From assembly GCA_004134995.1 (NCBI GenBank), contig REGP01000004.1, forward strand, positions 62,001 through 126,000: a DNA stretch of 64,000 nt. Reading direction: 5' to 3'. This DNA comes from Oxalobacteraceae bacterium CAVE-383 (GTDB lineage: Bacteria; Pseudomonadota; Gammaproteobacteria; Burkholderiales; Burkholderiaceae_D). The notes beneath the pieces are model-generated. The model ran no database searches. It was given only the letters and a program-made list of their open reading frames with translations, and was not told where the DNA came from. A program made the translations under genes and the position numbers. Positions within the stretch are counted from its first letter, which is position 1; every line of letters begins with the position of its first letter. Of this stretch, positions 1 through 64,000 are shown one piece after another.

Positions 1-360
1 GGCGATCGGCGCCACCGCCAGCGCTTCCGGCGTCAGGCCGAAGCCTGCCAGGAAATCCACCTTGTCGCGCACGATCAGTTCCTGCGCCAGGCGCTTGGCG
101 ATTTCGGGCGAAGGGCCGGTGGTGTCCTTGATGATCAATTCAATTTTCTTGCCGGCCACGCTGGCGCCGTTCTGCGCCATATAGGCCTTGATGCCGCCTT
201 CCATCTGCTTGCCGTAATCGGCGAACGGTCCCGAAAACGGGGCGATCAGGCCGACCTTGATGGTTTCCTGCGCCTGTGCCTGGGAAACGCCGCCGGCCAG
301 CATCGATGCCGCGAACATGGCGGCGGCCATGAATGGCCGTGAGAATTTTTTAATCGTCAT
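1..360 (-). CDS. Branched-chain-type ABC transporter periplasmic binding protein (partial, N-terminal part)
   Basis: This is the first 120 codons of a gene that runs off the left edge. The protein opens with a Sec signal peptide (MTIKKF, then a hydrophobic stretch ending near SQAQA) and continues with ETIKVGLIAPFSGPFADYGK, typical of the LivJ/Leu-Ile-Val binding family. It would capture substrate in the periplasm for an ABC importer. The matching permeases and ATPases are probably the four genes behind pcaF on the opposite strand, because no other importer genes are visible. An aromatic acid or pathway intermediate is the likely ligand, inferred only from position. Confidence 0.85.
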   Translation of the reverse strand, partial: MTIKKFSRPFMAAAMFAASMLAGGVSQAQAQETIKVGLIAPFSGPFADYGKQMEGGIKAYMAQNGASVAGKKIELIIKDTTGPSPEIAKRLAQELIVRDKVDFLAGFGLTPEALAVAPIA

Positions 361-399
361 TTTTGTCTCCGTAAGGTTGCGCTCAAGCGTCTGGTTGTT

Positions 400-1224
400 T
401 CACGGTAATAATACAGAAAGTTCTTCCGAGCCTTTCAACAGCACCGGAAGAATGTCTTCCTCCATCTGCCGGATGCTGACGCGTGCCGATTGCACACCCA
501 CGTTCAATGCCGCCACCACGGTGCCCGAGGCGCCGCGCACCGGCACGGCGATCGAACGCAGGCCGACTTCCAGTTCCTCGTCGATGATGGCGTAGCCGGC
601 GCTGCGCACCTCGGTCAATATTTCCTTGAGGCGTTTGGCCGATACCACCGTGCGGTCGGTGAACGCGCGCAGTTTGACGGTATCCAGGTAACGCTTCAAT
701 TCCGCTTCCGGCAAATGCGACAGCATCACGCGGCCGAGCGAGGTGCAATAGGCCGGCAGGCGGCTGCCGGTATTGAGCGCCACCGACATCACGCGCGAGG
801 TCGCCGCGCGCGCCAGATACAGGATTTCGTTTTCGTCCAGCACTGCCAGCGAACAGGATTCGTTGAGCACCCGGCTGATGTTGTTCAGATACGGCTGCGC
901 CGACACGGTCAGCGGCGTCGACGACAGATAGGAATAGCCGAGCGTCAGGATTTTCGGCTTCAGCGAAAAGTTGTTCATCTCGGCGCCGGCATAGCCGAGC
1001 TGGCGCAGCGTGTGCAGGCAGCGGCGCACGGCGGCGCGCGGAATGCCGGTCTTCTGGCTGATCTGCGCGATGGTCAGCGTGCGGCGCTGGTCGCTGAAGG
1101 CGCGCACCACCGCCAATCCGCGCGCCAGCGAGGTCATGAAGCTGGGGTCGGCCATGGCGTCGATTTCCTCGGCGATGGTCATGGCGGGCACGGCGGCAGG
1201 GTCTTTGTTTTCGGAGGTCGTCAT
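400..1224 (-). CDS. pcaR: IclR-family transcriptional regulator of the PcaR/PcaU/PobR group
   Basis: The protein is about 274 residues, normal for the family. An N-terminal winged helix-turn-helix (LTIAQISQKTGIPRAAVRRC, about residues 50-70) is followed by an IclR effector-binding domain that includes SLGRVMLSHLPEAEL and ELEVGLRSIAVPVR. PcaR-type members sense beta-ketoadipate or related acids and activate pca genes. It is divergent from pcaI, and the gap between them holds a near copy of the pseudomonad PcaR site. The ATG at 1224 is used; an in-frame GTG at 1260 would add 12 residues, and neither has a clear ribosome-binding site. The exact ligand is inferred from context. Confidence 0.85.
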   Translation of the reverse strand: MTTSENKDPAAVPAMTIAEEIDAMADPSFMTSLARGLAVVRAFSDQRRTLTIAQISQKTGIPRAAVRRCLHTLRQLGYAGAEMNNFSLKPKILTLGYSYLSSTPLTVSAQPYLNNISRVLNESCSLAVLDENEILYLARAATSRVMSVALNTGSRLPAYCTSLGRVMLSHLPEAELKRYLDTVKLRAFTDRTVVSAKRLKEILTEVRSAGYAIIDEELEVGLRSIAVPVRGASGTVVAALNVGVQSARVSIRQMEEDILPVLLKGSEELSVLLP

Positions 1225-1317
1225 GGTCGTTAATCGAAAAAGTGTTCGGCCATCGCACACATTCAGGTGCCTATTGTTGACCTTGAAGAAGGCTTGTCGC
1301 TACACTGCATTCCAATG

Positions 1318-1359
1318 CGATGTTCAAAAAACAAACATTAGTGCGTTTATCGAACATCG
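1318..1359. promoter_or_regulatory. PcaR-like operator between the regulator and pcaI
   Basis: The minus strand of 1341-1355 reads GTTCGATAAACGCAC, 14 of 15 bases identical to the P. putida PcaR site GTTCGATAATCGCAC as I remember it. Overlapping this, CGATGTTC (1318-1325) and GAACATCG (1352-1359) form a perfect 8-base inverted repeat with 26 bases between the arms. The position, 55-95 bases upstream of the pcaI start, suits control of the pcaI promoter and possibly self-control of the divergent regulator gene. Confidence 0.65.
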
Positions 1360-1413
1360 TCAATACAGATTTTCTGATTAATTTTGCTTAGATTCATTTG
1401 CGGAGAGACAAGC

Positions 1414-2106
1414 GTGATCGATAAAACCTTTGAGTCGTTACAGGCCGCGGTTGCCGATATTCATGACGGGGCGACCGTCATGATCGGCGGCTTCGGCAAT
1501 GCGGGCATGCCGGCGGCGCTGATCGACGCCCTGATCGATCAGGGCGCGCGCGATCTGACCATCGTCAACAACAATGCCGGCAACGGCGACACCGGACTGG
1601 CGGCGCTGATCAAGGCCAAACAAGTCCGGAAAATCATCTGTTCCTTCCCGCGCCAGGCCGATTCCTGGCATTTCGACAAGCTGTACCACGCCGGCGAAAT
1701 CGAGCTGGAACTGACGCCGCAAGGCAATCTGGCCGAGCGCATCCGCGCCGCCGGCGCCGGCATCGGCGGCTTTTTCACGCCGACCGGCTACGGCACGCTG
1801 CTGGCCGCAGGCAAGGAAACCCGCCTGATCGATGGCCGCCACTATGTGCTGGAAGCGCCGATCCACGCCGATTTCGCGCTGATCAAGGCGCTGCGCGGCG
1901 ACCGCTGGGGCAATCTGGTGTATCGCATGACGGCGCGCAACTTCGGACCGATCATGGCCTCGGCCGCCAAATGCACGATCGCGCAAGTCAGCGAAATCGT
2001 GCCGCTGGGCGCGCTGGACCCGGAAAACATCATTACCCCCGGCATTTTCGTGCAGCGCGTGGTGCAGCATGTGCCGGCCGGCGCACAAACAGAGGAGTCA
2101 AAATGA
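1414..2106 (+). CDS. pcaI: 3-oxoadipate CoA-transferase subunit A
   Basis: This is the alpha subunit of the enzyme that moves CoA from succinyl-CoA to beta-ketoadipate, giving beta-ketoadipyl-CoA in the cytoplasm. It carries the CoA-transferase subunit A glycine motif (TVMIGGFGNAGMP, near residue 20) and is about 230 residues, the usual size. The GTG at 1414 is chosen because GGAGAG lies 6-8 bases upstream; the in-frame start at 1384 has no ribosome-binding site. Its stop overlaps the pcaJ start (ATGA), so the two subunits are probably translated in balance. Confidence 0.93.
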   Translation: MIDKTFESLQAAVADIHDGATVMIGGFGNAGMPAALIDALIDQGARDLTIVNNNAGNGDTGLAALIKAKQVRKIICSFPRQADSWHFDKLYHAGEIELELTPQGNLAERIRAAGAGIGGFFTPTGYGTLLAAGKETRLIDGRHYVLEAPIHADFALIKALRGDRWGNLVYRMTARNFGPIMASAAKCTIAQVSEIVPLGALDPENIITPGIFVQRVVQHVPAGAQTEESK

Positions 2107-2747
2107 AGCGTTACAACCGCGATCAAATCGCCCAGCGCGTCGCCGCCGATATTGCCGAAGGCGCTTATGTGAACCTGGGCATCGGCCTGCCGACCAAGGT
2201 CGCCAATTATTTGCCGTCCGACCGTGAAATTTTCCTGCACAGCGAAAACGGCCTGCTCGGCATGGGCCCCGCGCCGGCTCCCGGCGAAGAAGACGAGGAT
2301 CTGATCAATGCCGGCAAGCAGCCGGTCACGCTGCTGGCCGGCGGCGCGTTCTTCCATCATGCCGATTCGTTCGCCATGATGCGCGGCGGCCATCTGGACG
2401 TCTGCGTGCTCGGCGCGTTCCAGGTTTCCGCCACCGGCGATCTGGCCAACTGGCACACCGGCGCGCCCGACGCGATTCCGGCGGTCGGCGGCGCGATGGA
2501 CCTGGCGCTGGGCGCCAAGCAGGTATTCATCATGATGGAGCACCAGACCAAGAGCGGCGAAAGCAAGATCGTCCCGGCCTGTACTTATCCGATTACCGCG
2601 GTCGGCTGCGTCAGCCGCATCTACACCGACCTGGCCGTGATCGACGTCACGCCGGACGGTCTGGTGGTGCGCGAAATCCTGGCCGATATCTCGTTCGAGA
2701 CCCTGCAGGAAATTACCGTGGTGCCGCTCAAGCAAATGGCGGCCTAA
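2103..2747 (+). CDS. pcaJ: 3-oxoadipate CoA-transferase subunit B
   Basis: This is the beta subunit of the beta-ketoadipate:succinyl-CoA transferase, 214 residues. The CoA-transferase signature HSENGLLGMGPAP is present; its glutamate is the residue that forms the covalent CoA thioester in this family. The start overlaps the pcaI stop by four bases and has GAGGAG just upstream. A longer in-frame extension backwards lies inside pcaI and is not used. Confidence 0.94.
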   Translation: MKRYNRDQIAQRVAADIAEGAYVNLGIGLPTKVANYLPSDREIFLHSENGLLGMGPAPAPGEEDEDLINAGKQPVTLLAGGAFFHHADSFAMMRGGHLDVCVLGAFQVSATGDLANWHTGAPDAIPAVGGAMDLALGAKQVFIMMEHQTKSGESKIVPACTYPITAVGCVSRIYTDLAVIDVTPDGLVVREILADISFETLQEITVVPLKQMAA

Positions 2748-2766
2748 TCAAATTCGGAAAGCGATC

Positions 2767-3990
<1,224 letters not shown>

Positions 3991-4003
3991 GGGAATAACC
4001 GTC

Positions 4004-4879
4004 ATGCCCACCGCTTTCATCGGCGTGCTGTTCGACGGCATTGCCTATGGAAGCCTGCTGTTTTTGATCAGCGTCGGCCTCTCGGTGACGATGGGGCTGA
4101 TGAACTTCATCAATCTGGCCCATGGCGCGTTCGCGATGCTGGGCGGCTATCTGTGCGTGATGCTGCTGGGCCGTCTCGGCCTGCCGTTCCTGCTGACGCT
4201 GCCGCTGGCCTTTGCGGCTGCGGCCTGCGCCGGCCTGGTGCTGGAACGCCTGCTGTACCGCCGCCTGTATCAATCCAGTCCGCTCGACCAGGTGCTGTTT
4301 TCGATGGGCATGACCTTCATGGCCGTGGCCGCCGCGACCTGGCTGTTCGGGCCGTCGCAGCAGCCGGTTGCGCTGCCCGAATGGCTGCGCGGCCAGGTGC
4401 GCTTGCTGGGCCTGGATTTCGGCGCTTATCGTTTGTTCCTGATTGCGCTGGTGGTGCTGATCGCCGCCGCGCTCGGCCTGCTGATCGGCCGCACGCGTTT
4501 CGGCGCGCAGGTACGGGCCGCGGTCGACAACCGGCAGGCCGCCGCGGGCCTCGGCATCAACGTCGGGCGCGTATTCAGCCTGACCTTCGCGCTGGGCTCC
4601 GGACTGGCCGGCCTCGGCGGCGCGCTCGGCATCGACGTGCTGGGCCTGGATCCGACCTTCCCGATCAAATACATGGTGTACTTCCTGCTGGTGGTCGTGG
4701 TCGGCGGCGCCGGCACCATTCGCGGACCCTTGTTCGCCGCGCTGCTGCTGGGCGTGGCCGATGTAGCCGGCAAATATTACGTGCCCGGCATCGGCGCATT
4801 CGTGATCTATGCGCTGATGGTTTTGCTGCTGTTGCTGTTTCCGGCCGGTCTCGGCAACCGCTTGAAAGGGCGGGCATGA
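4004..4879 (+). CDS. Branched-chain-type ABC transporter permease (LivH family)
   Basis: The 291-residue protein is very hydrophobic, with about eight predicted membrane segments, and carries the LivH-like stretches YGSLLFLISVGLSVTMGLMN and NLAHGAFAMLGGY near the N-terminus. It forms half of the inner-membrane channel of an importer of the hydrophobic or aromatic acid uptake family. Co-transcription with pcaIJF suggests that its cargo is a pathway substrate such as an aromatic acid or beta-ketoadipate; that part is inference. Confidence 0.88.
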   Translation: MPTAFIGVLFDGIAYGSLLFLISVGLSVTMGLMNFINLAHGAFAMLGGYLCVMLLGRLGLPFLLTLPLAFAAAACAGLVLERLLYRRLYQSSPLDQVLFSMGMTFMAVAAATWLFGPSQQPVALPEWLRGQVRLLGLDFGAYRLFLIALVVLIAAALGLLIGRTRFGAQVRAAVDNRQAAAGLGINVGRVFSLTFALGSGLAGLGGALGIDVLGLDPTFPIKYMVYFLLVVVVGGAGTIRGPLFAALLLGVADVAGKYYVPGIGAFVIYALMVLLLLLFPAGLGNRLKGRA

Positions 4880-5867
4880 AATTGCTGAACCGATCCGCTC
4901 ACGCATCCGTTCACCGCCTGGCGGATGGCCGCTGGTCGCCGCTCGAAATCGCTTTCTGGCTGCTGCCGGTCGCGTCTTATTTTCTGTTTCCCGGCTATCT
5001 GGTCCTGATCGCCCAGATCATGATCGTCGGTCTGTTCGCGCTGTCGCTGGATCTGATTCTCGGCTACGCCGGCATCGTATCGCTGGGCCACGCCGCCTTT
5101 TTCGGGCTGGGCGCGTATACGGCGGGGCTGCTGGCGGTGCATGGCTGGGGCGAGCCCATCAGCGGCCTGTTCGCGGCGGCGGCGGTGGCCGGCGCTTTCG
5201 GTTATCTGTGCAGTTTCCTGGTGGTGCGCGGCAGCGACCTGACGCGCCTGATGGTCACGCTCGGCATCGGGCTGATGCTGTTCGAGGCGGCCAACAAGGC
5301 GGCCTTCATTACCGGCGGCGTGGACGGGCTGTCCGGCATGGCGGTGGATAATCTGTTCGGCGTATTCGAGTTCGATCTGTTCGGCAAGACCGCTTATTGC
5401 TACGCGCTGGCGGTGCTGTTCATTCTGTTCGTGGTTCTGCGCCGCATGCTGCAATCGCCGTTCGGCCTGAGCCTGACCGGCATCCGCGAAGGCGGGCGGC
5501 GCATGCCTGCCATCGGTGTCGACGTGAACCGGCGGCTGGCGGCGATTTTCACCATCAGCGCGGCGGTGGCGGGCGTGGCCGGCGCATTGCTGGCGCAGAC
5601 CACGCAATTCGTCGGGCTGGAGTCGCTGTCGTTTTCGCGTTCGGCCGACCTGCTGATTATCCTGGTGCTGGGCGGCACCGGCCGCCTGTATGGCGCATTG
5701 ATCGGCGCCGCGGTTTTCATGATCGCGCAGGATCAGATCGCCGGCCTGAATCCGGCGTATTGGCAATTCTGGATCGGCCTGTTGCTGGTGGCGATCGTGC
5801 TGTTCGCGCGCGGCGGCATCATGGGCGGCGCCGACCGGCTGTGGCAATCGTTGCGCAGGAAATCGCC

Positions 5868-5871
<4 letters not shown>
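4876..5871 (+). CDS. Branched-chain-type ABC transporter permease (LivM family)
   Basis: This is the second channel subunit, about 331 residues. The family motif appears as ALSLDLILGYAGIVSLGHAAF near residues 55-75, followed by several more membrane helices. The ATG at 4876 is chosen because it overlaps the preceding stop (ATGA); an in-frame reading that extends back to 4153 is only the shadow of the previous gene. The C-terminal sequence reads through GGTGRLYGALIGA, common in LivM proteins. Confidence 0.88.
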
Positions 5872-6648
<777 letters not shown>

Positions 6649-6656
<8 letters not shown>

Positions 6657-7350
6657 ACTGCTGGCCCTGGAAAACGTCACCGCCGGCTATGGCGAATCGC
6701 GCGTGCTGGAAGAGGTGTCGTTTGCCTTGCAGGAAGGCGACAGCCTGGCGCTGCTGGGGCGCAACGGCGTCGGCAAGAGCACCTTGCTGCTGACGCTGAT
6801 GGGACTGACCCGTTTTCACGGCGGCGCAATGCGCTGGCAGGGCGGCGATCTGGCGCATTTGCCGACGCACAGGCGCGCGCAGAGCGGCCTGGGCTGGGTG
6901 CCGCAGGAACGGCTGGTGTTTCCCTCGCTGACGGTGGAGGAACATCTGACCGTCGTGGCGCGCCCGGGTCCGTGGACGCTGCAGAAAATCTATGACATTT
7001 TTCCGCGCCTGCACGAACGCCGCATGAATCTGGGCAATCAATTGTCCGGCGGCGAGCAGCAGATGCTGGCGATTGCGCGTGCGCTGATGGTGAATCCGCG
7101 GCTGCTGTTGCTGGATGAGCCGATGGAAGGCCTGGCGCCGATCATCGTGCAGGAGTTGACGCGCGTCATCGAGACGCTGGTCAAGGGGGAGGGGATGACG
7201 GTGATTGTGGTCGAGCAGCATGCGCGGCTGGCACTGTCGCTGACTGCCCGCGCCATCGTGCTGGAGCACGGGCGGATTGTGCACGATGGCGACAGCGGGC
7301 AACTGCTGGGCGACCCGCAACTGCTGGGGCGTTTACTGGCGGTGGCCTGA
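6649..7350 (+). CDS. Branched-chain-type ABC transporter ATPase (LivF family)
   Basis: This is the second nucleotide-binding subunit, 233 residues. Walker A is GRNGVGKSTLL, the signature is LSGGEQQMLAIARAL and Walker B is LLLLDEPMEGLAP, the last being characteristic of LivF. It overlaps the preceding gene by eight bases and is the last gene of the pcaIJF-transporter operon. No hairpin terminator is obvious after it. Confidence 0.88.
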
Positions 7351-7421
7351 GGGCGCTGGTTTCTTTAATGCCGCACCGCGCAGCAAGTCGGGAGTTACTT
7401 CAGATTTTTGCTTCGTATTAG

Positions 7422-7541
7422 TTAGCTGATTCTCAGTAATCGTCGTGTCAGCAATTTTATGACATAGTCTTTAAGGTCATGTTCCGCCGAATCAAGAATC
7501 ACAACCCCGAACTTCGCATTGTCACTTATTCGTGATGTTCG
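7422..7541 (-). pseudogene. Remnant of a ParE/RelE-like toxin gene
   Basis: A short reading frame overlaps the end of the antitoxin-like gene on the same strand and contains AKFGVVILDSAEHDLKDYVI, which resembles the N-terminal strand-helix of ParE/RelE toxins (usually like V-I-SAE-DL---YI). It stops after about 35 residues, where such toxins run to about 95, and it has no ATG, GTG or TTG start in frame. It appears to be a decayed toxin whose partner survives. The match is by eye only. Confidence 0.4.
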
Positions 7542-7789
7542 TTGTCCAATTCTGCAAATACGTCTTCTGCATAACGAAATTTTCCTTGTTCAATTTCACG
7601 ATTGCCGAGCGCCAGGATTTTTAGCAGCGCGAATGTTTCTTCTTGCTCCTCAAAGCTCTTTACGTTCATGACGTTGATAGCGACATCCACGCAGTTGGTG
7701 GCGAGTAGATCGTCGGTTTTGGAATGCGGTTGTAGAACAGGGGCTTTGCGAGACTTGGGGGAAGATGGCGAGCGCGCCTTGGCAGTCAT
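7526..7789 (-). CDS. Small hypothetical protein, possible antitoxin
   Basis: This is an 87-residue soluble protein with a basic, proline- and serine-rich start and a charged C-terminal half (FALLKILALGNREIEQGKFR then AEDVFAELDNE). The tail resembles the toxin-binding tails of some Phd/YefM-type antitoxins, and a toxin-like remnant follows directly. No DNA-binding fold can be recognised, so function remains open. It sits between the two pca blocks and has a lower GC content than its neighbours, which suggests acquisition. Confidence 0.5.
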   Translation of the reverse strand: MTAKARSPSSPKSRKAPVLQPHSKTDDLLATNCVDVAINVMNVKSFEEQEETFALLKILALGNREIEQGKFRYAEDVFAELDNEHHE

Positions 7790-8118
7790 GTAGAACTCCG
7801 GTTGATTTTTTTAAATCCACCCTTCCTTGTGAGAGGGCGGCCGGGTACTTTGATCACCGCCAACAGTCGGCCCGCAGCTTTCCCCCGAAGGGTCTTGTAT
7901 TACTGCTCGTTACCCGGCCATAAAACTTATGGACGTAAAAGATCCACAGCTGTCGGGCAGGGTACCGCCGTTGGGGTGTGATCAAGCACCCGCGAAAACT
8001 TTAACGCGCTTCGTTGATGAGGGCAACGCATTACCCGGGAAATTGGCAGGAAATGAATGAATTTAGGAAAATCCTTACCTTGAACTGGTACGTAATATCA
8101 GACAACGCCATTAAATAA
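7790..8118. other. Non-coding structured stretch between the pca blocks
   Basis: No convincing gene lies here. GGCCGGGTA (7839-7847) and TACCCGGCC (7911-7919) form a perfect 9-base closing stem around about 63 bases. A second related block follows: the minus strand of 7839-7867 and the plus strand of 7968-7994 share GTTGG, GTGATCAA and ACCCG in order. Small hairpins include GGGTG/CACCC (7974-7991) and CGTTG/CAACG near 8012-8028. It may be a regulatory RNA or the leader of the small gene to the left; no known family was recognised. Confidence 0.45.
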
Positions 8119-8154
8119 AAAGCCGGGCGACTCCTCTTCGGACTCGCCCGGCTT
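8119..8154 (-). terminator. Intrinsic terminator of the pcaHGB-CD operon
   Basis: AAGCCGGGCGA and TCGCCCGGCTT pair perfectly around a 13-base loop, and on the minus strand the stem is followed by TTTTTATTT. It lies just past the stop of the PcaC-PcaD fusion gene. Confidence 0.9.
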
Positions 8155-8175
8155 TGCATGGCTTTTCTCGTACTT

Positions 8176-9438
8176 TTAGAGCGACGCAATAAAACCGGTA
8201 ACCGCATCGTTGAACGCCTGCGGCTGCTCAATCGAACTGATGTGCGATGCCTGTTGCAGCACGATCATCGCGGCCTGCGGGATTTTATCGGCCAGTACTT
8301 GCGACATCGCCACCGGCGCGCCCTGATCCAATTCTCCCGCGATCACCAAGGTCGGCGCCGAAATCAAGGCCAGCCGTTCGGTCGTGTCGACCGTGCCGAC
8401 GGCATTGCAGCAGCCGATATAGCCGGTGACGTCGGTCGTGGTCAGGCGTTGCCGCGCACGCGCCACGGCTGCGCCGCGCTGGGTGCGGAAAGCCTCATGG
8501 AAATAACGGCCCATCACCGCATCGGCAATTGCTTCAATACCTTGTGAGCGGACGGTTTCGATGCGCTGCCGCCAGGCCTGGCGTACTTCATCGGGATAAC
8601 CGGACGTGGTATTGGCCAGCACCAGCGCGGCCACCAGCGACGGATGGCGCAACGCCATTTCCTGCCCGACCATGCCGCCCATCGAGAGGCCGACCCAGAC
8701 CACTGGACCGGTGTCGAGTTCACGCAGCATGCGTGCAGCGTCGTCGGCCAGTTCGGCCATGGTGTACATGCCTTCGGGCGCATCGGAACTGCCGTGGCCG
8801 CGGTGATCGTAGGCGATGACGCGGCAATCGGCCGACAGCAGATTGGCCAGTCCGTCCCATACCGTCAGATCCATGCCGATGGCGTGGCTCAATACGACGG
8901 TGCGGCGCGGCGCCTTGCCGTTGCGCGGCTCGCGCACGGTGTAGTGCAATGCCGGCGTACTCGCGGTGCGGGCTTCCTTGCCGATGCCCGGATGGGCGGT
9001 GTCGGCCGGCGCCAGCGCTTCCAGCGCGTAACCGATTTCAGGCGCCAGTTCGCGCAGGATCTGCAGCGTATGCGTGAAGGCGGTATTGGCCGCCGGCACG
9101 CCCGCATAGATCGAGGATTGCATCAGCACTTCCTTGATTTCGTCGGGCGTCAGGCGGTGTTCTTCGTCGGCCAGCAGCGCCGCGCGGATGTGCAGTTCGA
9201 ATTCTTCCCAGCGGCCCAGCGCGACGGTAATGGCCAGCACGATGACGCGGCGGGTCTTTTTATCCAGGCCGGGACGGCCCCAGATTTCGTTCCACGCAAA
9301 GCGCGTGATCAGATTCTGGAATTCGGCGTTGAAGGTATTGGCGTTCTTGACCGAGCGGTCTACCCAGGCATCGCCAAGCACGGTGCGGCGATTGTGCATG
9401 CCGCGTTCTAAATCATGGTCTAACGGATCGAAACTCAT
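8176..9438 (-). CDS. pcaCD: Fused 4-carboxymuconolactone decarboxylase / 3-oxoadipate enol-lactonase
   Basis: The 420-residue protein joins two consecutive pathway enzymes. Residues 1-130 are the decarboxylase domain (ELHIRAALLADEEHRLTPDE, then SIYAGVPAANTAF), which turns gamma-carboxymuconolactone into the enol-lactone. Residues 165-420 are an alpha/beta hydrolase with nucleophile motif GLSMGG, an acid in GELDQG and the histidine in QASHISSIEQP, which hydrolyses the enol-lactone to beta-ketoadipate. The linker is about 30 residues. The order PcaC then PcaD is the reverse of actinobacterial PcaL as I recall it. It is last in the pcaHGB operon. Confidence 0.93.
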   Translation of the reverse strand: MSFDPLDHDLERGMHNRRTVLGDAWVDRSVKNANTFNAEFQNLITRFAWNEIWGRPGLDKKTRRVIVLAITVALGRWEEFELHIRAALLADEEHRLTPDEIKEVLMQSSIYAGVPAANTAFTHTLQILRELAPEIGYALEALAPADTAHPGIGKEARTASTPALHYTVREPRNGKAPRRTVVLSHAIGMDLTVWDGLANLLSADCRVIAYDHRGHGSSDAPEGMYTMAELADDAARMLRELDTGPVVWVGLSMGGMVGQEMALRHPSLVAALVLANTTSGYPDEVRQAWRQRIETVRSQGIEAIADAVMGRYFHEAFRTQRGAAVARARQRLTTTDVTGYIGCCNAVGTVDTTERLALISAPTLVIAGELDQGAPVAMSQVLADKIPQAAMIVLQQASHISSIEQPQAFNDAVTGFIASL

Positions 9439-9479
9439 GTTGTTTCTGTTCCTTGAATTGGTTGGCGGGAAGGCCAGGC

Positions 9480-10859
9480 TTATAAAGGCGGCAGCGCTTG
9501 CTGTTGCGTTTGCAGATGTTGCAATTGGCGGCTTGCCAGGGCCTGCGCCGGCAAGGTGGCGGCGACGGGATCGAATAGCCGCATCAGTTCGTTGCGATCG
9601 ATTTTACCGCTTAAGCGCGGATCGCTGTCTTGCGCGGCGGCCACGGCATCGGACAGGTGGATGCCGTCGGCAACGGCCTTGCGCGTCAACTCTTCCATCA
9701 GGCTGTGTGCGGCCGGACGGCCGATCGCGGCGGCCAGGTAAATCGAGACCGCTTCCGCGAAGATAAGCCCTTGCAGATCGTCGATATTGCGCAGCATGCG
9801 CGGCGCATCGACCGCCAGGCCCTCGAAGGCCTCGGCCAGCGCCGTGACGGCGCCGTGCGCGCTCAGGAACAGGCCCGGCCATTCGGCCAGTTCCGCCTGC
9901 CAGTTGCCGAGGCCGCGTTCGTGTTCCTGTCCCATATTGGCCAGCAACGCCGCGCCGCGCTGCGGTGCGCGGGCGGCGGCCGCCAGCGCGATCATCGACG
10001 ATACCGGATTGCGCTTGTGCGGCATGGCCGACGAGCCGCCGCGGCCGTTGCCGGACGGTTCCGCCAGCTCGGCGATTTCGCCCTGCGCCATCAGGCTCAG
10101 GTCGGTGGCGATCTTGCCCAGGCTGCCGACCAGCACCGCGACTTCGAGTCCGAGCCGGACCCATTCGTCGCGCTGTGTATGCCAGGCCGCTTCAGGCGCG
10201 GCCAGCCCCAGTTCCTGCGCCATGCGTTTGGCCACGGCCGGCCCCTGGTTGCCCATGACGGCCAGCGTGCCGACCGCGCCGCCCAGCTGCAATTGCAGCG
10301 CGCGCGCGGCAAGCGTGCGCAATTCGGCGCGCGAACGCAGCAGGGGTGCGGCCCAGCCGACCAGCTTGAAGCCGAAGCTGGTGGCTTGCGCCGGCTGCAT
10401 CAGCGTGCGCGCCAGCACCGGCGTGGCCATATGCCGCTCGGCCAGTTTCAACAGGCTGTCGATCAGGCCCTGCAGCGCGCGGTCGATCATTTGCAGCGCA
10501 TCGCGCGTGACCAGCACCATGCCGGTGTCGATCACGTCCTGGCTGGTGCTGCCCCAGTGCACGTGCGCGGCCGATTCGGCGTTATAGAGCGCCACGGTCT
10601 TGGTCAGTTCCTTGACCAGCGGAATGGCCAGGCTGCCGGCGCGGCGGCTGGCGACGACCAGCGCCGGGATGTCGTACAGCTGGGCATTGCAGACGCTGCC
10701 GATGGCGCGCGCGGCGCTTTCCGGAATGATGCCTTCGGCGGCCTGGGCTTGCGCCAGCGCGGCCTCGAAGCGGAACATCGCCTGCACTACCGCGGCGTCG
10801 TCGAACACCGCGATCATCTCGCCGGTGGTCAGGAAACTGTCGAAAATCGAAACACTCAT
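9480..10859 (-). CDS. pcaB: 3-carboxy-cis,cis-muconate cycloisomerase
   Basis: The enzyme cyclises beta-carboxymuconate to gamma-carboxymuconolactone. It belongs to the fumarase/aspartase superfamily and shows the family signature GSSAMPHKRNPV (about residue 270) plus the upstream HWGSTSQDV stretch (about residue 100). Its 459 residues fit the family. It sits between pcaG and the fused pcaCD gene with gaps of 12 and 41 bases, so all are probably one transcript. Confidence 0.94.
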   Translation of the reverse strand: MSVSIFDSFLTTGEMIAVFDDAAVVQAMFRFEAALAQAQAAEGIIPESAARAIGSVCNAQLYDIPALVVASRRAGSLAIPLVKELTKTVALYNAESAAHVHWGSTSQDVIDTGMVLVTRDALQMIDRALQGLIDSLLKLAERHMATPVLARTLMQPAQATSFGFKLVGWAAPLLRSRAELRTLAARALQLQLGGAVGTLAVMGNQGPAVAKRMAQELGLAAPEAAWHTQRDEWVRLGLEVAVLVGSLGKIATDLSLMAQGEIAELAEPSGNGRGGSSAMPHKRNPVSSMIALAAAARAPQRGAALLANMGQEHERGLGNWQAELAEWPGLFLSAHGAVTALAEAFEGLAVDAPRMLRNIDDLQGLIFAEAVSIYLAAAIGRPAAHSLMEELTRKAVADGIHLSDAVAAAQDSDPRLSGKIDRNELMRLFDPVAATLPAQALASRQLQHLQTQQQALPPL

Positions 10860-10871
10860 CGCGTCGCCTTT

Positions 10872-11396
10872 TTATTCGTAATCGAAAAAGACGGTTTCTT
10901 TCTCGGTCTGCATCCAGATGTCCCAGCGGTATTCGCGCTCGGCCAGCTTCTCTGCAATCAGCGTTGCGCGGCGCGCCTGCGGCACCTGGGTCAGGATTTC
11001 CGAAGCGGCCAGCCCGGTGTCGTCGGCCAGGAACACGGCGCAGAACTGGTGCTTGACCAGGCCGCGCGCGAACACGGTCACGTACATGACAGGCTTGCCT
11101 TGCGTGGCCGGGGCCGGCATCGATACTTCGAAGCGGTAGCCGCCGACATCGTCGCTCGGCACGCGGCGAAAGCCCGGCATGGCGTGGCGCTGTTCGGCAT
11201 TGGTGGCATCCGGCAGCCAGGCTTCGATCACGGCATCGTCGATGGCCTTGCCGTCGCCGTCGCGGATCACGCCGCTGATATGGATGGTCGGCGCGTCGCT
11301 GTCGACCTTGGCGGTGGCGTCAACGCCCCAGCGCCATGCTTCGTGCGAGAAAGGACCGATGGTCTGGGAAGTGGTAATGCCTTGTTTGGTCGTCAT
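10872..11396 (-). CDS. pcaG: Protocatechuate 3,4-dioxygenase alpha subunit
   Basis: This is the 174-residue structural subunit of the non-haem iron intradiol dioxygenase that opens the protocatechuate ring. The N-terminal stretch TTSQTIGPFSHEAWRWGVD and the GYRFEVSMPAP region match alpha subunits. The iron ligands are supplied by the beta subunit, and as expected the four-ligand set is not present here. It follows pcaH by 13 bases. Confidence 0.94.
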   Translation of the reverse strand: MTTKQGITTSQTIGPFSHEAWRWGVDATAKVDSDAPTIHISGVIRDGDGKAIDDAVIEAWLPDATNAEQRHAMPGFRRVPSDDVGGYRFEVSMPAPATQGKPVMYVTVFARGLVKHQFCAVFLADDTGLAASEILTQVPQARRATLIAEKLAEREYRWDIWMQTEKETVFFDYE

Positions 11397-11409
11397 GATG
11401 TTTTATTCC

Positions 11410-12102
11410 TTATAGGCCCATTGGGGTGGCGTTGCGGCCGCGCAGAACGATGTCGAATTCGTAGCCGAGCATCTGGTCGCCGACGGTTTCTTCGATGCTG
11501 AAGCGCGAGATCAGGCGTTCGCGCGCGGCCACATCGGGCACGCTCTGGAAAATCGGATCGTAGGAAAACAGCGGATCGCTCGGGAAATACATCTGCGTCA
11601 CCAGCCGTTGCGCATAGACGTTGCCGAACATCGAAAAATGGATGTGCGCGGGACGCCAGGCCTTGTCGTGATTGCCCCATGGGTAAGGGCCGGGCTTGAT
11701 GGTGATGAAGCGATAGCGGCCTTCGTCGTCGGTCAGCATCTTGCCGAGGCCGTAGAAATTCGGATCGAGCGGCGCGTCATGCTGGTCCTTCTTGTGCCAA
11801 TAGCGGCCGGCGGCGTTGCATTGCCAGACTTCCAGCAGCGAATTGCGCACCGGCTTGCCGTCTTCGTCCAGCACGCGGCCGGCGACGACGATTTTTTCGC
11901 CGATCGGCTCGCCTTTCCCGTGCTTGGTCAGGTCGATGTCGTTCGGGAGGATCAGGGAAGGCGATGCCGGGAAATTGGCGCCGGCCGGCAGTGCGGCGCG
12001 AATGCGCAGCGGCGCCTGGGTCGGGCCGCGTTTGACGGTGGATTTATAGGCGGGGTGGACCAGCTCGGGCCAGACGCCGTCTGCTACGGGATCGAATTTC
12101 AT
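11410..12102 (-). CDS. pcaH: Protocatechuate 3,4-dioxygenase beta subunit
   Basis: This is the iron-binding catalytic subunit, 230 residues. It cleaves protocatechuate to beta-carboxy-cis,cis-muconate. The ferric ligands are visible as the tyrosine in GRYWHKKDQHD, the tyrosine in KPGPYPWGNH and two histidines in RPAHIHFSMFG. The start at 12102 is chosen because AGGAGA lies seven bases upstream; a longer in-frame start at 12162 lacks support. It is the first gene of the pcaHGB-CD operon and is divergent from an IclR regulator. Confidence 0.95.
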   Translation of the reverse strand: MKFDPVADGVWPELVHPAYKSTVKRGPTQAPLRIRAALPAGANFPASPSLILPNDIDLTKHGKGEPIGEKIVVAGRVLDEDGKPVRNSLLEVWQCNAAGRYWHKKDQHDAPLDPNFYGLGKMLTDDEGRYRFITIKPGPYPWGNHDKAWRPAHIHFSMFGNVYAQRLVTQMYFPSDPLFSYDPIFQSVPDVAARERLISRFSIEETVGDQMLGYEFDIVLRGRNATPMGL

Positions 12103-12194
12103 GGTTGTCTCCTGAATAAGGGCAAGGGGTGCCGGCAATGATAGGAGCATGGTCCCTTGCAATCAAGGGAGGGAATGCACGTTATAGCCGTAGT

Positions 12195-12222
12195 TCGCAC
12201 AATTTGTGCGAGAATCGCACAA
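12195..12222. promoter_or_regulatory. Three-half-site operator for the divergent IclR regulator and pcaH
   Basis: TCGCACAA (12195-12202), TTGTGCGA (12204-12211) and TCGCACAA again (12215-12222) are exact copies. The first two form a palindrome with one central base; the third repeats the first 20 bases further on, two helical turns away. This palindrome-plus-direct-repeat layout is the one described for PcaU/PobR-type regulators. The core CGCAC is shared with the site upstream of pcaI. Confidence 0.75.
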
Positions 12223-13038
12223 ATGAATAAAGACCTTATGGAATCGACCTCTTTTACCCCTACCACCCCTTCCGCCGATCCGCCGCCGCAGAAGCGCGAC
12301 CTGATCGCCGGCCTGGAAAAGGGTTTGCAAGTGATCGAAGCCTTCGATCAGGAACGTTCGCGCCTGACCATCAGCGAAGTGGCGCAGCGCACCGGCCTGA
12401 CGCGGGCGGCCGCGCGGCGCTATCTGATCACGCTGACGCACCTCGGCTACATCCGCCAGCAGGAAAAGCTGTTTTCGCTGACGCCGCAGGTTTTGCGGCT
12501 GGGGCAATCGTATCTGCATTCGGCGCGGCTGCCGCGCATCGCGCAGCCCTTGCTCTATCGGCTGGCCTATTCGCTGCAGGAAGCGGCGTCGGTCGGCGTG
12601 CTGGACCACGACCAGCTGGTGTGCGTTGCCGCGGTCAGCGCCGGCCGCCTGGTGTCGGCCACGCTGCAGCCCGGCACGCGCGTGCCGGCATACGTCACGG
12701 CCAGCGGCCGCGTGCTGCTGTCGGCCTTGCCGCCGGCGCGCATCGGCGATTTCCTGGCGCGCCTGCAGCCTGAAGCGATCACGCCCCATACCATCGTCAA
12801 CAAGGAGCGCCTGCAACTGGAACTGGCCCGCACGCGTGCGCAGGGCTATGCAATCGTGGACCAGGAACTGGAACTGGGTTTGCGCACCATCGCCGTGCCG
12901 GTCAAGGATTTCCGGGGCGATACGGTGGCGGCCATCAACATCAGCGTGCACGCGGCGCGCATCGCGGTGGAAGATATCGTCGAAAGCTGTTTGCCGGCGC
13001 TGTTGAAGGTGCAGTTGGAGCTGGCGGCGTTGTTGTAA
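12223..13038 (+). CDS. IclR-family regulator, PcaU/PobR type, divergent from pcaH
   Basis: The protein is 271 residues when started at the ATG at 12223, the usual family size. The helix-turn-helix is LTISEVAQRTGLTRAAARRY (about residues 43-62), and the effector domain includes VTASGRVLLSALPPARI and ELELGLRTIAVPVK. It probably controls pcaHGB-CD and itself from the operator immediately before its start. No good ribosome-binding site precedes 12223, and longer in-frame starts at 12157 and 12175 would read through the operator. It differs clearly from the first IclR protein, so the two blocks may answer to different signals. Confidence 0.85.
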   Translation: MNKDLMESTSFTPTTPSADPPPQKRDLIAGLEKGLQVIEAFDQERSRLTISEVAQRTGLTRAAARRYLITLTHLGYIRQQEKLFSLTPQVLRLGQSYLHSARLPRIAQPLLYRLAYSLQEAASVGVLDHDQLVCVAAVSAGRLVSATLQPGTRVPAYVTASGRVLLSALPPARIGDFLARLQPEAITPHTIVNKERLQLELARTRAQGYAIVDQELELGLRTIAVPVKDFRGDTVAAINISVHAARIAVEDIVESCLPALLKVQLELAALL

Positions 13039-13063
13039 CGTACGGCGGGAAAAAAATGAGGAT

Positions 13064-15190
13064 TCAGGCTGTCTTGCCGTTGGCGGCTATCTCCCGTCTT
13101 CGATCTCTGCAGGCATGCTTGCCGGAAGACAGCGCGGTGCTGACCATCTTCGCCAGTTCGCTGATCTGGAACGGCTTGTGCAGGACGAAATTGTCGCCGA
13201 TGACTTCGTCGATGGCGCGCATGTCGGCATAGCCGGTGGCGACAATGATCGGCAACTGCGGCAGTATCTCGGTGACCGCGGCGACGACCTGGGCGCCGTT
13301 CATGTCCGGCATCAGGAAGTCGACGATCAGCAGGTCCGGCGGCTGTTCCCTGATCGCGGCCAGGCCGGCCAGGCCGTTGGCGGCTTCGCGCACCGGATAA
13401 CCAAGCATGCCGAGCGATTCGACCATGAATTGACGCACTTCGGGATCGTCCTCGACCACCAGGATGCTGTGTTGCGCCGAGCCCTGTGCGGCTTCCTTGA
13501 CGTTCTCCGGCGCGGGGTTTCGGATCATTTCGTCGGAAGCCAGCGGCAGCCACAGTTCGACGGTGGTGCCTTCGCCAAGGCGGCTATGGATGCGCGCCAC
13601 GCCGCCCGACTGTTTTGCGATGCCGTATACCTGGCTCAGACCGAGGCCGGTGCCGGAACCGACCTGCTTGGTGGTGAAAAAGGGATCGAATACCTTGGCG
13701 AGATTTTCCGCGCGGATGCCGGTGCCGGTATCGACCACGGCGACCACCGCATAGCGGCCGGGCCGCAGCAATTCGTCGTCGGGAGCGGAATCGTGGCAAT
13801 CGGTGCGCAGCAGCAGGGTGCCGCCGTGCGGCATGGCGTCGCGCGCATTGATCGCCAGGTTCAGGATCGCCATTTCGATCTGGTTCGGGTCCGCCAGCGC
13901 CGGCGGCATGCCGACCGCGAAATCGAAATCGATATTGATGCTGGAGCCGACCGAGGCCGCCAGCAATTCCTGCATGCCGTCGATCAGGACCGCCAGGTCG
14001 ACCGCCTTCAGGTCGAGACTCTGGTTGCGCGCGAAGGCCAGCAGCTGGCCGGTCAGTTTGGTGCCGCGGGCGAGCGCCTTGCGGGCGGTGGCGGCAAAGC
14101 GCTGGACGCGCTCGTCGGTGGTCACGCGGTCGATCAGTTCCAGGTTGCCGATGCTGACGTGCAGCAGATTATTGAAGTCGTGCGCGATGCCGCCGGTCAG
14201 GCGGCCGATGGCTTCCATTTTCTGGCCCTGCACCGAAGCCGCCTGGTTGCGCTCGCGCTCGCGGATCTCGTGCATCAGGCGGTCATTGAGCTGCGCCAGC
14301 TCGCGCGTGCGTTCCGCGATGCGGCGCTCCAGCGTTTCGTTCAGATCGTGCAGGGCGCGCTGGCTGTCGCTGAGCTGGCGCGCCGATTCCATGCGCTCGG
14401 TGACGTCCAGCGAGACGCCGGCCACGCGCTGCGGCCGGTCGCTTTCGGAAACGCTGGATTCGCCGCGTATCTGCAACCAGTGGATGCTATGGTCCGGCCA
14501 GACCACGCGCAGTTCGATCACGAAGCCGTCGCGCGATTCCAGCGCGGCTTGCAGCGCTTCCTGGTAGGTAGGCAAATCGTGCGGATGAATGCAGGCCAGC
14601 AGGTTTTGATAGGTAAATGCGCGATCGGTCGGCTGTCCGAAATTTTCCTTGCAGATATCGGAAGTCGTCAAGGCGCCGGTGGCGACATTGATTTCCCAGG
14701 CGCCCAGGCGGCCGGCCTTCAGCGCGAAACCGAGCCGTTCCTCCGCCTGCAAGCGCTGTTGCAGCGCGGCCCGCGCTTCGTATTGACGCCGCCGCGCGCG
14801 CAGCGCCGAGGCGGCGGCGCGCTTGAGCGTTTCCGTATTCAGCGGGCGTTCCAGAAGAACCACATTGCTGAGGCTTTCCAGCGCGCCCAGCGCCAGCGAT
14901 TCGCGTGGCAGCGAACGCGGCTGGGTCAGCAGGATAAACGGGAAATCGGACCAGGCCGGCTGCGCCGCCAGCCAGTCGATCAGCGGCGCCAGATTCTGGC
15001 TTTCGAGCGCTTCGTCGGTGATCAGCGCCGCGCCGGCGCCGGCGCGCAGTTCCTCGGTCAGCATGCCGATGTTGGCGCAGATATGGCTGTCGATATGATT
15101 CAGGCGCAGTACATGGCTGATGGTCTCGGCGTCGCGTCCTTGGGGGGCGAGGACCAGGGTTCGCTGTTCATTCAAATGCTGCCGCGTCAT
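13064..15190 (-). CDS. Hybrid sensor histidine kinase / response regulator
   Basis: This is a 708-residue soluble protein. In order: a receiver-like domain (1-130) that is probably inactive, since the conserved lysine region reads LLERPLN; a PAS domain (about 150-270); a coiled coil; a HisKA domain with GGIAHDFNNLLH (phospho-accepting His near 330); an ATPase domain with NLAINARDAM and GTGLGLSQVYGI; and a true receiver (577-690) with LVVEDD, LLIVDFLMPDMNG and LHKPF. No membrane segment is seen. Its start overlaps the stop of the KaiC-like gene (ATGA), so the two are co-translated and probably act together. Confidence 0.88.
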   Translation of the reverse strand: MTRQHLNEQRTLVLAPQGRDAETISHVLRLNHIDSHICANIGMLTEELRAGAGAALITDEALESQNLAPLIDWLAAQPAWSDFPFILLTQPRSLPRESLALGALESLSNVVLLERPLNTETLKRAAASALRARRRQYEARAALQQRLQAEERLGFALKAGRLGAWEINVATGALTTSDICKENFGQPTDRAFTYQNLLACIHPHDLPTYQEALQAALESRDGFVIELRVVWPDHSIHWLQIRGESSVSESDRPQRVAGVSLDVTERMESARQLSDSQRALHDLNETLERRIAERTRELAQLNDRLMHEIRERERNQAASVQGQKMEAIGRLTGGIAHDFNNLLHVSIGNLELIDRVTTDERVQRFAATARKALARGTKLTGQLLAFARNQSLDLKAVDLAVLIDGMQELLAASVGSSINIDFDFAVGMPPALADPNQIEMAILNLAINARDAMPHGGTLLLRTDCHDSAPDDELLRPGRYAVVAVVDTGTGIRAENLAKVFDPFFTTKQVGSGTGLGLSQVYGIAKQSGGVARIHSRLGEGTTVELWLPLASDEMIRNPAPENVKEAAQGSAQHSILVVEDDPEVRQFMVESLGMLGYPVREAANGLAGLAAIREQPPDLLIVDFLMPDMNGAQVVAAVTEILPQLPIIVATGYADMRAIDEVIGDNFVLHKPFQISELAKMVSTALSSGKHACRDRRREIAANGKTA

Positions 15191-16704
15191 GCCGGAGACG
15201 CGGAGTGCAGCATCTGCGCCGCGCCGCGATAGGTCGGAAGGCCGGTCAGGATGCCTTCGAAATCGCGAATCGCTTCGCCGACCTGGAGTCCGCGGTCTTC
15301 ACTCAGGCGCAACTCCCGGATACTGCGCTCATGATCGTTGGTGCGGCTCTTGATGACGGTGATGGCGCTCAGGATCTTGCCTTGCGTTTCAAAGTAGCGG
15401 AACGCCAGGATGCCGTCGCTGAGATAACTCAAATCCAGATCCGAGCGCATGTCGCCGATCAGCCCATGCTGGCCGAGCAGCAGCAGGGTGGTCACGCCGT
15501 GCTGGCCGAGGTAGGACAGCAATTCGTGCATTTGCAGCAGCAGGAAGCGTTCGCCCGGCATGGCCTGCAGGTAGGCGTTCAGGCTATCCAGCACCAGGAA
15601 GCGCGCGTCGCTCTCTTGCACTGCCTGCCGCACGTTCCAGGCGAATTCGCCGGCCGACAATTCGGCGGGATCGATGTGATGGATCGCCAACTGGCCGCTG
15701 TCGAGATACGGCTGCAGATCCATGCCGAGCTTGGCGCTGCGCGTGACCAGCGTCGCGACGCCTTCGTCGAACAGGTAGTACGCGACATGCTGGCCGCGTT
15801 GCAGCGCGGTCAGGGCGCAGCGGATGGCCGCGGTGGTCTTGCCGACGCCGGACGGGCCGGTCAGCAGAGTGCTGGTGCCTGGAACCAGACCGCCCCCGAG
15901 CATTCGATCGAGCTCGGCCGAACCGGTGTTTTGCGGGGCGGGGTCGAAGGCGCGTCCGGTGCCGACCGCAACCAGCCGCGGAAAAACGCGGATGCCGCCG
16001 GTTTCGATATTGAAGTCGTGATAGCCGCCGTCGAACTTGATGCCGCGCATTTTATTGATGCGCAGGCGGCGCCGTTCGCGGCCGAATTCCTGGGCGGTCT
16101 GGTCCAGGCTGATGACGCCGTGCGCCAGGCTGTGCAATTGCAGGTCGCCCGATTCGGAGGTCTTGTCGTCGAGCAGCAGCACGGTGCATTTGCGCATCGA
16201 GAAAAACTGTTTCAGCGCCAGGATCTGGCGCCGGTAGCGCAGCGGATTCTGCGCCAGCAGGCGCATTTCGGACAAACTGTCGAAGACCACACGCTTGGGC
16301 CGCATCTGCTCGACCTGCCGCATCACGTTCTTGGTGGTCTCGCCCAGCTCGATCTCGGAGGGATACAGCACCGACTGGCCGGCATCGAGATCGAGGCCGT
16401 CTTCGTTGACGAGTTCGAACAGTGAAATGCCGTCCAGGCTCCAGCCGTGCGAAGCGGCCACTGCACGCAGCTCGTGCGTGGTTTCCGACAGCGTGATATA
16501 CAAGCCGGTTTCCTGGCGCCGTACCCCCTCCAGCAAAAACTGGATCGCCAGCGTGGTCTTGCCGGAGCCGGGAGTGCCCTCCACCAGATACACGCGTTCG
16601 GGCGTCAGGCCGCCCATCAGTATGGTGTCGAGCCCGATGATGCCGGTACTCAGGCGTTGACCTTTTGAATCTTCTTCCATCGACATGAACTTGTCTGCTT
16701 TCAT
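15187..16704 (-). CDS. KaiC-like double-domain ATPase
   Basis: The protein has 505 residues with two RecA-like domains, as in cyanobacterial KaiC. P-loops are GTPGSGKTT (first domain) and GPSGVGKTT (second). The catalytic glutamate pairs of KaiC appear as SE (LSETTHEL) and DE (LFDEGVATL). At the autophosphorylation loop the sequence is RSDLDLSYLSDG: serines align with T426 and S431 of KaiC, but T432 is replaced by tyrosine. No kaiA or kaiB is nearby. The ATG at 16704 is preferred because AAGG precedes it; a TTG sits six bases upstream. With the downstream kinase it may form an environmental signalling pair rather than a clock. Confidence 0.87.
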   Translation of the reverse strand: MKADKFMSMEEDSKGQRLSTGIIGLDTILMGGLTPERVYLVEGTPGSGKTTLAIQFLLEGVRRQETGLYITLSETTHELRAVAASHGWSLDGISLFELVNEDGLDLDAGQSVLYPSEIELGETTKNVMRQVEQMRPKRVVFDSLSEMRLLAQNPLRYRRQILALKQFFSMRKCTVLLLDDKTSESGDLQLHSLAHGVISLDQTAQEFGRERRRLRINKMRGIKFDGGYHDFNIETGGIRVFPRLVAVGTGRAFDPAPQNTGSAELDRMLGGGLVPGTSTLLTGPSGVGKTTAAIRCALTALQRGQHVAYYLFDEGVATLVTRSAKLGMDLQPYLDSGQLAIHHIDPAELSAGEFAWNVRQAVQESDARFLVLDSLNAYLQAMPGERFLLLQMHELLSYLGQHGVTTLLLLGQHGLIGDMRSDLDLSYLSDGILAFRYFETQGKILSAITVIKSRTNDHERSIRELRLSEDRGLQVGEAIRDFEGILTGLPTYRGAAQMLHSASPA

Positions 16705-16870
16705 AGGCAACCTTTTTTATTGTGATGCATAAATTATCGACGTTTGCATTCTTATAATAAGTCACTAAAAATCTGATTCTCTTGTAAGACAACGCCTAAC
16801 CAATAAGTTCTGCCGCTGGCTATCCGTTGCCGGCTCTTTATAATGATCAGCTTTTTTGGAGTGGACTTGC

Positions 16871-17566
16871 ATGAGCCGACGCGTATATCACTTCTTGCGG
16901 GCGCGTCTGACGGACGACGGCATGTTCGGCCGCCATTTCAGCATCGGCACAGGCATCTTCAGCGCGATTACGCTGCTGTTCGCCGGCATTGCGGTCCATG
17001 TGTCTTCGGCCAATGGACTTACCGCTTTCGACGACCGCGTTTCGCACTGGTTCAATACGCACGGCTCGCCGGCGCTGACGCCGTTCATGTTCGGCGTGAG
17101 CGCAATGCATGGCGCCATCGGTATTCCGCTGATGTCGATTGCATTCGTGTTGCTGCTGGCGCGCCTCCGGGACTGGCATTGGTGCGCCGCGGTGGCCGGC
17201 ACGACCTTCGGCGGCATGTTGCTCAACATCGGATTGAAATACGTTTTCCGCCGCGGCCGGCCGTCCTTCACGAATCCATTGGTCAATATCGCCACATACA
17301 GTTTTCCGAGCGGGCATACGGCCGGCGCGACCTTGTTTTACAGTGTGCTGGCGGCTTATCTGATGAGCCGGACCGCGTCGGTCGGCATGCGTTGCGCAAT
17401 AGCGGCGCTGGCCGCGGCAATGGCGCTGCTGGTCGGCTTGAGCCGGATTTACCTGGGCGCGCACTATCTGAGCGATGTGGCCGGAGCGATATTGGAAGGA
17501 CTGGCCTGGCTGGCTGTATGCCTGACCGCGGTGGCGACGGCGCGCCGATACGGCCGCCGGGATTAG
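16871..17566 (+). CDS. PAP2-family membrane phosphatase
   Basis: This is an integral inner-membrane protein of about 231 residues with roughly six membrane helices. The three PAP2 active-site motifs are clear: KYVFRRGRP, the PSGH of SFPSGHTAG, and SRIYLGAHYLSD. Such enzymes dephosphorylate phosphatidic acid, undecaprenyl diphosphate or related lipids; the substrate cannot be told from sequence. The ATG at 16871 is chosen because GGAG lies about 10 bases upstream. Confidence 0.88.
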   Translation: MSRRVYHFLRARLTDDGMFGRHFSIGTGIFSAITLLFAGIAVHVSSANGLTAFDDRVSHWFNTHGSPALTPFMFGVSAMHGAIGIPLMSIAFVLLLARLRDWHWCAAVAGTTFGGMLLNIGLKYVFRRGRPSFTNPLVNIATYSFPSGHTAGATLFYSVLAAYLMSRTASVGMRCAIAALAAAMALLVGLSRIYLGAHYLSDVAGAILEGLAWLAVCLTAVATARRYGRRD

Positions 17567-17601
17567 CGGCCGGCGTATCGATGCATCAGGGCATCAGAGC
17601 A

Positions 17602-18675
17602 TCAGTGTGTATGCCGATGATGGATATCGGGGAAGTGTCCGTGCCGATGCCGCAGCGGCGTGTGGCGGTGGGTATGCGTATGGGTTTTTCCTTCCTCGCT
17701 TTCGTTGTATTCGAAGTCGTGGGCATGGCGGTGATGGATGTCGTGTTCGTGCGGATGCGCGTGCAGCGCGGGTTCGTGGCGATGGTCGTGTCCATGCCGT
17801 TCGGTCAGATGCAGCCAGATGCCGATGGCCATCAGCCCCATCGCGACCCAGAAATTCAGGCTGGGCGATTCGCCCGGCAGCCACAGCGACAGGATTGCGC
17901 CGACAAACGGCGCGGCCGAAAAATAGGCGCCGGTGCGCGCCGTGCCGAGATGGCGCAGGGCCAGCACGAACATCACCAGGCTCAGGCCGTAGCCGCAAAA
18001 CCCGATGGCGGCGGCCGCCGCCGCGGCAGGCAGTGCGGGCAGCGGCAGGCCCATCAGCGCCGCGATCGACAGATTCACCGTACCTGCGGCCAATCCCTTG
18101 ATGCAGGCGATCTGCACGGCGTCGCTGGCGGCGATCTTGCGCGTCAGATTGTTGTCGATGCCCCAGCACAGGCAGGCCCCGACGATCGCGGCAACGCCCC
18201 ATGAAGTGCCGAGCAGTGCCTGCTGGTCCCAGGACAGCAGCACGCCTGCCGCGACGATAAAAGCCATGCCGATGAAGATACGGTAATCAAAGTGTTCCTT
18301 GAACGCATACCAGGCCAGCAGCGCGGTCAGTACGCCTTCCATGTTCAGCAACAGCGATGCGCTCGACGCGGCGGTATGGCTCAGGCCGATCATCAGCAGC
18401 ACCGGCCCGGCCACGCCGCCGGCGGCGATCGCGCCCAGCAGCCAGGGCAGGTCGCGCCGGGTGACGCCGCCGATGTCGTCATCGCCTTGCGGGCCGTGCG
18501 TGGTCCGGCGCGCGCGGCGGATGCCGTACCAGATGAGCAGCCCCAGTCCGCTGCCGAAATACAGCGTGCCCGCCAATGTCACCGGGGCCAGCTGGGTCAG
18601 CAGCGTCTTGGCGAATGGGGTGCTGGCGCCGAACAGGACGGCTGCCGCTAAAGCGTAAACAATGCCGGAGCGCAT
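17602..18675 (-). CDS. EamA/DMT-family transporter with histidine-rich tail
   Basis: Residues 1-290 form ten predicted membrane helices with two EamA repeats (ALAAAVLFGASTPFAKTLL at the start; ACLCWGIDNNLTRKIA in the middle). The last 65 or so residues are exceptionally rich in histidine (HGHDHRHEP, HAHPHEHDIHHRHAH, HTHTHRHTPLRHRHGH). DMT proteins export or import small metabolites. The tail would face the cytoplasm or periplasm and could bind Zn, Ni or Co, so metal or metal-chelate transport is possible but unproven. Confidence 0.85.
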   Translation of the reverse strand: MRSGIVYALAAAVLFGASTPFAKTLLTQLAPVTLAGTLYFGSGLGLLIWYGIRRARRTTHGPQGDDDIGGVTRRDLPWLLGAIAAGGVAGPVLLMIGLSHTAASSASLLLNMEGVLTALLAWYAFKEHFDYRIFIGMAFIVAAGVLLSWDQQALLGTSWGVAAIVGACLCWGIDNNLTRKIAASDAVQIACIKGLAAGTVNLSIAALMGLPLPALPAAAAAAAIGFCGYGLSLVMFVLALRHLGTARTGAYFSAAPFVGAILSLWLPGESPSLNFWVAMGLMAIGIWLHLTERHGHDHRHEPALHAHPHEHDIHHRHAHDFEYNESEEGKTHTHTHRHTPLRHRHGHFPDIHHRHTH

Positions 18676-18726
18676 CTAGGATCTTTCTGGTTGGAATGCA
18701 TGCGGCGATTTTATACCGCCGGCACA

Positions 18727-18766
18727 AAATAAAACGACTCCGGCGCTGTCGCGGCGGAGTCGTTCG
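18727..18766 (-). terminator. Terminator after sodB
   Basis: AACGACTCCG (18733-18742) and CGGAGTCGTT (18755-18764) pair perfectly; on the minus strand the stem is followed by TTATTTT. It separates sodB from the transporter gene. Confidence 0.85.
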
Positions 18767-18782
18767 ATCCGAATGGAATCTA

Positions 18783-19361
18783 TCAGGCGAAGTTCTTCGC
18801 TGCGAAATCCCAGTTCACGATGCCCCAGAAGTTTTCAACATACTTGGCGCGCGCGTTGCGGTAATCGATGTAGTACGCGTGTTCCCACACGTCCATGGTC
18901 AGCAGCGGGATATCCGCTGTGGTCAGCGGCGTCGCCGCGTTCGATGTATTGACGATATCGACCGAGCCGTCGGCCTTCTTTACCAGCCATGTCCAGCCGG
19001 AACCGAAATTGCCCAGGCCGGATTTGGTGAATTCTTCCTTGAACTTGTCGAAAGAACCCCATTTTTTGTCGATGGCGGCAGCCAGTGCGCCGCCAGGAGC
19101 GCCGGCGCCTTTTGGCGTCATGCCGTTCCAGTAGAACGTGTGGTTCCAGACCTGGGCTGCATTGTTGAACACGCCGCCGGAAGATTTCTTGACGGTATCT
19201 TCGAGCGTGGCGTTTTCGAATTCGGTGCCCTTGATCAGATTGTTCAGATTGGTCACATAGGTCTGATGATGCTTGCCATAGTGGAATTCGAGTGTCTCTT
19301 TGGAAATGGTCGGAGCCAGTGCGTCGAGCTCATAAGGCAATGCCGGGAGGGTATGCGCCAT
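18783..19361 (-). CDS. sodB: Iron superoxide dismutase
   Basis: This cytoplasmic enzyme converts superoxide to oxygen and hydrogen peroxide. It has 192 residues, with metal ligands visible in [12 protein letters not shown] (His), WNHTFYW (His) and [13 protein letters not shown] (Asp and His). [12 protein letters not shown] and the absence of Mn-specific variants favour iron. It is a single gene with its own terminator. Confidence 0.94.
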
Positions 19362-19510
19362 GATGTTTCCTTTCTGTCTGTGAATGAAATAGTATTTTTA
19401 TGCAGCGGGTGATTCTAAAGCGGATAGCGATTCTTTGCACTGCCTTCGGTCAAGTCTTTTGACTCTTCGCGCCGTTGGTGATTCTTATTATCATTTATTC
19501 GCGCGTTTGT

Positions 19511-20890
19511 TCACTCGTCCAGAACCGACTGCACCGAGGCAATGCCGACCTGGGCGCTGCCGGCGGCAAGCCTGAGTGTGACGTCCGTCCGCGGTTTCAG
19601 TTCAGCCGGGTCGCGCAGTATTTTCCCCTTGTGATCGGTGACGATGGCATAGCCGCGTTCCAGCGTGCGCTGGGGGTTGAGCATCTCCAGCTGCGCCGCC
19701 AGTCCGTTCAGCGCCTGGCGCGCATGCGCGGTGCGGCGCGACAACTGCACACTGATCCTGTGCGCCTGGCTGTCCAGCCGGCTGCGCGCGTGGCGCGTAT
19801 CGGGCAGGCGGGCGTTGAGCCGGCTTTGCAAGCGATGCAAGGCGAAAGTCATCCTGGTCAGCGGAATGCGGGTCGCATGGCCGAGGCGCGCGTGCACACT
19901 GCGCAGTTTCAGGCGTTCATGAGCAATGGTGGCGGCCGGGCTCGGCAGCCGCCGCGCCAGCCAGTCCAGCGTTTGCGCGGCATCCGTCAACCTGCGGTTG
20001 AGCGCCCGGCGCAAGGCGCCGGCGCCGGCTTCCAGCGCCGCCAGCCAGTCGGCGCGCGCCACTGCCGCCATTTCGGCTGCCGCGGTCGGCGTCGGCGCGC
20101 GCAGATCGGCGGCGAAATCGGCGATGGTGAAATCGGTTTCGTGGCCGACGCCGCTGATCACCGGCATCGGGCAGCCGGCGATGGTGCGGGCCACGGTCTC
20201 GTCGTTGAACGACCACAGGTCTTCCATGCTGCCGCCGCCGCGGCATACCAGCAGCACGTCGCATTCGGCCCGCGCGGCGGCAGTGGCGATCGCCTGGGCA
20301 ATTCGAAGCGCGGCGCCTTCGCCCTGCACGGGCGTCGGATAAATCACGATGCGAACATGCGGCGCGCGCCGCCGCAGCGTGGTGAGTATGTCGCGCAGCG
20401 CCGCGGCCTGCAGGCTGGTGACGATGCCGATGCAGCGTGCAAACGCAGGGATCGGCCGCTTGCGGGCGGGATCGAACAAACCTTCCGCTTCCAGCTTGGC
20501 CTTCAATTGCAGGAAGGCTTCGTAGAGATTGCCGACGCCGGCGCGCCGGATCGCTTCGATATTCAGTTGATAGTCGCCGCGCGGCGCATACAGCGTGACC
20601 AGCGTGCGGACTTCGACCTTGTCGCCTTCGCGCGGCACGAAGCCGGCGTATTGCGCGCGGCCCTTGAACATGACGGCGCGCACCTGCGCCGCGCTGTCCT
20701 TCAGCGTGAAATACCAGTGGCCGGATGCGGCGCGGGTGAAATTGGAGATTTCGCCGGATACCCAGATCAGCGGAAAACTGCGCTCCAGCAGGCGCGCAAC
20801 GGCCTGGTTCAGGGCCGAAACCGCCAGCACGGGCGGCGCGGCGGAAGCCGGCATGGCGTCGCCGGGGCGCGGCTCGAAACCGTCGGTCAT
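19511..20890 (-). CDS. xseA: Exodeoxyribonuclease VII large subunit
   Basis: This is the catalytic subunit of the nuclease that degrades single-stranded DNA to oligonucleotides. The N-terminal OB fold ([14 protein letters not shown]-like start, WVSGEISNF), the central domain ([57 protein letters not shown]) and the C-terminal coiled coil ending in ERGYAIVTD are all present. Length is 459 residues with the ATG at 20890; a GTG at 20908 is also possible. The small subunit xseB is not nearby. Confidence 0.94.
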
Positions 20891-20970
20891 GCGCGGCCGC
20901 CGTTGCACGTTTTCTGCTCAATCCGATAAAACATATTTGTAATCAATGGCTTAATTAAGGTTGTCGGAAA

Positions 20971-21005
20971 TTGTTCACAAAGTTATGCACAGATAGTGTG
21001 CGTAA
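20971..21005. other. Cluster of three DnaA-box-like sequences
   Basis: TTATGCACA (20983-20991) fits the DnaA consensus TTATNCACA exactly; TTGTTCACA (20971-20979) and, on the other strand, TTACGCACA (20997-21005) each differ by one base. The last two also form an almost perfect 12-base inverted repeat with a five-base loop. The cluster sits in the divergent gap between xseA and exbB. Binding by DnaA is inference. Confidence 0.35.
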
Positions 21006-21119
21006 CTTTATAGGGACTTCGCGAATAATTATGCGCCGCCTTCGAGTTCATCTTGCCCGCTGCGGCGCAACACGTTACATTCGCTGCTTATTTTGCTTCC
21101 TCTTATTCTGGAGTTTCTT

Positions 21120-21725
21120 TTGTTCGCCATCATTCAAGCGGCCGGCTGGCCGATCTGGCCGTTGCTGATCGCATCCATCGTCGGCCTGGCGCTGATCATC
21201 GAGCGCTCATTGTACCTGCGCCGCGCGCGCATCTTGCCGCCGCAACTGCTGCAGGAAGTGATCAAGGTATACCAGGGCGGCAAGGTGAAGCCGGACATTA
21301 TCGAAAAGCTCGAACAGAATTCGCCGCTGGGTTATGTGCTGGCGGCCGGCCTGCGCAACGTGCATGCGCCGCGCGAGGTGATGAAGGAAGCAATCGAGGA
21401 AGCCGGCAGCGCCACGGCGCATAGCCTGGAGCGCTTTCTGACCAGTCTCGGCACCATCGCCTCGCTGGCGCCGCTGATGGGCCTGTTCGGCACTGTGGTC
21501 GGCATGATCGAGATTTTTGCTTCGCAGAACGCGGTCGGGACCAATCCGGCGCAATTGGCCAGCGGTATTTCGATCGCCTTGTACAACACCGGTTTCGGTC
21601 TTGCCATCGCGATGCCGTCGCTGGTTTTCTATCGCCATTTCCGCGCCCTGGTGGACGGTTTCGTGGTCGACATGGAACAGCAGGCGGTCAAGTTCGTGGA
21701 TATCGTGCACGGCGCGCGCAAATAA
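21120..21725 (+). CDS. exbB: ExbB/TolQ-family proton channel subunit
   Basis: This is a 201-residue inner-membrane protein with three predicted helices. The family region GSATAHSLERFLTSLGTIASLAPLMGLFGTVVGMIEIF contains the conserved TIAS-APL-GL-GTV core. With ExbD it uses the proton gradient to energise an outer-membrane process, usually through TonB, which is not encoded here. The TTG at 21120 is chosen because GGAG lies six bases upstream; an in-frame TTG at 21093 has no such site. It is 22 bases ahead of exbD. Confidence 0.88.
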   Translation: MFAIIQAAGWPIWPLLIASIVGLALIIERSLYLRRARILPPQLLQEVIKVYQGGKVKPDIIEKLEQNSPLGYVLAAGLRNVHAPREVMKEAIEEAGSATAHSLERFLTSLGTIASLAPLMGLFGTVVGMIEIFASQNAVGTNPAQLASGISIALYNTGFGLAIAMPSLVFYRHFRALVDGFVVDMEQQAVKFVDIVHGARK

Positions 21726-21747
21726 GCGATAAAGGCAAGGAGCCGCG

Positions 21748-22185
21748 ATGAATTTCCGCAAGGGCAGAACGCCCGCCGAACCCGAAATCAACCTGATTCC
21801 GTTCATTGACGTATTGCTGGTCATCGTCATTTTCCTGATGGTCACCACCACCTACAGCAAATTCACCGCGCTGCAGATCACGCTGCCGACCGCCGATGCG
21901 GCCAAAGCGCTGCAGCAGCCGCAGGAAATCAATGTCGCGGTCGATGCGCAGGGGCGCTACGCGATCGACAACGTGCGCATTGCCGCGCGCGACCCCGGCG
22001 CCCTGGCCGAGGCGCTCACGCGAGCGGTCAAGGCCGGCGGCGGCGGTGGCAATGGCGGCGACCCGGTCGTCGTCATCAACGCCGACGCCATGGCGGCGCA
22101 CCAGACCGTGATCAACGTGCTGGAAGCGGCGCGCCAGGCCGGCATGGCCAAGGTCACCTTCGCCGCCCAGGCGGCCGCCAAATAA
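21748..22185 (+). CDS. exbD: ExbD/TolR-family biopolymer transport protein
   Basis: This is the 145-residue partner of ExbB. A single N-terminal helix carries the essential aspartate (INLIPFIDVLLVIVIFLMV) and the rest is periplasmic. A run of glycines (GGGGGNGG, about residues 96-103) interrupts the periplasmic domain, which is unusual but tolerable. It is followed 17 bases later by lpxK, an arrangement common in betaproteobacteria. Confidence 0.9.
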   Translation: MNFRKGRTPAEPEINLIPFIDVLLVIVIFLMVTTTYSKFTALQITLPTADAAKALQQPQEINVAVDAQGRYAIDNVRIAARDPGALAEALTRAVKAGGGGGNGGDPVVVINADAMAAHQTVINVLEAARQAGMAKVTFAAQAAAK

Positions 22186-22202
22186 TTTCGGAGCCATCCT
22201 TC

Positions 22203-23288
22203 GTGCCAGAAAACTCTCCCCCATCGCCTTCCGGCCCGACTTTCGCTTCGCGCCTGGCCCGGGCATGGCTGGGCCGCGGCCTGCAGGCCAGGCTGCTGTG
22301 GCCGCTGTCGCTGCTGTTCGGCCTCCTGGCCGCGGCGCGGCGCGCCATGTATGCATTGCATCTGCGGCGCAGCATCAGGCTGCCGGTGCCGGTGGTCGTG
22401 GTCGGCAATATCTTCGTGGGCGGCACCGGCAAGACGCCGCTGACCATCTGGCTGGTGCAGGCGCTGCGGCGGGCCGGCTATACCCCCGGCGTGGTTTCGC
22501 GCGGCTACGGCAGCCGCGGCGCGGTGCAGACGCCGCGCGCGGTGATTATCGGCGGCGATCCCGCGTTGTATGGCGACGAGCCGCTGCTGATTGCCGAACA
22601 GGCGCATTGCCCGGTCATGGTCGGACGGCGCCGGGTCGACGCGGCGCGCGCGCTGCTGCAAGTGCACCCGGGAATCGACGTCATCATCTCCGACGACGGC
22701 CTGCAGCATTACGCCCTGGCGCGCGATATTGAAATCGTGCTGTCGGACAGCCGCGGCGTCGGCAACGGCTGGCTGCTGCCGGCCGGCCCCTTGCGCGAAC
22801 CGGTCGGCCGGCGCCGCGATTTCACCGTCGTCAATCTGAGCGGCGGCGCGCCCGGCGCCGATGCCGGACCGAATGAAATCGGCATGACCATCGCCGGCGA
22901 CGATGCCTGGCAGTTGCGCGATCCCGGCTGCCGCCGTCCCTTGCGCGATTTCGCCGCGGACACCGATCCCGGCGCGCCGCAATTGCACACCAGGATCGCC
23001 GCGGCGGCCGGCATCGGCAATCCCGTACGTTTTTTCGACACCTTGCGGCAGGCCGGACTGCGGTTTTCCGAATTGCCGCTGCCGGATCATTATCGTTTCT
23101 CGGAGAATCCGTTTGCCGGGCTGGACGCGGACACGATCCTGATCACCGCCAAGGATGCAGTAAAATGCAGGACGATCGAATCGATCAGAAACGATCAGCG
23201 CATCTGGGTCGTGCCGGTGACGGCGCATCTCGATGGCCCGCTGGCCGAACAAATTGTGGAGAAACTGCGTGAACGTCCGACTGCTTGA
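22203..23288 (+). CDS. lpxK: Tetraacyldisaccharide 4'-kinase
   Basis: This inner-membrane-associated enzyme phosphorylates the lipid A disaccharide, the sixth step of lipid A synthesis. It has 361 residues and starts with GTG. An N-terminal hydrophobic helix ([19 protein letters not shown]) is followed by the P-loop [14 protein letters not shown] and the catalytic [16 protein letters not shown]. It overlaps the following small gene by 20 bases. Confidence 0.94.
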
Positions 23289-23448
23289 TATTCTTGTCTG
23301 CCCGATCTGCAAGGGCCCTCTCGAACACGACAAAAAGGCGCAGGAACTGATTTGCCAGGCGGACAAGCTGGCCTATCCGATCCGCGACGGCATCCCCATC
23401 ATGTGGGCCGACGAAGCGCGCGATCTGGCGCCGCCGGCGGTCATTTAA
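23269..23448 (+). CDS. Trm112-family small zinc protein (YcaR-like)
   Basis: This 59-residue protein begins [20 protein letters not shown] and has [12 protein letters not shown] near the end, the hallmark of YcaR/Trm112 proteins. Only the CPIC pair of the possible zinc cysteines is seen. It lies, as usual, between lpxK and kdsB. The GTG at 23269 has GGAG upstream. The molecular role in bacteria is not settled. Confidence 0.9.
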
Positions 23449-23453
23449 GCCGC

Positions 23454-24200
23454 GTGTCTTTTACCGTCCTTATTCCGGCGCGCCTGGCGTCGACCCGGCT
23501 GCCGAACAAGCCGCTGGCCGACCTCGGCGGCAAACCGATGATCGTGCGCGTCGCCGAGCGCGCCGCGCTGTCCCGCGCCGCGCAGGTCATCGTCGCTACC
23601 GATCATGCCGACATCCATGCAGCCTGCGTGCAGCACGGCATTGCCGTGCGCATGACCCGCGCCGATCATCCGTCCGGCAGCGACCGCATCGCCGAAGTCG
23701 CCGCGGCGCTCGGATTGCGCGACGATGCGGTGGTGGTCAACGTGCAGGGCGACGAGCCCCTGATCGATCCCGATCTGGTGAACGCGACCGCGGCCCTGAT
23801 CGATGCGGATACGCCGATGGCCACTGCGGCCCATCCGATCGTGCGCATGGACGACATGCGCAATCCGAACGTGGTCAAGGTGGTGCTCGACAGCGCCGGT
23901 CGCGCGATGTATTTTTCCCGCGCGGCAATTCCATGGCATCGCGACAGTTTCAACGGCGCCGCCGACGGCGATGCGCCGCAGGGTTTGCCTTTGCGGCATA
24001 TCGGCCTGTATGCATACACAAATCGATTCCTGCAACATTATCCGACGCTGCCGCCGTCTCCGCTGGAAGCAATAGAAGCGCTGGAGCAGTTGCGCGTGCT
24101 GTGGCACCGGATACCGATCGCCGTGCACGTCACGCACGGCGCGCCGGCGCCCGGCATCGATACGCCCGAAGATCTGGAGCGGGCCCGCAAGCATTTTTAA
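23454..24200 (+). CDS. kdsB: 3-deoxy-manno-octulosonate cytidylyltransferase
   Basis: The enzyme activates Kdo as CMP-Kdo for the inner core of lipopolysaccharide. It has 248 residues with the N-terminal nucleotide-binding motif [15 protein letters not shown], the conserved [13 protein letters not shown] and the late [12 protein letters not shown]. The GTG at 23454 starts six bases after the previous stop; upstream in-frame sequence belongs to the Trm112 gene. Confidence 0.94.
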
Positions 24201-24204
24201 AGGC

Positions 24205-24316
24205 TGTTGCAGAATGCGGCGAGGGCGGGTGTTGTGCGAAGTGAGGTAAAGGGGCAATGCGGCCGCAGGAGGACACGAACGCAGTACAACGCCCGCCCTC
24301 GCCGCATTTTGCAACA
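24205..24316. repeat. Long imperfect inverted repeat between kdsB and adk
   Basis: Two 31-base arms (24205-24235 and 24286-24316) match as reverse complements at 29 positions, with a 50-base centre. The stem would be very stable. No T-run follows either arm, so a simple terminator is unlikely. It looks like a small interspersed element or a long hairpin that separates transcripts. The remaining stretch to the adk start holds no gene; an AT-rich section near 24390-24425 is a likely promoter zone. Confidence 0.8.
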
Positions 24317-24422
24317 CCTCATAGCAGTGATTGCCGCCTGTGTAAAGCGCTGCGAAATATGCCACCGTCCGCTTCGTTATAGAGGATTTTCGAAATTTTT
24401 GTGGTAAGTTTCGTTTAAATAA

Positions 24423-25190
<768 letters not shown>

Positions 25191-25208
25191 AGCCGATCGG
25201 TATGAAAA

Positions 25209-25242
25209 CAAAAAAGCGGATCGAATGATCCGCTTTTTTTTT
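25209..25242 (+). terminator. Terminator after adk
   Basis: GCGGATC and GATCCGC pair around GAAT and are followed by nine T residues. This is a classic intrinsic terminator, also flanked by A residues so that it may work in both directions. Confidence 0.95.
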
Positions 25243-25255
25243 GATGGAGCAGCCC

Positions 25256-26014
25256 ATGCAAATCAAGGGAAACGTATTTATCGTCAGCGGCGGCGCATCC
25301 GGACTGGGCGCCGGCGCCGCGCGCATGCTGGCGGAAAACGGCGCGGCGGTGGTAATCGCCGATGTGCAGGATGCGGTCGGCGCGGCCCTGGCCGCGGAAC
25401 TCGGCGGCCGGTTTACGCATTGCGATGTGTGCAGCGAAGACGATGCGCAAAGCGCTGTGGCCGCGGCCCGGCGGCTTGGGCCGTTGCGCGGGCTGGTCAA
25501 TTGCGCCGGCATCGCGCCGGCCGCGAAAACGGTGGGCAAGAACGGCGCGCATCCGCTGGCCCTGTTCCGGAAAACCGTCGAGATCAATCTGGTGGGCAGC
25601 TTCAACATGGCGCGGCTGGCGGCGCAAGCCATGGCCGAAGGCGAAGCGGCGGAGCAGGGCGAACGCGGCGTGATCGTCAATACCGCTTCGGTCGCGGCCT
25701 ATGACGGACAGATGGGGCAGGCCGCGTATGCCGCATCGAAAGCCGCGATCGTCGGCATGACCTTGCCGATGGCGCGCGATCTGGCGCGCAGCGGCATACG
25801 CGTGATGACGATCGCGCCCGGCATTTTCGAAACGCCGATGCTGCTCGGCATGCCGGCCGAAGTGCAGCAGGCGCTGGGCGCCATGGCGCCGTTTCCGCCG
25901 CGGCTCGGCCGGCCGGCCGAATATGCGCAACTGGTGCGCTCCATCATTGAAAACATCATGTTGAACGGCGAGACGATCCGACTTGACGGCGCGATCCGAA
26001 TGCAGGCAAAGTAG
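25256..26014 (+). CDS. Short-chain dehydrogenase, 3-hydroxyacyl-CoA dehydrogenase type
   Basis: This is a 252-residue NAD-dependent enzyme with the dinucleotide motif [22 protein letters not shown], and the catalytic YAASKAA with its upstream serine (NTASVAAY). The PGIFETPML and [19 protein letters not shown] segments resemble type II 3-hydroxyacyl-CoA dehydrogenases, so fatty acid or branched-chain acyl-CoA oxidation is likely. The start at 25256 has GGAG eight bases ahead. Confidence 0.85.
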
Positions 26015-26064
26015 GAACACATAAAAAAGCGTGGCGCAATAATTGAGATGGCCGTGGAGATTGC

Positions 26065-27261
26065 GTGGAGACTTCGGATAAAACCGGCCTGATTTTGACA
26101 GGCGGGGGGGCGCGGGCAGCATACCAGGTCGGTGTGCTGGACGCGTTGGCCTCGATATTGCGCGAGGCGGGCTGGCCGGCCGATCGTAATCCGTTCAACG
26201 TGGTGTGCGGCACCTCGGCCGGCGCCATCAATGCAACCGCGCTGGCTTGCCGCATCGATCATTTCGGCAGCAGCGTGCAATCGCTGGTGGATGTCTGGTC
26301 CAACTTTACGGCCGACCAGGTTTATCGCGCCGATTCGCTCGGCGTGCTGCGCAGCGGCGCGCGCTGGCTGTCGCTGTTTTCATTCGGCTGGCTGCTGCGG
26401 CAGTGGCATGCGCGTCCGCCGCAATCGCTGCTCGACAACACGCCCTTGGTGACCTTGCTGCATCGCCTGCTGGATCTGCCGCGGCTGGATTCGGTGCTGT
26501 CCTCGGGCGTGCTGGACGCCTTGGCCGTGACGGCGTCTTCCTATACCGGCGGCCAGCACGTCACTTTTTATCAGAGCGCCGGCAAATTCGATTCGTGGCA
26601 GCGGATTCAGCGCACCGCGATTCGCGACCAGATCGGCGTCCAGCACTTGCTGGCATCTTCGGCCATTCCCTTCATTTTTCCCGCCGTGCCGATTTTTTAC
26701 GAAGGCCACGCCGAATATTTCGGCGACGGCTCGATGCGCCAGACAGCGCCGATATCCCCGGCCATTCATCTGGGCGCCAACAAGGTGCTGGTGGTCGGCG
26801 CCGGCCGCATGGGAGAGGAAGCCCCGCCTGCGCATCCCGCAGTGGCGCGCTACCCGACGCTGGCCCAGGTCGCCGGCCATGCGCTGTCGAGCATTTTCCT
26901 GGACGGGCTGGCGGTCGACATCGAACGCATCCGCCGCATTAACCAGACCCTATCTTTCCTGACCCCGGAACAGCGCGGCAGGACCCCCCTGAAACCCATC
27001 GAAACCCTGGTCATTGCCCCCTCCCAGCGCATCGACGACATCGCCAGCCGTCACGTGCGCAGCCTGCCGCGGCCGATCCGGGCCATGCTGGGCGGCATCG
27101 GCGCCACCGAGGCGCGCGGCGGCGTTTTGGCTTCCTACCTGCTGTTCGAGAAGAGTTTTACCAACGAACTGATTGAACTGGGCCGCAAAGACACCTATGA
27201 GCGCCGGGCAGCCGTGCTGTTGTTTTTTGAACCCAAGCCGGAATTGCCGGTCGATAGCTGA
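26065..27261 (+). CDS. Patatin-like phospholipase
   Basis: This 398-residue hydrolase starts with GTG (GGAG is six bases upstream). The oxyanion glycine motif [11 protein letters not shown], the serine elbow GTSAG and the aspartate in FGDGSMRQ form the Ser-Asp dyad. No signal peptide is seen, so it is probably cytosolic or loosely membrane-bound and acts on phospholipids or storage lipids. It is a single gene between adh-like and RNase genes. Confidence 0.9.
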
Positions 27262-27376
27262 GCCTTACGGCCACCCCGGACGATCAATTGACAATACAGG
27301 TTGATTCGTTCTGTGCAACGCGTTACCCTACGTAGTTGATCAAAATAATGCAATCTGTGTGCCGTTTGTTTGATAA

Positions 27377-27763
27377 ATGTGGTGGAATCGCGCCTTGAAT
27401 GATAAATTTTTAAAAATCTGGTCCGCATTTTTCATTGCATTACTGCTGTCCTTTCCGGTATTTGCGCGGGAAGCCGCGCCGCTGGAACCGATCGCGGTCG
27501 CCGAATTGCCCGCGCAGGCGCAGCAAACGCTTGCCGCGATCGAACGCGGCGGGCCATTTCCTTATGCCAAGGATGGGGTGGTTTTCGGCAATTACGAAAA
27601 AATCCTGCCCCTGCAAAAGCGGGGCTATTACAGGGAATACACCGTAAAAACGCCCTATGCACGCAATCGCGGGGCGCGCCGCATCATTACCGGCGGCGAA
27701 CCTGTGCATGAATATTTTTACACCGGCGACCATTACGTTTCGTTCCGACGAATTGAAAAATAA
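27377..27763 (+). CDS. Secreted barnase/RNase Sa-type guanyl ribonuclease
   Basis: The 128-residue protein has an N-terminal signal peptide (FLKIWSAFFIALLLSFPVFA). The mature part shows the microbial RNase fold: a catalytic glutamate in YYREYTVKTP, arginine in RGARRIITGG and histidine in EYFYTGDHYVSF. It would hydrolyse RNA outside the cytoplasm. The gene 30 bases downstream encodes a barstar-like inhibitor, which fits protection of the cytoplasm from unexported enzyme. Confidence 0.85.
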   Translation: MWWNRALNDKFLKIWSAFFIALLLSFPVFAREAAPLEPIAVAELPAQAQQTLAAIERGGPFPYAKDGVVFGNYEKILPLQKRGYYREYTVKTPYARNRGARRIITGGEPVHEYFYTGDHYVSFRRIEK

Positions 27764-27793
27764 GCAAAACCAAATGTTTAGCCTGAGGGAGAA

Positions 27794-28192
27794 ATGAGTT
27801 TATTCAAAACGGTGTCGCCAAATGTGGTTCAGTCGATCCGGGCGTTCCGCGTGGACGACCTGCAGGCTGAGGCCGCGCATCTGGGCCATCATTTTTTGTA
27901 TGCTTATTGCGCGGAGGCAACCACCAAGCAGCAGGTGCTCGCCACCATTGCCGAGGCCTTCATGCTGCCGCGCCATTTCGGCAAGAATTTCGATGCGCTG
28001 GGCGATTGCCTGACCGATTTGAGCTACAAGGCCGGCCAGCAGACCGGTTTTATCGTCGTGCTGGAGCAATTGCCGAATACGCAGAAGTTCGACAAGGAAG
28101 CGCGCGAAACCCTGCTGGACGTGTTTCGCGATGCGGCCGATTTCTGGGCGGAGAAAAAAATTCCGTTCCGCGTGTTTTATTCGTTTCAGTAG
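27794..28192 (+). CDS. Barstar-family RNase inhibitor
   Basis: This is a 132-residue cytoplasmic protein. FGKNFDALGDCLTDL matches the barstar helix that plugs the RNase active site, including the aspartate, and VFRDAADFWAEKKIPFRVFY matches the C-terminal part. It is placed directly after the ribonuclease with its own ribosome-binding site (GAGGGAGAA), the normal enzyme-inhibitor layout. Confidence 0.88.
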   Translation: MSLFKTVSPNVVQSIRAFRVDDLQAEAAHLGHHFLYAYCAEATTKQQVLATIAEAFMLPRHFGKNFDALGDCLTDLSYKAGQQTGFIVVLEQLPNTQKFDKEARETLLDVFRDAADFWAEKKIPFRVFYSFQ

Positions 28193-28309
28193 TTCCGTTC
28201 GCTCCGCTTCCGTATTTCCGCGTTTTCCCTGCAGCCGGCAGCGTTTCCGGCGTTCTCCCGGCTTCATCAACATTTTTAAAACCCGTCCTCAGCGGTTACA
28301 ATGCGTGCC

Positions 28310-28930
28310 ATGAGAAGCATAGTGATTTTGATTTCCGGGCGCGGCAGCAATATGGAAGCCATCGTCCGCGCCGCCGGGGCCGAACAATGGCCTGCCGTCA
28401 TCAGGGCGGTGATCAGCAGCCGTGCGGACGCCGAGGGCCTGGCGTATGCGCAGGCGAACGGCATTGCCACCCGGGTTATCGCCAATAAACAATTTCCCGA
28501 TCGCGAGCAGTTCGACGCGGCCCTGCAGGCCGCGATAGACGATTTTGCACCCGATCTGGTGGTGCTGGCCGGTTTCATGCGTATCCTGACGGCCGGTTTT
28601 GTCGAACATTACGCAGGCCGCATGCTGAACATACATCCGTCGCTGCTGCCGGCTTTTCCGGGGCTGGCGCCGCATCGGCAGGCGCTGGCGGCGGGCGTCA
28701 AGCTGCATGGCGCCACCGTGCATTTCGTGACCGCGGACCTGGATCATGGACCGATCGTGGCGCAGGAGGCCGTGCCGGTGCTGGCCGACGATAGCGAACT
28801 GCAACTGGCGCAGCGCGTATTGCAGCAGGAACATATTATTTATCCGCGCGCGGTGCGCTGGTTTGTCGAAGGCAGGCTGCGCCTCGAAGGCAATCGCGTG
28901 CGGCTGCGCGCCGACGCGCTGGCGGACTGA
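28310..28930 (+). CDS. purN: Phosphoribosylglycinamide formyltransferase
   Basis: This purine enzyme transfers a formyl group from 10-formyl-tetrahydrofolate to GAR. It has about 206 residues with SGRGSNMEAIV at the N-terminus, the folate-site motif LAGFMRILTAGFV, and HPSLLPAFPGLAPH with the catalytic asparagine and histidine (MLNIHPSLLP). The ATG at 28310 gives the conserved start; another in frame at 28301 would add three residues. A TACAAT block just upstream may be the -10 promoter element, implying a very short leader. Confidence 0.92.
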   Translation: MRSIVILISGRGSNMEAIVRAAGAEQWPAVIRAVISSRADAEGLAYAQANGIATRVIANKQFPDREQFDAALQAAIDDFAPDLVVLAGFMRILTAGFVEHYAGRMLNIHPSLLPAFPGLAPHRQALAAGVKLHGATVHFVTADLDHGPIVAQEAVPVLADDSELQLAQRVLQQEHIIYPRAVRWFVEGRLRLEGNRVRLRADALAD

Positions 28931-29031
28931 CCGCATCGGCAGCACCGGCCGCATAATCCGCAAAGGCAACAACACCGAATTTTTGCAACGGCTTCAAACG
29001 CCGGCGCCCTTTACTTTATCAAGGAAACATT

Positions 29032-30291
29032 ATGAGATTGCCACCCGCAATCATCGGCCATACCGAAGAGGTATTGCGCGAAATTCTTCGTTTTACCGGT
29101 CCCGCCGACGGCACCTTGTCGCGCTACTTTCGCGAACACGCGAGGCTGGGCGCGCGCGAGCGCGGCGTCATCGCCGAGGCTGTCTACAGCCTGCTGCGCA
29201 ACAAGGCCGTCTTTACCAATTTTTCCGAATCCGGCACCGGCGCGCCGATGCGCCGCCTCACGCTGCTTGGCCTGGCCGATACGGTCGGGGTCGATGCGCT
29301 GGGCGGCTTGTCCGAAGAGGAAACCGAGTGGCTGCGGCGCACCGCCGAAATCGACCGCAATCTGATGCCGGCCGAAATGCGCAGCAATCTGCCGAAGTGG
29401 CTGTTCGACAAGCTGGTCGCGCGCGACGGCGAAGTGCAGGCGCTGGCCCTGGCCGAAGGCATGAATCAGCCGGCGCCGCTGGATTTGCGCGTCAATTCGC
29501 TCAAGGCCACGCGCGAAGAAGTGGCGGCTGAACTTGCCGCCGCGCCGATATTGTGCGAACCGACGCCGTACGCGCCGCTTGGGCTGCGTGTCATCAAAAA
29601 GCCGTCGCTGCAAAACTTGCCGCTGTTCAAAAGCGGCGCAATCGAAGTCCAGGATGAAGGCAGCCAGTTGCTGTCGCAGATTGTCGGCGCCAAGCGCGGC
29701 GAAATGGTGGTCGACTTCTGCGCCGGCGCGGGCGGCAAGACATTGGCGATCGGCGCGTTGATGCGCAATACCGGCCGTTTATACGCCTTCGACATTTCGG
29801 ACAAGCGCCTGGCCAAACTGAAGCCGCGCATGGCGCGCAGCGGATTATCGAATGTGCATCCGGTATTGATCGCGCACGAGAACGACGCCAAGGTCAAACG
29901 CCTGGCAGGCAAGGTCGACCGGGTATTGGTCGATGCGCCCTGCAGCGGCCTGGGCACCCTGCGCCGCAATCCCGACGTGAAATGGCGCCAGACGCCGGCG
30001 TCGGTGCTGGAAATGAACAGCAAGCAAATCAGCATTCTGAGCAGCGCCGCGCGCCTGGTCAAAGCCGGCGGCCGCCTGGTCTACGGCACATGCAGCATTC
30101 TGGACGAGGAAAACGAAGCAATCGTCGCCCAATTCCTGGCCGCCAATGAAGATTTCACGCTGGTGCCGATGAAGGATGTACTGGCCGAGCAGAAGATCGC
30201 CCTGGACATGCAGGATTATCTGAAGCTGTTGCCGCAAATCCACCATACGGATGGCTTCTTCGCCGCCGTGATGGAGCGCAAGAAGCAATGA
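29032..30291 (+). CDS. RsmB/NOP-family RNA (cytosine-5) methyltransferase
   Basis: This 419-residue SAM-dependent enzyme methylates cytosine in rRNA or tRNA. Seen are the SAM motif DFCAGAGGKTLAIG, the motif IV cysteine in VDAPCSGLGTLRRNPDVKWR, and the catalytic cysteine of motif VI in YGTCSILDEENE. The N-terminal 160 residues are not a clear NusB domain, so it is not a standard RsmB and the substrate is uncertain. Confidence 0.88.
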   Translation: MRLPPAIIGHTEEVLREILRFTGPADGTLSRYFREHARLGARERGVIAEAVYSLLRNKAVFTNFSESGTGAPMRRLTLLGLADTVGVDALGGLSEEETEWLRRTAEIDRNLMPAEMRSNLPKWLFDKLVARDGEVQALALAEGMNQPAPLDLRVNSLKATREEVAAELAAAPILCEPTPYAPLGLRVIKKPSLQNLPLFKSGAIEVQDEGSQLLSQIVGAKRGEMVVDFCAGAGGKTLAIGALMRNTGRLYAFDISDKRLAKLKPRMARSGLSNVHPVLIAHENDAKVKRLAGKVDRVLVDAPCSGLGTLRRNPDVKWRQTPASVLEMNSKQISILSSAARLVKAGGRLVYGTCSILDEENEAIVAQFLAANEDFTLVPMKDVLAEQKIALDMQDYLKLLPQIHHTDGFFAAVMERKKQ

Positions 30292-30618
30292 CAGGATGTC
30301 ATGTTGTGTAATTGACAACAATACTTTTTGCAATCATTATTAGTTGTTGAAAAATAACAATGCCCTTGTGCCGCTTCGGAATCGGCTGCACATGGGAGGA
30401 GAAGGTGTTGTCCGTTACCAACAAGATCTCCGGCGTGCCGAGGCAGGAGTCGTAACACGTGGTAAAACCCGGGCCGCAATATGGCGGAAATGGCCAAAGC
30501 GCGATCAATGCGCGTACAATGCGGACGACTTCATGCCTGAAGAGCGATTTTCCGATTTTCGGGAATGGCGCTGAATGAAGTGTTGGAAGTATTTAGAAGT
30601 GTTTAACCTGGAGCAGTA
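30292..30618. other. Intergenic stretch before the desaturase with possible promoter
   Basis: No convincing gene is present. TTGACA near 30313 is followed 17 bases later by CATTAT, a plausible sigma-70 promoter. About 30 bases further on is a GC hairpin region (TGTGCCG, then CGGC-GCACA, with loop CTTCGGAAT). TACAAT near 30518 is a second possible -10 element nearer the desaturase. The upstream promoter may make a small RNA or a long leader. Confidence 0.4.
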
Positions 30619-31815
30619 ATGATTTTGAATGCAATCCTTGATTTCTTATCAAATGGACTGTTGAATCTTTCGGGATGGGAAGTGTTCTTCGTCATCCTCG
30701 CGTTTACCCATATCACGATTGCTGCAGTGACCATTTACCTGCACCGCCATCAGGCGCATCGCGCCCTGGATCTGCATCCGCTGGTCAGCCACTTCTTCCG
30801 TTTCTGGCTCTGGATGAGCACCGGCATGGTCACCAAGCAGTGGGCCGCCATCCATCGCAAGCACCACGCAAAATGCGAAACCGAAGAAGATCCGCACAGC
30901 CCGCAAACGCGCGGCATCAAAAAAGTATTCTTCGAAGGCGCGGAGCTGTATCGCGCTGAATCCAAGGTGGCCGAAACCATGGAAAAGTACGGCCACGGCA
31001 CGCCGGACGACTGGATCGAGCGCAATCTTTACACCCGCTACAGCGCATTGGGCGTATCGCTGATGCTGATCATCGACCTGCTGCTGTTCGGTGTCGTCGG
31101 CCTGACTGTGTGGGCGGTGCAAATGGCATGGATTCCAATTACCGCGGCCGGCATCATCAACGGCATTGGCCATTATTGGGGTTATCGCAATTACGACTGC
31201 AATGATGCCGCCACCAATATTTTCCCGTTCGGCATTCTGATCGGCGGCGAAGAGCTGCACAACAATCACCACACTTTCGGCACGTCGGCGAAGCTGTCAT
31301 CGAAATGGTACGAGTTCGATATCGGCTGGATGTATATCCGTATTCTCGAAACAGTCGGCCTGGCCAAGGTGAAAAAGATCGCGCCGGCGCCGAAGTTCGA
31401 TCGGAAGAAGCTGGTTGCCGATTTTGAAACATTGCAGTCGGTGATCGCCAATCGCTATGACGTCATGTCCAAGTACGCAAAATCGCTGAAGCACGCCTGG
31501 AATGCCGAGCACGGCCATCTGTCGAGCCAGGCGATGCTGGGCTCGGGCTTTCTGAAGACCTCGCGCAAATTGCTGCAGCGCGAACCGGCCAAGCTGGACG
31601 CAGGGCACCAGCAACAATTGTCCGAATTGTTCGTGCATAGCAAGGCATTGCAGACCATGCATGAAATGCGGGTAGAGCTTGGCGCGATCTGGGAGCGTTC
31701 CACATCCACGCGCGAACAGTTGCTGCATCAGTTGCAGGACTGGTGTTTGCGCGCCGAGGCATCCGGGGTCCAGGCTCTGCGCGACTTTTCATTGCGCTTG
31801 CGTAGTTATTCCTGA
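30619..31815 (+). CDS. Membrane fatty acid desaturase
   Basis: The 398-residue protein has two pairs of membrane helices and three histidine boxes: HRHQAH, HRKHH and HNNHH. These bind the di-iron centre of acyl-lipid or acyl-CoA desaturases. It therefore introduces a double bond into membrane acyl chains, probably for cold or fluidity control. A hydrophilic tail of about 130 residues after the last box, with repeated leucine and arginine, is longer than in many relatives. A GGAG site precedes the start. Confidence 0.9.
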   Translation: MILNAILDFLSNGLLNLSGWEVFFVILAFTHITIAAVTIYLHRHQAHRALDLHPLVSHFFRFWLWMSTGMVTKQWAAIHRKHHAKCETEEDPHSPQTRGIKKVFFEGAELYRAESKVAETMEKYGHGTPDDWIERNLYTRYSALGVSLMLIIDLLLFGVVGLTVWAVQMAWIPITAAGIINGIGHYWGYRNYDCNDAATNIFPFGILIGGEELHNNHHTFGTSAKLSSKWYEFDIGWMYIRILETVGLAKVKKIAPAPKFDRKKLVADFETLQSVIANRYDVMSKYAKSLKHAWNAEHGHLSSQAMLGSGFLKTSRKLLQREPAKLDAGHQQQLSELFVHSKALQTMHEMRVELGAIWERSTSTREQLLHQLQDWCLRAEASGVQALRDFSLRLRSYS

Positions 31816-31856
31816 TTACCCAAACGCAGAAACAAGACACATAAAAAAGACGCATT

Positions 31857-31894
31857 AAAAAAGCCCGGCAATCAATCGATTGCCGGGCTTTTTT
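31857..31894. terminator. Bidirectional terminator between desaturase and rpmG
   Basis: GCCCGGCAATC and GATTGCCGGGC pair perfectly around AATC, with A-runs before and T-runs after the stem. It serves convergent transcripts. Confidence 0.95.
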
Positions 31895-31937
31895 GTGCTT
31901 TCCCGCCAGTTGTTCCCAACAGACGGAAGAGGATTAA

Positions 31938-32105
31938 TTACTTAATCTTGGTCTCTTTATAAGCAACGTGCTTGCGCGCCTTGGGATCGAACTTCATGAT
32001 CTCCATTTTTTCAGGCGTAGTACGCTTGTTTTTGGTCGTTGTGTAGAAATGACCGGTACCCGCGGTCGATTCCAACTTGATTTTGTCGCGGCCTGATTTC
32101 GCCAT
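31938..32105 (-). CDS. rpmG: 50S ribosomal protein L33
   Basis: The protein reads [18 protein letters not shown] then [20 protein letters not shown] and ends in YKETKIK, 55 residues, a typical cysteine-free L33 (the zinc-independent form). It is encoded on the same strand just after rpmB with a gap of 24 bases. Confidence 0.96.
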
Positions 32106-32129
32106 GATATGGTTCCTTTATTCTGCCAA

Positions 32130-32366
32130 TTAGACTTTTTCGCCGCGTGCACGCAGATCGACCAGAACGGCTTCGATGCCGATCTTATCGATAACACGCA
32201 AGCCGGCGTTGGACACACGCAGGGAAACCCAGCTATTGCTGGATTCTACGAAAAAGCGGCGCTTTTGCAGGTTAGGCAAAAAGCGGCGTTTTGTTTTGTT
32301 GTTTGCATGGGAAACATTGTTGCCGACCATCGGCTTCTTCCCAGTGACTTGGCAGACACGCGCCAT
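32130..32366 (-). CDS. rpmB: 50S ribosomal protein L28
   Basis: This is a 78-residue basic protein starting [20 protein letters not shown], with [16 protein letters not shown] in the middle. It is the standard L28 without zinc motifs. It forms the rpmB-rpmG unit that usually neighbours radC in proteobacteria, as here. Confidence 0.97.
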
Positions 32367-32513
32367 ATTTCACCCCTTAAAAGTATTTCTGGAATTAGAA
32401 AAAAAGCGAGTATAGCGAAAATTTATATGAATTTCAATGACTTGTAGAAATTAATTGTGTAATCGGTGATATTTTTTATTTAACAATCACGTATGACGCT
32501 TGAGGCGGCGCTT

Positions 32514-33188
32514 TTACAAATGCCCGTTTTCGGCAAAGGAATAGATGCCGTTGCCGGCCACGATCAAGTGATCCAGTACGCGTACGTCCACCAGCGCCAG
32601 CGCCTGTTTCAGCGTTGCCGTCAGATGCAGGTCGGCATGGCTGGGCCGCAGGGCGCCGGACGGATGGTTATGCGCCAGGATGACGCCGGCGGCGTTATTG
32701 GCCAGGGCCGCCTTGACAACTTCGCGCGGGTGGACGCTGGCATGTGTCAGCGTCCCGCGCGAAAGCTCTTCGCTTTTGAGCAGGCGGTTCCGGACGTCGA
32801 GAAACAGCGTGATGAAACATTCGTGCTGCTTGCCGCCGAGCGCCAGTTGGAGATACTGCTTCACCGGCTGCGGCGCGCTCAGCAGCACGCCGGATTGCAA
32901 TTCCTCGGTCAGGGCGCGGCGGGTCAGCTCGCGCACGGCCTGCAACTGCGCATATTTGGCTGGCCCGAGGCCGGGGATCGCCGCGAAGGCAGGCAGGCCG
33001 CAGCCGAACAGCGCGCCGAGCGAACCGAAACGGCGTGTAATGTCGCGTGCGAGGTCGACCGCGCTTTTGCCTGCGATCCCGGTACGCAGAAATATCGCAA
33101 GCAGTTCTGCGTCGGACAGTGCGCCCGCGCCAAGCGCGATCAGGCGTTCGCGCGGACGCTGTTCGATGGGCCATTGATTGATGGGCAT
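32514..33188 (-). CDS. radC: RadC-family JAB-domain protein
   Basis: The 224-residue protein has an N-terminal helix-hairpin-helix part (ALSDAELLAIFLRTGIAGK, then AIPGLGPAKYAQLQAV) and a C-terminal JAB/MPN domain with the metal motif HNHPSG followed by a downstream aspartate (PSHADLHLT). Its biochemical role in bacteria is unresolved despite the old repair name. It is divergent from slpA. Confidence 0.93.
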   Translation of the reverse strand: MPINQWPIEQRPRERLIALGAGALSDAELLAIFLRTGIAGKSAVDLARDITRRFGSLGALFGCGLPAFAAIPGLGPAKYAQLQAVRELTRRALTEELQSGVLLSAPQPVKQYLQLALGGKQHECFITLFLDVRNRLLKSEELSRGTLTHASVHPREVVKAALANNAAGVILAHNHPSGALRPSHADLHLTATLKQALALVDVRVLDHLIVAGNGIYSFAENGHL

Positions 33189-33275
33189 GCCGGTTCGCTC
33201 CTAAATCCCACAGTCGGGCAACGTAGTTTACAATGGCGCTCTACGGATTAAAGCTGTTCTTACTTACCGATTCCC

Positions 33276-33752
33276 ATGACCAATTCCCCTATCCAAAATA
33301 CTGCCGATACGCCTGCTGTCGTGACCGAATCGGCCTATCTGACGCTGCATTACCGGCTGGCGTCGATGGACGACGTCAATATCGTCAGCACTTTTGAAGG
33401 CAATCCGGCGACGCTGCAATTCGGTACCGGCCAACTGGCGCCGTTCCTGGAGGCTTGCCTGATCGGTTTGCCGGAAGGCACGCACCGCGTATTCGAATTG
33501 CCGCCCGAACAGGCTTTCGGTCCGCGCAATCCGGATCTGGTGCAGCGCGTCTCGCGCGCCACGCTGGACGAAAACTCGAATGCGGACGAAGATTACAAGA
33601 TCGGCGACCTGGTCGACTTCGCGGCGCCCGGCGGCGGCCGCTTCGCCGGCGTGTTGCGCGAAATCGACGATGTCGGGGCCCTGTTCGACTTCAACCATCC
33701 CCTGGCCGGCGAAAGCGTGAAATTCGAAGTCAGGATTATCGGAGTCTTATGA
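33276..33752 (+). CDS. slpA: FKBP-type peptidyl-prolyl isomerase, SlpA-like
   Basis: This is a 158-residue cytoplasmic isomerase. [16 protein letters not shown] at the start, [20 protein letters not shown] and the flap [17 protein letters not shown] follow the SlpA pattern, in which an IF domain is inserted in the FKBP fold. It overlaps ispH by four bases, the usual slpA-ispH pair. Confidence 0.9.
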
Positions 33753-34711
33753 GTATCACCGCCATGGCCGAATCCGAGATCATCCTGGCGCAGCCGCGCG
33801 GCTTTTGCGCCGGCGTCGACCGGGCGATCGAAATCGTCGAGCGCGCGCTGCAGCAGTTCGGCGCGCCGATTTATGTGCGTCACGAAATCGTGCATAACGC
33901 CTATGTCGTCAACGACCTGCGCGACAAGGGCGCCATCTTCATCGAAGAACTGGCCGATGTCCCGGCCGGCAATACCGTGATTTTTTCCGCCCATGGCGTC
34001 TCGAAGGCGGTGCAGGAAGAGGCGGCGCAACGCGGCCTGAATGTATTCGACGCGACGTGTCCGCTGGTGACCAAGGTGCATATCGAAGTGGCCAAGATGC
34101 GGCGCGACGGGCGCGAGATCGTGATGATCGGGCATGGCGGCCATCCCGAAGTGGAAGGCACCATGGGCCAGACCGAGGACGGCATGCATCTGGTGGAAAC
34201 GGTGGAGGATGTCGCCGCCTTGCAGGTGGCCGATGGCGGGAAACTGGCCTATGTGTCGCAGACCACGTTGTCGGTCGACGATACCGCCGACATTATCGCC
34301 GCGCTCAAGCAGCGCTTTCCGGATATCGCCGAGCCGAAAAAAGGCGATATCTGCTACGCGACGACGAATCGGCAGGAAGCGGTGAAATTCATGGCGCCCC
34401 AGGCCGACGTGGTGGTCGTGGTCGGCAGTCCGAACAGTTCCAATTCGAATCGCCTGCGCGAAGTCGCCGAGAAGAAGGGCGTGCCCGCCTATATGGTCGA
34501 TAACGCGGCGCAGATCGATCCGTCCTGGTTGCAGGGACGCCGGCGCATCGGGGTCACCGCGGGCGCATCCGCGCCGGAAGTGCTGGTGCAGGCGGTGATC
34601 GATCGCCTCAAGGAATACGGCGCAAAAAACGTCCGGGTGCTGGAAGGGATAGAGGAAAGCGTCACTTTTCCGATGCCGAAGGGTTTGCGGCCGCGCACCG
34701 ACGCGCAATGA
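33749..34711 (+). CDS. ispH: 4-hydroxy-3-methylbut-2-enyl diphosphate reductase
   Basis: This is the last enzyme of the non-mevalonate isoprenoid pathway, giving IPP and DMAPP. It has 320 residues. Three cysteines ligate the iron-sulfur cluster: [21 protein letters not shown] and [10 protein letters not shown]. The glutamate of the [13 protein letters not shown] region and the serine/asparagine motif PNSSNSNRL are also present. The start overlaps the slpA stop (ATGA). Confidence 0.96.
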
Positions 34712-34721
34712 AAGACTTTCT

Positions 34722-35756
34722 TTAGCCTGCTTCGGCCGGGCCGGGCAGGGTGAAGCGGAATGTCGAGCCTTCGCCCAACTTGCTTTCCACATATACCTGG
34801 CCGCCGTGCGCTTCGACAAAGGTTTTGCAAATCGCCAATCCCAGTCCAAGGCCGCCGCTATCCGTATCGTCGGACTCGAATTTCTCGAATACGGCTTGCA
34901 GCCGCTCCGGCGCGATGCCGGTGCCGTTATCCCTGATCCAGCATTCGATGCCGCCGTTTTCAAGATTGGCGGCATTGATTTCGACCATGCCGCGCGGCGT
35001 GTGCTGGATTGCATTGGCAATCAGGTTCTGCATCACGCGCCGCAGCAGGCTGGCGTCGGCATACACGCTCAGTGTCTCCGGCACCAGATTCAATAATTTG
35101 GTGCTGCCGGTGCCGGCGATCGGATTCAGGTCGTAGACCAGGCTCTCGACCAGAGGCCAGAAATCCAGGGTGCGGCGTTGCAGCTGCAAGCCGTGTTCCG
35201 TCTGAACATGGGCGTTTTCGTCCAGGACTTTGTTGATCATCGCATTCATATGCGACACATGCCGGCGCAGGATATCGACCATGCGCGGCGCTGCGCTGTC
35301 CGGCGCTTCGTCCTTGGTAATATCTTCCAGCACTTTTGTGGCCAGTCCGACCGCGTTCAGGGGTGTGCGCAGATCGTGCGCGATGAACGTCAGGTAATCG
35401 GTGCGCCGCTGCTGGATATCCAGCGCACGCTGAGTGGCAAAGGTCTGCACGGCGAGTCCGATGGCACTGTCCATGACGCGGTTGAGAATGTGAAAAGGAC
35501 GCCCTTGCAGCGTTAGCCCATGGCGTTCGGCCATGTCGTGGATGCAGCAGCGCAGAATGTTGTATTCGGCGACCACTTCATCGATTTGAAAGCCTTCATG
35601 CAGGCGCTGGAGGCCGTGCAGCGGCGGTGTGCCATGCGCCAGCGTCTCCGGAATCGATGCTTCGGAACTATGAAGAAAAGCGTTGGCCAACTCGTGAAGC
35701 AGGAGTGGAATATGGTCATTGAGCGTGGGTGTGCTGAGGCCCGCCGCGGACGGCAA
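34722..35756 (-). CDS. Sensor histidine kinase with N-terminal RsbRD-like domain
   Basis: This is a soluble kinase of at least 344 residues: a helical N-terminal domain (LNDHIPLLLHELANAFLHS, then LHEGFQIDEVVAEYNILR) similar to RsbRD-type sensor regions, a HisKA domain with FIAHDLRTPLNAV (His) and an ATPase domain with NLIANAIQHTPRG, IRDNGTGI and GGLGLGLAICKTFVEAHGG. The first standard start is a TTG at 35756, but coding that looks conserved (LSELILLERDDLLARWRAQV) continues in frame up to 35849 with no ATG, GTG or TTG, directly after the stop of the next small frame. The true start is therefore uncertain. Confidence 0.85.
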   Translation of the reverse strand: MPSAAGLSTPTLNDHIPLLLHELANAFLHSSEASIPETLAHGTPPLHGLQRLHEGFQIDEVVAEYNILRCCIHDMAERHGLTLQGRPFHILNRVMDSAIGLAVQTFATQRALDIQQRRTDYLTFIAHDLRTPLNAVGLATKVLEDITKDEAPDSAAPRMVDILRRHVSHMNAMINKVLDENAHVQTEHGLQLQRRTLDFWPLVESLVYDLNPIAGTGSTKLLNLVPETLSVYADASLLRRVMQNLIANAIQHTPRGMVEINAANLENGGIECWIRDNGTGIAPERLQAVFEKFESDDTDSGGLGLGLAICKTFVEAHGGQVYVESKLGEGSTFRFTLPGPAEAG

Positions 35757-35849
35757 CTGCCTGACCTGGGCGCGCCAGCGCGCAAGCAGATCGTCGCGTT
35801 CGAGAAGGATCAGCTCCGACAGGCGTTTTAATGTGTCGATGATTGCGTC

Positions 35850-36092
35850 TTACGCCCGCACTTCGGAGGGCGGAGGATCGACCACCGGCGGCGGCATCGG
35901 CACTTGATGCGGAATCGGATCTTCGATTACCGTCGGATCCTGATGCGGCACAGGATCGTTGCCGGGCACTTGTCCCGGAATCGGATCTTCCATCGGTGTC
36001 GGAACTGGCGCACGATGCATGCGGTATTTCGCAGTGGCACTGAACAATGGCGCGCGCGGAGAAGATTCTCTTTGCATGGTCATCCCTGACAT
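35850..36092 (-). CDS. Small proline- and aspartate-rich hypothetical protein
   Basis: The protein has 80 residues with no signal peptide. The C-terminal two thirds repeat the pattern EDPIPGQVP, DPVPHQDP, EDPIPHQVP, ending in VVDPPPSEVRA. Such low-complexity sequence is probably disordered and may bind surfaces or metal. Its TAA lies in the same frame as the sensor kinase coding that follows. It is not recognised as any known family. Confidence 0.5.
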   Translation of the reverse strand: MSGMTMQRESSPRAPLFSATAKYRMHRAPVPTPMEDPIPGQVPGNDPVPHQDPTVIEDPIPHQVPMPPPVVDPPPSEVRA

Positions 36093-36103
36093 GGTTGCGT
36101 TAT

Positions 36104-36319
36104 TTATTTGCCGACCTGATTGCCGATGACGCCGCCAACCGCCGCGCCGCCGACCGTGCCCAGGCCGCTGCCGTTAGTCAGAATCGCGCCGCCGAGCGCA
36201 CCGGCGCCGGCGCCAATTGCCGTGTCGCGGCCGCGCGGCGTCATATCGCCGCAAGCGCTTAACCCGATCAGCATGCACACCGTCAGGGAAGCCGCCGTCA
36301 ATTTCCTAATCGATTTCAT
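36104..36319 (-). CDS. Small glycine-zipper lipoprotein
   Basis: The 71-residue protein has a lipoprotein signal (SLTVCMLIGLSAC, with Cys as the lipidation site) and a glycine-zipper region (AIGAGAGALGGAILTNGSG, then GGAAVGGVIGNQ). It is probably anchored in the outer membrane. A GAGGCGA site precedes the ATG at 36319. Similar proteins occur in many proteobacteria, with unclear roles. Confidence 0.82.
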   Translation of the reverse strand: MKSIRKLTAASLTVCMLIGLSACGDMTPRGRDTAIGAGAGALGGAILTNGSGLGTVGGAAVGGVIGNQVGK

Positions 36320-36335
36320 TTTGTCGCCTCTTTTA

Positions 36336-36644
36336 TCAGGTTGGCATCGCCAATTCATAACAGTGATGTCTGGCTTCGCCGGTCAACGCGGCGCATTGGT
36401 TCTTTTTGATGGTTTTTTTCTCAAAGACCATGACTGCCGCACGCACGTGATGCGTGTTATAGACGGGTACCGAGTCCATGTATTGAAATTTGGAAGGATC
36501 CATTGCCAAGCTCCTGGCTGGGCGATGGGTTGCATGCCCAAGCGGATTGCGTAGGCCGACGTGAGGATTGGCGGCTGCAAAGGAGGCAGGTGCCGCAATC
36601 AGGCAGTTTGCCGCCAATATCCATTTCCACGCAGTATTATTCAT
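36336..36644 (-). CDS. Small secreted hypothetical protein
   Basis: This is a 102-residue protein with a clear signal peptide (WILAANCLIAAPASFAA). The mature part has two cysteines (KNQCAALTGEARHHCYEL), which could form a disulfide, and a tyrosine-rich middle (FQYMDSVPVYNTHH). Upstream at 36753-36758 lies a weaker copy of the TCCTAC element discussed for this region. No family was recognised. Confidence 0.6.
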   Translation of the reverse strand: MNNTAWKWILAANCLIAAPASFAAANPHVGLRNPLGHATHRPARSLAMDPSKFQYMDSVPVYNTHHVRAAVMVFEKKTIKKNQCAALTGEARHHCYELAMPT

Positions 36645-36783
36645 CCCGTTTATTCCTTTTTTATCTGGAAGAGCGTAGCCATGTCGCTACCCCATGAATG
36701 CATCTTCACAGAAACGCTGATTTCCCTGCATCCGTATTCTTCTGATTGTTCTGTGGGACTTGTCCTACAAGGATGTTTGCCTC

Positions 36784-37224
36784 TTAATTGAGTTTTTTGA
36801 GGCGGCGGCATTGGTCCATGCTGCTGAATACCGGCTGGAAACAGACCTTCAGGCGTTCCATGAAGGCCAGGGCGGAGGATTCGCTGCCGTTTTGCAAGAG
36901 ATGGATATCCGCTTTCAGCATATTGTGCTCAGGCCAGGTATGAAGCGCGATGCGCGCGTCGCCCAGCAGGACGGTGCCGGCCACGCCGCCGGGCGAGAAC
37001 TGGAAAAAGGCGTTTCCGGCCACTTTCAATTGCAATTCTTCGCAAAGCCGCAGGCATAGGGTTTTTAACGTGTCCGCATGACGCAGGCCTTCGGCAGCCT
37101 GGCGGCAATCATGCCATTCGGCTTGCAGGCGGCGGGGATGGCGGACCGGAAGCGATGCGGGAAGTTGCCCGGGAAGGGATGCGGGTTGGTGGTTCGATTT
37201 CGGTGCTGCGGATGCGATTGTCAT
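36784..37224 (-). CDS. SpeD-like S-adenosylmethionine decarboxylase homologue lacking the pyruvoyl serine
   Basis: The 146-residue protein resembles the small (class 1b) AdoMet decarboxylases: a W-x-C-like motif (AEWHDCRQ), FFQFSPGGVAGTVLL and LHTWPEHNM. In active enzymes the sequence before the last motif is ESH, whose serine self-cleaves to make the pyruvoyl cofactor; here it reads DAR. The downstream active-site cysteine also seems lost (DIHLLQNG). The histidine of LHTWPE is kept. It is therefore probably not a decarboxylase and may bind a ligand or act as a regulator. No speE is nearby. Confidence 0.75.
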   Translation of the reverse strand: MTIASAAPKSNHQPASLPGQLPASLPVRHPRRLQAEWHDCRQAAEGLRHADTLKTLCLRLCEELQLKVAGNAFFQFSPGGVAGTVLLGDARIALHTWPEHNMLKADIHLLQNGSESSALAFMERLKVCFQPVFSSMDQCRRLKKLN

Positions 37225-37313
37225 GCTGTTCTACTCTCAATGCTGTTGTCGATTGCAGGGACTGGATTGTTATGCTTGTTTTTCTGCCTGCAATCATTGC
37301 TGTTGGGTCGGGC

Positions 37314-37874
37314 CTACCAATAAACGTGTTCGCCCCGGTTGTCTTTCCATTCCTGCTCGAATCGTCTGGCGTCGTCTTCCGAACGCGGACGCACGCTCAT
37401 CAGGATGCCGCCTTCCTTGATGCCGGATTCGTAGTGCTTGACCCGTTCCTCCGGAATGCCCCAGCCGACCAGCGCGCCGATGATGCCGCCGGTGGCGCCG
37501 CCGGCTCCCGCGCCCGCCAGGGCGGCAGCGATCGGGCCGGCGATGACCAGCCCCAGGCCCGGCAATACCAAGGTGGTGCCGGCGGCCGCAATGGCCGCGG
37601 CAATGGCGCCCAGCGTGCCGCCGATGGCGCCGCCGATGCCGGCCCCTTCGGCGGCCTTGCTGCCCAGTTCGGTGGCGGTGGAGTCCTCGCCGGAAAAATA
37701 GCGCTTGCGGGTTTCGTCGGACATCACGAGATTCACGTCGCCGCGTTGATAGCCGAGATCCGTGACTGTCCGATATGCGCGCTCGGCGCTGTCGCGGTCG
37801 AGAAACAGGCCGGTGACCTGACGGTCGTCGACTGCGGTTTCATCTTGCGCTTTGTGTGCGGTGTAATCGGTCAT
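37314..37874 (-). CDS. YflT-like stress protein with glycine-rich hydrophobic core
   Basis: The protein has 186 residues. The N-terminal half (VTGLFLDRDSAERAYRTVTDLGY) resembles the YflT/general stress domain, and the middle is a long glycine-alanine hydrophobic stretch (about residues 70-135) that may enter the membrane as a hairpin. AAGGAA precedes the ATG at 37874. It is probably induced by stress along with the adjacent csbD-like gene. Confidence 0.75.
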   Translation of the reverse strand: MTDYTAHKAQDETAVDDRQVTGLFLDRDSAERAYRTVTDLGYQRGDVNLVMSDETRKRYFSGEDSTATELGSKAAEGAGIGGAIGGTLGAIAAAIAAAGTTLVLPGLGLVIAGPIAAALAGAGAGGATGGIIGALVGWGIPEERVKHYESGIKEGGILMSVRPRSEDDARRFEQEWKDNRGEHVYW

Positions 37875-37993
37875 GGCAATTCCTTTACTTGTACGGCTTC
37901 CGAAAACAACGCGATCCGGCGGCCGCGGAAGACTCGCCGGATCGGGATACTTCATCGGTCAGGAATGCCTCCTGAAATCCGGGGCGCCTGCCG

Positions 37994-38173
37994 TTATTTG
38001 TTGGCGTTTTTGACCGTTTCCTTGACGTTGCCATAATTCTTCTGAACGTTGCCTTCGGCCTCACGGGCGGCGCCCTTGACCTGCTGGCTGGCGCTGCCTG
38101 TCACTTCGCCGGCTTTTTTCTGCACATTGCCGGCCGCTTCCTTGACCGCGCCTTTGACTTGATCCTTGTTCAT
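37994..38173 (-). CDS. CsbD-family stress protein
   Basis: This 59-residue hydrophilic protein reads MNKDQVKGAVKEAAGNVQKK and then repeats a related unit (VKGAAREAEGNVQKNYG), the CsbD pattern. CsbD proteins accumulate in general stress responses, and their function is unknown. A GGAG-type site (GGGAGTC) precedes the start. Confidence 0.9.
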   Translation of the reverse strand: MNKDQVKGAVKEAAGNVQKKAGEVTGSASQQVKGAAREAEGNVQKNYGNVKETVKNANK

Positions 38174-38559
38174 GTTCGACTCCCTAAAGTTAATAAATTA
38201 ACTACATGACAGCATGTGACCACCATGGCTGAAATATCTTCGGCACGCCGATAAGATCAAGAAAATGCCATAAGGAAATAGTGTTCGTTGTGCAATAGAT
38301 GCGCGGTGCAAAGAAAATAGATTGCAAGGAGCACAATTGCCGGAACTGAAACCATTGACAATTTCAATGAGGTGCTCATGGGATGTTTCAATCGTGAATG
38401 ATCGACGTAGGCATCTTAAGCGGGCGCCGCAAGCCAAAATATAGGACGGCTACGCTTTCGTTTGTAGGAGAAACGGAGGAGGGCGAGTCAGAGCAAACCC
38501 CTGAAGAAGATGCCGGCGGATGCTCTGAAAAGTGGCTGAAATGTTGCGGAAAAGCAGTC
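38174..38559. other. Gene-free stretch upstream of csbD
   Basis: This stretch holds no convincing gene. It contains the TCCTAC-type element at 38439-38470 about 265 bases before csbD, then AT-rich sequence and a possible -35 TTGACA near 38355 on the plus strand. No terminator hairpin is evident after the kinase gene on the right. Confidence 0.5.
38439..38470 (-). promoter_or_regulatory. TCCTAC-N17-TCCTAT element upstream of csbD
   Basis: On the minus strand TCCTAC (38469-38464) and TCCTAT (38446-38441) start 23 bases apart, the spacing of a -35/-10 pair. It is one of at least five copies in 38-49 kb with the same spacing. Confidence 0.55.
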
Positions 38560-40623
38560 TTAAAGCCCTGTAGGAGGCGCCAGCGGAATTTCAATGGCAA
38601 TGGTGGTGCCGCGCTTTGCGCCGTTGGCGCGGATTTCGACGTTGCCGCCAAAGAAGGTGGCGCGTTCGCGCAGCCCGCGCAAGCCGTAAGTGGTGGTGTT
38701 GCTGCGCCGTTCTTCACTGATGCCGACGCCGTCGTCGCGCACTGTGAGGGCGAGCCGGTCTTCGTCGACGTCGAGGATGACGTCGATCCGGGTCGCGTTG
38801 GCGTGCTTGGTGACGTTATTCAGGATTTCCTGCAGCATGCGGTAAATGGCGATTTCCATCTGATGGCCGACGGTCACGTCCTCATCGGGCATGCTGGCCT
38901 TGCAGATCAGGCCGGAACGCTGGCTGAGTTCGTCCAACTGTTCGACAATAGCCGCTTTCAAGCCGAACAGATCCAGCATGTTCGGCCGCAATTCGGTCTG
39001 GATGCGGCGCGTCGTCGCCACCAGGGCATTGAGCAGCGTCTGAATACGGCCTTTGCGGTCTATCCATTTGTCCTCGTCGGGGAACAGCTTGTAGACGGTT
39101 TCCAGGTGCATGCTCAATGCGGTCAGCGACGCCCCCATGTTGTCATGCAGTTCCCGGGCGATGGATTGCTTTTCCTCTTCGCGCACGGTTTCCAGGTGGT
39201 TGGTCAGTTCGCGCAGCAGCGTGGTGCGTTCGATCACGGTTTTTTCGAGTTGCGATTCGCGTTCGCGCAGCGAATCCTCGGCCAGTTTGCGCGCGGTGAT
39301 GTCGGTGCTGATCCCCACCACGCCCAGCACTTTCCCGCGCTTGTCGAGCCAGGGCGCCTTGGTGGTCTGGTAAGTCACCACGCCGGTCGGCAGATGCAGC
39401 GTCTGCTCCAGGGTTTCCGACTGCCTGGAATTCATGATGTCGCGGTCTTCGCGGTCGATTTGCTCGGCTTCGGCGGCATCCGGATAGAGGTCGCGGCTGT
39501 GGCGGTAAATGGCCTTGTCCCAGCTTTTTCCAAACTGTTTCAAGGTGGCCGGGTTGGCGAAGATCAGGCGGCCCTGGCTATCCTTGACGAAAATCGGGTC
39601 ATGCGTGTTGTCGCTGACGGCAATCAGCAAGGCGGTGGTTTCCGCCAGCGCCGCGGCGTTGTGGATGCGGGCGCCGTATTCCTGGTCCACGCGCGCCGCG
39701 GTGCGCCAGAAAATCAGCAGGATCAGGGCGCAATTGATCAGGGTCAGCATCGGCGCCACGGCATGGAAATCGTAATAACCGAGGCGCGCCCCCCAATCTA
39801 CCAGCCAGTCCACCAGCATCAGCAACGCCAGCATTTGCGGCAGCGAGCGGCGCAGCATCTGGCCGCCGGGCGCATTGCGCACCACGATGGCCATGAGGTG
39901 ATGGGTGGGGCGCGACATCAGGCAGCCGGCGCCGAAGAAGATGAAGGTGACGGCGGAGGGCAGCGGCACGCTGTGCTGCTGCAGCAGGCGCATCATCGGA
40001 TCGAGCCGGTAGGCGTAGCCCAGCAGCGCGACCAGGTTGATTACGATGATGGCGCAGGCCAGATATTCGGCCGGATAACGATCGGTCTTGATGCGGCGGT
40101 CGTGCAGCGCCAGGGTGAATGCCGCCAGGATGAACGCAATGGCGCTGGCCGGATGGACGTAGTAGGAAAATCCCGCGCCGGGTATCGGATAGGCCGGGCC
40201 CGATGCAAGCAGCAGATTGACGCCGCCGAGCAGCAATAGCAGCGCGGCGCAGATGCGCGCGCCGACGCGCTGCAGCTTGCCGGGTTCCAGGCATTGCAGG
40301 TACAGCGCCAGGCCGCCGAACAGGAAGCCGGCGGCGGTGCCGCTGCCCATGTCGCTGAGCCGGGAGACGGCGGTCCGATAGGCGCCGTCCAGGAAGCCCG
40401 CGGTGAATACGAAGCCGCCGATCAGCAGCACGATCACGGCCAGGGCCCGGGCTACCGAAGCGATCCAGAAGGCATGGCTTTGGCGCACCGACAGCAGATC
40501 GACCGAATGTTGCACGGCGGGCAAGACTTTTTCAGCCGTTTCGCGGCGGCTGTCCTGAGGTAAATCGCTTGCCGGATTCCTGCCCGAATTGCTACCCGAA
40601 TTGTTACTCGAATTGCTACCCAT
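38560..40623 (-). CDS. Membrane sensor histidine kinase, NarX/DegS-type
   Basis: This is a 687-residue protein. After a low-complexity Ser/Asn start, residues 50-310 hold about eight membrane helices; a PAS domain with associated segment follows (PIFVKDSQGRLIFANPATL to GISTDITARKLAEDSL), then a coiled coil, a HisKA_3 domain (SIARELHDNMGASLTAL, His phosphorylation) and an ATPase domain (ILNNVTKHANATRIDV, DDGVGI, YGLRGLRERATFFGG). It probably signals to the NarL-type regulator two genes downstream. The signal is unknown. Confidence 0.88.
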   Translation of the reverse strand: MGSNSSNNSGSNSGRNPASDLPQDSRRETAEKVLPAVQHSVDLLSVRQSHAFWIASVARALAVIVLLIGGFVFTAGFLDGAYRTAVSRLSDMGSGTAAGFLFGGLALYLQCLEPGKLQRVGARICAALLLLLGGVNLLLASGPAYPIPGAGFSYYVHPASAIAFILAAFTLALHDRRIKTDRYPAEYLACAIIVINLVALLGYAYRLDPMMRLLQQHSVPLPSAVTFIFFGAGCLMSRPTHHLMAIVVRNAPGGQMLRRSLPQMLALLMLVDWLVDWGARLGYYDFHAVAPMLTLINCALILLIFWRTAARVDQEYGARIHNAAALAETTALLIAVSDNTHDPIFVKDSQGRLIFANPATLKQFGKSWDKAIYRHSRDLYPDAAEAEQIDREDRDIMNSRQSETLEQTLHLPTGVVTYQTTKAPWLDKRGKVLGVVGISTDITARKLAEDSLRERESQLEKTVIERTTLLRELTNHLETVREEEKQSIARELHDNMGASLTALSMHLETVYKLFPDEDKWIDRKGRIQTLLNALVATTRRIQTELRPNMLDLFGLKAAIVEQLDELSQRSGLICKASMPDEDVTVGHQMEIAIYRMLQEILNNVTKHANATRIDVILDVDEDRLALTVRDDGVGISEERRSNTTTYGLRGLRERATFFGGNVEIRANGAKRGTTIAIEIPLAPPTGL

Positions 40624-40695
40624 TAACGCCCCGTTTTGCTTGCCGTCCGTTTATATGAAAAACGTATCCATCGTCACTCCTGTGCGGCGGCCGGC

Positions 40696-41115
40696 TTATC
40701 GCTGTTGTGCGCTGGCGCCGAGGTTTTCCAGGAATTGACGCAATTGCAGGAATTCGGACGATTTATCAAAAAAATACTCGACGCCCAGTTTAGCGCCAAC
40801 CTGGCGATATGCGTTGCTGACGTTATTGCTGAAAATGATTTTCAATGCATTGGCCTGCATGCTGGCGCGCGCCAGCGACTGCAGCAGGCTCATCCCGTTG
40901 CCCTGTTTCAGTTGGATATCCAGGATCAGCACGTCGTAGTTGTCTTGATTCAGGCGGCTCAAGGCGTCATTTTCCGTTTCGGAGAAACCGGCATAGTCGA
41001 TGCCGGGAATTTCCTGCAGGTTTTCGATCAATAAATCGCGCACATCCGGCGAATCTTCTACCAGGAAAATACGAATCGCAGCCGGATGCGGCACGGTGGA
41101 ATTGATAAGGGTCAT
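40696..41115 (-). CDS. Stand-alone receiver-domain response regulator
   Basis: The 139-residue protein consists of one receiver domain: FLVEDSPDVRDLL (acid pair), VLILDIQLKQGNG (phospho-accepting Asp) and YFFDKSSEFLQL (the usual lysine). No output domain exists, so it may relay phosphate or act by protein contact. The ATG at 41115 is chosen (GGAA upstream). It lies downstream of the NarL-type regulator and upstream of the kinase on the same strand. Confidence 0.85.
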   Translation of the reverse strand: MTLINSTVPHPAAIRIFLVEDSPDVRDLLIENLQEIPGIDYAGFSETENDALSRLNQDNYDVLILDIQLKQGNGMSLLQSLARASMQANALKIIFSNNVSNAYRQVGAKLGVEYFFDKSSEFLQLRQFLENLGASAQQR

Positions 41116-41262
41116 TATGAGTTCCAAAATCGCTACGGCCCTAAGAAACTGTATTGCGGCAATATCCCTTTATTAGCCGGATCCGGCGCTGCATCCGTAC
41201 GTGAGGCATGGCATCGTCATTGCGAAGCGCCGCCGGATGAGAAATGGGTAACCGCACAGTCG

Positions 41263-41895
41263 TTAATCAATCAGGTTGTTTTTGATCGCGTAATAAATGA
41301 TATCGGCATTGTTCGACATATTCATTTTCTGCAGAACGCGGGATCGATAGGTACTGACGGTTTTTACGCTCAGGCACAGTTCATCGGCGATTTTGGTGAC
41401 GCCTTCGCCCTGGCCCAATTTGTAAAAAATCTCGTATTCACGCTCGGACAATGTTTCGTGCAGGGGCTTTTGGGTATCGGTATCGCGGTCGGTGGTGAGC
41501 AGCTCGGCGACGCCGTAACTAATATATTTGTGGCCGCGCAAAATGGTGTTGATGGCATTTACCAGCTCGTTCGGCAGCGCTTCCTTCTGGACGTAACCGC
41601 TGGCGCCGCTGCGCAAGACCTGTACTGCGTAACGGTTTTCCGGATGCATGCTGAGCATCAGGACGGGTAATTTCGGTTTCTCCCGCTTGATCTGTTTCAA
41701 TACTTCCACGCCGCTCTTGTCGGGCATGGCGATATCGAGGAGGACGATATCCCACTCCTCATTGCGCACCATGCGGATGGCTTCTTCCGCAGAGCTGGCT
41801 TCGCCGCCGATTTCCATATTCGGAATCTCGGAAATGAAATGATTGACCCCGGCTCTTACGACAGCATGATCATCAACTACAAGAATTTTTATCAT
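41263..41895 (-). CDS. NarL/FixJ-family response regulator
   Basis: The 210-residue protein has a receiver domain (ILVVDDHAVVRAGV, DIVLLDIAMPDKSG, VQKEALP) and a C-terminal LuxR-type helix-turn-helix (LSEREYEIFYKLGQGEGVTK, then ELCLSVKTVSTYRSRVLQKM). It is the probable DNA-binding partner of the membrane kinase on the same strand. It is a candidate for the factor recognising the repeated element in this region, but that is only proximity. Confidence 0.92.
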   Translation of the reverse strand: MIKILVVDDHAVVRAGVNHFISEIPNMEIGGEASSAEEAIRMVRNEEWDIVLLDIAMPDKSGVEVLKQIKREKPKLPVLMLSMHPENRYAVQVLRSGASGYVQKEALPNELVNAINTILRGHKYISYGVAELLTTDRDTDTQKPLHETLSEREYEIFYKLGQGEGVTKIADELCLSVKTVSTYRSRVLQKMNMSNNADIIYYAIKNNLID

Positions 41896-42097
41896 ATCTT
41901 TATTGAATCGCGAAGGTATATACCGTCGGCTTTAATGGTGTTGAACGTATTCTGCCGAAGCATTTTCCGTCCATCGGCAGAGCGACCGGCCCGCACCACT
42001 AAATTATTTTAGTAAAGGGTGAGATGTAATTCCGTGTCAGACTTTTCACTATACATGAATTGTACGACAGGTCCATTTTGGCATTTTTCCATGGATA

Positions 42098-42128
42098 AAT
42101 CCGGACAAATGCATAATTTGTCCGGATT
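42098..42128. repeat. Perfect 13-base inverted repeat
   Basis: AATCCGGACAAAT and ATTTGTCCGGATT are exact reverse complements with loop GCATA. It lies 30 bases past the stop of the BON gene. No T-run follows, so it may be a weak terminator or an operator. Confidence 0.6.
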
Positions 42129-42158
42129 AGCCAAATACCGCTTACTTATTACTTGCTG

Positions 42159-42470
42159 CTACTTGACGTGAATATCGTTTTTCACCGCTTTCACGCCTTC
42201 AACGCCGCTGGCCACTGCGCCGGCGCGCTCAACCGCTTCCCTGGTATTGACGAAGCCGCTCAACTGGACCGTGCCCTTGAAGGTTTCGACGTTGATTTCG
42301 GTCGCCTTCAGATTCGGTTCCTTGACGATGGCGGCTTTGACCTTGGTTGTGATCACGGCATCGTCCACATAGCCGCCCGGGCCGTTTTGGGTTGGGGTCG
42401 AGGCGCAGCCGGCGATTGCCAGCAGGGAAAACGCAAACAGGACTGCGGCAAGGCGTTTGATGATGTTCAT
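42159..42470 (-). CDS. BON-domain lipoprotein
   Basis: This is a 103-residue protein with a lipoprotein signal (ALLAIAGC-like end: SLLAIAGC) and one BON domain (DDAVITTKVKAAIVKEP, then TVQLSGFVNTREAVERA). BON domains bind phospholipids or surfaces, as in OsmY, and are common in envelope stress responses. It probably resides in the outer membrane. Confidence 0.88.
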   Translation of the reverse strand: MNIIKRLAAVLFAFSLLAIAGCASTPTQNGPGGYVDDAVITTKVKAAIVKEPNLKATEINVETFKGTVQLSGFVNTREAVERAGAVASGVEGVKAVKNDIHVK

Positions 42471-42565
42471 GAATGACTCCTGATTGGATGAATATGCCGG
42501 CGGTCTGCCGGTGTGTTGTTGTTACTGCAAATTACCGTCGATCGCGGCGCCCGGTATTGCTCGCC

Positions 42566-42943
42566 TTATTGCTTGTACTGGGTGCGCGCGGTATTGATGC
42601 AGCTATCCTTGGCATCGCCTTTCAATGCGTCGCACTTTTCCTTGGCGGCGGCATAGTTGGCGTCATTCTTGTCCGCGGCGGCATCCTTGCGGGCATCCGT
42701 GGTCTTGCGGGCGGCCTTGGCGTTGGAGACGGCGGTTGTGTGCGCGGCCTTGGCTTCCTTCAGGCAGACATCCTTGTCGTTGCCTTTCTGTTCGTCGCAT
42801 TTTGCCTTGGCGACCTTGTAATCGATGTCCGCCTGTTTCGTGGTGGCTTTGTAGGTTGCCTTTGCGCTGTCCGCTGCAAAGCCGGCGGATTGCATGCCGA
42901 GGGCGCCGAGACCGAAAACGATGGTAGCGATTATTTTTTTCAT
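42566..42943 (-). CDS. Periplasmic Ala/Lys-rich protein with paired cysteines
   Basis: The 125-residue protein has a signal peptide (IIATIVFGLGALGMQSAGFA) and a helical Lys/Ala/Asp-rich mature part. Two similar units appear: AKCDEQKGNDKDVCLKEAKA and EKCDALKGDAKDSCINTARTQ, each with Cys-x9/10-Cys, suggesting duplicated disulfide-bonded hairpins. AAGGA precedes the ATG at 42943. Related unannotated proteins occur in Burkholderiales; no function is known. Confidence 0.68.
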   Translation of the reverse strand: MKKIIATIVFGLGALGMQSAGFAADSAKATYKATTKQADIDYKVAKAKCDEQKGNDKDVCLKEAKAAHTTAVSNAKAARKTTDARKDAAADKNDANYAAAKEKCDALKGDAKDSCINTARTQYKQ

Positions 42944-43021
42944 GATGAAATATCCTTTTTTTAAGATTTGAAGTGCCGGGTGCTGCATTGCATTACTGCT
43001 GGTTGAAAACCGGGCCGCGCG

Positions 43022-43564
43022 TCATTGCAGCAGATCGCGCAAATCGTCGGCATGCTCTTCCTCGGCGCCCATGATCTCCACCAGCATCTGGCGGGTGGTC
43101 GGATCGCTGTCGCCGATCCTCGCTATCATCTGGCGATACGATTCGATGGCTACCCGTTCGGCAACCAGATCGGCCTTGATCATCTCCCTGACGTCGGTCG
43201 AAGCGTCGTATTCGGCATGGCTGCGCGAAGTCAGGATGGCGGGATTGAAGTCCGGCTCGCCGTTCAATTGCACGATGCGTTCGGCGATGCGATCGGCGTG
43301 CTGCTCCTCTTCGCCCGCGTGTTCCAGGAATTCCGCCTTGACCGATTCGGTGCCCGGGCCGCTGGCGGTGAAGTAGTGGCGCTTGTAGCGCAATATGCAG
43401 AGCAATTCGGTGGCAAGCGCGTCGTTGAGCATTGCAACGATTTCCTCGCGGTTGCCTTGATAGCCCTCGGTGACGGGGCCGTCGTCGAGTTTTCTGGCGG
43501 CGGCCCGAATGGCCGCGACATCGATGTGGAACGGCTCGACGCCGGTGTTGTCATTTTTTGTCAT
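43022..43564 (-). CDS. Ferritin-like/bacterioferritin-type protein
   Basis: This 180-residue four-helix protein has the di-iron pattern NDALATELLCILRYKRHYF, HAGEEEQHADRIAERI, ERVAIESYRQMI and MGAEEEHADDLRDLL. It probably stores or oxidises iron and protects DNA from peroxide. It overlaps the preceding gene by 14 bases, so they are co-transcribed. Confidence 0.85.
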   Translation of the reverse strand: MTKNDNTGVEPFHIDVAAIRAAARKLDDGPVTEGYQGNREEIVAMLNDALATELLCILRYKRHYFTASGPGTESVKAEFLEHAGEEEQHADRIAERIVQLNGEPDFNPAILTSRSHAEYDASTDVREMIKADLVAERVAIESYRQMIARIGDSDPTTRQMLVEIMGAEEEHADDLRDLLQ

Positions 43565-43904
43565 TGCTTTTCCTTCCTTTGAAAAATCGCGGCAGCGCTG
43601 AAGCCGCGCCCAGAATCATGGCGCCGTACAGCACCGGTTTACGTATCGCCCGGGTCGACGCCGAAGATGCCGTCAAAACGCCATCGACGACGACCGGCAG
43701 GATTTTTTCGACCTTGGTCAGCACGTTGACCTGCTGCAGATGCAGCCGCCGTTTCAACATGCCGAACGCCGCGGCCTTTGCCTGGCCGGTCAGCACCTTG
43801 ATGTCGGCCGAGTGGCGAACGGCCTGGACGGCGTTCAGCAGCTGTGCGCGGCAAACCGCCCCCCGCATGATCAACTGCTGCTTGCGCTGGGCATGTTCAG
43901 TCAT
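43551..43904 (-). CDS. Hypothetical protein beside DUF883 gene
   Basis: This is a 117-residue basic protein with helical start (MTEHAQRKQQLIMRGAVCRA) and one possible membrane segment (YGAMILGAASALP). Position next to a DUF883 gene recalls YqjK in enterobacteria, but the sequences are too different for a firm claim. Its stop lies inside the ferritin-like gene. Confidence 0.6.
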   Translation of the reverse strand: MTEHAQRKQQLIMRGAVCRAQLLNAVQAVRHSADIKVLTGQAKAAAFGMLKRRLHLQQVNVLTKVEKILPVVVDGVLTASSASTRAIRKPVLYGAMILGAASALPRFFKGRKSNDKK

Positions 43905-43958
43905 GAAGGTTCTCCATGAATGGACGAAGAGAGCAAGGCATGGCAGGTCTTTGCTTGA

Positions 43959-44270
43959 TTACTTGCCGCAGCTGCGGGCCAGGGCCAGGCCGGCAAGCAG
44001 GCCGATCGCGCTGGAAATGGCGACGGCGCGCCAAGGATTCTGGTTGACGTAATCGTCGGTATTGGCGACCAGTTCCTTGCCGCCGGCAATGGCGCTCGAC
44101 TGCACGGCCTGGGCGCGCGCTGCCGCGTCTTCCAGCAAGCTCATGGCCTTGGTGCGCAATTCGTCGGCCTTGGCGGCGGTCGCAGTGGCGGCTTCCTTGA
44201 ACAGATCCTGCGCTTCGGCGATCAGGGTATTGACGTCATTGCGGACGGTCTTGATTTTGGCTTCGTTCAT
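43959..44270 (-). CDS. DUF883 (ElaB/YqjD) family membrane-anchored protein
   Basis: The protein has 103 residues: a long amphipathic helix (VRNDVNTLIAEAQDLFKEAATA) and a C-terminal anchor (NPWRAVAISSAIGLLAGLALA) typical of ElaB/YqjD. Relatives bind the ribosome at the inner membrane in stationary phase. It follows a 25-codon membrane gene and probably shares its promoter. Confidence 0.9.
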   Translation of the reverse strand: MNEAKIKTVRNDVNTLIAEAQDLFKEAATATAAKADELRTKAMSLLEDAAARAQAVQSSAIAGGKELVANTDDYVNQNPWRAVAISSAIGLLAGLALARSCGK

Positions 44271-44363
44271 GATTTCGATCCTTAAGGGTTGTCGAGGCGG
44301 ACGGAGGCGTCGGCATTGTTGAAGGCTGGACCGGTGCGGCTGTTGCGGGGCGCGGCAGGCGTG

Positions 44364-44441
44364 TCAGGACGTGAAATATTGCAAGGCAATCAATACCAGC
44401 ATCGGTACGCCCAGCATCCAGCCCAGTATGTATTTGTCCAT
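44364..44441 (-). CDS. Tiny hydrophobic membrane peptide (25 residues)
   Basis: MDKYILGWMLGVPMLVLIAL followed by QYFTS forms a single membrane helix. A GGGAAA site lies eight bases ahead, and the frame begins about 45 bases downstream of the TCCTAC element. The length, membrane character and ribosome-binding site support a real small gene, but only sequence evidence exists. Confidence 0.5.
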   Translation of the reverse strand: MDKYILGWMLGVPMLVLIALQYFTS

Positions 44442-44492
44442 TTTTCGTTTCCCGGCATGTGTAGCAACGATACAGACCGCTCTTGTAGGCAC

Positions 44493-44525
44493 ATATAGGA
44501 CTGCGCCTGAATGTCTTGTAGGACA
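44493..44525 (-). promoter_or_regulatory. TCCTAC-N17-TCCTAT element before the DUF883 operon
   Basis: Minus-strand TCCTAC (44523-44518) and TCCTAT (44500-44495) start 23 bases apart. Between them is ACATTCAG, shared with the copy at 48.6 kb. A further GCCTACAA sits 10 bases past the second block. Confidence 0.6.
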
Positions 44526-44531
44526 ACTCGG

Positions 44532-44750
44532 TTATTTTTCGAGTTCCGCGATTAATTTATGTATTTGCAGGCGGTCGATGCAGCTCTTGATGATCTGTTG
44601 GGCTTCTCCGATGGCCACTTGCCCTTTTCCGGCGAAATAATGGCGTTGCCCGGCTTCGGCCAAGGTCTGGTTGCCAAGCACCTGGCCGGCCGTTTGCTGG
44701 CAGGCGCCGAAAACAGTCTTGGTATGGCCGATGACGATATTCATGTTCAT
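44532..44750 (-). CDS. CsbD-like small stress protein
   Basis: The protein has 72 residues, beginning MNMNIVIGHTKTVFGACQQ and containing GQVLGNQTLAEAGQRHYFAGKGQVAIGEAQQI, which follows the CsbD repeat pattern. The start at 44750 is chosen because AGGAG lies seven bases upstream. Its own TCCTAC element sits about 80 bases upstream. Confidence 0.75.
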   Translation of the reverse strand: MNMNIVIGHTKTVFGACQQTAGQVLGNQTLAEAGQRHYFAGKGQVAIGEAQQIIKSCIDRLQIHKLIAELEK

Positions 44751-44821
44751 GCAAAAGCTCCTGGCTGGGGGCATCGAGGGGAACAGCATGGAAGGATGGT
44801 AGCGAGGCACCCTGTCGGCGC

Positions 44822-44854
44822 GTATCAGACTCCTACGCTTTATCTTGTAGGACA
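44822..44854 (-). promoter_or_regulatory. TCCTAC element before the second CsbD-like gene
   Basis: Minus-strand TCCTAC (44852-44847) is followed 23 bases later by TCTGAT (44829-44824). The segment AAAGCGTAG between them is shared with the copy at 38.4 kb. It is divergent from the next copy. Confidence 0.5.
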
Positions 44855-44879
44855 AGTGCACCCTCGCCGTCTTTCTTAG

Positions 44880-44913
44880 ATTCCTACGCAGCAATCAGCA
44901 GAACGCCGATAGT
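44880..44913 (+). promoter_or_regulatory. TCCTAC element before the DUF2383 gene
   Basis: TCCTAC (44882-44887) is followed 23 bases later by GCCGATA, with AATCAG between. It lies about 110 bases upstream of the DUF2383 start and has the same layout as the minus-strand copies. Confidence 0.45.
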
Positions 44914-45025
44914 TGCTGTGCGAGGCCACGCCTACAGTTGGCAATACTGAAACGTATTGATCGCGATTGCATCTGCATTCGGCGGTCTTTCCAGTACATT
45001 CATCCACGCAATTGAAAGGAATATC

Positions 45026-45490
45026 ATGACTAACGACGATGTCATCTCAGTATTGAACGATCTGATTCAGACTTCGAAAGACGGCGAAGAGGGCTTCCGT
45101 ACTTGCGCTGAAGATGCCAGCCAGCGCGATGTGCAGCTCAAAATGATGTTCCAGGATCGCTCGCGCAGTTGTGCCGCGGCCGCATCCGAACTGCAGGAAT
45201 TGGTGCGTGCGTTGGGCGGCGATCCAAGTAACCACGGCACCGTCAGCGGCAGCATGCATCGCCAATGGCTGAACATCAAATCGTTGATTACCGGCAAGGA
45301 CGACGAAGCGGTCTTGAATGAATGCGAACGCGGCGAAGATGCGGCTCTGAAGTCGTATCGCGAAGCGCTGCAGAAGGATCTGCCGGCCAATATCCGGATG
45401 GTGGTCGAACGCCAATATCAGGGCGTGCTGGCCAATCACGACCGGATCAAGGCCCTGCGCGACCAGGTTCGCATGCACAACGTCGCCTGA
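45026..45490 (+). CDS. DUF2383/PA2169-type four-helix-bundle protein
   Basis: The protein has 154 residues, predicted all-helical, beginning MTNDDVISVLNDLIQTSKDG with a ferritin-like second half (ALKSYREALQKDLPANIRMV, ERQYQGVLANHDRIKALRD). Function is unknown; relatives appear with stress genes. AAAGGAA precedes the ATG at 45026. Confidence 0.85.
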   Translation: MTNDDVISVLNDLIQTSKDGEEGFRTCAEDASQRDVQLKMMFQDRSRSCAAAASELQELVRALGGDPSNHGTVSGSMHRQWLNIKSLITGKDDEAVLNECERGEDAALKSYREALQKDLPANIRMVVERQYQGVLANHDRIKALRDQVRMHNVA

Positions 45491-45515
45491 GTTGATTTTT
45501 AAAGCGGGCGATGAC

Positions 45516-45544
45516 GAGAGCGACTTCGGTCGCTCTCTTTTTTT
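45516..45544 (+). terminator. UUCG-loop terminator after the DUF2383 gene
   Basis: GAGAGCGAC and GTCGCTCTC pair around TTCG and are followed by seven T residues. Confidence 0.95.
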
Positions 45545-45567
45545 ATACGACAGAAATCGGAGGTCTT

Positions 45568-46923
45568 ATCAATACCGGCGATATCGGCCTGATCTGGTAT
45601 TTGATTTTCGGCATTCTGCTGATCTCCATGGCGCTGATGGCGTCTGTATTGGAGCGCCTGCCTGTCAGCCCGGCAATGTTTTACCTCGCGGTCGGCTTCG
45701 CGCTGGGGCCGTCCGCATCGGGTCTTGTGCGCATTCCTTATGCGGCGCATGCGGCATTGCTGACCGAGGCGACCCGCATCGCCCTGCTGATTTCGCTGTT
45801 CACGGTAGGTTTGAAGCTGCGCGCGGATCTGCGCGACAGGATCTGGCTGTTGCCGCTGCGGCTTGGAGTGGCCGGCATGCTGGTCACGATAGGCTTGCTG
45901 ACGCTGGGCGGCGTGTATCTGCTGGCATTGCCGCTGGGCGCCGCGGTTCTGCTGGCCGCCATTCTCGCGCCGACCGATCCGGTGCTGGCGTCGGATGTGC
46001 AAATCAAGGATGTCGCCGATCGGGATCATTTCCGTTTCGGCCTGACAGGCGAGGGCGGCCTGAACGACGGCACCGCGTTTCCGTTCGTCATGCTGGGCCT
46101 TGCGTTGCTGGGCGCGGAACAGGCCCGGATGTATGCCGGCCTGGACGGCGTATTGAAAATGGCATGGGGCGTGCTGGCCGGCCCGCTGTGCGGCTGGCTG
46201 TTGGGATGGTCGGTCGGCAACGGCGTGGTGTTCTTGCGCAAACGTTATCGCCTGGCGTTCGGCATGGAGGAATTTCTGGCGATCGGCCTGATTGCCTTGT
46301 CGTACGGATTGGCCGAGTCGATCCGCGGCTTCGGGTTTTTAGCGGTATTCGCGGCCGGCGTCGGCATGCGGCGCATCGAGGCGGCCGCCGCAGGCGAGGC
46401 CGGGATGGAAAATGGCGCCTCGCCTTCTCCCGCGCTGGCCAAACTGGCGGGGGAGGCCGAGTCGGTCGCCGGCAGCGACGACAAGGCGCCGGCCTATATG
46501 GCCGCGACCGTGCTCGACTTCAATCAGCAGATCGAACACTTCGCGGAATTTATGACGGTGTTATTGCTCGGCATCCTGATTTCGCATACCGGCTTTTCCT
46601 GGGAAGGACTGGGAGTTGCCCTGGTGCTGTTCGGCATCGTGCGTCCGCTTTCGGTAATGATCGCCCTGGCCGGCGCCGGGACGCCCCGCCTGCAGCGCCA
46701 TCTGATGGGCTGGTTCGGCATTCGCGGCATCGGCTCGCTGTATTACCTGCTGTTTGCGTTGCAATATCCATGGCGCATTCCGCTTGAACAGCGCGTGACC
46801 GCCATTGTGATGACGGTGCTGGCGTTGTCGGTGGCGCTGCATGGCGTATCGTCGACGCCGCTGATGAAGATGTATGGACGGCGCCGGCAGTCGCAGCCGG
46901 GTACGGGGCAAGATAAAGAATAG
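45568..46923 (+). CDS. CPA1-family sodium/proton antiporter
   Basis: This is an integral membrane protein of about 450 residues with ten to twelve helices and the transport-site region LAAILAPTDPVLASDVQ, then GGLNDGTAFPFV. A central hydrophilic insertion (about 290-330) precedes the last helices. The start is unclear: an in-frame ATG at 45511 lies inside the previous terminator, GGAGG (45559-45563) is followed by an ATC at 45568, and the next standard start is TTG at 45601. It probably helps in pH or Na homeostasis. Confidence 0.83.
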   Translation: MNTGDIGLIWYLIFGILLISMALMASVLERLPVSPAMFYLAVGFALGPSASGLVRIPYAAHAALLTEATRIALLISLFTVGLKLRADLRDRIWLLPLRLGVAGMLVTIGLLTLGGVYLLALPLGAAVLLAAILAPTDPVLASDVQIKDVADRDHFRFGLTGEGGLNDGTAFPFVMLGLALLGAEQARMYAGLDGVLKMAWGVLAGPLCGWLLGWSVGNGVVFLRKRYRLAFGMEEFLAIGLIALSYGLAESIRGFGFLAVFAAGVGMRRIEAAAAGEAGMENGASPSPALAKLAGEAESVAGSDDKAPAYMAATVLDFNQQIEHFAEFMTVLLLGILISHTGFSWEGLGVALVLFGIVRPLSVMIALAGAGTPRLQRHLMGWFGIRGIGSLYYLLFALQYPWRIPLEQRVTAIVMTVLALSVALHGVSSTPLMKMYGRRRQSQPGTGQDKE

Positions 46924-46925
46924 TA

Positions 46926-46947
46926 AAAGGGAACCGAAGTTCCCTTT
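46926..46947. terminator. Hairpin between antiporter and DUF3309 genes
   Basis: AAAGGGAAC and GTTCCCTTT pair around CGAA, serving convergent genes. The T-run is short. Confidence 0.7.
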
Positions 46948-46974
46948 GGGTTTCGATGCAATCGATCCGTCGCC

Positions 46975-47130
46975 TCAGATGCGTCCGAGTAACAACAGGA
47001 CGATCAGGACAATCAGGACCACGCCCGCGATACCGCTGGGGCCATAACCCCAATTGCGGCTGTGCGGCCAAGACGGCAGTGCGCCGATCAACAGCAGAAT
47101 CAGAATTACCAACAGAACTGTGCCGAGCAT
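46975..47130 (-). CDS. DUF3309-family tiny membrane protein
   Basis: The 51-residue protein has two hydrophobic helices (MLGTVLLVILILLLIGALP and IAGVVLIVLIVLLLLGRI) around a short WPHSRNWGYGPSG loop, the DUF3309 pattern. Function is unknown. An AGGAG-type site precedes the start. Confidence 0.9.
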   Translation of the reverse strand: MLGTVLLVILILLLIGALPSWPHSRNWGYGPSGIAGVVLIVLIVLLLLGRI

Positions 47131-47203
47131 ATTTTTCTCCTTTTAGGACAATCCCTTAATGGAATGTAATCGATAGACTCCGGGTTCTTCAGTTAGTTGC
47201 GGG

Positions 47204-48178
47204 TTAGTTATCCATTACGGATTTTTTCGACGTCAAAAAAGCTTTATTGGCGGGGCCGCCGCTTGATACTGCATCCGGCGATGCTTCGCGCAAGCTGCCG
47301 AAGGTCAGCGCATATTGGCGCGTAAATTCGGCGCCGAAGAAAAAAATCTGCGCCGAATAATATATCCAGATCAATAACGCGGCCAGCGAGCCTGCCGCGC
47401 CGTAGGTGCTGGTCACGCCGCTGTTGCCGAGGTAAACGCCGATCAGGTACTTGCCCAGCGTGAACAACGCGGCCGTTCCCAGCGATCCGATCACAACGTC
47501 GCGCCAGGACAGCGGCGCCTGCGGCAGCATCTTGAAGATCGCGGCAAACATGCCGGCGATCACCAGGAATGAAAACAGCGAAGCCAGGGGTGTCAGCACC
47601 ACCAGGAAATTCGACCATACGCCGCTCCAGTAACTCTGCAGCACGGCCAGCATCGCATTGACGACGAGCGATACCAGCAACAGGAATCCCAATACCAAAA
47701 TTAGTCCGAATGACAGCAGGCGCGTGCGAATCAAGGTAAGGACGCCGCCCGCCGGCGGTTTGGGGACCTGCCAGATGTCGTCCAGGCTATCCTTGAGTTC
47801 GGAAAATACGGTGGTGGCGCCGACCAGCAACAGGGCTGTTGCGATCACTGTCGCGATCGTGCCGCCGCGATCGTTATTGGCGCTGACCAGCGCGGTCTGG
47901 ATGGCTTGCGCGCCGACTTCGCCGACCAGTCCGCTGAGTTGGGAAACGATTTCGCCCTGGGCCGCGCTGGGGCCGAAAAACGCGCCTGCAATGGCGGTGA
48001 CCAATACCAGGATTGGCGCCATCGAAAACATCGTATAGAACGCGACCGCTGCGCCTTTGCTGGCGGCGCGATGATCGACCCAGGATTTGCCGGCACGCAG
48101 CAGCAGGCGGCCCAGGCGGCGCCATCCGGTCGCTTTGACGGCGGCGGGCCGGGTCGGCGATGGCGAGGCGGCGGGCAT
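47204..48178 (-). CDS. YihY/BrkB-family membrane protein
   Basis: This is a 324-residue protein with six membrane helices and family motifs KGAAVAFYTMFSMAPILVLV, SLDDIWQVP and GSLAALLIWIYYSAQIFFFGAEFTR. The function of the family is unsettled (once called RNase BN). The start at 48178 is chosen because longer readings overlap the upstream gene. It follows a 109-residue hypothetical gene by 14 bases. Confidence 0.88.
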   Translation of the reverse strand: MPAASPSPTRPAAVKATGWRRLGRLLLRAGKSWVDHRAASKGAAVAFYTMFSMAPILVLVTAIAGAFFGPSAAQGEIVSQLSGLVGEVGAQAIQTALVSANNDRGGTIATVIATALLLVGATTVFSELKDSLDDIWQVPKPPAGGVLTLIRTRLLSFGLILVLGFLLLVSLVVNAMLAVLQSYWSGVWSNFLVVLTPLASLFSFLVIAGMFAAIFKMLPQAPLSWRDVVIGSLGTAALFTLGKYLIGVYLGNSGVTSTYGAAGSLAALLIWIYYSAQIFFFGAEFTRQYALTFGSLREASPDAVSSGGPANKAFLTSKKSVMDN

Positions 48179-48192
48179 GGCGGGATTGGCGG

Positions 48193-48522
48193 TTACGGCC
48201 AGGGCATCGGCGTGACCGGGATGAACTGCGCGCCGCCGGGAACGGCCGGATCGGCCTCCATGCGGGCGCCGGCGCGCAGGCATATCGCGGCCAGATCCTG
48301 GCGCGAGCGCTCGAAACACGCGGAATCCGGCGGCGTACCGTCAAGCGGCCAATGGTCAATGGCCCAGTCGACGTAAGCCTGGAAGCGCAGCGCCAGTTCT
48401 TCCGCGTAGTGCCGGCTTGCGGCTTCGCCCGCATGCGCGAAGCCGCCGCCGTCGGCCGCGGCCGGTTTCGACTGCGCGGCATCCAGCCGGCGATTGCTGC
48501 GTTCAAGCTTGTCGATGTTCAT
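48193..48522 (-). CDS. Hypothetical protein upstream of YihY gene
   Basis: The protein has 109 residues with no signal peptide. It is mainly helical (HYAEELALRFQAYVDWAIDHW) with two cysteines and a proline-rich end. AAGGA precedes the ATG at 48522. It shares a transcript with the YihY gene and has a TCCTAC element about 80 bases upstream. No family is recognised. Confidence 0.6.
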   Translation of the reverse strand: MNIDKLERSNRRLDAAQSKPAAADGGGFAHAGEAASRHYAEELALRFQAYVDWAIDHWPLDGTPPDSACFERSRQDLAAICLRAGARMEADPAVPGGAQFIPVTPMPWP

Positions 48523-48599
48523 GATATGGATCCTTGTCATTGCGGCCTGCGGCCGATGTCTCCATGCGCAAAATCATAGCAACCGGCGCTGCCCGCCGC

Positions 48600-48632
48600 A
48601 GGTAGGAGAGGGGCTGAATGTATTGTAGGAGG
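48600..48632 (-). promoter_or_regulatory. TCCTAC-N17-TCCTAC element before the YihY unit
   Basis: Minus-strand TCCTAC occurs at 48630-48625 and at 48607-48602, start to start 23 bases, with ACATTCAG between, as in the DUF883 copy. Confidence 0.55.
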
Positions 48633-48678
48633 AATGGAAAAATAATGTTGCATTGCCGGCGTCGGGCATTTACACTTC

Positions 48679-48713
48679 TGTACCGATTGGTAAACTTAGT
48701 TCCGATCGGTACA
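48679..48713. promoter_or_regulatory. Double palindromic operator, probably for the TetR regulator
   Basis: TACCGATTGGTA (48681-48692) and TTCCGATCGGTA (48700-48711) are near-identical dyads 19 bases apart. The outer ends also form TGTACCGAT/ATCGGTACA. It lies 40-70 bases before the DUF1348 start and is typical of TetR binding. Confidence 0.6.
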
Positions 48714-48750
48714 CTAAATTCAACGGCAGTTTTACCTCATAGGTGATGTC

Positions 48751-49221
48751 ATGACAGCACGTCCTCCGCTTCCCCCATTTACGCTGGAAACAGCCAAACA
48801 GAAAGTGCGCGCGGCCGAAGACGGCTGGAATGGGCGCAATCCCGAAAAAGTCGCGCTGGCCTATACGGAAGACAGCGTGTGGCGCAACCGCAATGAATTT
48901 TTCAAGGGGCGCGCGGCCATCATCGCATTCCTGACCCGCAAATGGCAAGGCGAGCTGGATTACCGCCTGATCAAGGAGTTATGGGCATACACCGACAATC
49001 GCATCGCAGTGCGGTTCGCTTATGAATCGAAGGATGCATCCGGCAACTGGTTTCGTTCTTACGGCAATGAAAACTGGGAGTTCGATGAAAACGGCTTGAT
49101 GCGCGCGCGTCACGCCAGCATCAACGACTTGCCGATCAAGGAATCCGACCGCAAGATGCATTGGGATCTCGGCACGCCGCGGCCGTTGGATCATCCGGGC
49201 CTGAGCGATCTGGGGTTCTGA
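48751..49221 (+). CDS. DUF1348 (NTF2-like) protein
   Basis: This 156-residue protein begins with [20 protein letters not shown] and contains [37 protein letters not shown] and [19 protein letters not shown], the DUF1348 pattern of NTF2-like folds. Function is unknown. A TetR regulator gene follows 19 bases later. Confidence 0.9.
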
Positions 49222-49240
49222 AGACCGCGTTGAAAGGCTG

Positions 49241-49801
49241 ATGATGGCAAGAGTTATTGCGGAGCGCGCCGATGTCGTGCCGTTGCTGACCGAAATTTTT
49301 CGGACCTATGGTTACGAAGGCGCCAGTCTGGCGCGCATCGGCGCCGGCACCGGCCTGGGCAAGGGCAGCCTGTATCACTTTTTCCCCGGCGGCAAGGATG
49401 AGATGGCGGCCGCCGTATTGGCGCACATCGATCTGTGGTTTCAGCAGAATGTATATGCGCCGCTGCGCGAAACCCCGGATGCGAGGCGCGGCATTGCCCA
49501 TATGTTCCGTGAAACAAAACGCTATTTTTTATCGGGCCAGAAAGTCTGCCTGGTCGGCGTATTCGCGCTGGGCAATGAGCGCGACCGTTTTGCGGTCGCC
49601 GTCAAAAGCTATTTCGTCGATTGGGCCGCGGCGCTGGCCGACGCCTTGCGGCGCGACGGCAAGGATGCCGCGACTGCGATGGCGTTGAGCGAAGATGTCG
49701 TGGGCGCAATTCAAGGCGCCTTGGTATTGGCGCGGGCCATGGACAAGCCGAAATTATTCGTCAATACGCTGGCCCGGCTTGAAGCAAGGTTGCTTGCATA
49801 A
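49241..49801 (+). CDS. TetR/AcrR-family transcriptional regulator
   Basis: The protein has 186 residues. The N-terminal helix-turn-helix runs YEGASLARIGAGTGLGKGSL, then YHFFPGGKDEM; the C-terminal half is helical with a QFAF-like ligand domain. It probably represses the operon that starts at the double operator. Confidence 0.92.
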   Translation: MMARVIAERADVVPLLTEIFRTYGYEGASLARIGAGTGLGKGSLYHFFPGGKDEMAAAVLAHIDLWFQQNVYAPLRETPDARRGIAHMFRETKRYFLSGQKVCLVGVFALGNERDRFAVAVKSYFVDWAAALADALRRDGKDAATAMALSEDVVGAIQGALVLARAMDKPKLFVNTLARLEARLLA

Positions 49802-49802
49802 A

Positions 49803-49830
49803 AAAACGCCCTGTTCTCACAGGGCGTTTT
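49803..49830 (+). terminator. Terminator after the TetR gene
   Basis: AAAACGCCCTG and CAGGGCGTTTT form the stem and a T-run follows. It may act in both directions. Confidence 0.93.
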
Positions 49831-49892
49831 TTTGGGCATCGAAGCTTGGCATACCATCATCGCCATACTTCTCAAACCGATTGAATCATTAA

Positions 49893-50270
49893 TCAGTTAC
49901 CCAGCAAAAAATTCAAAATGATGCCGGTACTGACAGCTACCAGTACATAATCTCCACCGGTCTGCACCCAGTGATAGCCGCGCGGCGGCGCGCTCAGATG
50001 ATGGCCGCGCCAATCGTCGACCACATATTGACGGCTGCGGTATTCGACCGGCAGGCGATCGCCGCGGCGGAAGGAGTGGTTCGGTCCGGCGCCGCGTTCG
50101 TCGCGATGGTCGTCGCGGCGGTAGTCACGATGATCGTCACGGCGATCGTTGCGATGATCATCGTGGCCGCGATCGTGCGGATTGCCATGATCGTGATCGT
50201 CCGCGAATGCGGCTCCGCCCGAAAGCAACGATAACGCCATCAAGGCGGAAACGACTGTTTTAATTTTCAT
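49893..50270 (-). CDS. RcnB-family periplasmic protein
   Basis: This is a 125-residue protein with signal peptide (VVSALMALSLLSGGAAFA), then a His/Asp/Arg-rich repeat (DDHDHGNPHDRGHDDHRNDR, DDHRDYRRDDHRDERG) and the RcnB domain (RRGDRLPVEYRSRQYVVDDW to GDYVLVAVSTGIIL). RcnB relatives modulate nickel and cobalt levels; the repeat suggests metal binding. Confidence 0.88.
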   Translation of the reverse strand: MKIKTVVSALMALSLLSGGAAFADDHDHGNPHDRGHDDHRNDRRDDHRDYRRDDHRDERGAGPNHSFRRGDRLPVEYRSRQYVVDDWRGHHLSAPPRGYHWVQTGGDYVLVAVSTGIILNFLLGN

Positions 50271-50413
50271 ACATCACTCCGTTGGGTTGGCGCGTACATA
50301 TTGCACGCGTACGGTCGGTTCGACCGGCTGGGCCCCGCTTAGTTCGCGCGGGCGACTTCCAGCCGGTATTTTGTCACGTTTTGAACAACATTTCTTTTGG
50401 GCATTCGATCGGC

Positions 50414-51409
50414 ATGAAATCATTGATATTCGCAGTAGCACTTTTGATAACAACGATCTGGCCGGCGCCGGTGCAGGGCGGGCAGGGCAACGATCTGCGC
50501 GTGATTCTCCTGGGGACAGGCGGGCCGGAACTTACGCCGCGCCGCATGGGTTATGCCACGCTGGTGGAGGCCGGCGGCCATCGCCTGCTGTTCGACGCCG
50601 GCCGCGGCGCGCTGCAGCGCATCTACGAGTCGCGCGTCGATCCAGCCTCGATTTCGGCGGTATTCCTCACGCATCTGCATAGCGACCATATCGAGGGATT
50701 GCCCGGCATCTGGATCACGCCGTGGTATTTGCTGGGGCGGGCGGCGCCATTGCGCATATGGGGACCTGAAGGCACGCTGAAGATGGTTGCCGGCATGGAG
50801 ATGATGTATGGTCACGATTTGAAAAACCGGGCGAATCGATGGAATACGCGGAAAAATCTTGGACCGGTCGTCAAGGAGATCGCGGAAGGGGAGGTCTACG
50901 ATGAGAACGGCATCCGGGTGACGGCCTTCCAAGTGTCGCATGCCGACGGCAATCCGGCGTTCGGCTATCTGATTTCATACAAGGGAAAGCGCATCTTGCT
51001 ATCGGGCGACACGACGTATTCGGAGAATGTGGTGAAGTACGGCCGCGATGCCGACCTGATCGTCCATAATGTCATCGCGGCAAACGCTGCGAGCGCGGCG
51101 GCGCCTGAAGTGCAGGGGATACTGGCCAAGCTCGCCACGCCGGAACAGGCCGCCGCGGTATTCAGGAAGACCGCGCCCAAAATGGCCGTGTATTCGCATA
51201 TTGCGAAGAAGTCGATGCCGGGTTTGCAGGGCGATCTGGCGATCATGGCGCGCACCCGCGCCGCCGGCTACGATGGGCCGCTGACGATGGGCTACGACCG
51301 GATGGCGATTGAAATCGGCGACGATGCCGTGCGCGTCCTGCGGCCTGATGCGATCGACGATTTGCCGGATATGGATTTCAAAACGGCAGGAAAGGCGGCC
51401 GCATCCTGA
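50414..51409 (+). CDS. Secreted metallo-beta-lactamase-fold hydrolase
   Basis: This is a 331-residue protein with a signal peptide (SLIFAVALLITTIWPAPVQG) and zinc motif THLHSDHIEG; ILLSGDTTYSEN and YSHIAKKSMP carry further ligands. Related proteins include tRNase Z-like and phosphodiesterase hydrolases; export makes tRNA processing unlikely. An extra C-terminal tail (DDLPDMDFKTAGKAAAS) is present. The ATG at 50414 restores the signal peptide. Confidence 0.85.
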   Translation: MKSLIFAVALLITTIWPAPVQGGQGNDLRVILLGTGGPELTPRRMGYATLVEAGGHRLLFDAGRGALQRIYESRVDPASISAVFLTHLHSDHIEGLPGIWITPWYLLGRAAPLRIWGPEGTLKMVAGMEMMYGHDLKNRANRWNTRKNLGPVVKEIAEGEVYDENGIRVTAFQVSHADGNPAFGYLISYKGKRILLSGDTTYSENVVKYGRDADLIVHNVIAANAASAAAPEVQGILAKLATPEQAAAVFRKTAPKMAVYSHIAKKSMPGLQGDLAIMARTRAAGYDGPLTMGYDRMAIEIGDDAVRVLRPDAIDDLPDMDFKTAGKAAAS

Positions 51410-51424
51410 TGCGCGCAAACAAAA

Positions 51425-51448
51425 AAAGCCCTCATTGCTGAGGGCTTT
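51425..51448. terminator. Terminator between hydrolase and tRNA-Lys
   Basis: AAAGCCCTCA and TGAGGGCTTT pair around TTGC with A and T runs outside. It serves convergent transcripts. Confidence 0.9.
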
Positions 51449-51501
51449 TATCGATACCTTCATGCAGTCAAATACTTCAACTGCGTTCTGCTGCGAATTT
51501 C

Positions 51502-51577
51502 TGGTAGGCCGTGCGGGACTCGAACCTGCGACCAACGGATTAAAAGTCCGCTGCTCTACCAACTGAGCTAACGACCC
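51502..51577 (-). tRNA. tRNA-Lys (TTT)
   Basis: This 76-base cloverleaf begins GGGTCGTTAGCTCAGTTGGT, has anticodon TTT in CGGACTTTTAATCCG, a GTTCGAGTCC T-arm and an encoded CCA end. It lies downstream of the Tol-Pal operon on the same strand. Confidence 0.98.
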
Positions 51578-51632
51578 GAAAGACCGCTATTATAAGCAGG
51601 CTTTCGAGTAGCTGTCAAACCCGGCGAGACTT

Positions 51633-52382
51633 TTATTTAATGCCCGCCAGACGCTCTTTCGCCGTTTTTGCCGCAGGCGCATCGGGATGCTGGGAAATCA
51701 GCGTGCTGAACATTTTCTTCGCGGCCGTCTTGTCTTTCAGTTCCAGATACGAGCTTCCGGCCAGCAATTGCGCATCCGGCACCTTTGGATTGTCGGGATA
51801 GTTTTTCATCAGGCCCTGCAGCGCCGCGACCGTGTTTTTATAGTCGCCCTGGCCGTAATAGGCATTGCCGAGGAAGAACTGGGCCGATGCCGCATAGCCC
51901 GACTGCGGATAGCGTTTCAGGAAGTCAGAAAATGCCGATGCCGCGCCTTTGTAATCGCCGTTATTCAGCAGCGCCTGCGCGCTGGTGAAGCTTTTTTGTT
52001 CGTTGATGTCGACGCTGACGTCCTTGCCGTCGATCGTGACCTGTTGCGGTTCCAGCTTGCGCAATCGCGTATCAAGGTCGACGTAGAAATCTTTCTGCCT
52101 TTGCTGCGCATCGCTCAACTGATTGGTCAGCACTTCAATCTGACCGCGCAGGCGCGCAATTTCCTGGCGCAATTGTTCGTTCTGGTCGGCTAGCGTCAAC
52201 GTGCTGCTTTTGTCCGCCTTGTCGCCCATGTCGTGTTGCAACGTCTGGATCTGGGTACGCATATCCAGAATCGCCTTGCGTGCTTCCGCGTCGTCGAACA
52301 AGCCCGCGTGAGCCGCCATCGGAGCGCAGGAAAAAGCGGCCGCAAGGGCCGCTCCCAGCGCTGATTTATAAAAAATCCGCAT
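51633..52382 (-). CDS. cpoB: Cell division coordinator CpoB (YbgF)
   Basis: The 249-residue periplasmic protein has a signal peptide (ALGAALAAAFSCAPMAAHA), an N-terminal coiled coil (RTQIQTLQHDMGDKADK to NQLSDAQQRQKD) and C-terminal TPR repeats (AYYGQGDYKNTVAALQGLMK). It coordinates Tol-dependent outer-membrane constriction with septal peptidoglycan synthesis. The start at 52382 follows the pal stop. Confidence 0.93.
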   Translation of the reverse strand: MRIFYKSALGAALAAAFSCAPMAAHAGLFDDAEARKAILDMRTQIQTLQHDMGDKADKSSTLTLADQNEQLRQEIARLRGQIEVLTNQLSDAQQRQKDFYVDLDTRLRKLEPQQVTIDGKDVSVDINEQKSFTSAQALLNNGDYKGAASAFSDFLKRYPQSGYAASAQFFLGNAYYGQGDYKNTVAALQGLMKNYPDNPKVPDAQLLAGSSYLELKDKTAAKKMFSTLISQHPDAPAAKTAKERLAGIK

Positions 52383-52387
52383 AACGA

Positions 52388-52903
52388 TCAATACGCGATA
52401 TCGGCGCGGCGGTTTTCAGCGTAAGCGGCTTCGTCGCTGCCCAGCGCCTTCGGCTTTTCCTTGCCGAACGAAACTGCCTCGACCTGGTTATCCGAAACGC
52501 CCAGCAAGACCAGTGCGCGACGCACGGCCTCAGCACGTTTTTGACCCAGCGCCAGGTTGTATTCCGAGCCGCCGCGTTCGTCGGTATTGCCCTGGATCAC
52601 GACTTTGCGATCCTTGTGCGCGACCAGATAACGTGCGTGGTTTTCCACCACTGACTTGAATTCATCCTTGATGGTGTAGCTGTCCAGATCGAAATAGATG
52701 CTGCGCTTAGCCAGCACGCCTTGCGGGTCGTTCAGGGGATCGCTGGTGCCGGCGTTCATGCCGTTGACCGAACGCGAATCGGCGGCATTGGCGCCGGAAC
52801 GGTTTTCGACCGGTGCGGCATCGTCTTTCTTGATTGGCGACGAGCAGGCAGCCATCAGGAAGACGCTGGAAAGGATAATGGCGGTGAGGTGAAATTGACG
52901 CAT
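52388..52903 (-). CDS. pal: Peptidoglycan-associated lipoprotein
   Basis: The protein has 171 residues, with a lipoprotein signal (SSVFLMAAC) and a C-terminal OmpA-like domain (VVIQGNTDERGGSEYNLALG) that binds peptidoglycan. It anchors the outer membrane to the wall and binds TolB. It is followed by cpoB and preceded by tolB. Confidence 0.96.
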   Translation of the reverse strand: MRQFHLTAIILSSVFLMAACSSPIKKDDAAPVENRSGANAADSRSVNGMNAGTSDPLNDPQGVLAKRSIYFDLDSYTIKDEFKSVVENHARYLVAHKDRKVVIQGNTDERGGSEYNLALGQKRAEAVRRALVLLGVSDNQVEAVSFGKEKPKALGSDEAAYAENRRADIAY

Positions 52904-52954
52904 TTGATTCTCCTGGTTTTAAAAAGACACGCAAAAACTACGATTTGATTTTAA

Positions 52955-54250
52955 TTAATTCATGAAAGGTCCCCAGGTCGGCTCCCGAATATCGCCTGCC
53001 TGGGTGGTTAGGGTTTGCTTGACGCGTCCATCGGTGGAAACCACGGCCAACGAGCGGCGCCCGCCCGAATCGGTTGCATACATGATGTATTTGCCGTTCG
53101 GCGCAAAACTGGGCGCTTCGCTTTTGGCGCTGTCGGAAAGCCGTTGTTCCTGATTATTCGTCAAATCAAGAGAATACAACTGAAAACGGCCGCCGCGGCG
53201 TGAAATATAGGCCAGGGTACGGCCATCCGGCGAAATTCGCGGGCTGATGTTGTAATCGCCGTTGAACGTGACGCGCTGGGCATTGCCGCCATCGGCGCTC
53301 ATTTTGTAGATCTGCGGGCCGCCGCTGCGGTCGCTGGTGAAATAGATGGATTGGCCGTCGGCCGAGAATTGCGGTTCGGTGTCGATGCCGCCGGTGTTGG
53401 TCAGGCGGCGCAGATTGCCGCCGGCGGCGTTGACGGTATAGACCTGGGTCAGGCCGTCGCGGGCCAGCGCGATGGCGAGCGTATTGCCGTCAGGCGACCA
53501 GGAAGGGGCGGAGTTGCTGCCCTTGAAGTTGGCGACCGCGACGCGTTGGGTAGTGACCAGATTCTGCACATAGACCACCGGTTTTTTGTTTTCGAACGAA
53601 ACATAGGCGACCTTGGTGCCGTCCGGCGACCAGGCCGGCGAAATGATCGGTTCGCTGGAGCGCAGCGCGAATACCGGCGCCGCGCCGTCGGAATCGGCCA
53701 CTTCCAGCCGGTATTCCTTGCCGTTCTTGGTGACATAGGCGATACGGGTGGCGAAGATGCCCGGGATGCCGGTCAGTTTCTGGTAGATATCGTCGGCGAT
53801 GCGATGCGCGGTCAGGCGTGTTTTCTGGGCCGGCTGGGACAGCGCCAGTCCGGACAATTGCACCGATTTGACCGTATCGAACAGCCGGTAGCGCACGTCG
53901 ATATTGCCGTTCGCCAGTTTCTGCGCGCTGCCGACCACCAGGGCGTCGGCGCCGCGGCTCTTCCAGTCGGCATAATTGATGACCGACGCATCCGACAGGA
54001 CGTCGCTGGTTTCGATGATCTTGAAGATGCCGGCGCGGGTCAGGTCGGCCTTGATGATTGCGGTAATTTGTTCCGGCGCCACGGATTCGTTGGCGAAAGT
54101 GGCGATGGCAACCGGAATCTGGGTGGCGCCGACGCCCGAGATTTCGACGCGCAATTGCGCTTGCGACCAGGAAGCTGCGCTGATGCCTGTGAAAAACAAC
54201 AGGGCGGCAATGCCGCGGGCGGAAAAAATAAATCGTAGAGTCTTCATCAT
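52955..54250 (-). CDS. tolB: Tol-Pal system beta-propeller protein TolB
   Basis: This is a 431-residue periplasmic protein with a signal peptide (GIAALLFFTGISAASWSQA), an N-terminal TolA-binding domain and six-bladed propeller repeats such as SPAWSPDGTKVAYVSFE and SAPSWSPDGNTLAIALA. It links TolA to Pal. Confidence 0.96.
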   Translation of the reverse strand: MMKTLRFIFSARGIAALLFFTGISAASWSQAQLRVEISGVGATQIPVAIATFANESVAPEQITAIIKADLTRAGIFKIIETSDVLSDASVINYADWKSRGADALVVGSAQKLANGNIDVRYRLFDTVKSVQLSGLALSQPAQKTRLTAHRIADDIYQKLTGIPGIFATRIAYVTKNGKEYRLEVADSDGAAPVFALRSSEPIISPAWSPDGTKVAYVSFENKKPVVYVQNLVTTQRVAVANFKGSNSAPSWSPDGNTLAIALARDGLTQVYTVNAAGGNLRRLTNTGGIDTEPQFSADGQSIYFTSDRSGGPQIYKMSADGGNAQRVTFNGDYNISPRISPDGRTLAYISRRGGRFQLYSLDLTNNQEQRLSDSAKSEAPSFAPNGKYIMYATDSGGRRSLAVVSTDGRVKQTLTTQAGDIREPTWGPFMN

Positions 54251-54253
54251 TGC

Positions 54254-55150
54254 TTACTGATCTTTCGGTTTGTGAGACAAGGAAAAGCTGCCAGGTACTG
54301 TACCGTCGACGTCCTTCGGATAAGGCGCCGATTTCATGATGGCGGCTTTCACCGCATCGTCGAAACCGGGCACGCCCGAAGGCTTGGTCAGGCGAATACC
54401 GCTTACCGATCCATCCGGCAGCAATTGGACATCGTATTCCACCGCAGGGTTTCCCGCCAGATCGGCAGGGACGTTGAATACGGTATTGGCCTTGATGCGG
54501 GCGCCAACCTTGCTGGCATACGCCGGATTGCCGCGCGGGCCTTGCGATTTGGGGGCATCGCCGGTTCCGCCGAACTGGCTGTGCATCAATTTCAAATCGT
54601 CCTGGCGCCGCTTTTCGGCTGCCTTTTTATCGGCTTCGGTTTGCTTACGTCGCTTATCGTCCGCCAGTTTATCAGCATCCTCTTTCTTCTTGGCAGCCTC
54701 GTCGGCTTTTTGTTTCTCCAGTTTCTGTTCTTTGTCTTTTTGTTGCTGGTCTGCCAGCTTTTTGCGCTGCTTTTCCAGTTCCTGTTCTTTTTCCTTGGCT
54801 TTGGCCAGGTCCTTCTGTTCCTGTTCCTTGCGCTTCTTTTCCTTCTCCTTTTCCAGGGCGATGTCCGGCTTGGCCACGACCGGCTCCTCGATCTTGGGCG
54901 GCGGCGGCGGTTTTACGGGCTCGGGCGCCGGAACCGGCGTGGGCGGAGGCGGCGGCACGGGTTCCGGCAGGGGCGCGGCTTCTTTAATCTGCGGATCCCA
55001 GATTTCGGCCTCGACCACCAGCGGCGTATCGTTCTGCCAACGCACGCCGATCCACAGAAAGGCGAACAGGGCGATATGCATGATCAGCGCCAGCGCGAGC
55101 GAGCGCCAGGCGCCGCGGGGCTGTGGGGGACGATTGGAAACTTCAGCCAT
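54254..55150 (-). CDS. tolA: Tol-Pal system protein TolA
   Basis: The 298-residue protein has an N-terminal membrane anchor (LALALIMHIALFAFLWIGV), a proline-rich section (PPPPPTPVPAPEPVKPPPPP), a long Lys/Glu/Ala coiled coil (about 85-190) and a C-terminal domain (ARIKANTVFNVPADLAGNP). It spans the periplasm and pulls on TolB-Pal using TolQR proton flow. Confidence 0.95.
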   Translation of the reverse strand: MAEVSNRPPQPRGAWRSLALALIMHIALFAFLWIGVRWQNDTPLVVEAEIWDPQIKEAAPLPEPVPPPPPTPVPAPEPVKPPPPPKIEEPVVAKPDIALEKEKEKKRKEQEQKDLAKAKEKEQELEKQRKKLADQQQKDKEQKLEKQKADEAAKKKEDADKLADDKRRKQTEADKKAAEKRRQDDLKLMHSQFGGTGDAPKSQGPRGNPAYASKVGARIKANTVFNVPADLAGNPAVEYDVQLLPDGSVSGIRLTKPSGVPGFDDAVKAAIMKSAPYPKDVDGTVPGSFSLSHKPKDQ

Positions 55151-55579
55151 TTACTTGGTTGCCAATCCCACGCGCGTCACGCCGAGTTTCTTGGCCGAGG
55201 AAATAATTTGCACGACGTCGTCGTATTTGATGTCCTTGTCGGCCGAAATCATGACCGGCAATTCAGGGTTTTCGTCATGCAGCGATTGCAGTTTCCGCGT
55301 CAGGTCGCCGCGGTCGGCGGCGCTGTCGACCTTGCCCGCGGCCGGGCCTTTCAGCGCAATGGTGGCGCGCGCGTCCGGCTTGAGCGCAATGTCGATATAG
55401 GCGGTCGGCGGCAGCGTCGATTTGCCGGCGGTAGGCAGATTGATCACGCTGGGATTGGTCAGCGGCGCTGCGACCATGAAGATCACCAGCAGCACCAGCA
55501 TCACGTCGATATACGGCACGACGTTGATTTCGGCCTTGAATTTGCGGGTGCGCCCGCCGCGCATAGTGGAGCCCGACAT
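55151..55579 (-). CDS. tolR: Tol-Pal system protein TolR
   Basis: The protein has 142 residues. The single membrane helix contains the proton aspartate (INVVPYIDVMLVLLVIFMV). It forms the energising complex with TolQ; its start overlaps the tolQ stop by one base. Confidence 0.95.
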   Translation of the reverse strand: MSGSTMRGGRTRKFKAEINVVPYIDVMLVLLVIFMVAAPLTNPSVINLPTAGKSTLPPTAYIDIALKPDARATIALKGPAAGKVDSAADRGDLTRKLQSLHDENPELPVMISADKDIKYDDVVQIISSAKKLGVTRVGLATK

Positions 55580-56280
55580 CAGCGTGCCTGCCGTTGCAAG
55601 ATGTTGGAGAATTCTTCGATAAAGGTTTCGAAGCGGATCGCCAGCCGGTCGATATCGTGCGAATAGCGGTTATAGGCCACCACCGCGGGGATCGCGGCGA
55701 ACAGGCCGATCGCCGTGGCGACCAGCGCTTCGGCAATGCCCGGCGCGACCGACGCCAGCGTGGCCTGCTGTACATTGGCCAGCCCGCGGAATGCGTTCAT
55801 GATGCCCCAGACGGTGCCGAACAGGCCGACATATGGCGACACCGAACCGACCGAAGCCAGGAACGCGAGATGGGATTCGAGCGAATCCATTTCGCGCTGG
55901 TAAGCCGCGCGCATGGCGCGCCGCGCGCCGTCCAGCGAGGCGCCCTGGTCGGCATTGGGACGGTTGGCCAGGCTGGCCTTGGATTTATTGAATTCGCCCA
56001 TGCCGGCCTGGAAAATGCGTTCCATCGCGCCCGCGCCGTCAACGCTTTTGCGCCGGTTCGACAACGTGTCCTGATACAGCGCCGCGAGATTGCCGCCGGA
56101 CCAGAAAACCCGTTCGAACGCTTCCGTTTGCGCGCGGGCGGCGCGCAGCGCGAACATCTTGCGGAAGATATAAGTCCAGCTGAACACGGAAACGGACAGC
56201 AGCAGCAGCAATACCAATTGCACCAGGATCGATGCGTTGGAAATCAATGAAATAAAGGAAAGGTCTTGAGTGACGGTCAT
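55579..56280 (-). CDS. tolQ: Tol-Pal system proton channel TolQ
   Basis: This 233-residue membrane protein has three helices and the family core LAFLASVGSVSPYVGLFGTVWG. It uses the proton gradient to drive TolA. It is the second gene of the ybgC-tolQRAB-pal-cpoB operon. Confidence 0.95.
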   Translation of the reverse strand: MTVTQDLSFISLISNASILVQLVLLLLLSVSVFSWTYIFRKMFALRAARAQTEAFERVFWSGGNLAALYQDTLSNRRKSVDGAGAMERIFQAGMGEFNKSKASLANRPNADQGASLDGARRAMRAAYQREMDSLESHLAFLASVGSVSPYVGLFGTVWGIMNAFRGLANVQQATLASVAPGIAEALVATAIGLFAAIPAVVAYNRYSHDIDRLAIRFETFIEEFSNILQRQAR

Positions 56281-56344
56281 AGAGGGCGTTCCGGCTTCAG
56301 TCGGTAATATTCAATTGTAAGCGCAGTCCAGGTTCCATAAAGCC

Positions 56345-56824
56345 TCAGGACTGGAGACTGCGCGCTGCGGGTTGAGCTATGGTATTGCGAATGCTGTTCA
56401 AAATCGATGCCGGAATCGCGGTGGGACGGAAATCGGCCGGGCCGGACGGCGCCCGCGCCTGTCCTTTCACGCATACGACTTCGATGTCGCCGCGCGCCAG
56501 CATCTTCCGGTCCGCACCGCTGCCGTCCATGCGCCAGGCTTCCTGCGTGAACGATACCGATGCCCGGCCCAGTTTGGCGACCGAAACGGTGATGCGCAAG
56601 GTGTCGTCGAGCTGCGCGGGGGCCAGGTAGTCGACGCTGGTGCTCTTGACGATGAAGATCACCCGCTCGTCCGCGGCCAGCGCGTGCTGGCCGACGCCCA
56701 TCGCGCGCAGCCATTCGGTGCGCGCGCGTTCGAAAAATTTGAGATAGTTGGCATAGAACACCACGCCGCCGGCGTCGGTATCCTCGTAGTACACGCGAAT
56801 CGTCCAGCTGAAATCCGTCTTCAT
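56345..56824 (-). CDS. ybgC: Tol-Pal-associated acyl-CoA thioesterase
   Basis: The 159-residue hotdog-fold enzyme has the YbgC motif YYEDTDAGGVVFYANYLKFFERARTEWL with the catalytic aspartate. It hydrolyses short acyl-CoA and is genetically tied to tol genes. The ATG at 56824 is used; a TTG at 56836 is also in frame. It follows the dehydrogenase gene by 17 bases. Confidence 0.93.
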   Translation of the reverse strand: MKTDFSWTIRVYYEDTDAGGVVFYANYLKFFERARTEWLRAMGVGQHALAADERVIFIVKSTSVDYLAPAQLDDTLRITVSVAKLGRASVSFTQEAWRMDGSGADRKMLARGDIEVVCVKGQARAPSGPADFRPTAIPASILNSIRNTIAQPAARSLQS

Positions 56825-56841
56825 GTCCGTCGTCAATGTCC

Positions 56842-57594
56842 TCAGGCCGTATTGCGTTTGACGGTGAATCCGCCGAAACCCTGGCAGGTCGGCATCAATT
56901 CGATGCGGTTGACGTTGACGTGGGGCGGCAGAGTGGCGATCCAGTAGGCGGTATCGGCGATGTCTTCGGCGGTCAGCGGCGTCGTGCCTTCATAGACCTT
57001 GGCTGCCGCGGCGTCGTCGCCCTTGAAGCGAACATTGGAAAATTCGGTGCCGCCGCATAGTCCCGGCGCGATATTGCTCGCGCGCACGCCCGTTCCGGCC
57101 AGGTCCGCATGCAGATTCAGGGTGAATTGCTCGACAAAAGCCTTGGTTGCGCCGTAGACGTTGCCGCCCGGATACGGATAGGCGCCGGCCACCGACCCCA
57201 GGTTGATGATCAGGCCGCTGTTACGCTCGACCATGCCGGGCAGGATCATGCGCGTTACCGTGACCAGCCCCTTGCAATTGGTCTCGATCATGGTTTCCCA
57301 ATCCTCCAGCGCAACTTCGTGCGCCGGCGCCAGGCCCAGCGCCAGGCCGGCGTTGTTGATCAGCACGTCGATGGCGCGCAGGGCCGGCGGCAGGCTGTCG
57401 AGCGCGGCGCGGATCGACGCCTTGTCGGTAACGTCCATGACCAGCGGCAGCAGGGGCGCGCCAAGTTCGGCGGCCAGGGCGTCCAGGCGGTCGCGGCGGC
57501 GTCCGGTGGCGATCACTTGATGGCCGTTTTTGACGAATTTACGCGCCATTTCGGCGCCGAAGCCCGCTGTTGCGCCGGTAACCAAAACGATCAT
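56842..57594 (-). CDS. Short-chain dehydrogenase, YdfG-like
   Basis: This 250-residue NADP-linked enzyme has the dinucleotide motif TGATAGFGAEMARKF, NNAGLALGL and the catalytic YGATKAFVEQ with the nearby serine (NLGSVAGAYPY). YdfG relatives oxidise 3-hydroxy acids such as L-allo-threonine and serine. It is first in the transcript that continues into ybgC and tol, which would be unusual regulation. Confidence 0.9.
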   Translation of the reverse strand: MIVLVTGATAGFGAEMARKFVKNGHQVIATGRRRDRLDALAAELGAPLLPLVMDVTDKASIRAALDSLPPALRAIDVLINNAGLALGLAPAHEVALEDWETMIETNCKGLVTVTRMILPGMVERNSGLIINLGSVAGAYPYPGGNVYGATKAFVEQFTLNLHADLAGTGVRASNIAPGLCGGTEFSNVRFKGDDAAAAKVYEGTTPLTAEDIADTAYWIATLPPHVNVNRIELMPTCQGFGGFTVKRNTA

Positions 57595-57738
57595 GCCAAA
57601 TCTCCAAGTGAGCGAAGGACGGATTTTGTAAAAATTAACGGAATTGTAGCTTAACAGTTACAAATTTCCGCGGCCGAGTGCAAATCCTTACAAATGTAAT
57701 CGCGCGGCTGCGCCGGAAAAATCGAAAAGGGATTGCGG

Positions 57739-57767
57739 TTGCCGAAACAAAAGTCATCACATACAAT
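57739..57767 (+). promoter_or_regulatory. Sigma-70 promoter of the glyA leader
   Basis: TTGCCG (57739-57744) and TACAAT (57762-57767) are separated by 17 bases. Transcription would start near 57774, just before the riboswitch. Confidence 0.7.
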
Positions 57768-57782
57768 GTGCGCACCATTTCG

Positions 57783-57873
57783 TCTCACGTGACTGGCGAA
57801 AAACCGGGTTTGCCCGGTCAAGATGGATATCCATCGGGAAGCGTGAGATCTTATTTGCCGTGCGCCTGGGTAG
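57783..57873 (+). ncRNA. ZTP (pfl) riboswitch before glyA
   Basis: The first stem is TCTCACG (57783-57789) with CGTGAGA (57842-57848). Inside are ACTGGCG, the hairpin ACCGGG/CCCGGT, and GGATATCC. GGGAAGCGTGAG and the downstream GCCGTGCGCCTGGGTA complete the pfl consensus. It senses ZTP/ZMP, signs of folate shortage, and would raise glyA expression. The rest of the 450-base leader (57874-58044) has GCGGCAG/CTGCCGC and TTCCG/CGGAA hairpins before a T-run; the exact switch mechanism is unresolved. Confidence 0.95.
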
Positions 57874-58044
57874 CCTGAATGGAAAGTACGATTGAGGCTG
57901 CCTGCGTATTCTTTTTCCAGATCCCTCATTCGTTTATTCAGAGCTGTCCCGGTATTCGGGCGTTGCGGCAGCGTCGTCTTTCGGCCTGCCGCCTCGTTCC
58001 GGCGCACGGAATCGGCTGGATTTTTTTATACGGAGCAAGCAAAT

Positions 58045-59292
58045 ATGTTTAGCAAAAACCAAACCCTGGCCACTGTCGATCCGGAATTGTGGGCGGTGGT
58101 ACTGAAGGAAAACCAGCGTCAGCAGGAGCATATCGAACTGATCGCGTCCGAAAACTATGCCTCGCCGGCGGTCATGGAAGCGCAAGGCACGCAACTGACC
58201 AATAAATACGCCGAAGGCTATCCGGGCAAGCGTTATTACGGCGGCTGCGAATTCGTCGATGTCGCCGAGCAACTGGCGATCGACCGCCTGAAGAAGATCT
58301 TCGGCGCCGATGCCGCCAACGTCCAGCCGAATTCCGGCTCGCAGGCCAATCAGGGCGTGTTCTTCGCCATGCTCAAGCCGGGCGACACCATCATGGGCAT
58401 GTCGCTGGCCGAAGGCGGGCATTTGACGCACGGCATGGCGCTGAACATGTCGGGCAAATGGTTCAATGTGGTTTCCTACGGCCTGAACGAAAAGGAAGAG
58501 ATCGATTACGAAGCGATGGAGCGCCTGGCGCGCGAACACAAGCCGAAGATGATCATTGCCGGCGCTTCCGCCTACGCGCTGCGCATCGATTTCGAGCGTT
58601 TCGCCCGCATCGCCAAGGAAGTCGGCGCTTATTTCATGGTCGACATGGCGCATTACGCCGGCCTGATCGCCGCCGGCGAATATCCGAATCCGGTGCCGTT
58701 CGCCGACTTCGTGACGTCGACCACGCATAAATCCCTGCGCGGCCCGCGCGGCGGCTTCATCCTGATGAAGGCCGAGCATGAAAAAGCCATCAACTCGGCG
58801 ATTTTCCCGGGCATCCAGGGCGGTCCGCTGATGCACGTGATCGCCGCCAAGGCGGTTGCCTTCAAGGAAGCGCTGACGCCTGAATTCAAGGCTTACCAGC
58901 AACAGGTCGTCAAGAATGCCGACGCACTGGCCAAGACCCTGATCCAGCGCGGCCTGCGCATCGTTTCCGGCGGCACCCAGTCGCACGTGATGCTGGTCGA
59001 CCTGCGCGCCAAGAAAATTACCGGCAAGGAAGCCGAAGCCATTCTCGGTTCGGCGCACATCACCTGCAACAAGAACGCGATTCCGAACGATCCGGAAAAG
59101 CCTTTCGTGACTTCCGGCGTGCGCCTGGGCAGCCCGGCCATGACCACGCGCGGTTTCAAGGAAGCCGAAGCGGTCAAGGTCGGCAATCTGTTTGCCGATG
59201 TGCTGGACAATCCGCACGATGCGGCGACGATTGAGCGGGTCAAGGCCGAAGTCAAGAAATTGACCGATGCCTTCCCGGTCTACGAAGCCTGA
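58045..59292 (+). CDS. glyA: Serine hydroxymethyltransferase
   Basis: This PLP enzyme interconverts serine and glycine with tetrahydrofolate, making 5,10-methylene-THF. It has 415 residues; the PLP lysine is in [14 protein letters not shown], and [17 protein letters not shown] and [15 protein letters not shown] are conserved. The ATG at 58045 has GGAG upstream; longer in-frame reading back to 57892 overlaps the riboswitch tail. Confidence 0.97.
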
Positions 59293-59321
59293 GCCGGCGC
59301 TGAGCCAGCGGCGCCGCGATC

Positions 59322-59819
59322 ATGAAATGCCCTTTCTGCCACCACGACGACACCACGGTGCTCGACACGCGTGTTTCCGAAGAAGGCGATGTGATCCGGC
59401 GCCGGCGCCGCTGCGCGAATTGCGACAAGCGTTTCACGACCTATGAGCGGATCGAATTGACGATGCCCGTCATCGTCAAGAAAAACGGCAGCCGCAGCGA
59501 GTTCGACGTCAACAAGCTGCGCGCCAGCCTGATGCTGGCGTTGCGCAAGCGTCCGGTATCGGCCGAAGCCGTGGATATCGCCGTGCAGAACATCCAGGAA
59601 AAGCTGCTGTCCAGCGGTTCGCGCGAAGTCGTCTCCGGCCAGGTCGGCGAACTGGTCATGCGCGAACTCAAGCGCCTCGACAAAATCGCCTACATTCGCT
59701 TCGCATCGGTCTACAAAAGCTTCGAGGACATCACGGAATTCCAGGATGCGATCGAAGAAGTCGGGCACGACAAAAAGCCGACAAGGAATCGTCGGAAAAC
59801 GGATGTAAAGCCGGTTTAA
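59322..59819 (+). CDS. nrdR: Ribonucleotide reductase repressor NrdR
   Basis: The 165-residue protein has an N-terminal zinc ribbon ([17 protein letters not shown] and [13 protein letters not shown]) and an ATP-cone domain ([20 protein letters not shown]). It represses nrd genes when dATP is high. It lies 29 bases after glyA, a usual arrangement. Confidence 0.96.
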
Positions 59820-59872
59820 GAAGGACGCGGATACGAGAAAGAATAAGAAGAATGCGAGAAGAATGCGCATAA

Positions 59873-59900
59873 AAAAACGACTGCCAATGCAGTCGTTTTT
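59873..59900. terminator. Bidirectional terminator after nrdR and 6S RNA region
   Basis: AAAAACGACTGC and GCAGTCGTTTTT pair around CAAT. T-runs are found on both strands. Confidence 0.92.
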
Positions 59901-59941
59901 CATTAGTGCATAACCACGGTCCCGAAGGCGAGGAGCAGCGT

Positions 59942-60026
59942 CGAGGATTGCTCAAGCGTTGGTCGAGAAGCGCAGCCGTACTTTACGTACGGCGAGCATC
60001 GCAGGCCGGCGATTGGGCGATCCTCG
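59942..60026. repeat. Hairpin-rich element between nrdR and 6S RNA
   Basis: CGAGGAT (59942-59948) pairs with ATCCTCG (60020-60026), and inside GCCGTAC (59975-59981) pairs with GTACGGC (59987-59993). The fold is a long stem with internal loops. The style resembles interspersed hairpin repeats seen in betaproteobacterial genomes; no second copy was found in this window. Confidence 0.5.
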
Positions 60027-60049
60027 GCGCCTGATCCGACCTTCCAATA

Positions 60050-60227
60050 AGGTTCCCGCCGGTGCCGCTATGCCGGCATCCTGAACCAAAGGTTCAAGGT
60101 GGCTACAGTCAGTTCAATTTCGGGTTCATCGGACTAGCGACGCGCACGCCCATCGAACAAATGTCCGTAACCTATGCGCATAAATGGTTCAAGGATTTTA
60201 TGGCATTCGCGAACACGGCAGGAAGCG
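60050..60227 (-). ncRNA. ssrS: 6S RNA
   Basis: Downstream of zapA on the same strand is a roughly 178-base RNA. Its 5' side (TTCCTGCCGTGTTCGCGAATG) pairs with its 3' side (GGCATAGCGGCACC, then GGCGGGAA) to close the long stem. The characteristic hairpin CACCTTGAACC/GGTTCA precedes the 3' strand, as in E. coli 6S. Synteny with zapA agrees. It binds RNA polymerase-sigma-70 in stationary phase. Ends are estimated. Confidence 0.85.
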
Positions 60228-60230
60228 TTC

Positions 60231-60258
60231 AGTCTACGCCAAACGCGCATCAAGTCAA
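60231..60258 (-). promoter_or_regulatory. Promoter of 6S RNA
   Basis: On the minus strand TTGACT (60258-60253) and TAGACT (60236-60231) are separated by 16 bases, with the start expected a few bases beyond. Confidence 0.7.
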
Positions 60259-60328
60259 ATATTTTGAAAGCTGTTGCAAGGCTGCGTTTGTTACATTTTT
60301 ATATTTGCAGCATCGGCAAATTGCGGGG

Positions 60329-60628
60329 TCAAAACAGCTTGTTTTGCGGCGTCAGCGCTTCATCGAGCACCGCGTGCATGTCGCCGATATGCTGCTTCCA
60401 TTGCGCAACCGTGGCGCCGTCGCTGGATTGGGTCGACAGCAGTTCGGCGGCGATGCCGAGCGCGGCCATGACGGTGATGCGGTCGTTGCCCTTGACCTTG
60501 CCGCTGTCGCGCACGGCGCACATTTTTTCGTCGAGGTAGGCGACGACTTGCTGCAAGGCAGCTTCCTCGCCTTCCTTGCAGGCCAATTTGTAGGGCTGGC
60601 CCATGATCATTACGTCGAGCTGGCTCAT
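60329..60628 (-). CDS. zapA: Cell division protein ZapA
   Basis: The 99-residue protein begins MSQLDVMIMGQPYKLACKEG and has AAYLDEKM-like VVAYLDEKMCAVRDSGKVKG, then VMAALGIAAELL. It bundles FtsZ filaments at the division site. It overlaps the upstream coiled-coil gene by four bases and is followed by 6S RNA. Confidence 0.93.
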   Translation of the reverse strand: MSQLDVMIMGQPYKLACKEGEEAALQQVVAYLDEKMCAVRDSGKVKGNDRITVMAALGIAAELLSTQSSDGATVAQWKQHIGDMHAVLDEALTPQNKLF

Positions 60629-60882
60629 ACGACTTTTTCCTCTGTCAATTCAAGCTCGGCGGCGTCGGCTTCCGGTTCGGCGTCGAGTTCGGTCTCAGGC
60701 AGTTTCCCCAGCAAGGCTTCGATGCGCCGGTGCGCTTCCTCCATCCGGCGCACAAGGGCTTCCTTGTCGTTGTTCAGGCTGGTCACATGCAGCCGCAGAT
60801 CGGCGTTTTCCTGGCGCAGCGTTTGCGTCAGTTGCGCCAGGCGGCTTACTTTTTCGGCGAGGGAATTGAATTCTGAGATCAT
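60625..60882 (-). CDS. ZapB-like coiled-coil protein (TIGR02449 type)
   Basis: This 85-residue protein is almost entirely a coiled coil (MISEFNSLAEKVSRLAQLTQ, LRQENADLRLHVTSLNNDKE) with an acidic tail. Such proteins precede zapA in proteobacteria and probably help Z-ring assembly. Confidence 0.85.
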   Translation of the reverse strand: MISEFNSLAEKVSRLAQLTQTLRQENADLRLHVTSLNNDKEALVRRMEEAHRRIEALLGKLPETELDAEPEADAAELELTEEKVV

Positions 60883-61059
60883 GGCGTGACTATAGTATCG
60901 TTAGCGAATTCGCGTCAATATATTAAACTGCGCCGGGGGGCTGCGCCCGGGTGTCGATAAAGTGCCGCAGCCGTTTTGCACAGTCGGTTAAAATGGCCGC
61001 TGAATCCGTCGGGATCCATCGTCCCGCCGCACACTTTAAACCACCGCCAGCCCAAACCT

Positions 61060-63180
61060 ATGTCGTATCAAGTCCTTGCCCGTAAGTACCGCCCCAGGAA
61101 TTTCGATACGCTCGTCGGGCAGGAACACGTCGTGCGCGCGCTGACGCACGCCCTGGAGCAGAAGCGGCTGCATCATGCCTATCTGTTCACCGGCACGCGC
61201 GGCGTCGGCAAAACCACGCTCTCGCGCATTCTGGCCAAATCCCTGAACTGCATCGGCGCCGACGGCGCCGGCGACATTACCGCCCAGCCTTGCGGCATCT
61301 GCGAGGCCTGCACGGCGATCGACGCCGGCCGCTTCGTCGATTACATCGAAATGGACGCCGCCTCCAACCGCGGCGTGGACGAAATGGCGCAATTGCTGGA
61401 GCAGGCCGTGTATGCGCCATCCAATGCGCGTTTCAAGGTCTACATGATCGACGAAGTGCACATGTTGACCAACCACGCGTTCAATTCCATGCTGAAGACG
61501 CTGGAAGAGCCGCCCGAGCACGTCAAATTCATCCTCGCCACGACCGATCCGCAAAAAATCCCGGTAACGGTGCTGTCGCGCTGCCTGCAATTCAACCTGA
61601 AGCAGATGCCGCCGGGCCATATCGTCAGTCATCTCGATAATATTCTGGGCCAGGAAGGCATCGCATTCGAGCCGCCGGCGCTGCGCTTGCTGGCGCAGGG
61701 CGCGCACGGTTCGATGCGCGACGCCTTGTCGCTGACCGATCAGGCAATTGCCTATGCGGCCGGCAAAGTCACGCTGGACGCGGTGCAGGGCATGCTGGGA
61801 GCGCTCGATCAATCGTACCTGATTCGCGTGCTGGATGCGTTGGCGCAGCAGGATGGCGCGGCGCTGCTGGCGGTGGCCGACGAAATGGCGGCGCGCAGCC
61901 TGTCGTACAGCGCCGCGCTGCAGGATCTCGGCACGCTGCTGCATCAGATCGCTCTGGCGCAAACGGTGCCGGCGGCGCTGTCCGACGATTTGCCGCAACG
62001 CGACGACATCGTGCGCCTGGCGCAGCAGTTCGAGGCCGAGCAGGTACAGTTGTTTTATCAGATCGTGGTGCATGGACGCAATGAGCTGGGACTGGCGCCC
62101 GACGAGTACGCCGGTTTCAGCATGACCTTGCTGCGGATGCTGGCGTTTCGTCCGCTGAGCGCGGCGGCGGGTTCAGCGCCCGCTTCGCCGCCGCCCGCCC
62201 GGCCGGCGGCCCGCCCCGCCGCCCCGACCGCGTTATTGAGCGCAACGCCGCAGGCGGCGACGACCAGCGCGCCGGTCGCGCGCGCCGCCGCGCCTGCTGT
62301 TCCCAATGTCCCTGATGCCTCTGCCGCCTCCGCTGCTCCGGCGGTGGCGGCGCCAGGCGCGGGCGGTGCGCCGTTGAGCCCGGCCATGGCTGCGTTGGCG
62401 GCGGCGCGCGCCGCTTCGGCGGGGAAATCCGGCGACAGCGGGCGCACGCCGCGCGCGCCGCAACCGGCCGCCGCGCCGACGCCCGCGCCAATGCCGGCGG
62501 CGGCAATGGCAATGGCAATGGCAACGCCAACGCCAACGCCTGCCGTCAGAACCCCAACGCAGGCAATGGCGCCGGCCATGATGGCGGAGCCTGAATCGAA
62601 CGGCGCGCCGCCTCCCTGGGATCAGGAAGCGCCGCCCTGGGTGCACGAAGAACAATCCGCGCCGGCCTTCGCGCCGGCAGGCGGCAGGAGCGCGCCGGCA
62701 GCCGCAGCCGCTCCGGAATCCGCCCGCCAGCCTGTTTATGCGCCGGCCGATCCGGCCGCCGAACGCAATATTGCACGCATCGCCGCCGAGCTGGGCTGGG
62801 ACGCCAATTGGCCGGCCCTGGCGATAACGCTGCCCTTGCGCGGCGTTGCGCATCAGCTCGCATGCCACAGCCAGCTATTGCGTTGCGACGACAGCCTCGG
62901 CAACAGCCTGGTATTCCATTTCCGGATTCCCTATGAGAATCTGTGTGCCGCGGGCAGTGTCGATAAACTCGGCGCGGCGCTGTCGGAGCGCTTCGGCAAG
63001 GCCGCCAAGGTGGAAGTCGAAATCGGCGACGTGCAGTTGACCGCCGATATCCTGGCGAAGGAAGCGCAGAAGGTGCGCCAGCAGGCCGCCGAGCGCAAGG
63101 TGCAGTCCGATCCGTTTTTACAGAACCTGACGCGCGAATTCGGCGCCACCGTGAACCAGGACTCGATCCGTCCGGTATAG
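61060..63180 (+). CDS. dnaX: DNA polymerase III subunit gamma/tau
   Basis: The 706-residue clamp-loader ATPase has Walker A GTRGVGKTTLSR, zinc cysteines (CGICEACTAID preceded by LNC), the DEVHML box, and LSRCLQFNLKQM. After residue 375 a long Ala/Pro-rich linker (380-600) leads to the C-terminal tau domain that contacts polymerase. The ATG at 61060 starts the conserved MSYQVLARKYRPRNF. No strong A6G-type frameshift signal is visible, so only tau may be made. Confidence 0.96.
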   Translation: MSYQVLARKYRPRNFDTLVGQEHVVRALTHALEQKRLHHAYLFTGTRGVGKTTLSRILAKSLNCIGADGAGDITAQPCGICEACTAIDAGRFVDYIEMDAASNRGVDEMAQLLEQAVYAPSNARFKVYMIDEVHMLTNHAFNSMLKTLEEPPEHVKFILATTDPQKIPVTVLSRCLQFNLKQMPPGHIVSHLDNILGQEGIAFEPPALRLLAQGAHGSMRDALSLTDQAIAYAAGKVTLDAVQGMLGALDQSYLIRVLDALAQQDGAALLAVADEMAARSLSYSAALQDLGTLLHQIALAQTVPAALSDDLPQRDDIVRLAQQFEAEQVQLFYQIVVHGRNELGLAPDEYAGFSMTLLRMLAFRPLSAAAGSAPASPPPARPAARPAAPTALLSATPQAATTSAPVARAAAPAVPNVPDASAASAAPAVAAPGAGGAPLSPAMAALAAARAASAGKSGDSGRTPRAPQPAAAPTPAPMPAAAMAMAMATPTPTPAVRTPTQAMAPAMMAEPESNGAPPPWDQEAPPWVHEEQSAPAFAPAGGRSAPAAAAAPESARQPVYAPADPAAERNIARIAAELGWDANWPALAITLPLRGVAHQLACHSQLLRCDDSLGNSLVFHFRIPYENLCAAGSVDKLGAALSERFGKAAKVEVEIGDVQLTADILAKEAQKVRQQAAERKVQSDPFLQNLTREFGATVNQDSIRPV
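62503..62547 (+). repeat. Hexamer tandem repeat inside dnaX linker
   Basis: GGCAAT is repeated about four to five times and is followed by GCCAAC three times, encoding alternating Met/Ala and Thr/Pro. The in-frame length could vary between strains without harming the reading frame. Confidence 0.8.
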
Positions 63181-63207
63181 ACATTTAAATCGATAAGGAG
63201 CAGCAAC

Positions 63208-63534
63208 ATGATGAAGGGCCAAATTGCAGGACTGATGAAGCAGGCGCAGGCCATGCAGGACAACATGAAAAAGGCGCAGGAAGAGCTCGCCTCGATCGAA
63301 GTCGAAGGCCAGTCCGGGGCGGGCATGGTCAAGGTGGTGATGACATGCAAGAATGACGTCAAGCGCGTATCGATCGATCCGTCGCTGCTGGCCGACGACA
63401 AGGACATGCTCGAAGATCTGGTCGCCGCGGCATTCAACGATGCGGTGCGCAAGGCGGAAGCGACATCGCAGGCGAAAATGGCCGGCATGACCGCGGGCTT
63501 GCCGCTGCCGCCGGGCTTCAAGATGCCGTTCTGA
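63208..63534 (+). CDS. ybaB: Nucleoid-associated protein YbaB/EbfC
   Basis: The 108-residue protein reads [20 protein letters not shown] and contains [23 protein letters not shown]. It binds DNA as a dimer and is co-transcribed with dnaX and recR in most proteobacteria. AAGGAG precedes the start. Confidence 0.95.
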
Positions 63535-63573
63535 TATCGTACTGAAATCGTGCCATAACTCTTTGGAGGCATT

Positions 63574-63873
63574 ATGTTCATCATCTCGTTTACATATACC
63601 AAATCTGCGAGCGAGATCGATCCATTGTTGACTGCGCATCGTCAATATTTGCAGGAACATTTTGCCAGCGGCTCGTTTGTGATGTCCGGCCGCAAGGTGC
63701 CGCGCAATGGCGGCATCATCCTGGTCGATGCGATGGAGCGCGCCGATGTCGAGGCGATCATGCAGGAAGATCCCTACTTTATCGGCGACGTTGCAACTTA
63801 TGAAATCACCGAATTCGTGCCGTCGATGACGGCGGAAATACTATCGTCGTTCCAGCCCGTCAAGCAAAATTGA
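63574..63873 (+). CDS. YciI-family protein
   Basis: The 99-residue ferredoxin-like-fold protein begins [20 protein letters not shown] and contains [18 protein letters not shown] and [17 protein letters not shown], including the conserved histidine and aspartate. Function is unknown; it lies between ybaB and recR and overlaps recR by four bases. Confidence 0.88.
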
Positions 63874-64000
63874 AAACCCCTTCCAGCCTGGCCTTTCTCA
63901 CCGAATCGTTGCGTGCGCTGCCGGGCATCGGCCCCAAATCGGCGCAGCGCATGGCATACCATCTGCTGCAGCATGACCGCACCGGCGCGCAGCAACTGAG
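63870..64000 (+). CDS. recR: Recombination protein RecR (partial, N-terminal part)
   Basis: The first 43 codons start with TTG overlapping the YciI stop. [20 protein letters not shown], then [15 protein letters not shown] matches the RecR helix-hairpin-helix region. It continues beyond the window. RecR acts in RecFOR repair of gaps. Confidence 0.9.

Follow-up and report, generated by a model that had tools for sequence, protein, structure and literature searches.

The sigma factors RpoS, SigB and EcfG govern well-known general stress regulons; EcfG, found in Alphaproteobacteria, is an ECF sigma factor that reads a GGAAC-N16-17-CGTT promoter. The putative regulon described here resembles that of EcfG in its general stress output, but its promoter differs and no sigma factor is implied, whereas the EcfG promoter is read by one. 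We know of no general stress regulon with an operator of its own described in the environmentally common family studied here. GacA/UvrY and RcsB have the NarL/FixJ fold in common with a response regulator encoded in our window, the whole 64-kb stretch of DNA that was analysed. The site of GacA is the palindrome TGTAAG-N6-CTTACA; its half-site TGTAAG is similar to TGTAGG (CCTACA on the opposite strand), but the halves of the palindrome stand in another arrangement.

According to excerpts of PMC7250471, BvgA, a NarL-family activator of Bordetella, has the strong primary site TAAGAAATTTCCTA, and its dimers are spaced 22 bp, the nearest abutting a -35 box, which in these promoters is poor. A NarL-family activator (here a candidate), a TTTCCTA-type half-site and a poor -35 are features that our promoters have in common with the BvgA promoters of those excerpts. 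Strong BvgA sites are described there as inverted heptads; in contrast, the blocks of our element are non-identical, directly oriented and 23 bp apart, no inverted heptad is conserved and the targets are of stress type. The second block ends near -35. Excerpts of PMC5715377 describe a conserved operator, ACTU, at -52 to -36 for CrbR, a LuxR-family response regulator of Pseudomonas. That operator also lies just before an RpoD promoter and was also found by comparing the promoters of related genes, but it belongs to acetate genes of Gammaproteobacteria, has the form of an imperfect inverted repeat and differs in both motif and regulon. CsbD is named in PMC7083833, which is EcfG-related; passages of PMC5192318 concern a mostly CreB-type regulator operon, and those of PMC3093359 name HrpL and one siderophore-linked ECF sigma factor in H. 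seropedicae. Neither motif nor regulon is described in the best literature matches, seen as passages, and the statement of an earlier, sequence-only reading of this DNA that no motif of this form had been described is uncontradicted by them.

An operator-like element at a fixed distance from a -10 hexamer

Five matches to TCCTAC-N17-NCYKAY occur in the 64-kb window, against a mean of 0.02 and a maximum of 1 in 100 dinucleotide shuffles; all five TCCTAC-led copies reported by the sequence-only reading are present (Table 1). A scoring model trained on 46 sites taken from other genomes, including close relatives, placed exactly these five window copies above threshold and none in 20 first-order Markov shuffles. 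The places given earlier stand, although each start coordinate was 2 bases low; the set of second blocks was also right but the last two had been swapped, the order in copies 1 to 5 being TCCTAT, TCCTAT, TCTGAT, GCCGAT and TCCTAC. The recurring spacer pieces ACATTCAG, AAAGCGTAG and ATCAG/TTCAG agree with the earlier description. All five copies are oriented toward a downstream gene, and four contain the longer first block TCCTACAA; invariance of the first block is no result, because that block was set by the search pattern. The two blocks are alike but not identical (TCCTACAA versus GTCCKAT), which is odd for two equal half-sites, and copy 3 holds an inverted TCCTAC half (GTAGGA).

Table 1. 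Positions of the element copies, -10-like hexamers and genes in the window
Feature	Position	Strand	Details
Element copy 1	38441..38469	-	TCCTACAA-N14-GTCCTAT; model score 51.6, window maximum
-10-like hexamer of copy 1	38413..38418	-	TAAGAT at +51
CsbD gene downstream of copy 1	37994..38173	-	59 aa; PF05532, E 9.3e-14
PAS histidine kinase (HisKA_3), proposed sensor	38560..40623	-	PF07730, PF02518, PF08448
Stand-alone receiver protein adjoining regulator	40696..41127	-	PF00072
NarL/LuxR-type response regulator (type I), candidate reader	41263..41895	-	PF00072 and PF00196 above cut-off
DUF883 gene downstream of copy 2	43959..44270	-	PF05957, PF19029
Hydrophobic ORF, first after copy 2	44364..44441	-	25 aa
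-10-like hexamer of copy 2	44467..44472	-	TATCGT at +51
Element copy 2	44495..44523	-	TCCTACAA-N14-GTCCTAT; score 46.0
CsbD-like gene downstream of copy 3	44532..44750	-	72 aa; PF05532, E 4.2e-5, 23.8 bits, below cut-off 40
-10-like hexamer of copy 3	44796..44801	-	TACCAT at +51
Element copy 3	44824..44852	-	TCCTACAA-N14-GTCTGAT; score 43.1
Element copy 4	44882..44910	+	TCCTACGC...CGCCGAT; score 28.5, weakest of five
-10-like hexamer of copy 4	44933..44938	+	TACAGT at +51
DUF2383 gene downstream of copy 4	45026..45490	+	PF09537, E 5.1e-41
YihY/BrkB-type membrane protein, next same-direction gene after 109-aa ORF	47204..48319	-	PF03631, E 1.1e-46; start codon uncertain
ORF downstream of copy 5	48193..48522	-	109 aa; no Pfam match
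-10-like hexamer of copy 5	48573..48578	-	TATGAT at +52
Element copy 5	48602..48630	-	TCCTACAA-N14-CTCCTAC; score 38.7

Downstream of each window copy, at +51 or +52 from its first T, stands a -10-like hexamer, a feature absent from the sequence-only reading. Once sites at least 75% alike over about 80 bases had been merged, TAnnnT was found at these offsets in 47 of 51 non-redundant sites (39 at +51, 8 at +52) and at any other offset from 29 to 71 in 0-2 of them. A set of 58 sites drawn from five or six other genera, cleared only of identical copies, has TAnnnT at offset +51 in 34 sites, +50 in 4 and +52 in 1; a further 15 have CATnAT at +51. TCCTACAA was read at 31 sites in this genome, and the hexamer lies at +51/+52 in 5 of the 7 that have a second block versus 1 of the 24 that do not. 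The spacer is N15 in 120 of the 150 matches listed (22 of 34 genomes), some of these N15 matches falling in coding sequence, and the other 30 are spread over eight spacings.

Column statistics, computed with 7 of 98 sites left out for having other second blocks, delimit an operator at columns -3 to 30 and a -10 at columns 51-56; columns 31-50 are at most weakly conserved, columns 28-34, between operator and -10, contain no consensus -35, and sequence flanking the blocks is weakly or not conserved. With a sigma70-type -10 at +51/+52, the element would span about -63 to -35 from the predicted start, with no -35 box left there, which argues that it is an activator operator standing in place of that box and followed at a fixed distance by TAnnnT. 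Since the consensus -35 is absent, the core promoter looks activator-dependent. An operator at the -35 place, a -10 and no -35 consensus are the features of a class II activator-dependent promoter of the sigma70 type, the transcription start being a predicted one.

Distribution and targets of the element

Of 392 genomes sampled from the family, 191 contain the exact element, and these represent 19 of 44 genera; a reversed-pattern control matched 3 of the 392. In the genus of this genome the reversed pattern gave 0 matches versus 38 over 21 genomes. Elsewhere in the order the element was found in 5 of 290 genomes versus 1 of 300 with the pattern reversed, and YAnnnT follows at +51 in one of these five matches and at +52 in another; we treat them as chance level, though they may include a few genuine outliers. 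Within the samples searched, the element is confined to one family.

A link to stress genes, suggested earlier, is supported: the window copies precede CsbD, DUF883, CsbD-like, DUF2383 and YihY/BrkB units, the leader from the -10 of copy 1 to CsbD being ~240 nt. Relatives of 24 aa of the 25-aa ORF that follows copy 2 also come after the element at three loci of other genomes (L043, L045, L080). Over this genome as a whole, 20 candidates score >14 in a list made without a shuffle control, the five window copies included, and 18 have the -10 in register. They precede CsbD, DUF883, GlsB-like, BON-like, DUF4142-like and galU-like genes among others, the names outside the window having been read from sequence rather than Pfam. 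Copies stand before stress-type genes in distant genera too, and the CsbD, DUF883, DUF2383, BON and KGG-type targets suggest that the element serves a general stress response.

The NarL-type regulator as candidate reader

Among proteins of solved structure, the window regulator is related best to VraR (E 9.1e-32), with RcsB (E 4.6e-18), NarL and EvgA also found. The stand-alone receiver beside it has relatives in the equivalent cluster of other genomes. Orthologs, designated type I and called at E<1e-100 (the next best match being 6.6e-69), occur in 82 of the 392 genomes; 70 of the 82 carry the exact element and 12 lack it, and in the genus of this genome regulator and element occur together in 31 of 31. 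The window regulator is rejected as the sole reader, as genera g275, g277, g283, g290, g303 and g311 have the element and no type I ortholog. A search with the diverged regulator of g303 as query revealed a second type, type II, which 19 of 32 tested genomes carry, including all 10 tested of g275, g283, g290 and g311. The element is present in 16 of the 19 (the exact form is lacking in G547, G688 and G483), and of the 13 tested genomes that lack both types, 3 have one exact element (G003, G426, G446). Type I is missing from 121 element-bearing genomes, and the type II comparison covers 22 of them (19 searched, 3 via fetched loci), all from genera other than g277, which has 9 element-bearing genomes. 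Within g303, the element occurs in 9 of 12 genomes with type II versus 0 of 8 without (p=0.0014), and such p-values overstate independence because the genomes are related and partly picked by element status.

Element and regulator are linked in clusters of Herbaspirillum, g299 and g303, and lie 13 kb apart in 3 of 3 g290 genomes; in g275, g283 and g311 no element was found in the roughly 5-7 kb around the type II gene. A model scan found no element at the window's own regulator gene; in g299 the regulator gene is itself preceded by one (L113, L119). Types I and II form one clade (support 89/85) that includes one divergent row, regulator L235, whose fetched surroundings are without the element. 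The recognition helix S[VI]KT[VI]STYRxR is present in 26 of 26 type I and 17 of 17 type II proteins, whereas in 21 of 29 paralogs M or E takes the place of the helix T, and only 3 of 29 share STY. The nearest paralogs (47-51% identical) were rejected as readers: they make up a group of their own, 16 rows whose fetched surroundings showed no element, and are also present in genomes without it (G424, G498 and G407, for example). Linkage, co-occurrence and the common recognition helix together favour the proposal of the sequence-only reading that these are paired, still putative, sites for the nearby NarL-type regulator.

The spacer bears on the same question. In a comparison of 50, 27 and 6 sites, merged at the same similarity threshold as the 51 above, the middle AAT block was strong only in the first group, loci L001-L173, which come mostly, though not all, from type I genomes; only sites with a -10-like hexamer between +50 and +52 entered this comparison, so its -10 columns are biased.

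The presence of the element in G003, G426 and G446 speaks against the regulator as reader and for the unlikely possibility that a different, unlinked activator works at the same sigma70-type promoters and that the response regulator is a mere member of the regulon cluster. The g299 regulator gene carries the element upstream as a target would, and the elements of g275, g283 and g311 do not adjoin the regulator gene; autoregulation, however, also accounts for g299. Moreover, presence of the element tracks two regulator types across genera and within g303, the AAT block is strong only where genomes are mostly type I, and the recognition helix is common to both types and different in most paralogs, all of which argues against an unlinked activator. 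Still less probable, in our estimation, is an ECF-type sigma promoter with TCCTACAA as -35, GTCCKAT as -10 and an N15-17 spacer. The rigid spacing of the blocks, the spacer length and a TCCKAT/TCTGAT second block like ECF -10 sequences fit such a promoter, and of the 12 sigma-factor matches in the genome several are ECF-sized. But the -10 hexamer fixed at +51/+52 would go unexplained and would fall inside the transcript; this third block, sigma70-type and in register in 47 of the 51 sites, is what tells against the alternative-sigma -35/-10 promoter that the sequence-only reading had entertained. No element was found at any of this genome's 12 sigma-factor loci, taken with about 1.5 kb to either side, and it is a response regulator that the conserved cluster contains.

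Repressors also bind at the place of the -35 box, which the element overlaps; a repressor site, or a dispersed repeat with no regulatory role, nevertheless seems very improbable to us. The lack of a consensus -35 between operator and -10 makes the core promoter look activator-dependent, beyond the blocks conservation is weak or absent, which is not what a repeat would show, and stress-type genes follow the copies in distant genera.

A proposed stress circuit and its significance

We consider it likely that the copies are activator operators of sigma70-type promoters belonging to a general-stress regulon, and that the NarL-type regulator of the window is the protein most likely to bind them. 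The operator consensus is roughly TTGTCCTACAA-N3-AATcgG-N5-GTCCKATA. On a signal sensed by the PAS histidine kinase, that kinase would drive phosphorylation of the response regulator, which could then bind two TCCTA half-sites one 23-bp step, or two helical turns, apart. The bound regulator would recruit housekeeping RNA polymerase and thereby turn on a dispersed general-stress regulon, comprising some 15-20 promoters in this genome.

For the family as a whole (Herbaspirillum, labelled Oxalobacteraceae, and relatives), we lean, with less assurance, toward a general stress response with no sigma factor dedicated to it. Two sister NarL-type regulators, each beside a histidine kinase, would read one shared operator joined at a fixed distance to housekeeping-type promoters. 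Their dispersed regulon would take in CsbD, DUF883, DUF2383, BON, KGG-type and Mn-catalase-like genes; the middle block of the operator would differ between the regulator lineages, so that regulator and sites would have diverged together.

The element provides a sequence rule for predicting this regulon across the genomes of the family, and the model names one regulator and one kinase. It would also place genes that lack an assigned role, encoding DUF883, DUF2383, CsbD and peptides of 25 and 37-38 aa, in a single circuit. Finally, two regulator lineages that seemingly share an operator may offer a natural case for the study of co-divergence between a regulator and its sites.

Proposed promoter anatomy of the element

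The sequence-only reading described five paired-block elements, each before a gene, and both points are borne out. The pattern TCCTAC-N17-NCYKAY matches the window exactly five times, against a mean of 0.02 and a maximum of 1 in 100 shuffles, and a model trained on 46 sites from other genomes finds only these five copies there, with no match in 20 Markov shuffles. All five are oriented into a gene or unit.

Features of the window, with the element copies numbered by coordinate
Feature	Positions	Strand	Context
Predicted csbD leader	38174-38413	-	about 240 nt
Element copy 1	38441-38469	-	upstream of CsbD
PAS histidine kinase (HisKA_3)	38560-40623	-	
Lone receiver	40696-41127	-	
NarL-type regulator (type I)	41263-41895	-	
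25-aa ORF	44364-44441	-	upstream of DUF883
Element copy 2	44495-44523	-	upstream of 25-aa ORF, then DUF883
Element copy 3	44824-44852	-	upstream of 72-aa CsbD-like protein
Element copy 4	44882-44910	+	upstream of DUF2383
Element copy 5	48602-48630	-	upstream of 109-aa ORF, then YihY/BrkB

Alignment of 51 non-redundant sites on the first block, counting from its first T, gave TTGTCCTACAA at -3 to 7 (0-7 being fixed by the search pattern), A[AT]T..G over 11-16, GTCCKATA over 22-29 (where the pattern also restricts the K/A/T part), about 20 weakly conserved or unconserved columns, and T-A-n-n-n-T at 51-56. The TAnnnT hexamer lies at +51 in 39 sites and +52 in 8, with 0 to 2 at other offsets from 29 to 71. 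Among 58 further sites from six genera (g275, g277, g283, g290, g303, g311) it lies at +51 in 34, +50 in 4 and +52 in 1, and CATnAT occupies +51 in 15 more. It is in register at all five window copies and at 1 of 24 source-genome TCCTACAA sites that have no second block. This hexamer is a standard housekeeping -10; RpoS uses similar hexamers, so it does not by itself identify the sigma factor. The two blocks had earlier been read as a possible -35/-10 pair, which the third block at +51/+52 (47/51 sites) makes unlikely: counted from the -10 hexamer, the element spans about -63 to -35, leaving no -35 consensus. Element and -10 together thus have the predicted anatomy of an activator-dependent promoter.

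Copies 3 and 4 (44824-44910) are a divergent pair with 29 bases between them, one directed at the CsbD-like gene and the other at the DUF2383 gene; pairs of this kind with wider gaps occur in other Herbaspirillum loci (L042, L043, L052). The copy 3 spacer also holds an inverted half, GTAGGA, giving TCCTAC-N10-GTAGGA, which may reflect a different mode of regulator binding. The predicted csbD leader, similarly long in a relative (L048), has no recognisable ORF and is possibly regulatory.

The known system closest to it in its presumed mode of action is BvgA of Bordetella, described in PMC7250471 as a NarL-family activator whose half-sites are of TTTCCTA type, whose dimers recur every 22 bp up to the -35 and whose promoters have poor -35 boxes; in PMC5715377 the operator of CrbR (Pseudomonas) precedes an RpoD promoter, at -52 to -36. 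The element would work much as these do but differs from both in its sequence, its direct blocks 23 bp apart and its stress-type genes, and we file it as a putative response-regulator-activated promoter outside the BvgA and CrbR regulons. In line with the earlier remark that no described motif of this form is known, none of the passages among the matches listed in open-access full text describes it.

Distribution across the family

The search of the genome and its relatives that the sequence-only reading proposed showed the element to be genus- and family-wide. In the genus sample, TCCTACAA-N15-TCCTAT is present in 19/21 genomes (38 rows; the reversed pattern gave 0). With the spacer free from 11 to 19, N15 accounts for 120 of 150 among the matches listed, which come from 22/34 genomes and include orthologous repeats and some coding matches. 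Across the family, TCCTACAA-N15-TCCKAT occurs in 191/392 genomes and 19/44 genera, the reversed pattern in 3 genomes. Outside it, 5/290 genomes of the order sample have a match, and a stricter pattern found 0/368 other genomes in the class sample, only three of which represent the same order. In a strict-pattern scan of named genomes, 20 of the 21 loci found are titled Herbaspirillum and the other is a MAG titled Duganella.

Candidate readers of the element

The window's kinase, lone receiver and NarL-type regulator lie amid the element-bearing genes. Of the 21 strict-pattern loci, 16 (the Duganella MAG and 15 with a Herbaspirillum title) carry the regulator at 87-89% identity, and 12 of these have kinase matches (38-57% identical, some truncated). 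Type I orthologs occur in 82 of 392 family genomes (E<1e-100; the next match, at 6.6e-69, is cleanly separated), and the exact element accompanies 70 of them, including 31/31 of the genus. It also occurs in 121 of the 310 other genomes (g290 55, g311 23, g283 16, g303 9, g277 9, g275 5, singles 4). Genus g303 has a diverged regulator, type II (46-47% identical), whose cluster is of a similar kind and contains BON, CsbD-like, DUF883-like and DUF2383-like genes (all but BON named from sequence). With the g303 protein as query, type II was found in 19 of 32 chosen genomes (79-100% identical, E<=5e-109, next 5e-64), including all 10 tested from g275, g283, g290 and g311. Of the 121 genomes that have the element but not type I, 22 were examined for type II. 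A kinase relative adjoins the type II gene in 12/13 fetched loci.

The suggestion that the nearby NarL-type regulator reads the element is supported by co-occurrence, the exact element being present in 16/19 type II genomes as well as the 70/82 with type I. Within g303, elements are present in 9/12 of the genomes examined that have type II and in 0/8 that lack it (Fisher p=0.0014, indicative only, the genomes being related and partly chosen by element status). The type II gene lies 13 kb from one of the elements in g290 (3/3 genomes); in g311 the distance is 33 kb (2/2). Against it, three of 13 genomes with neither type (G003, G426, G446) hold a single exact element each, which may be a relic, an assembly gap, a chance match or a sign of another reader, and the exact element is missing from 12 type I and 3 type II genomes. 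In g275, g283 and g311 the fetched 13-15 kb around the type II gene hold no element. It is possible that another factor co-travelling with the regulator is the reader.

A 72-row tree places types I and II in one clade each, and these group together (89/85), apart from other paralogs, the joint clade taking in one divergent row (L235). The recognition helix S[VI]KT[VI]STYRxR is common to both types (26/26 and 17/17); at the STY threonine, 21/29 paralogs have M or E, and 3/29 have STY. In 50 sites, mostly from type I loci, column 11 is A in 36, column 12 A/T in 50, column 13 T in 38 and column 16 G in 47; the corresponding counts in 27 sites from g275, g277, g283, g290 and g311 are 2, 10, 7 and 15. 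The AAT part of the putative operator thus varies according to the presumed reader; the G is retained in part. In g299 the response-regulator gene is itself preceded by the element (L113, L119), which suggests autoregulation.

Genes downstream

A one-mismatch search of the source genome gave 32 rows and its reversed control 12. Re-scoring with the model left 20 above threshold, the window copies included, with the -10 in register in 18/20; the low-scoring candidates, which lack a shuffle control, may in part be chance matches. One further copy, of GCCTAC type, precedes a LigD-like gene (a DNA end-joining ligase, named from sequence; L264), and its membership is doubtful because it has no good -10 in register.

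Two probable unannotated small proteins follow elements: a 24-25-aa hydrophobic ORF (MDK..LGW.LGVP...; apparently a membrane protein) directly after the element in the window and, in similar form, in L043, L045 and L080; and a 37-38-aa peptide in g277 (L179, L182, L186, L187) and g311 (L194, L196), with a shared LCSADVL core, 28-50 nt past the -10.

The earlier link to stress genes is supported beyond the window: source-genome candidates precede genes for CsbD, DUF883, GlsB-like, BON-like, stress-type glycine-zipper, DUF4142-like and GalU-like proteins, as well as a molybdopterin-enzyme-like gene and several short ORFs. Outside the window these names were assigned from sequence, not Pfam. In g275, g283, g290 and g311 the element precedes genes named from sequence as KGG-type stress proteins and Mn-catalase-like. 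We infer that the targets share a role in protecting the cell in desiccation, osmotic stress and stationary phase, which would make this a general stress response.
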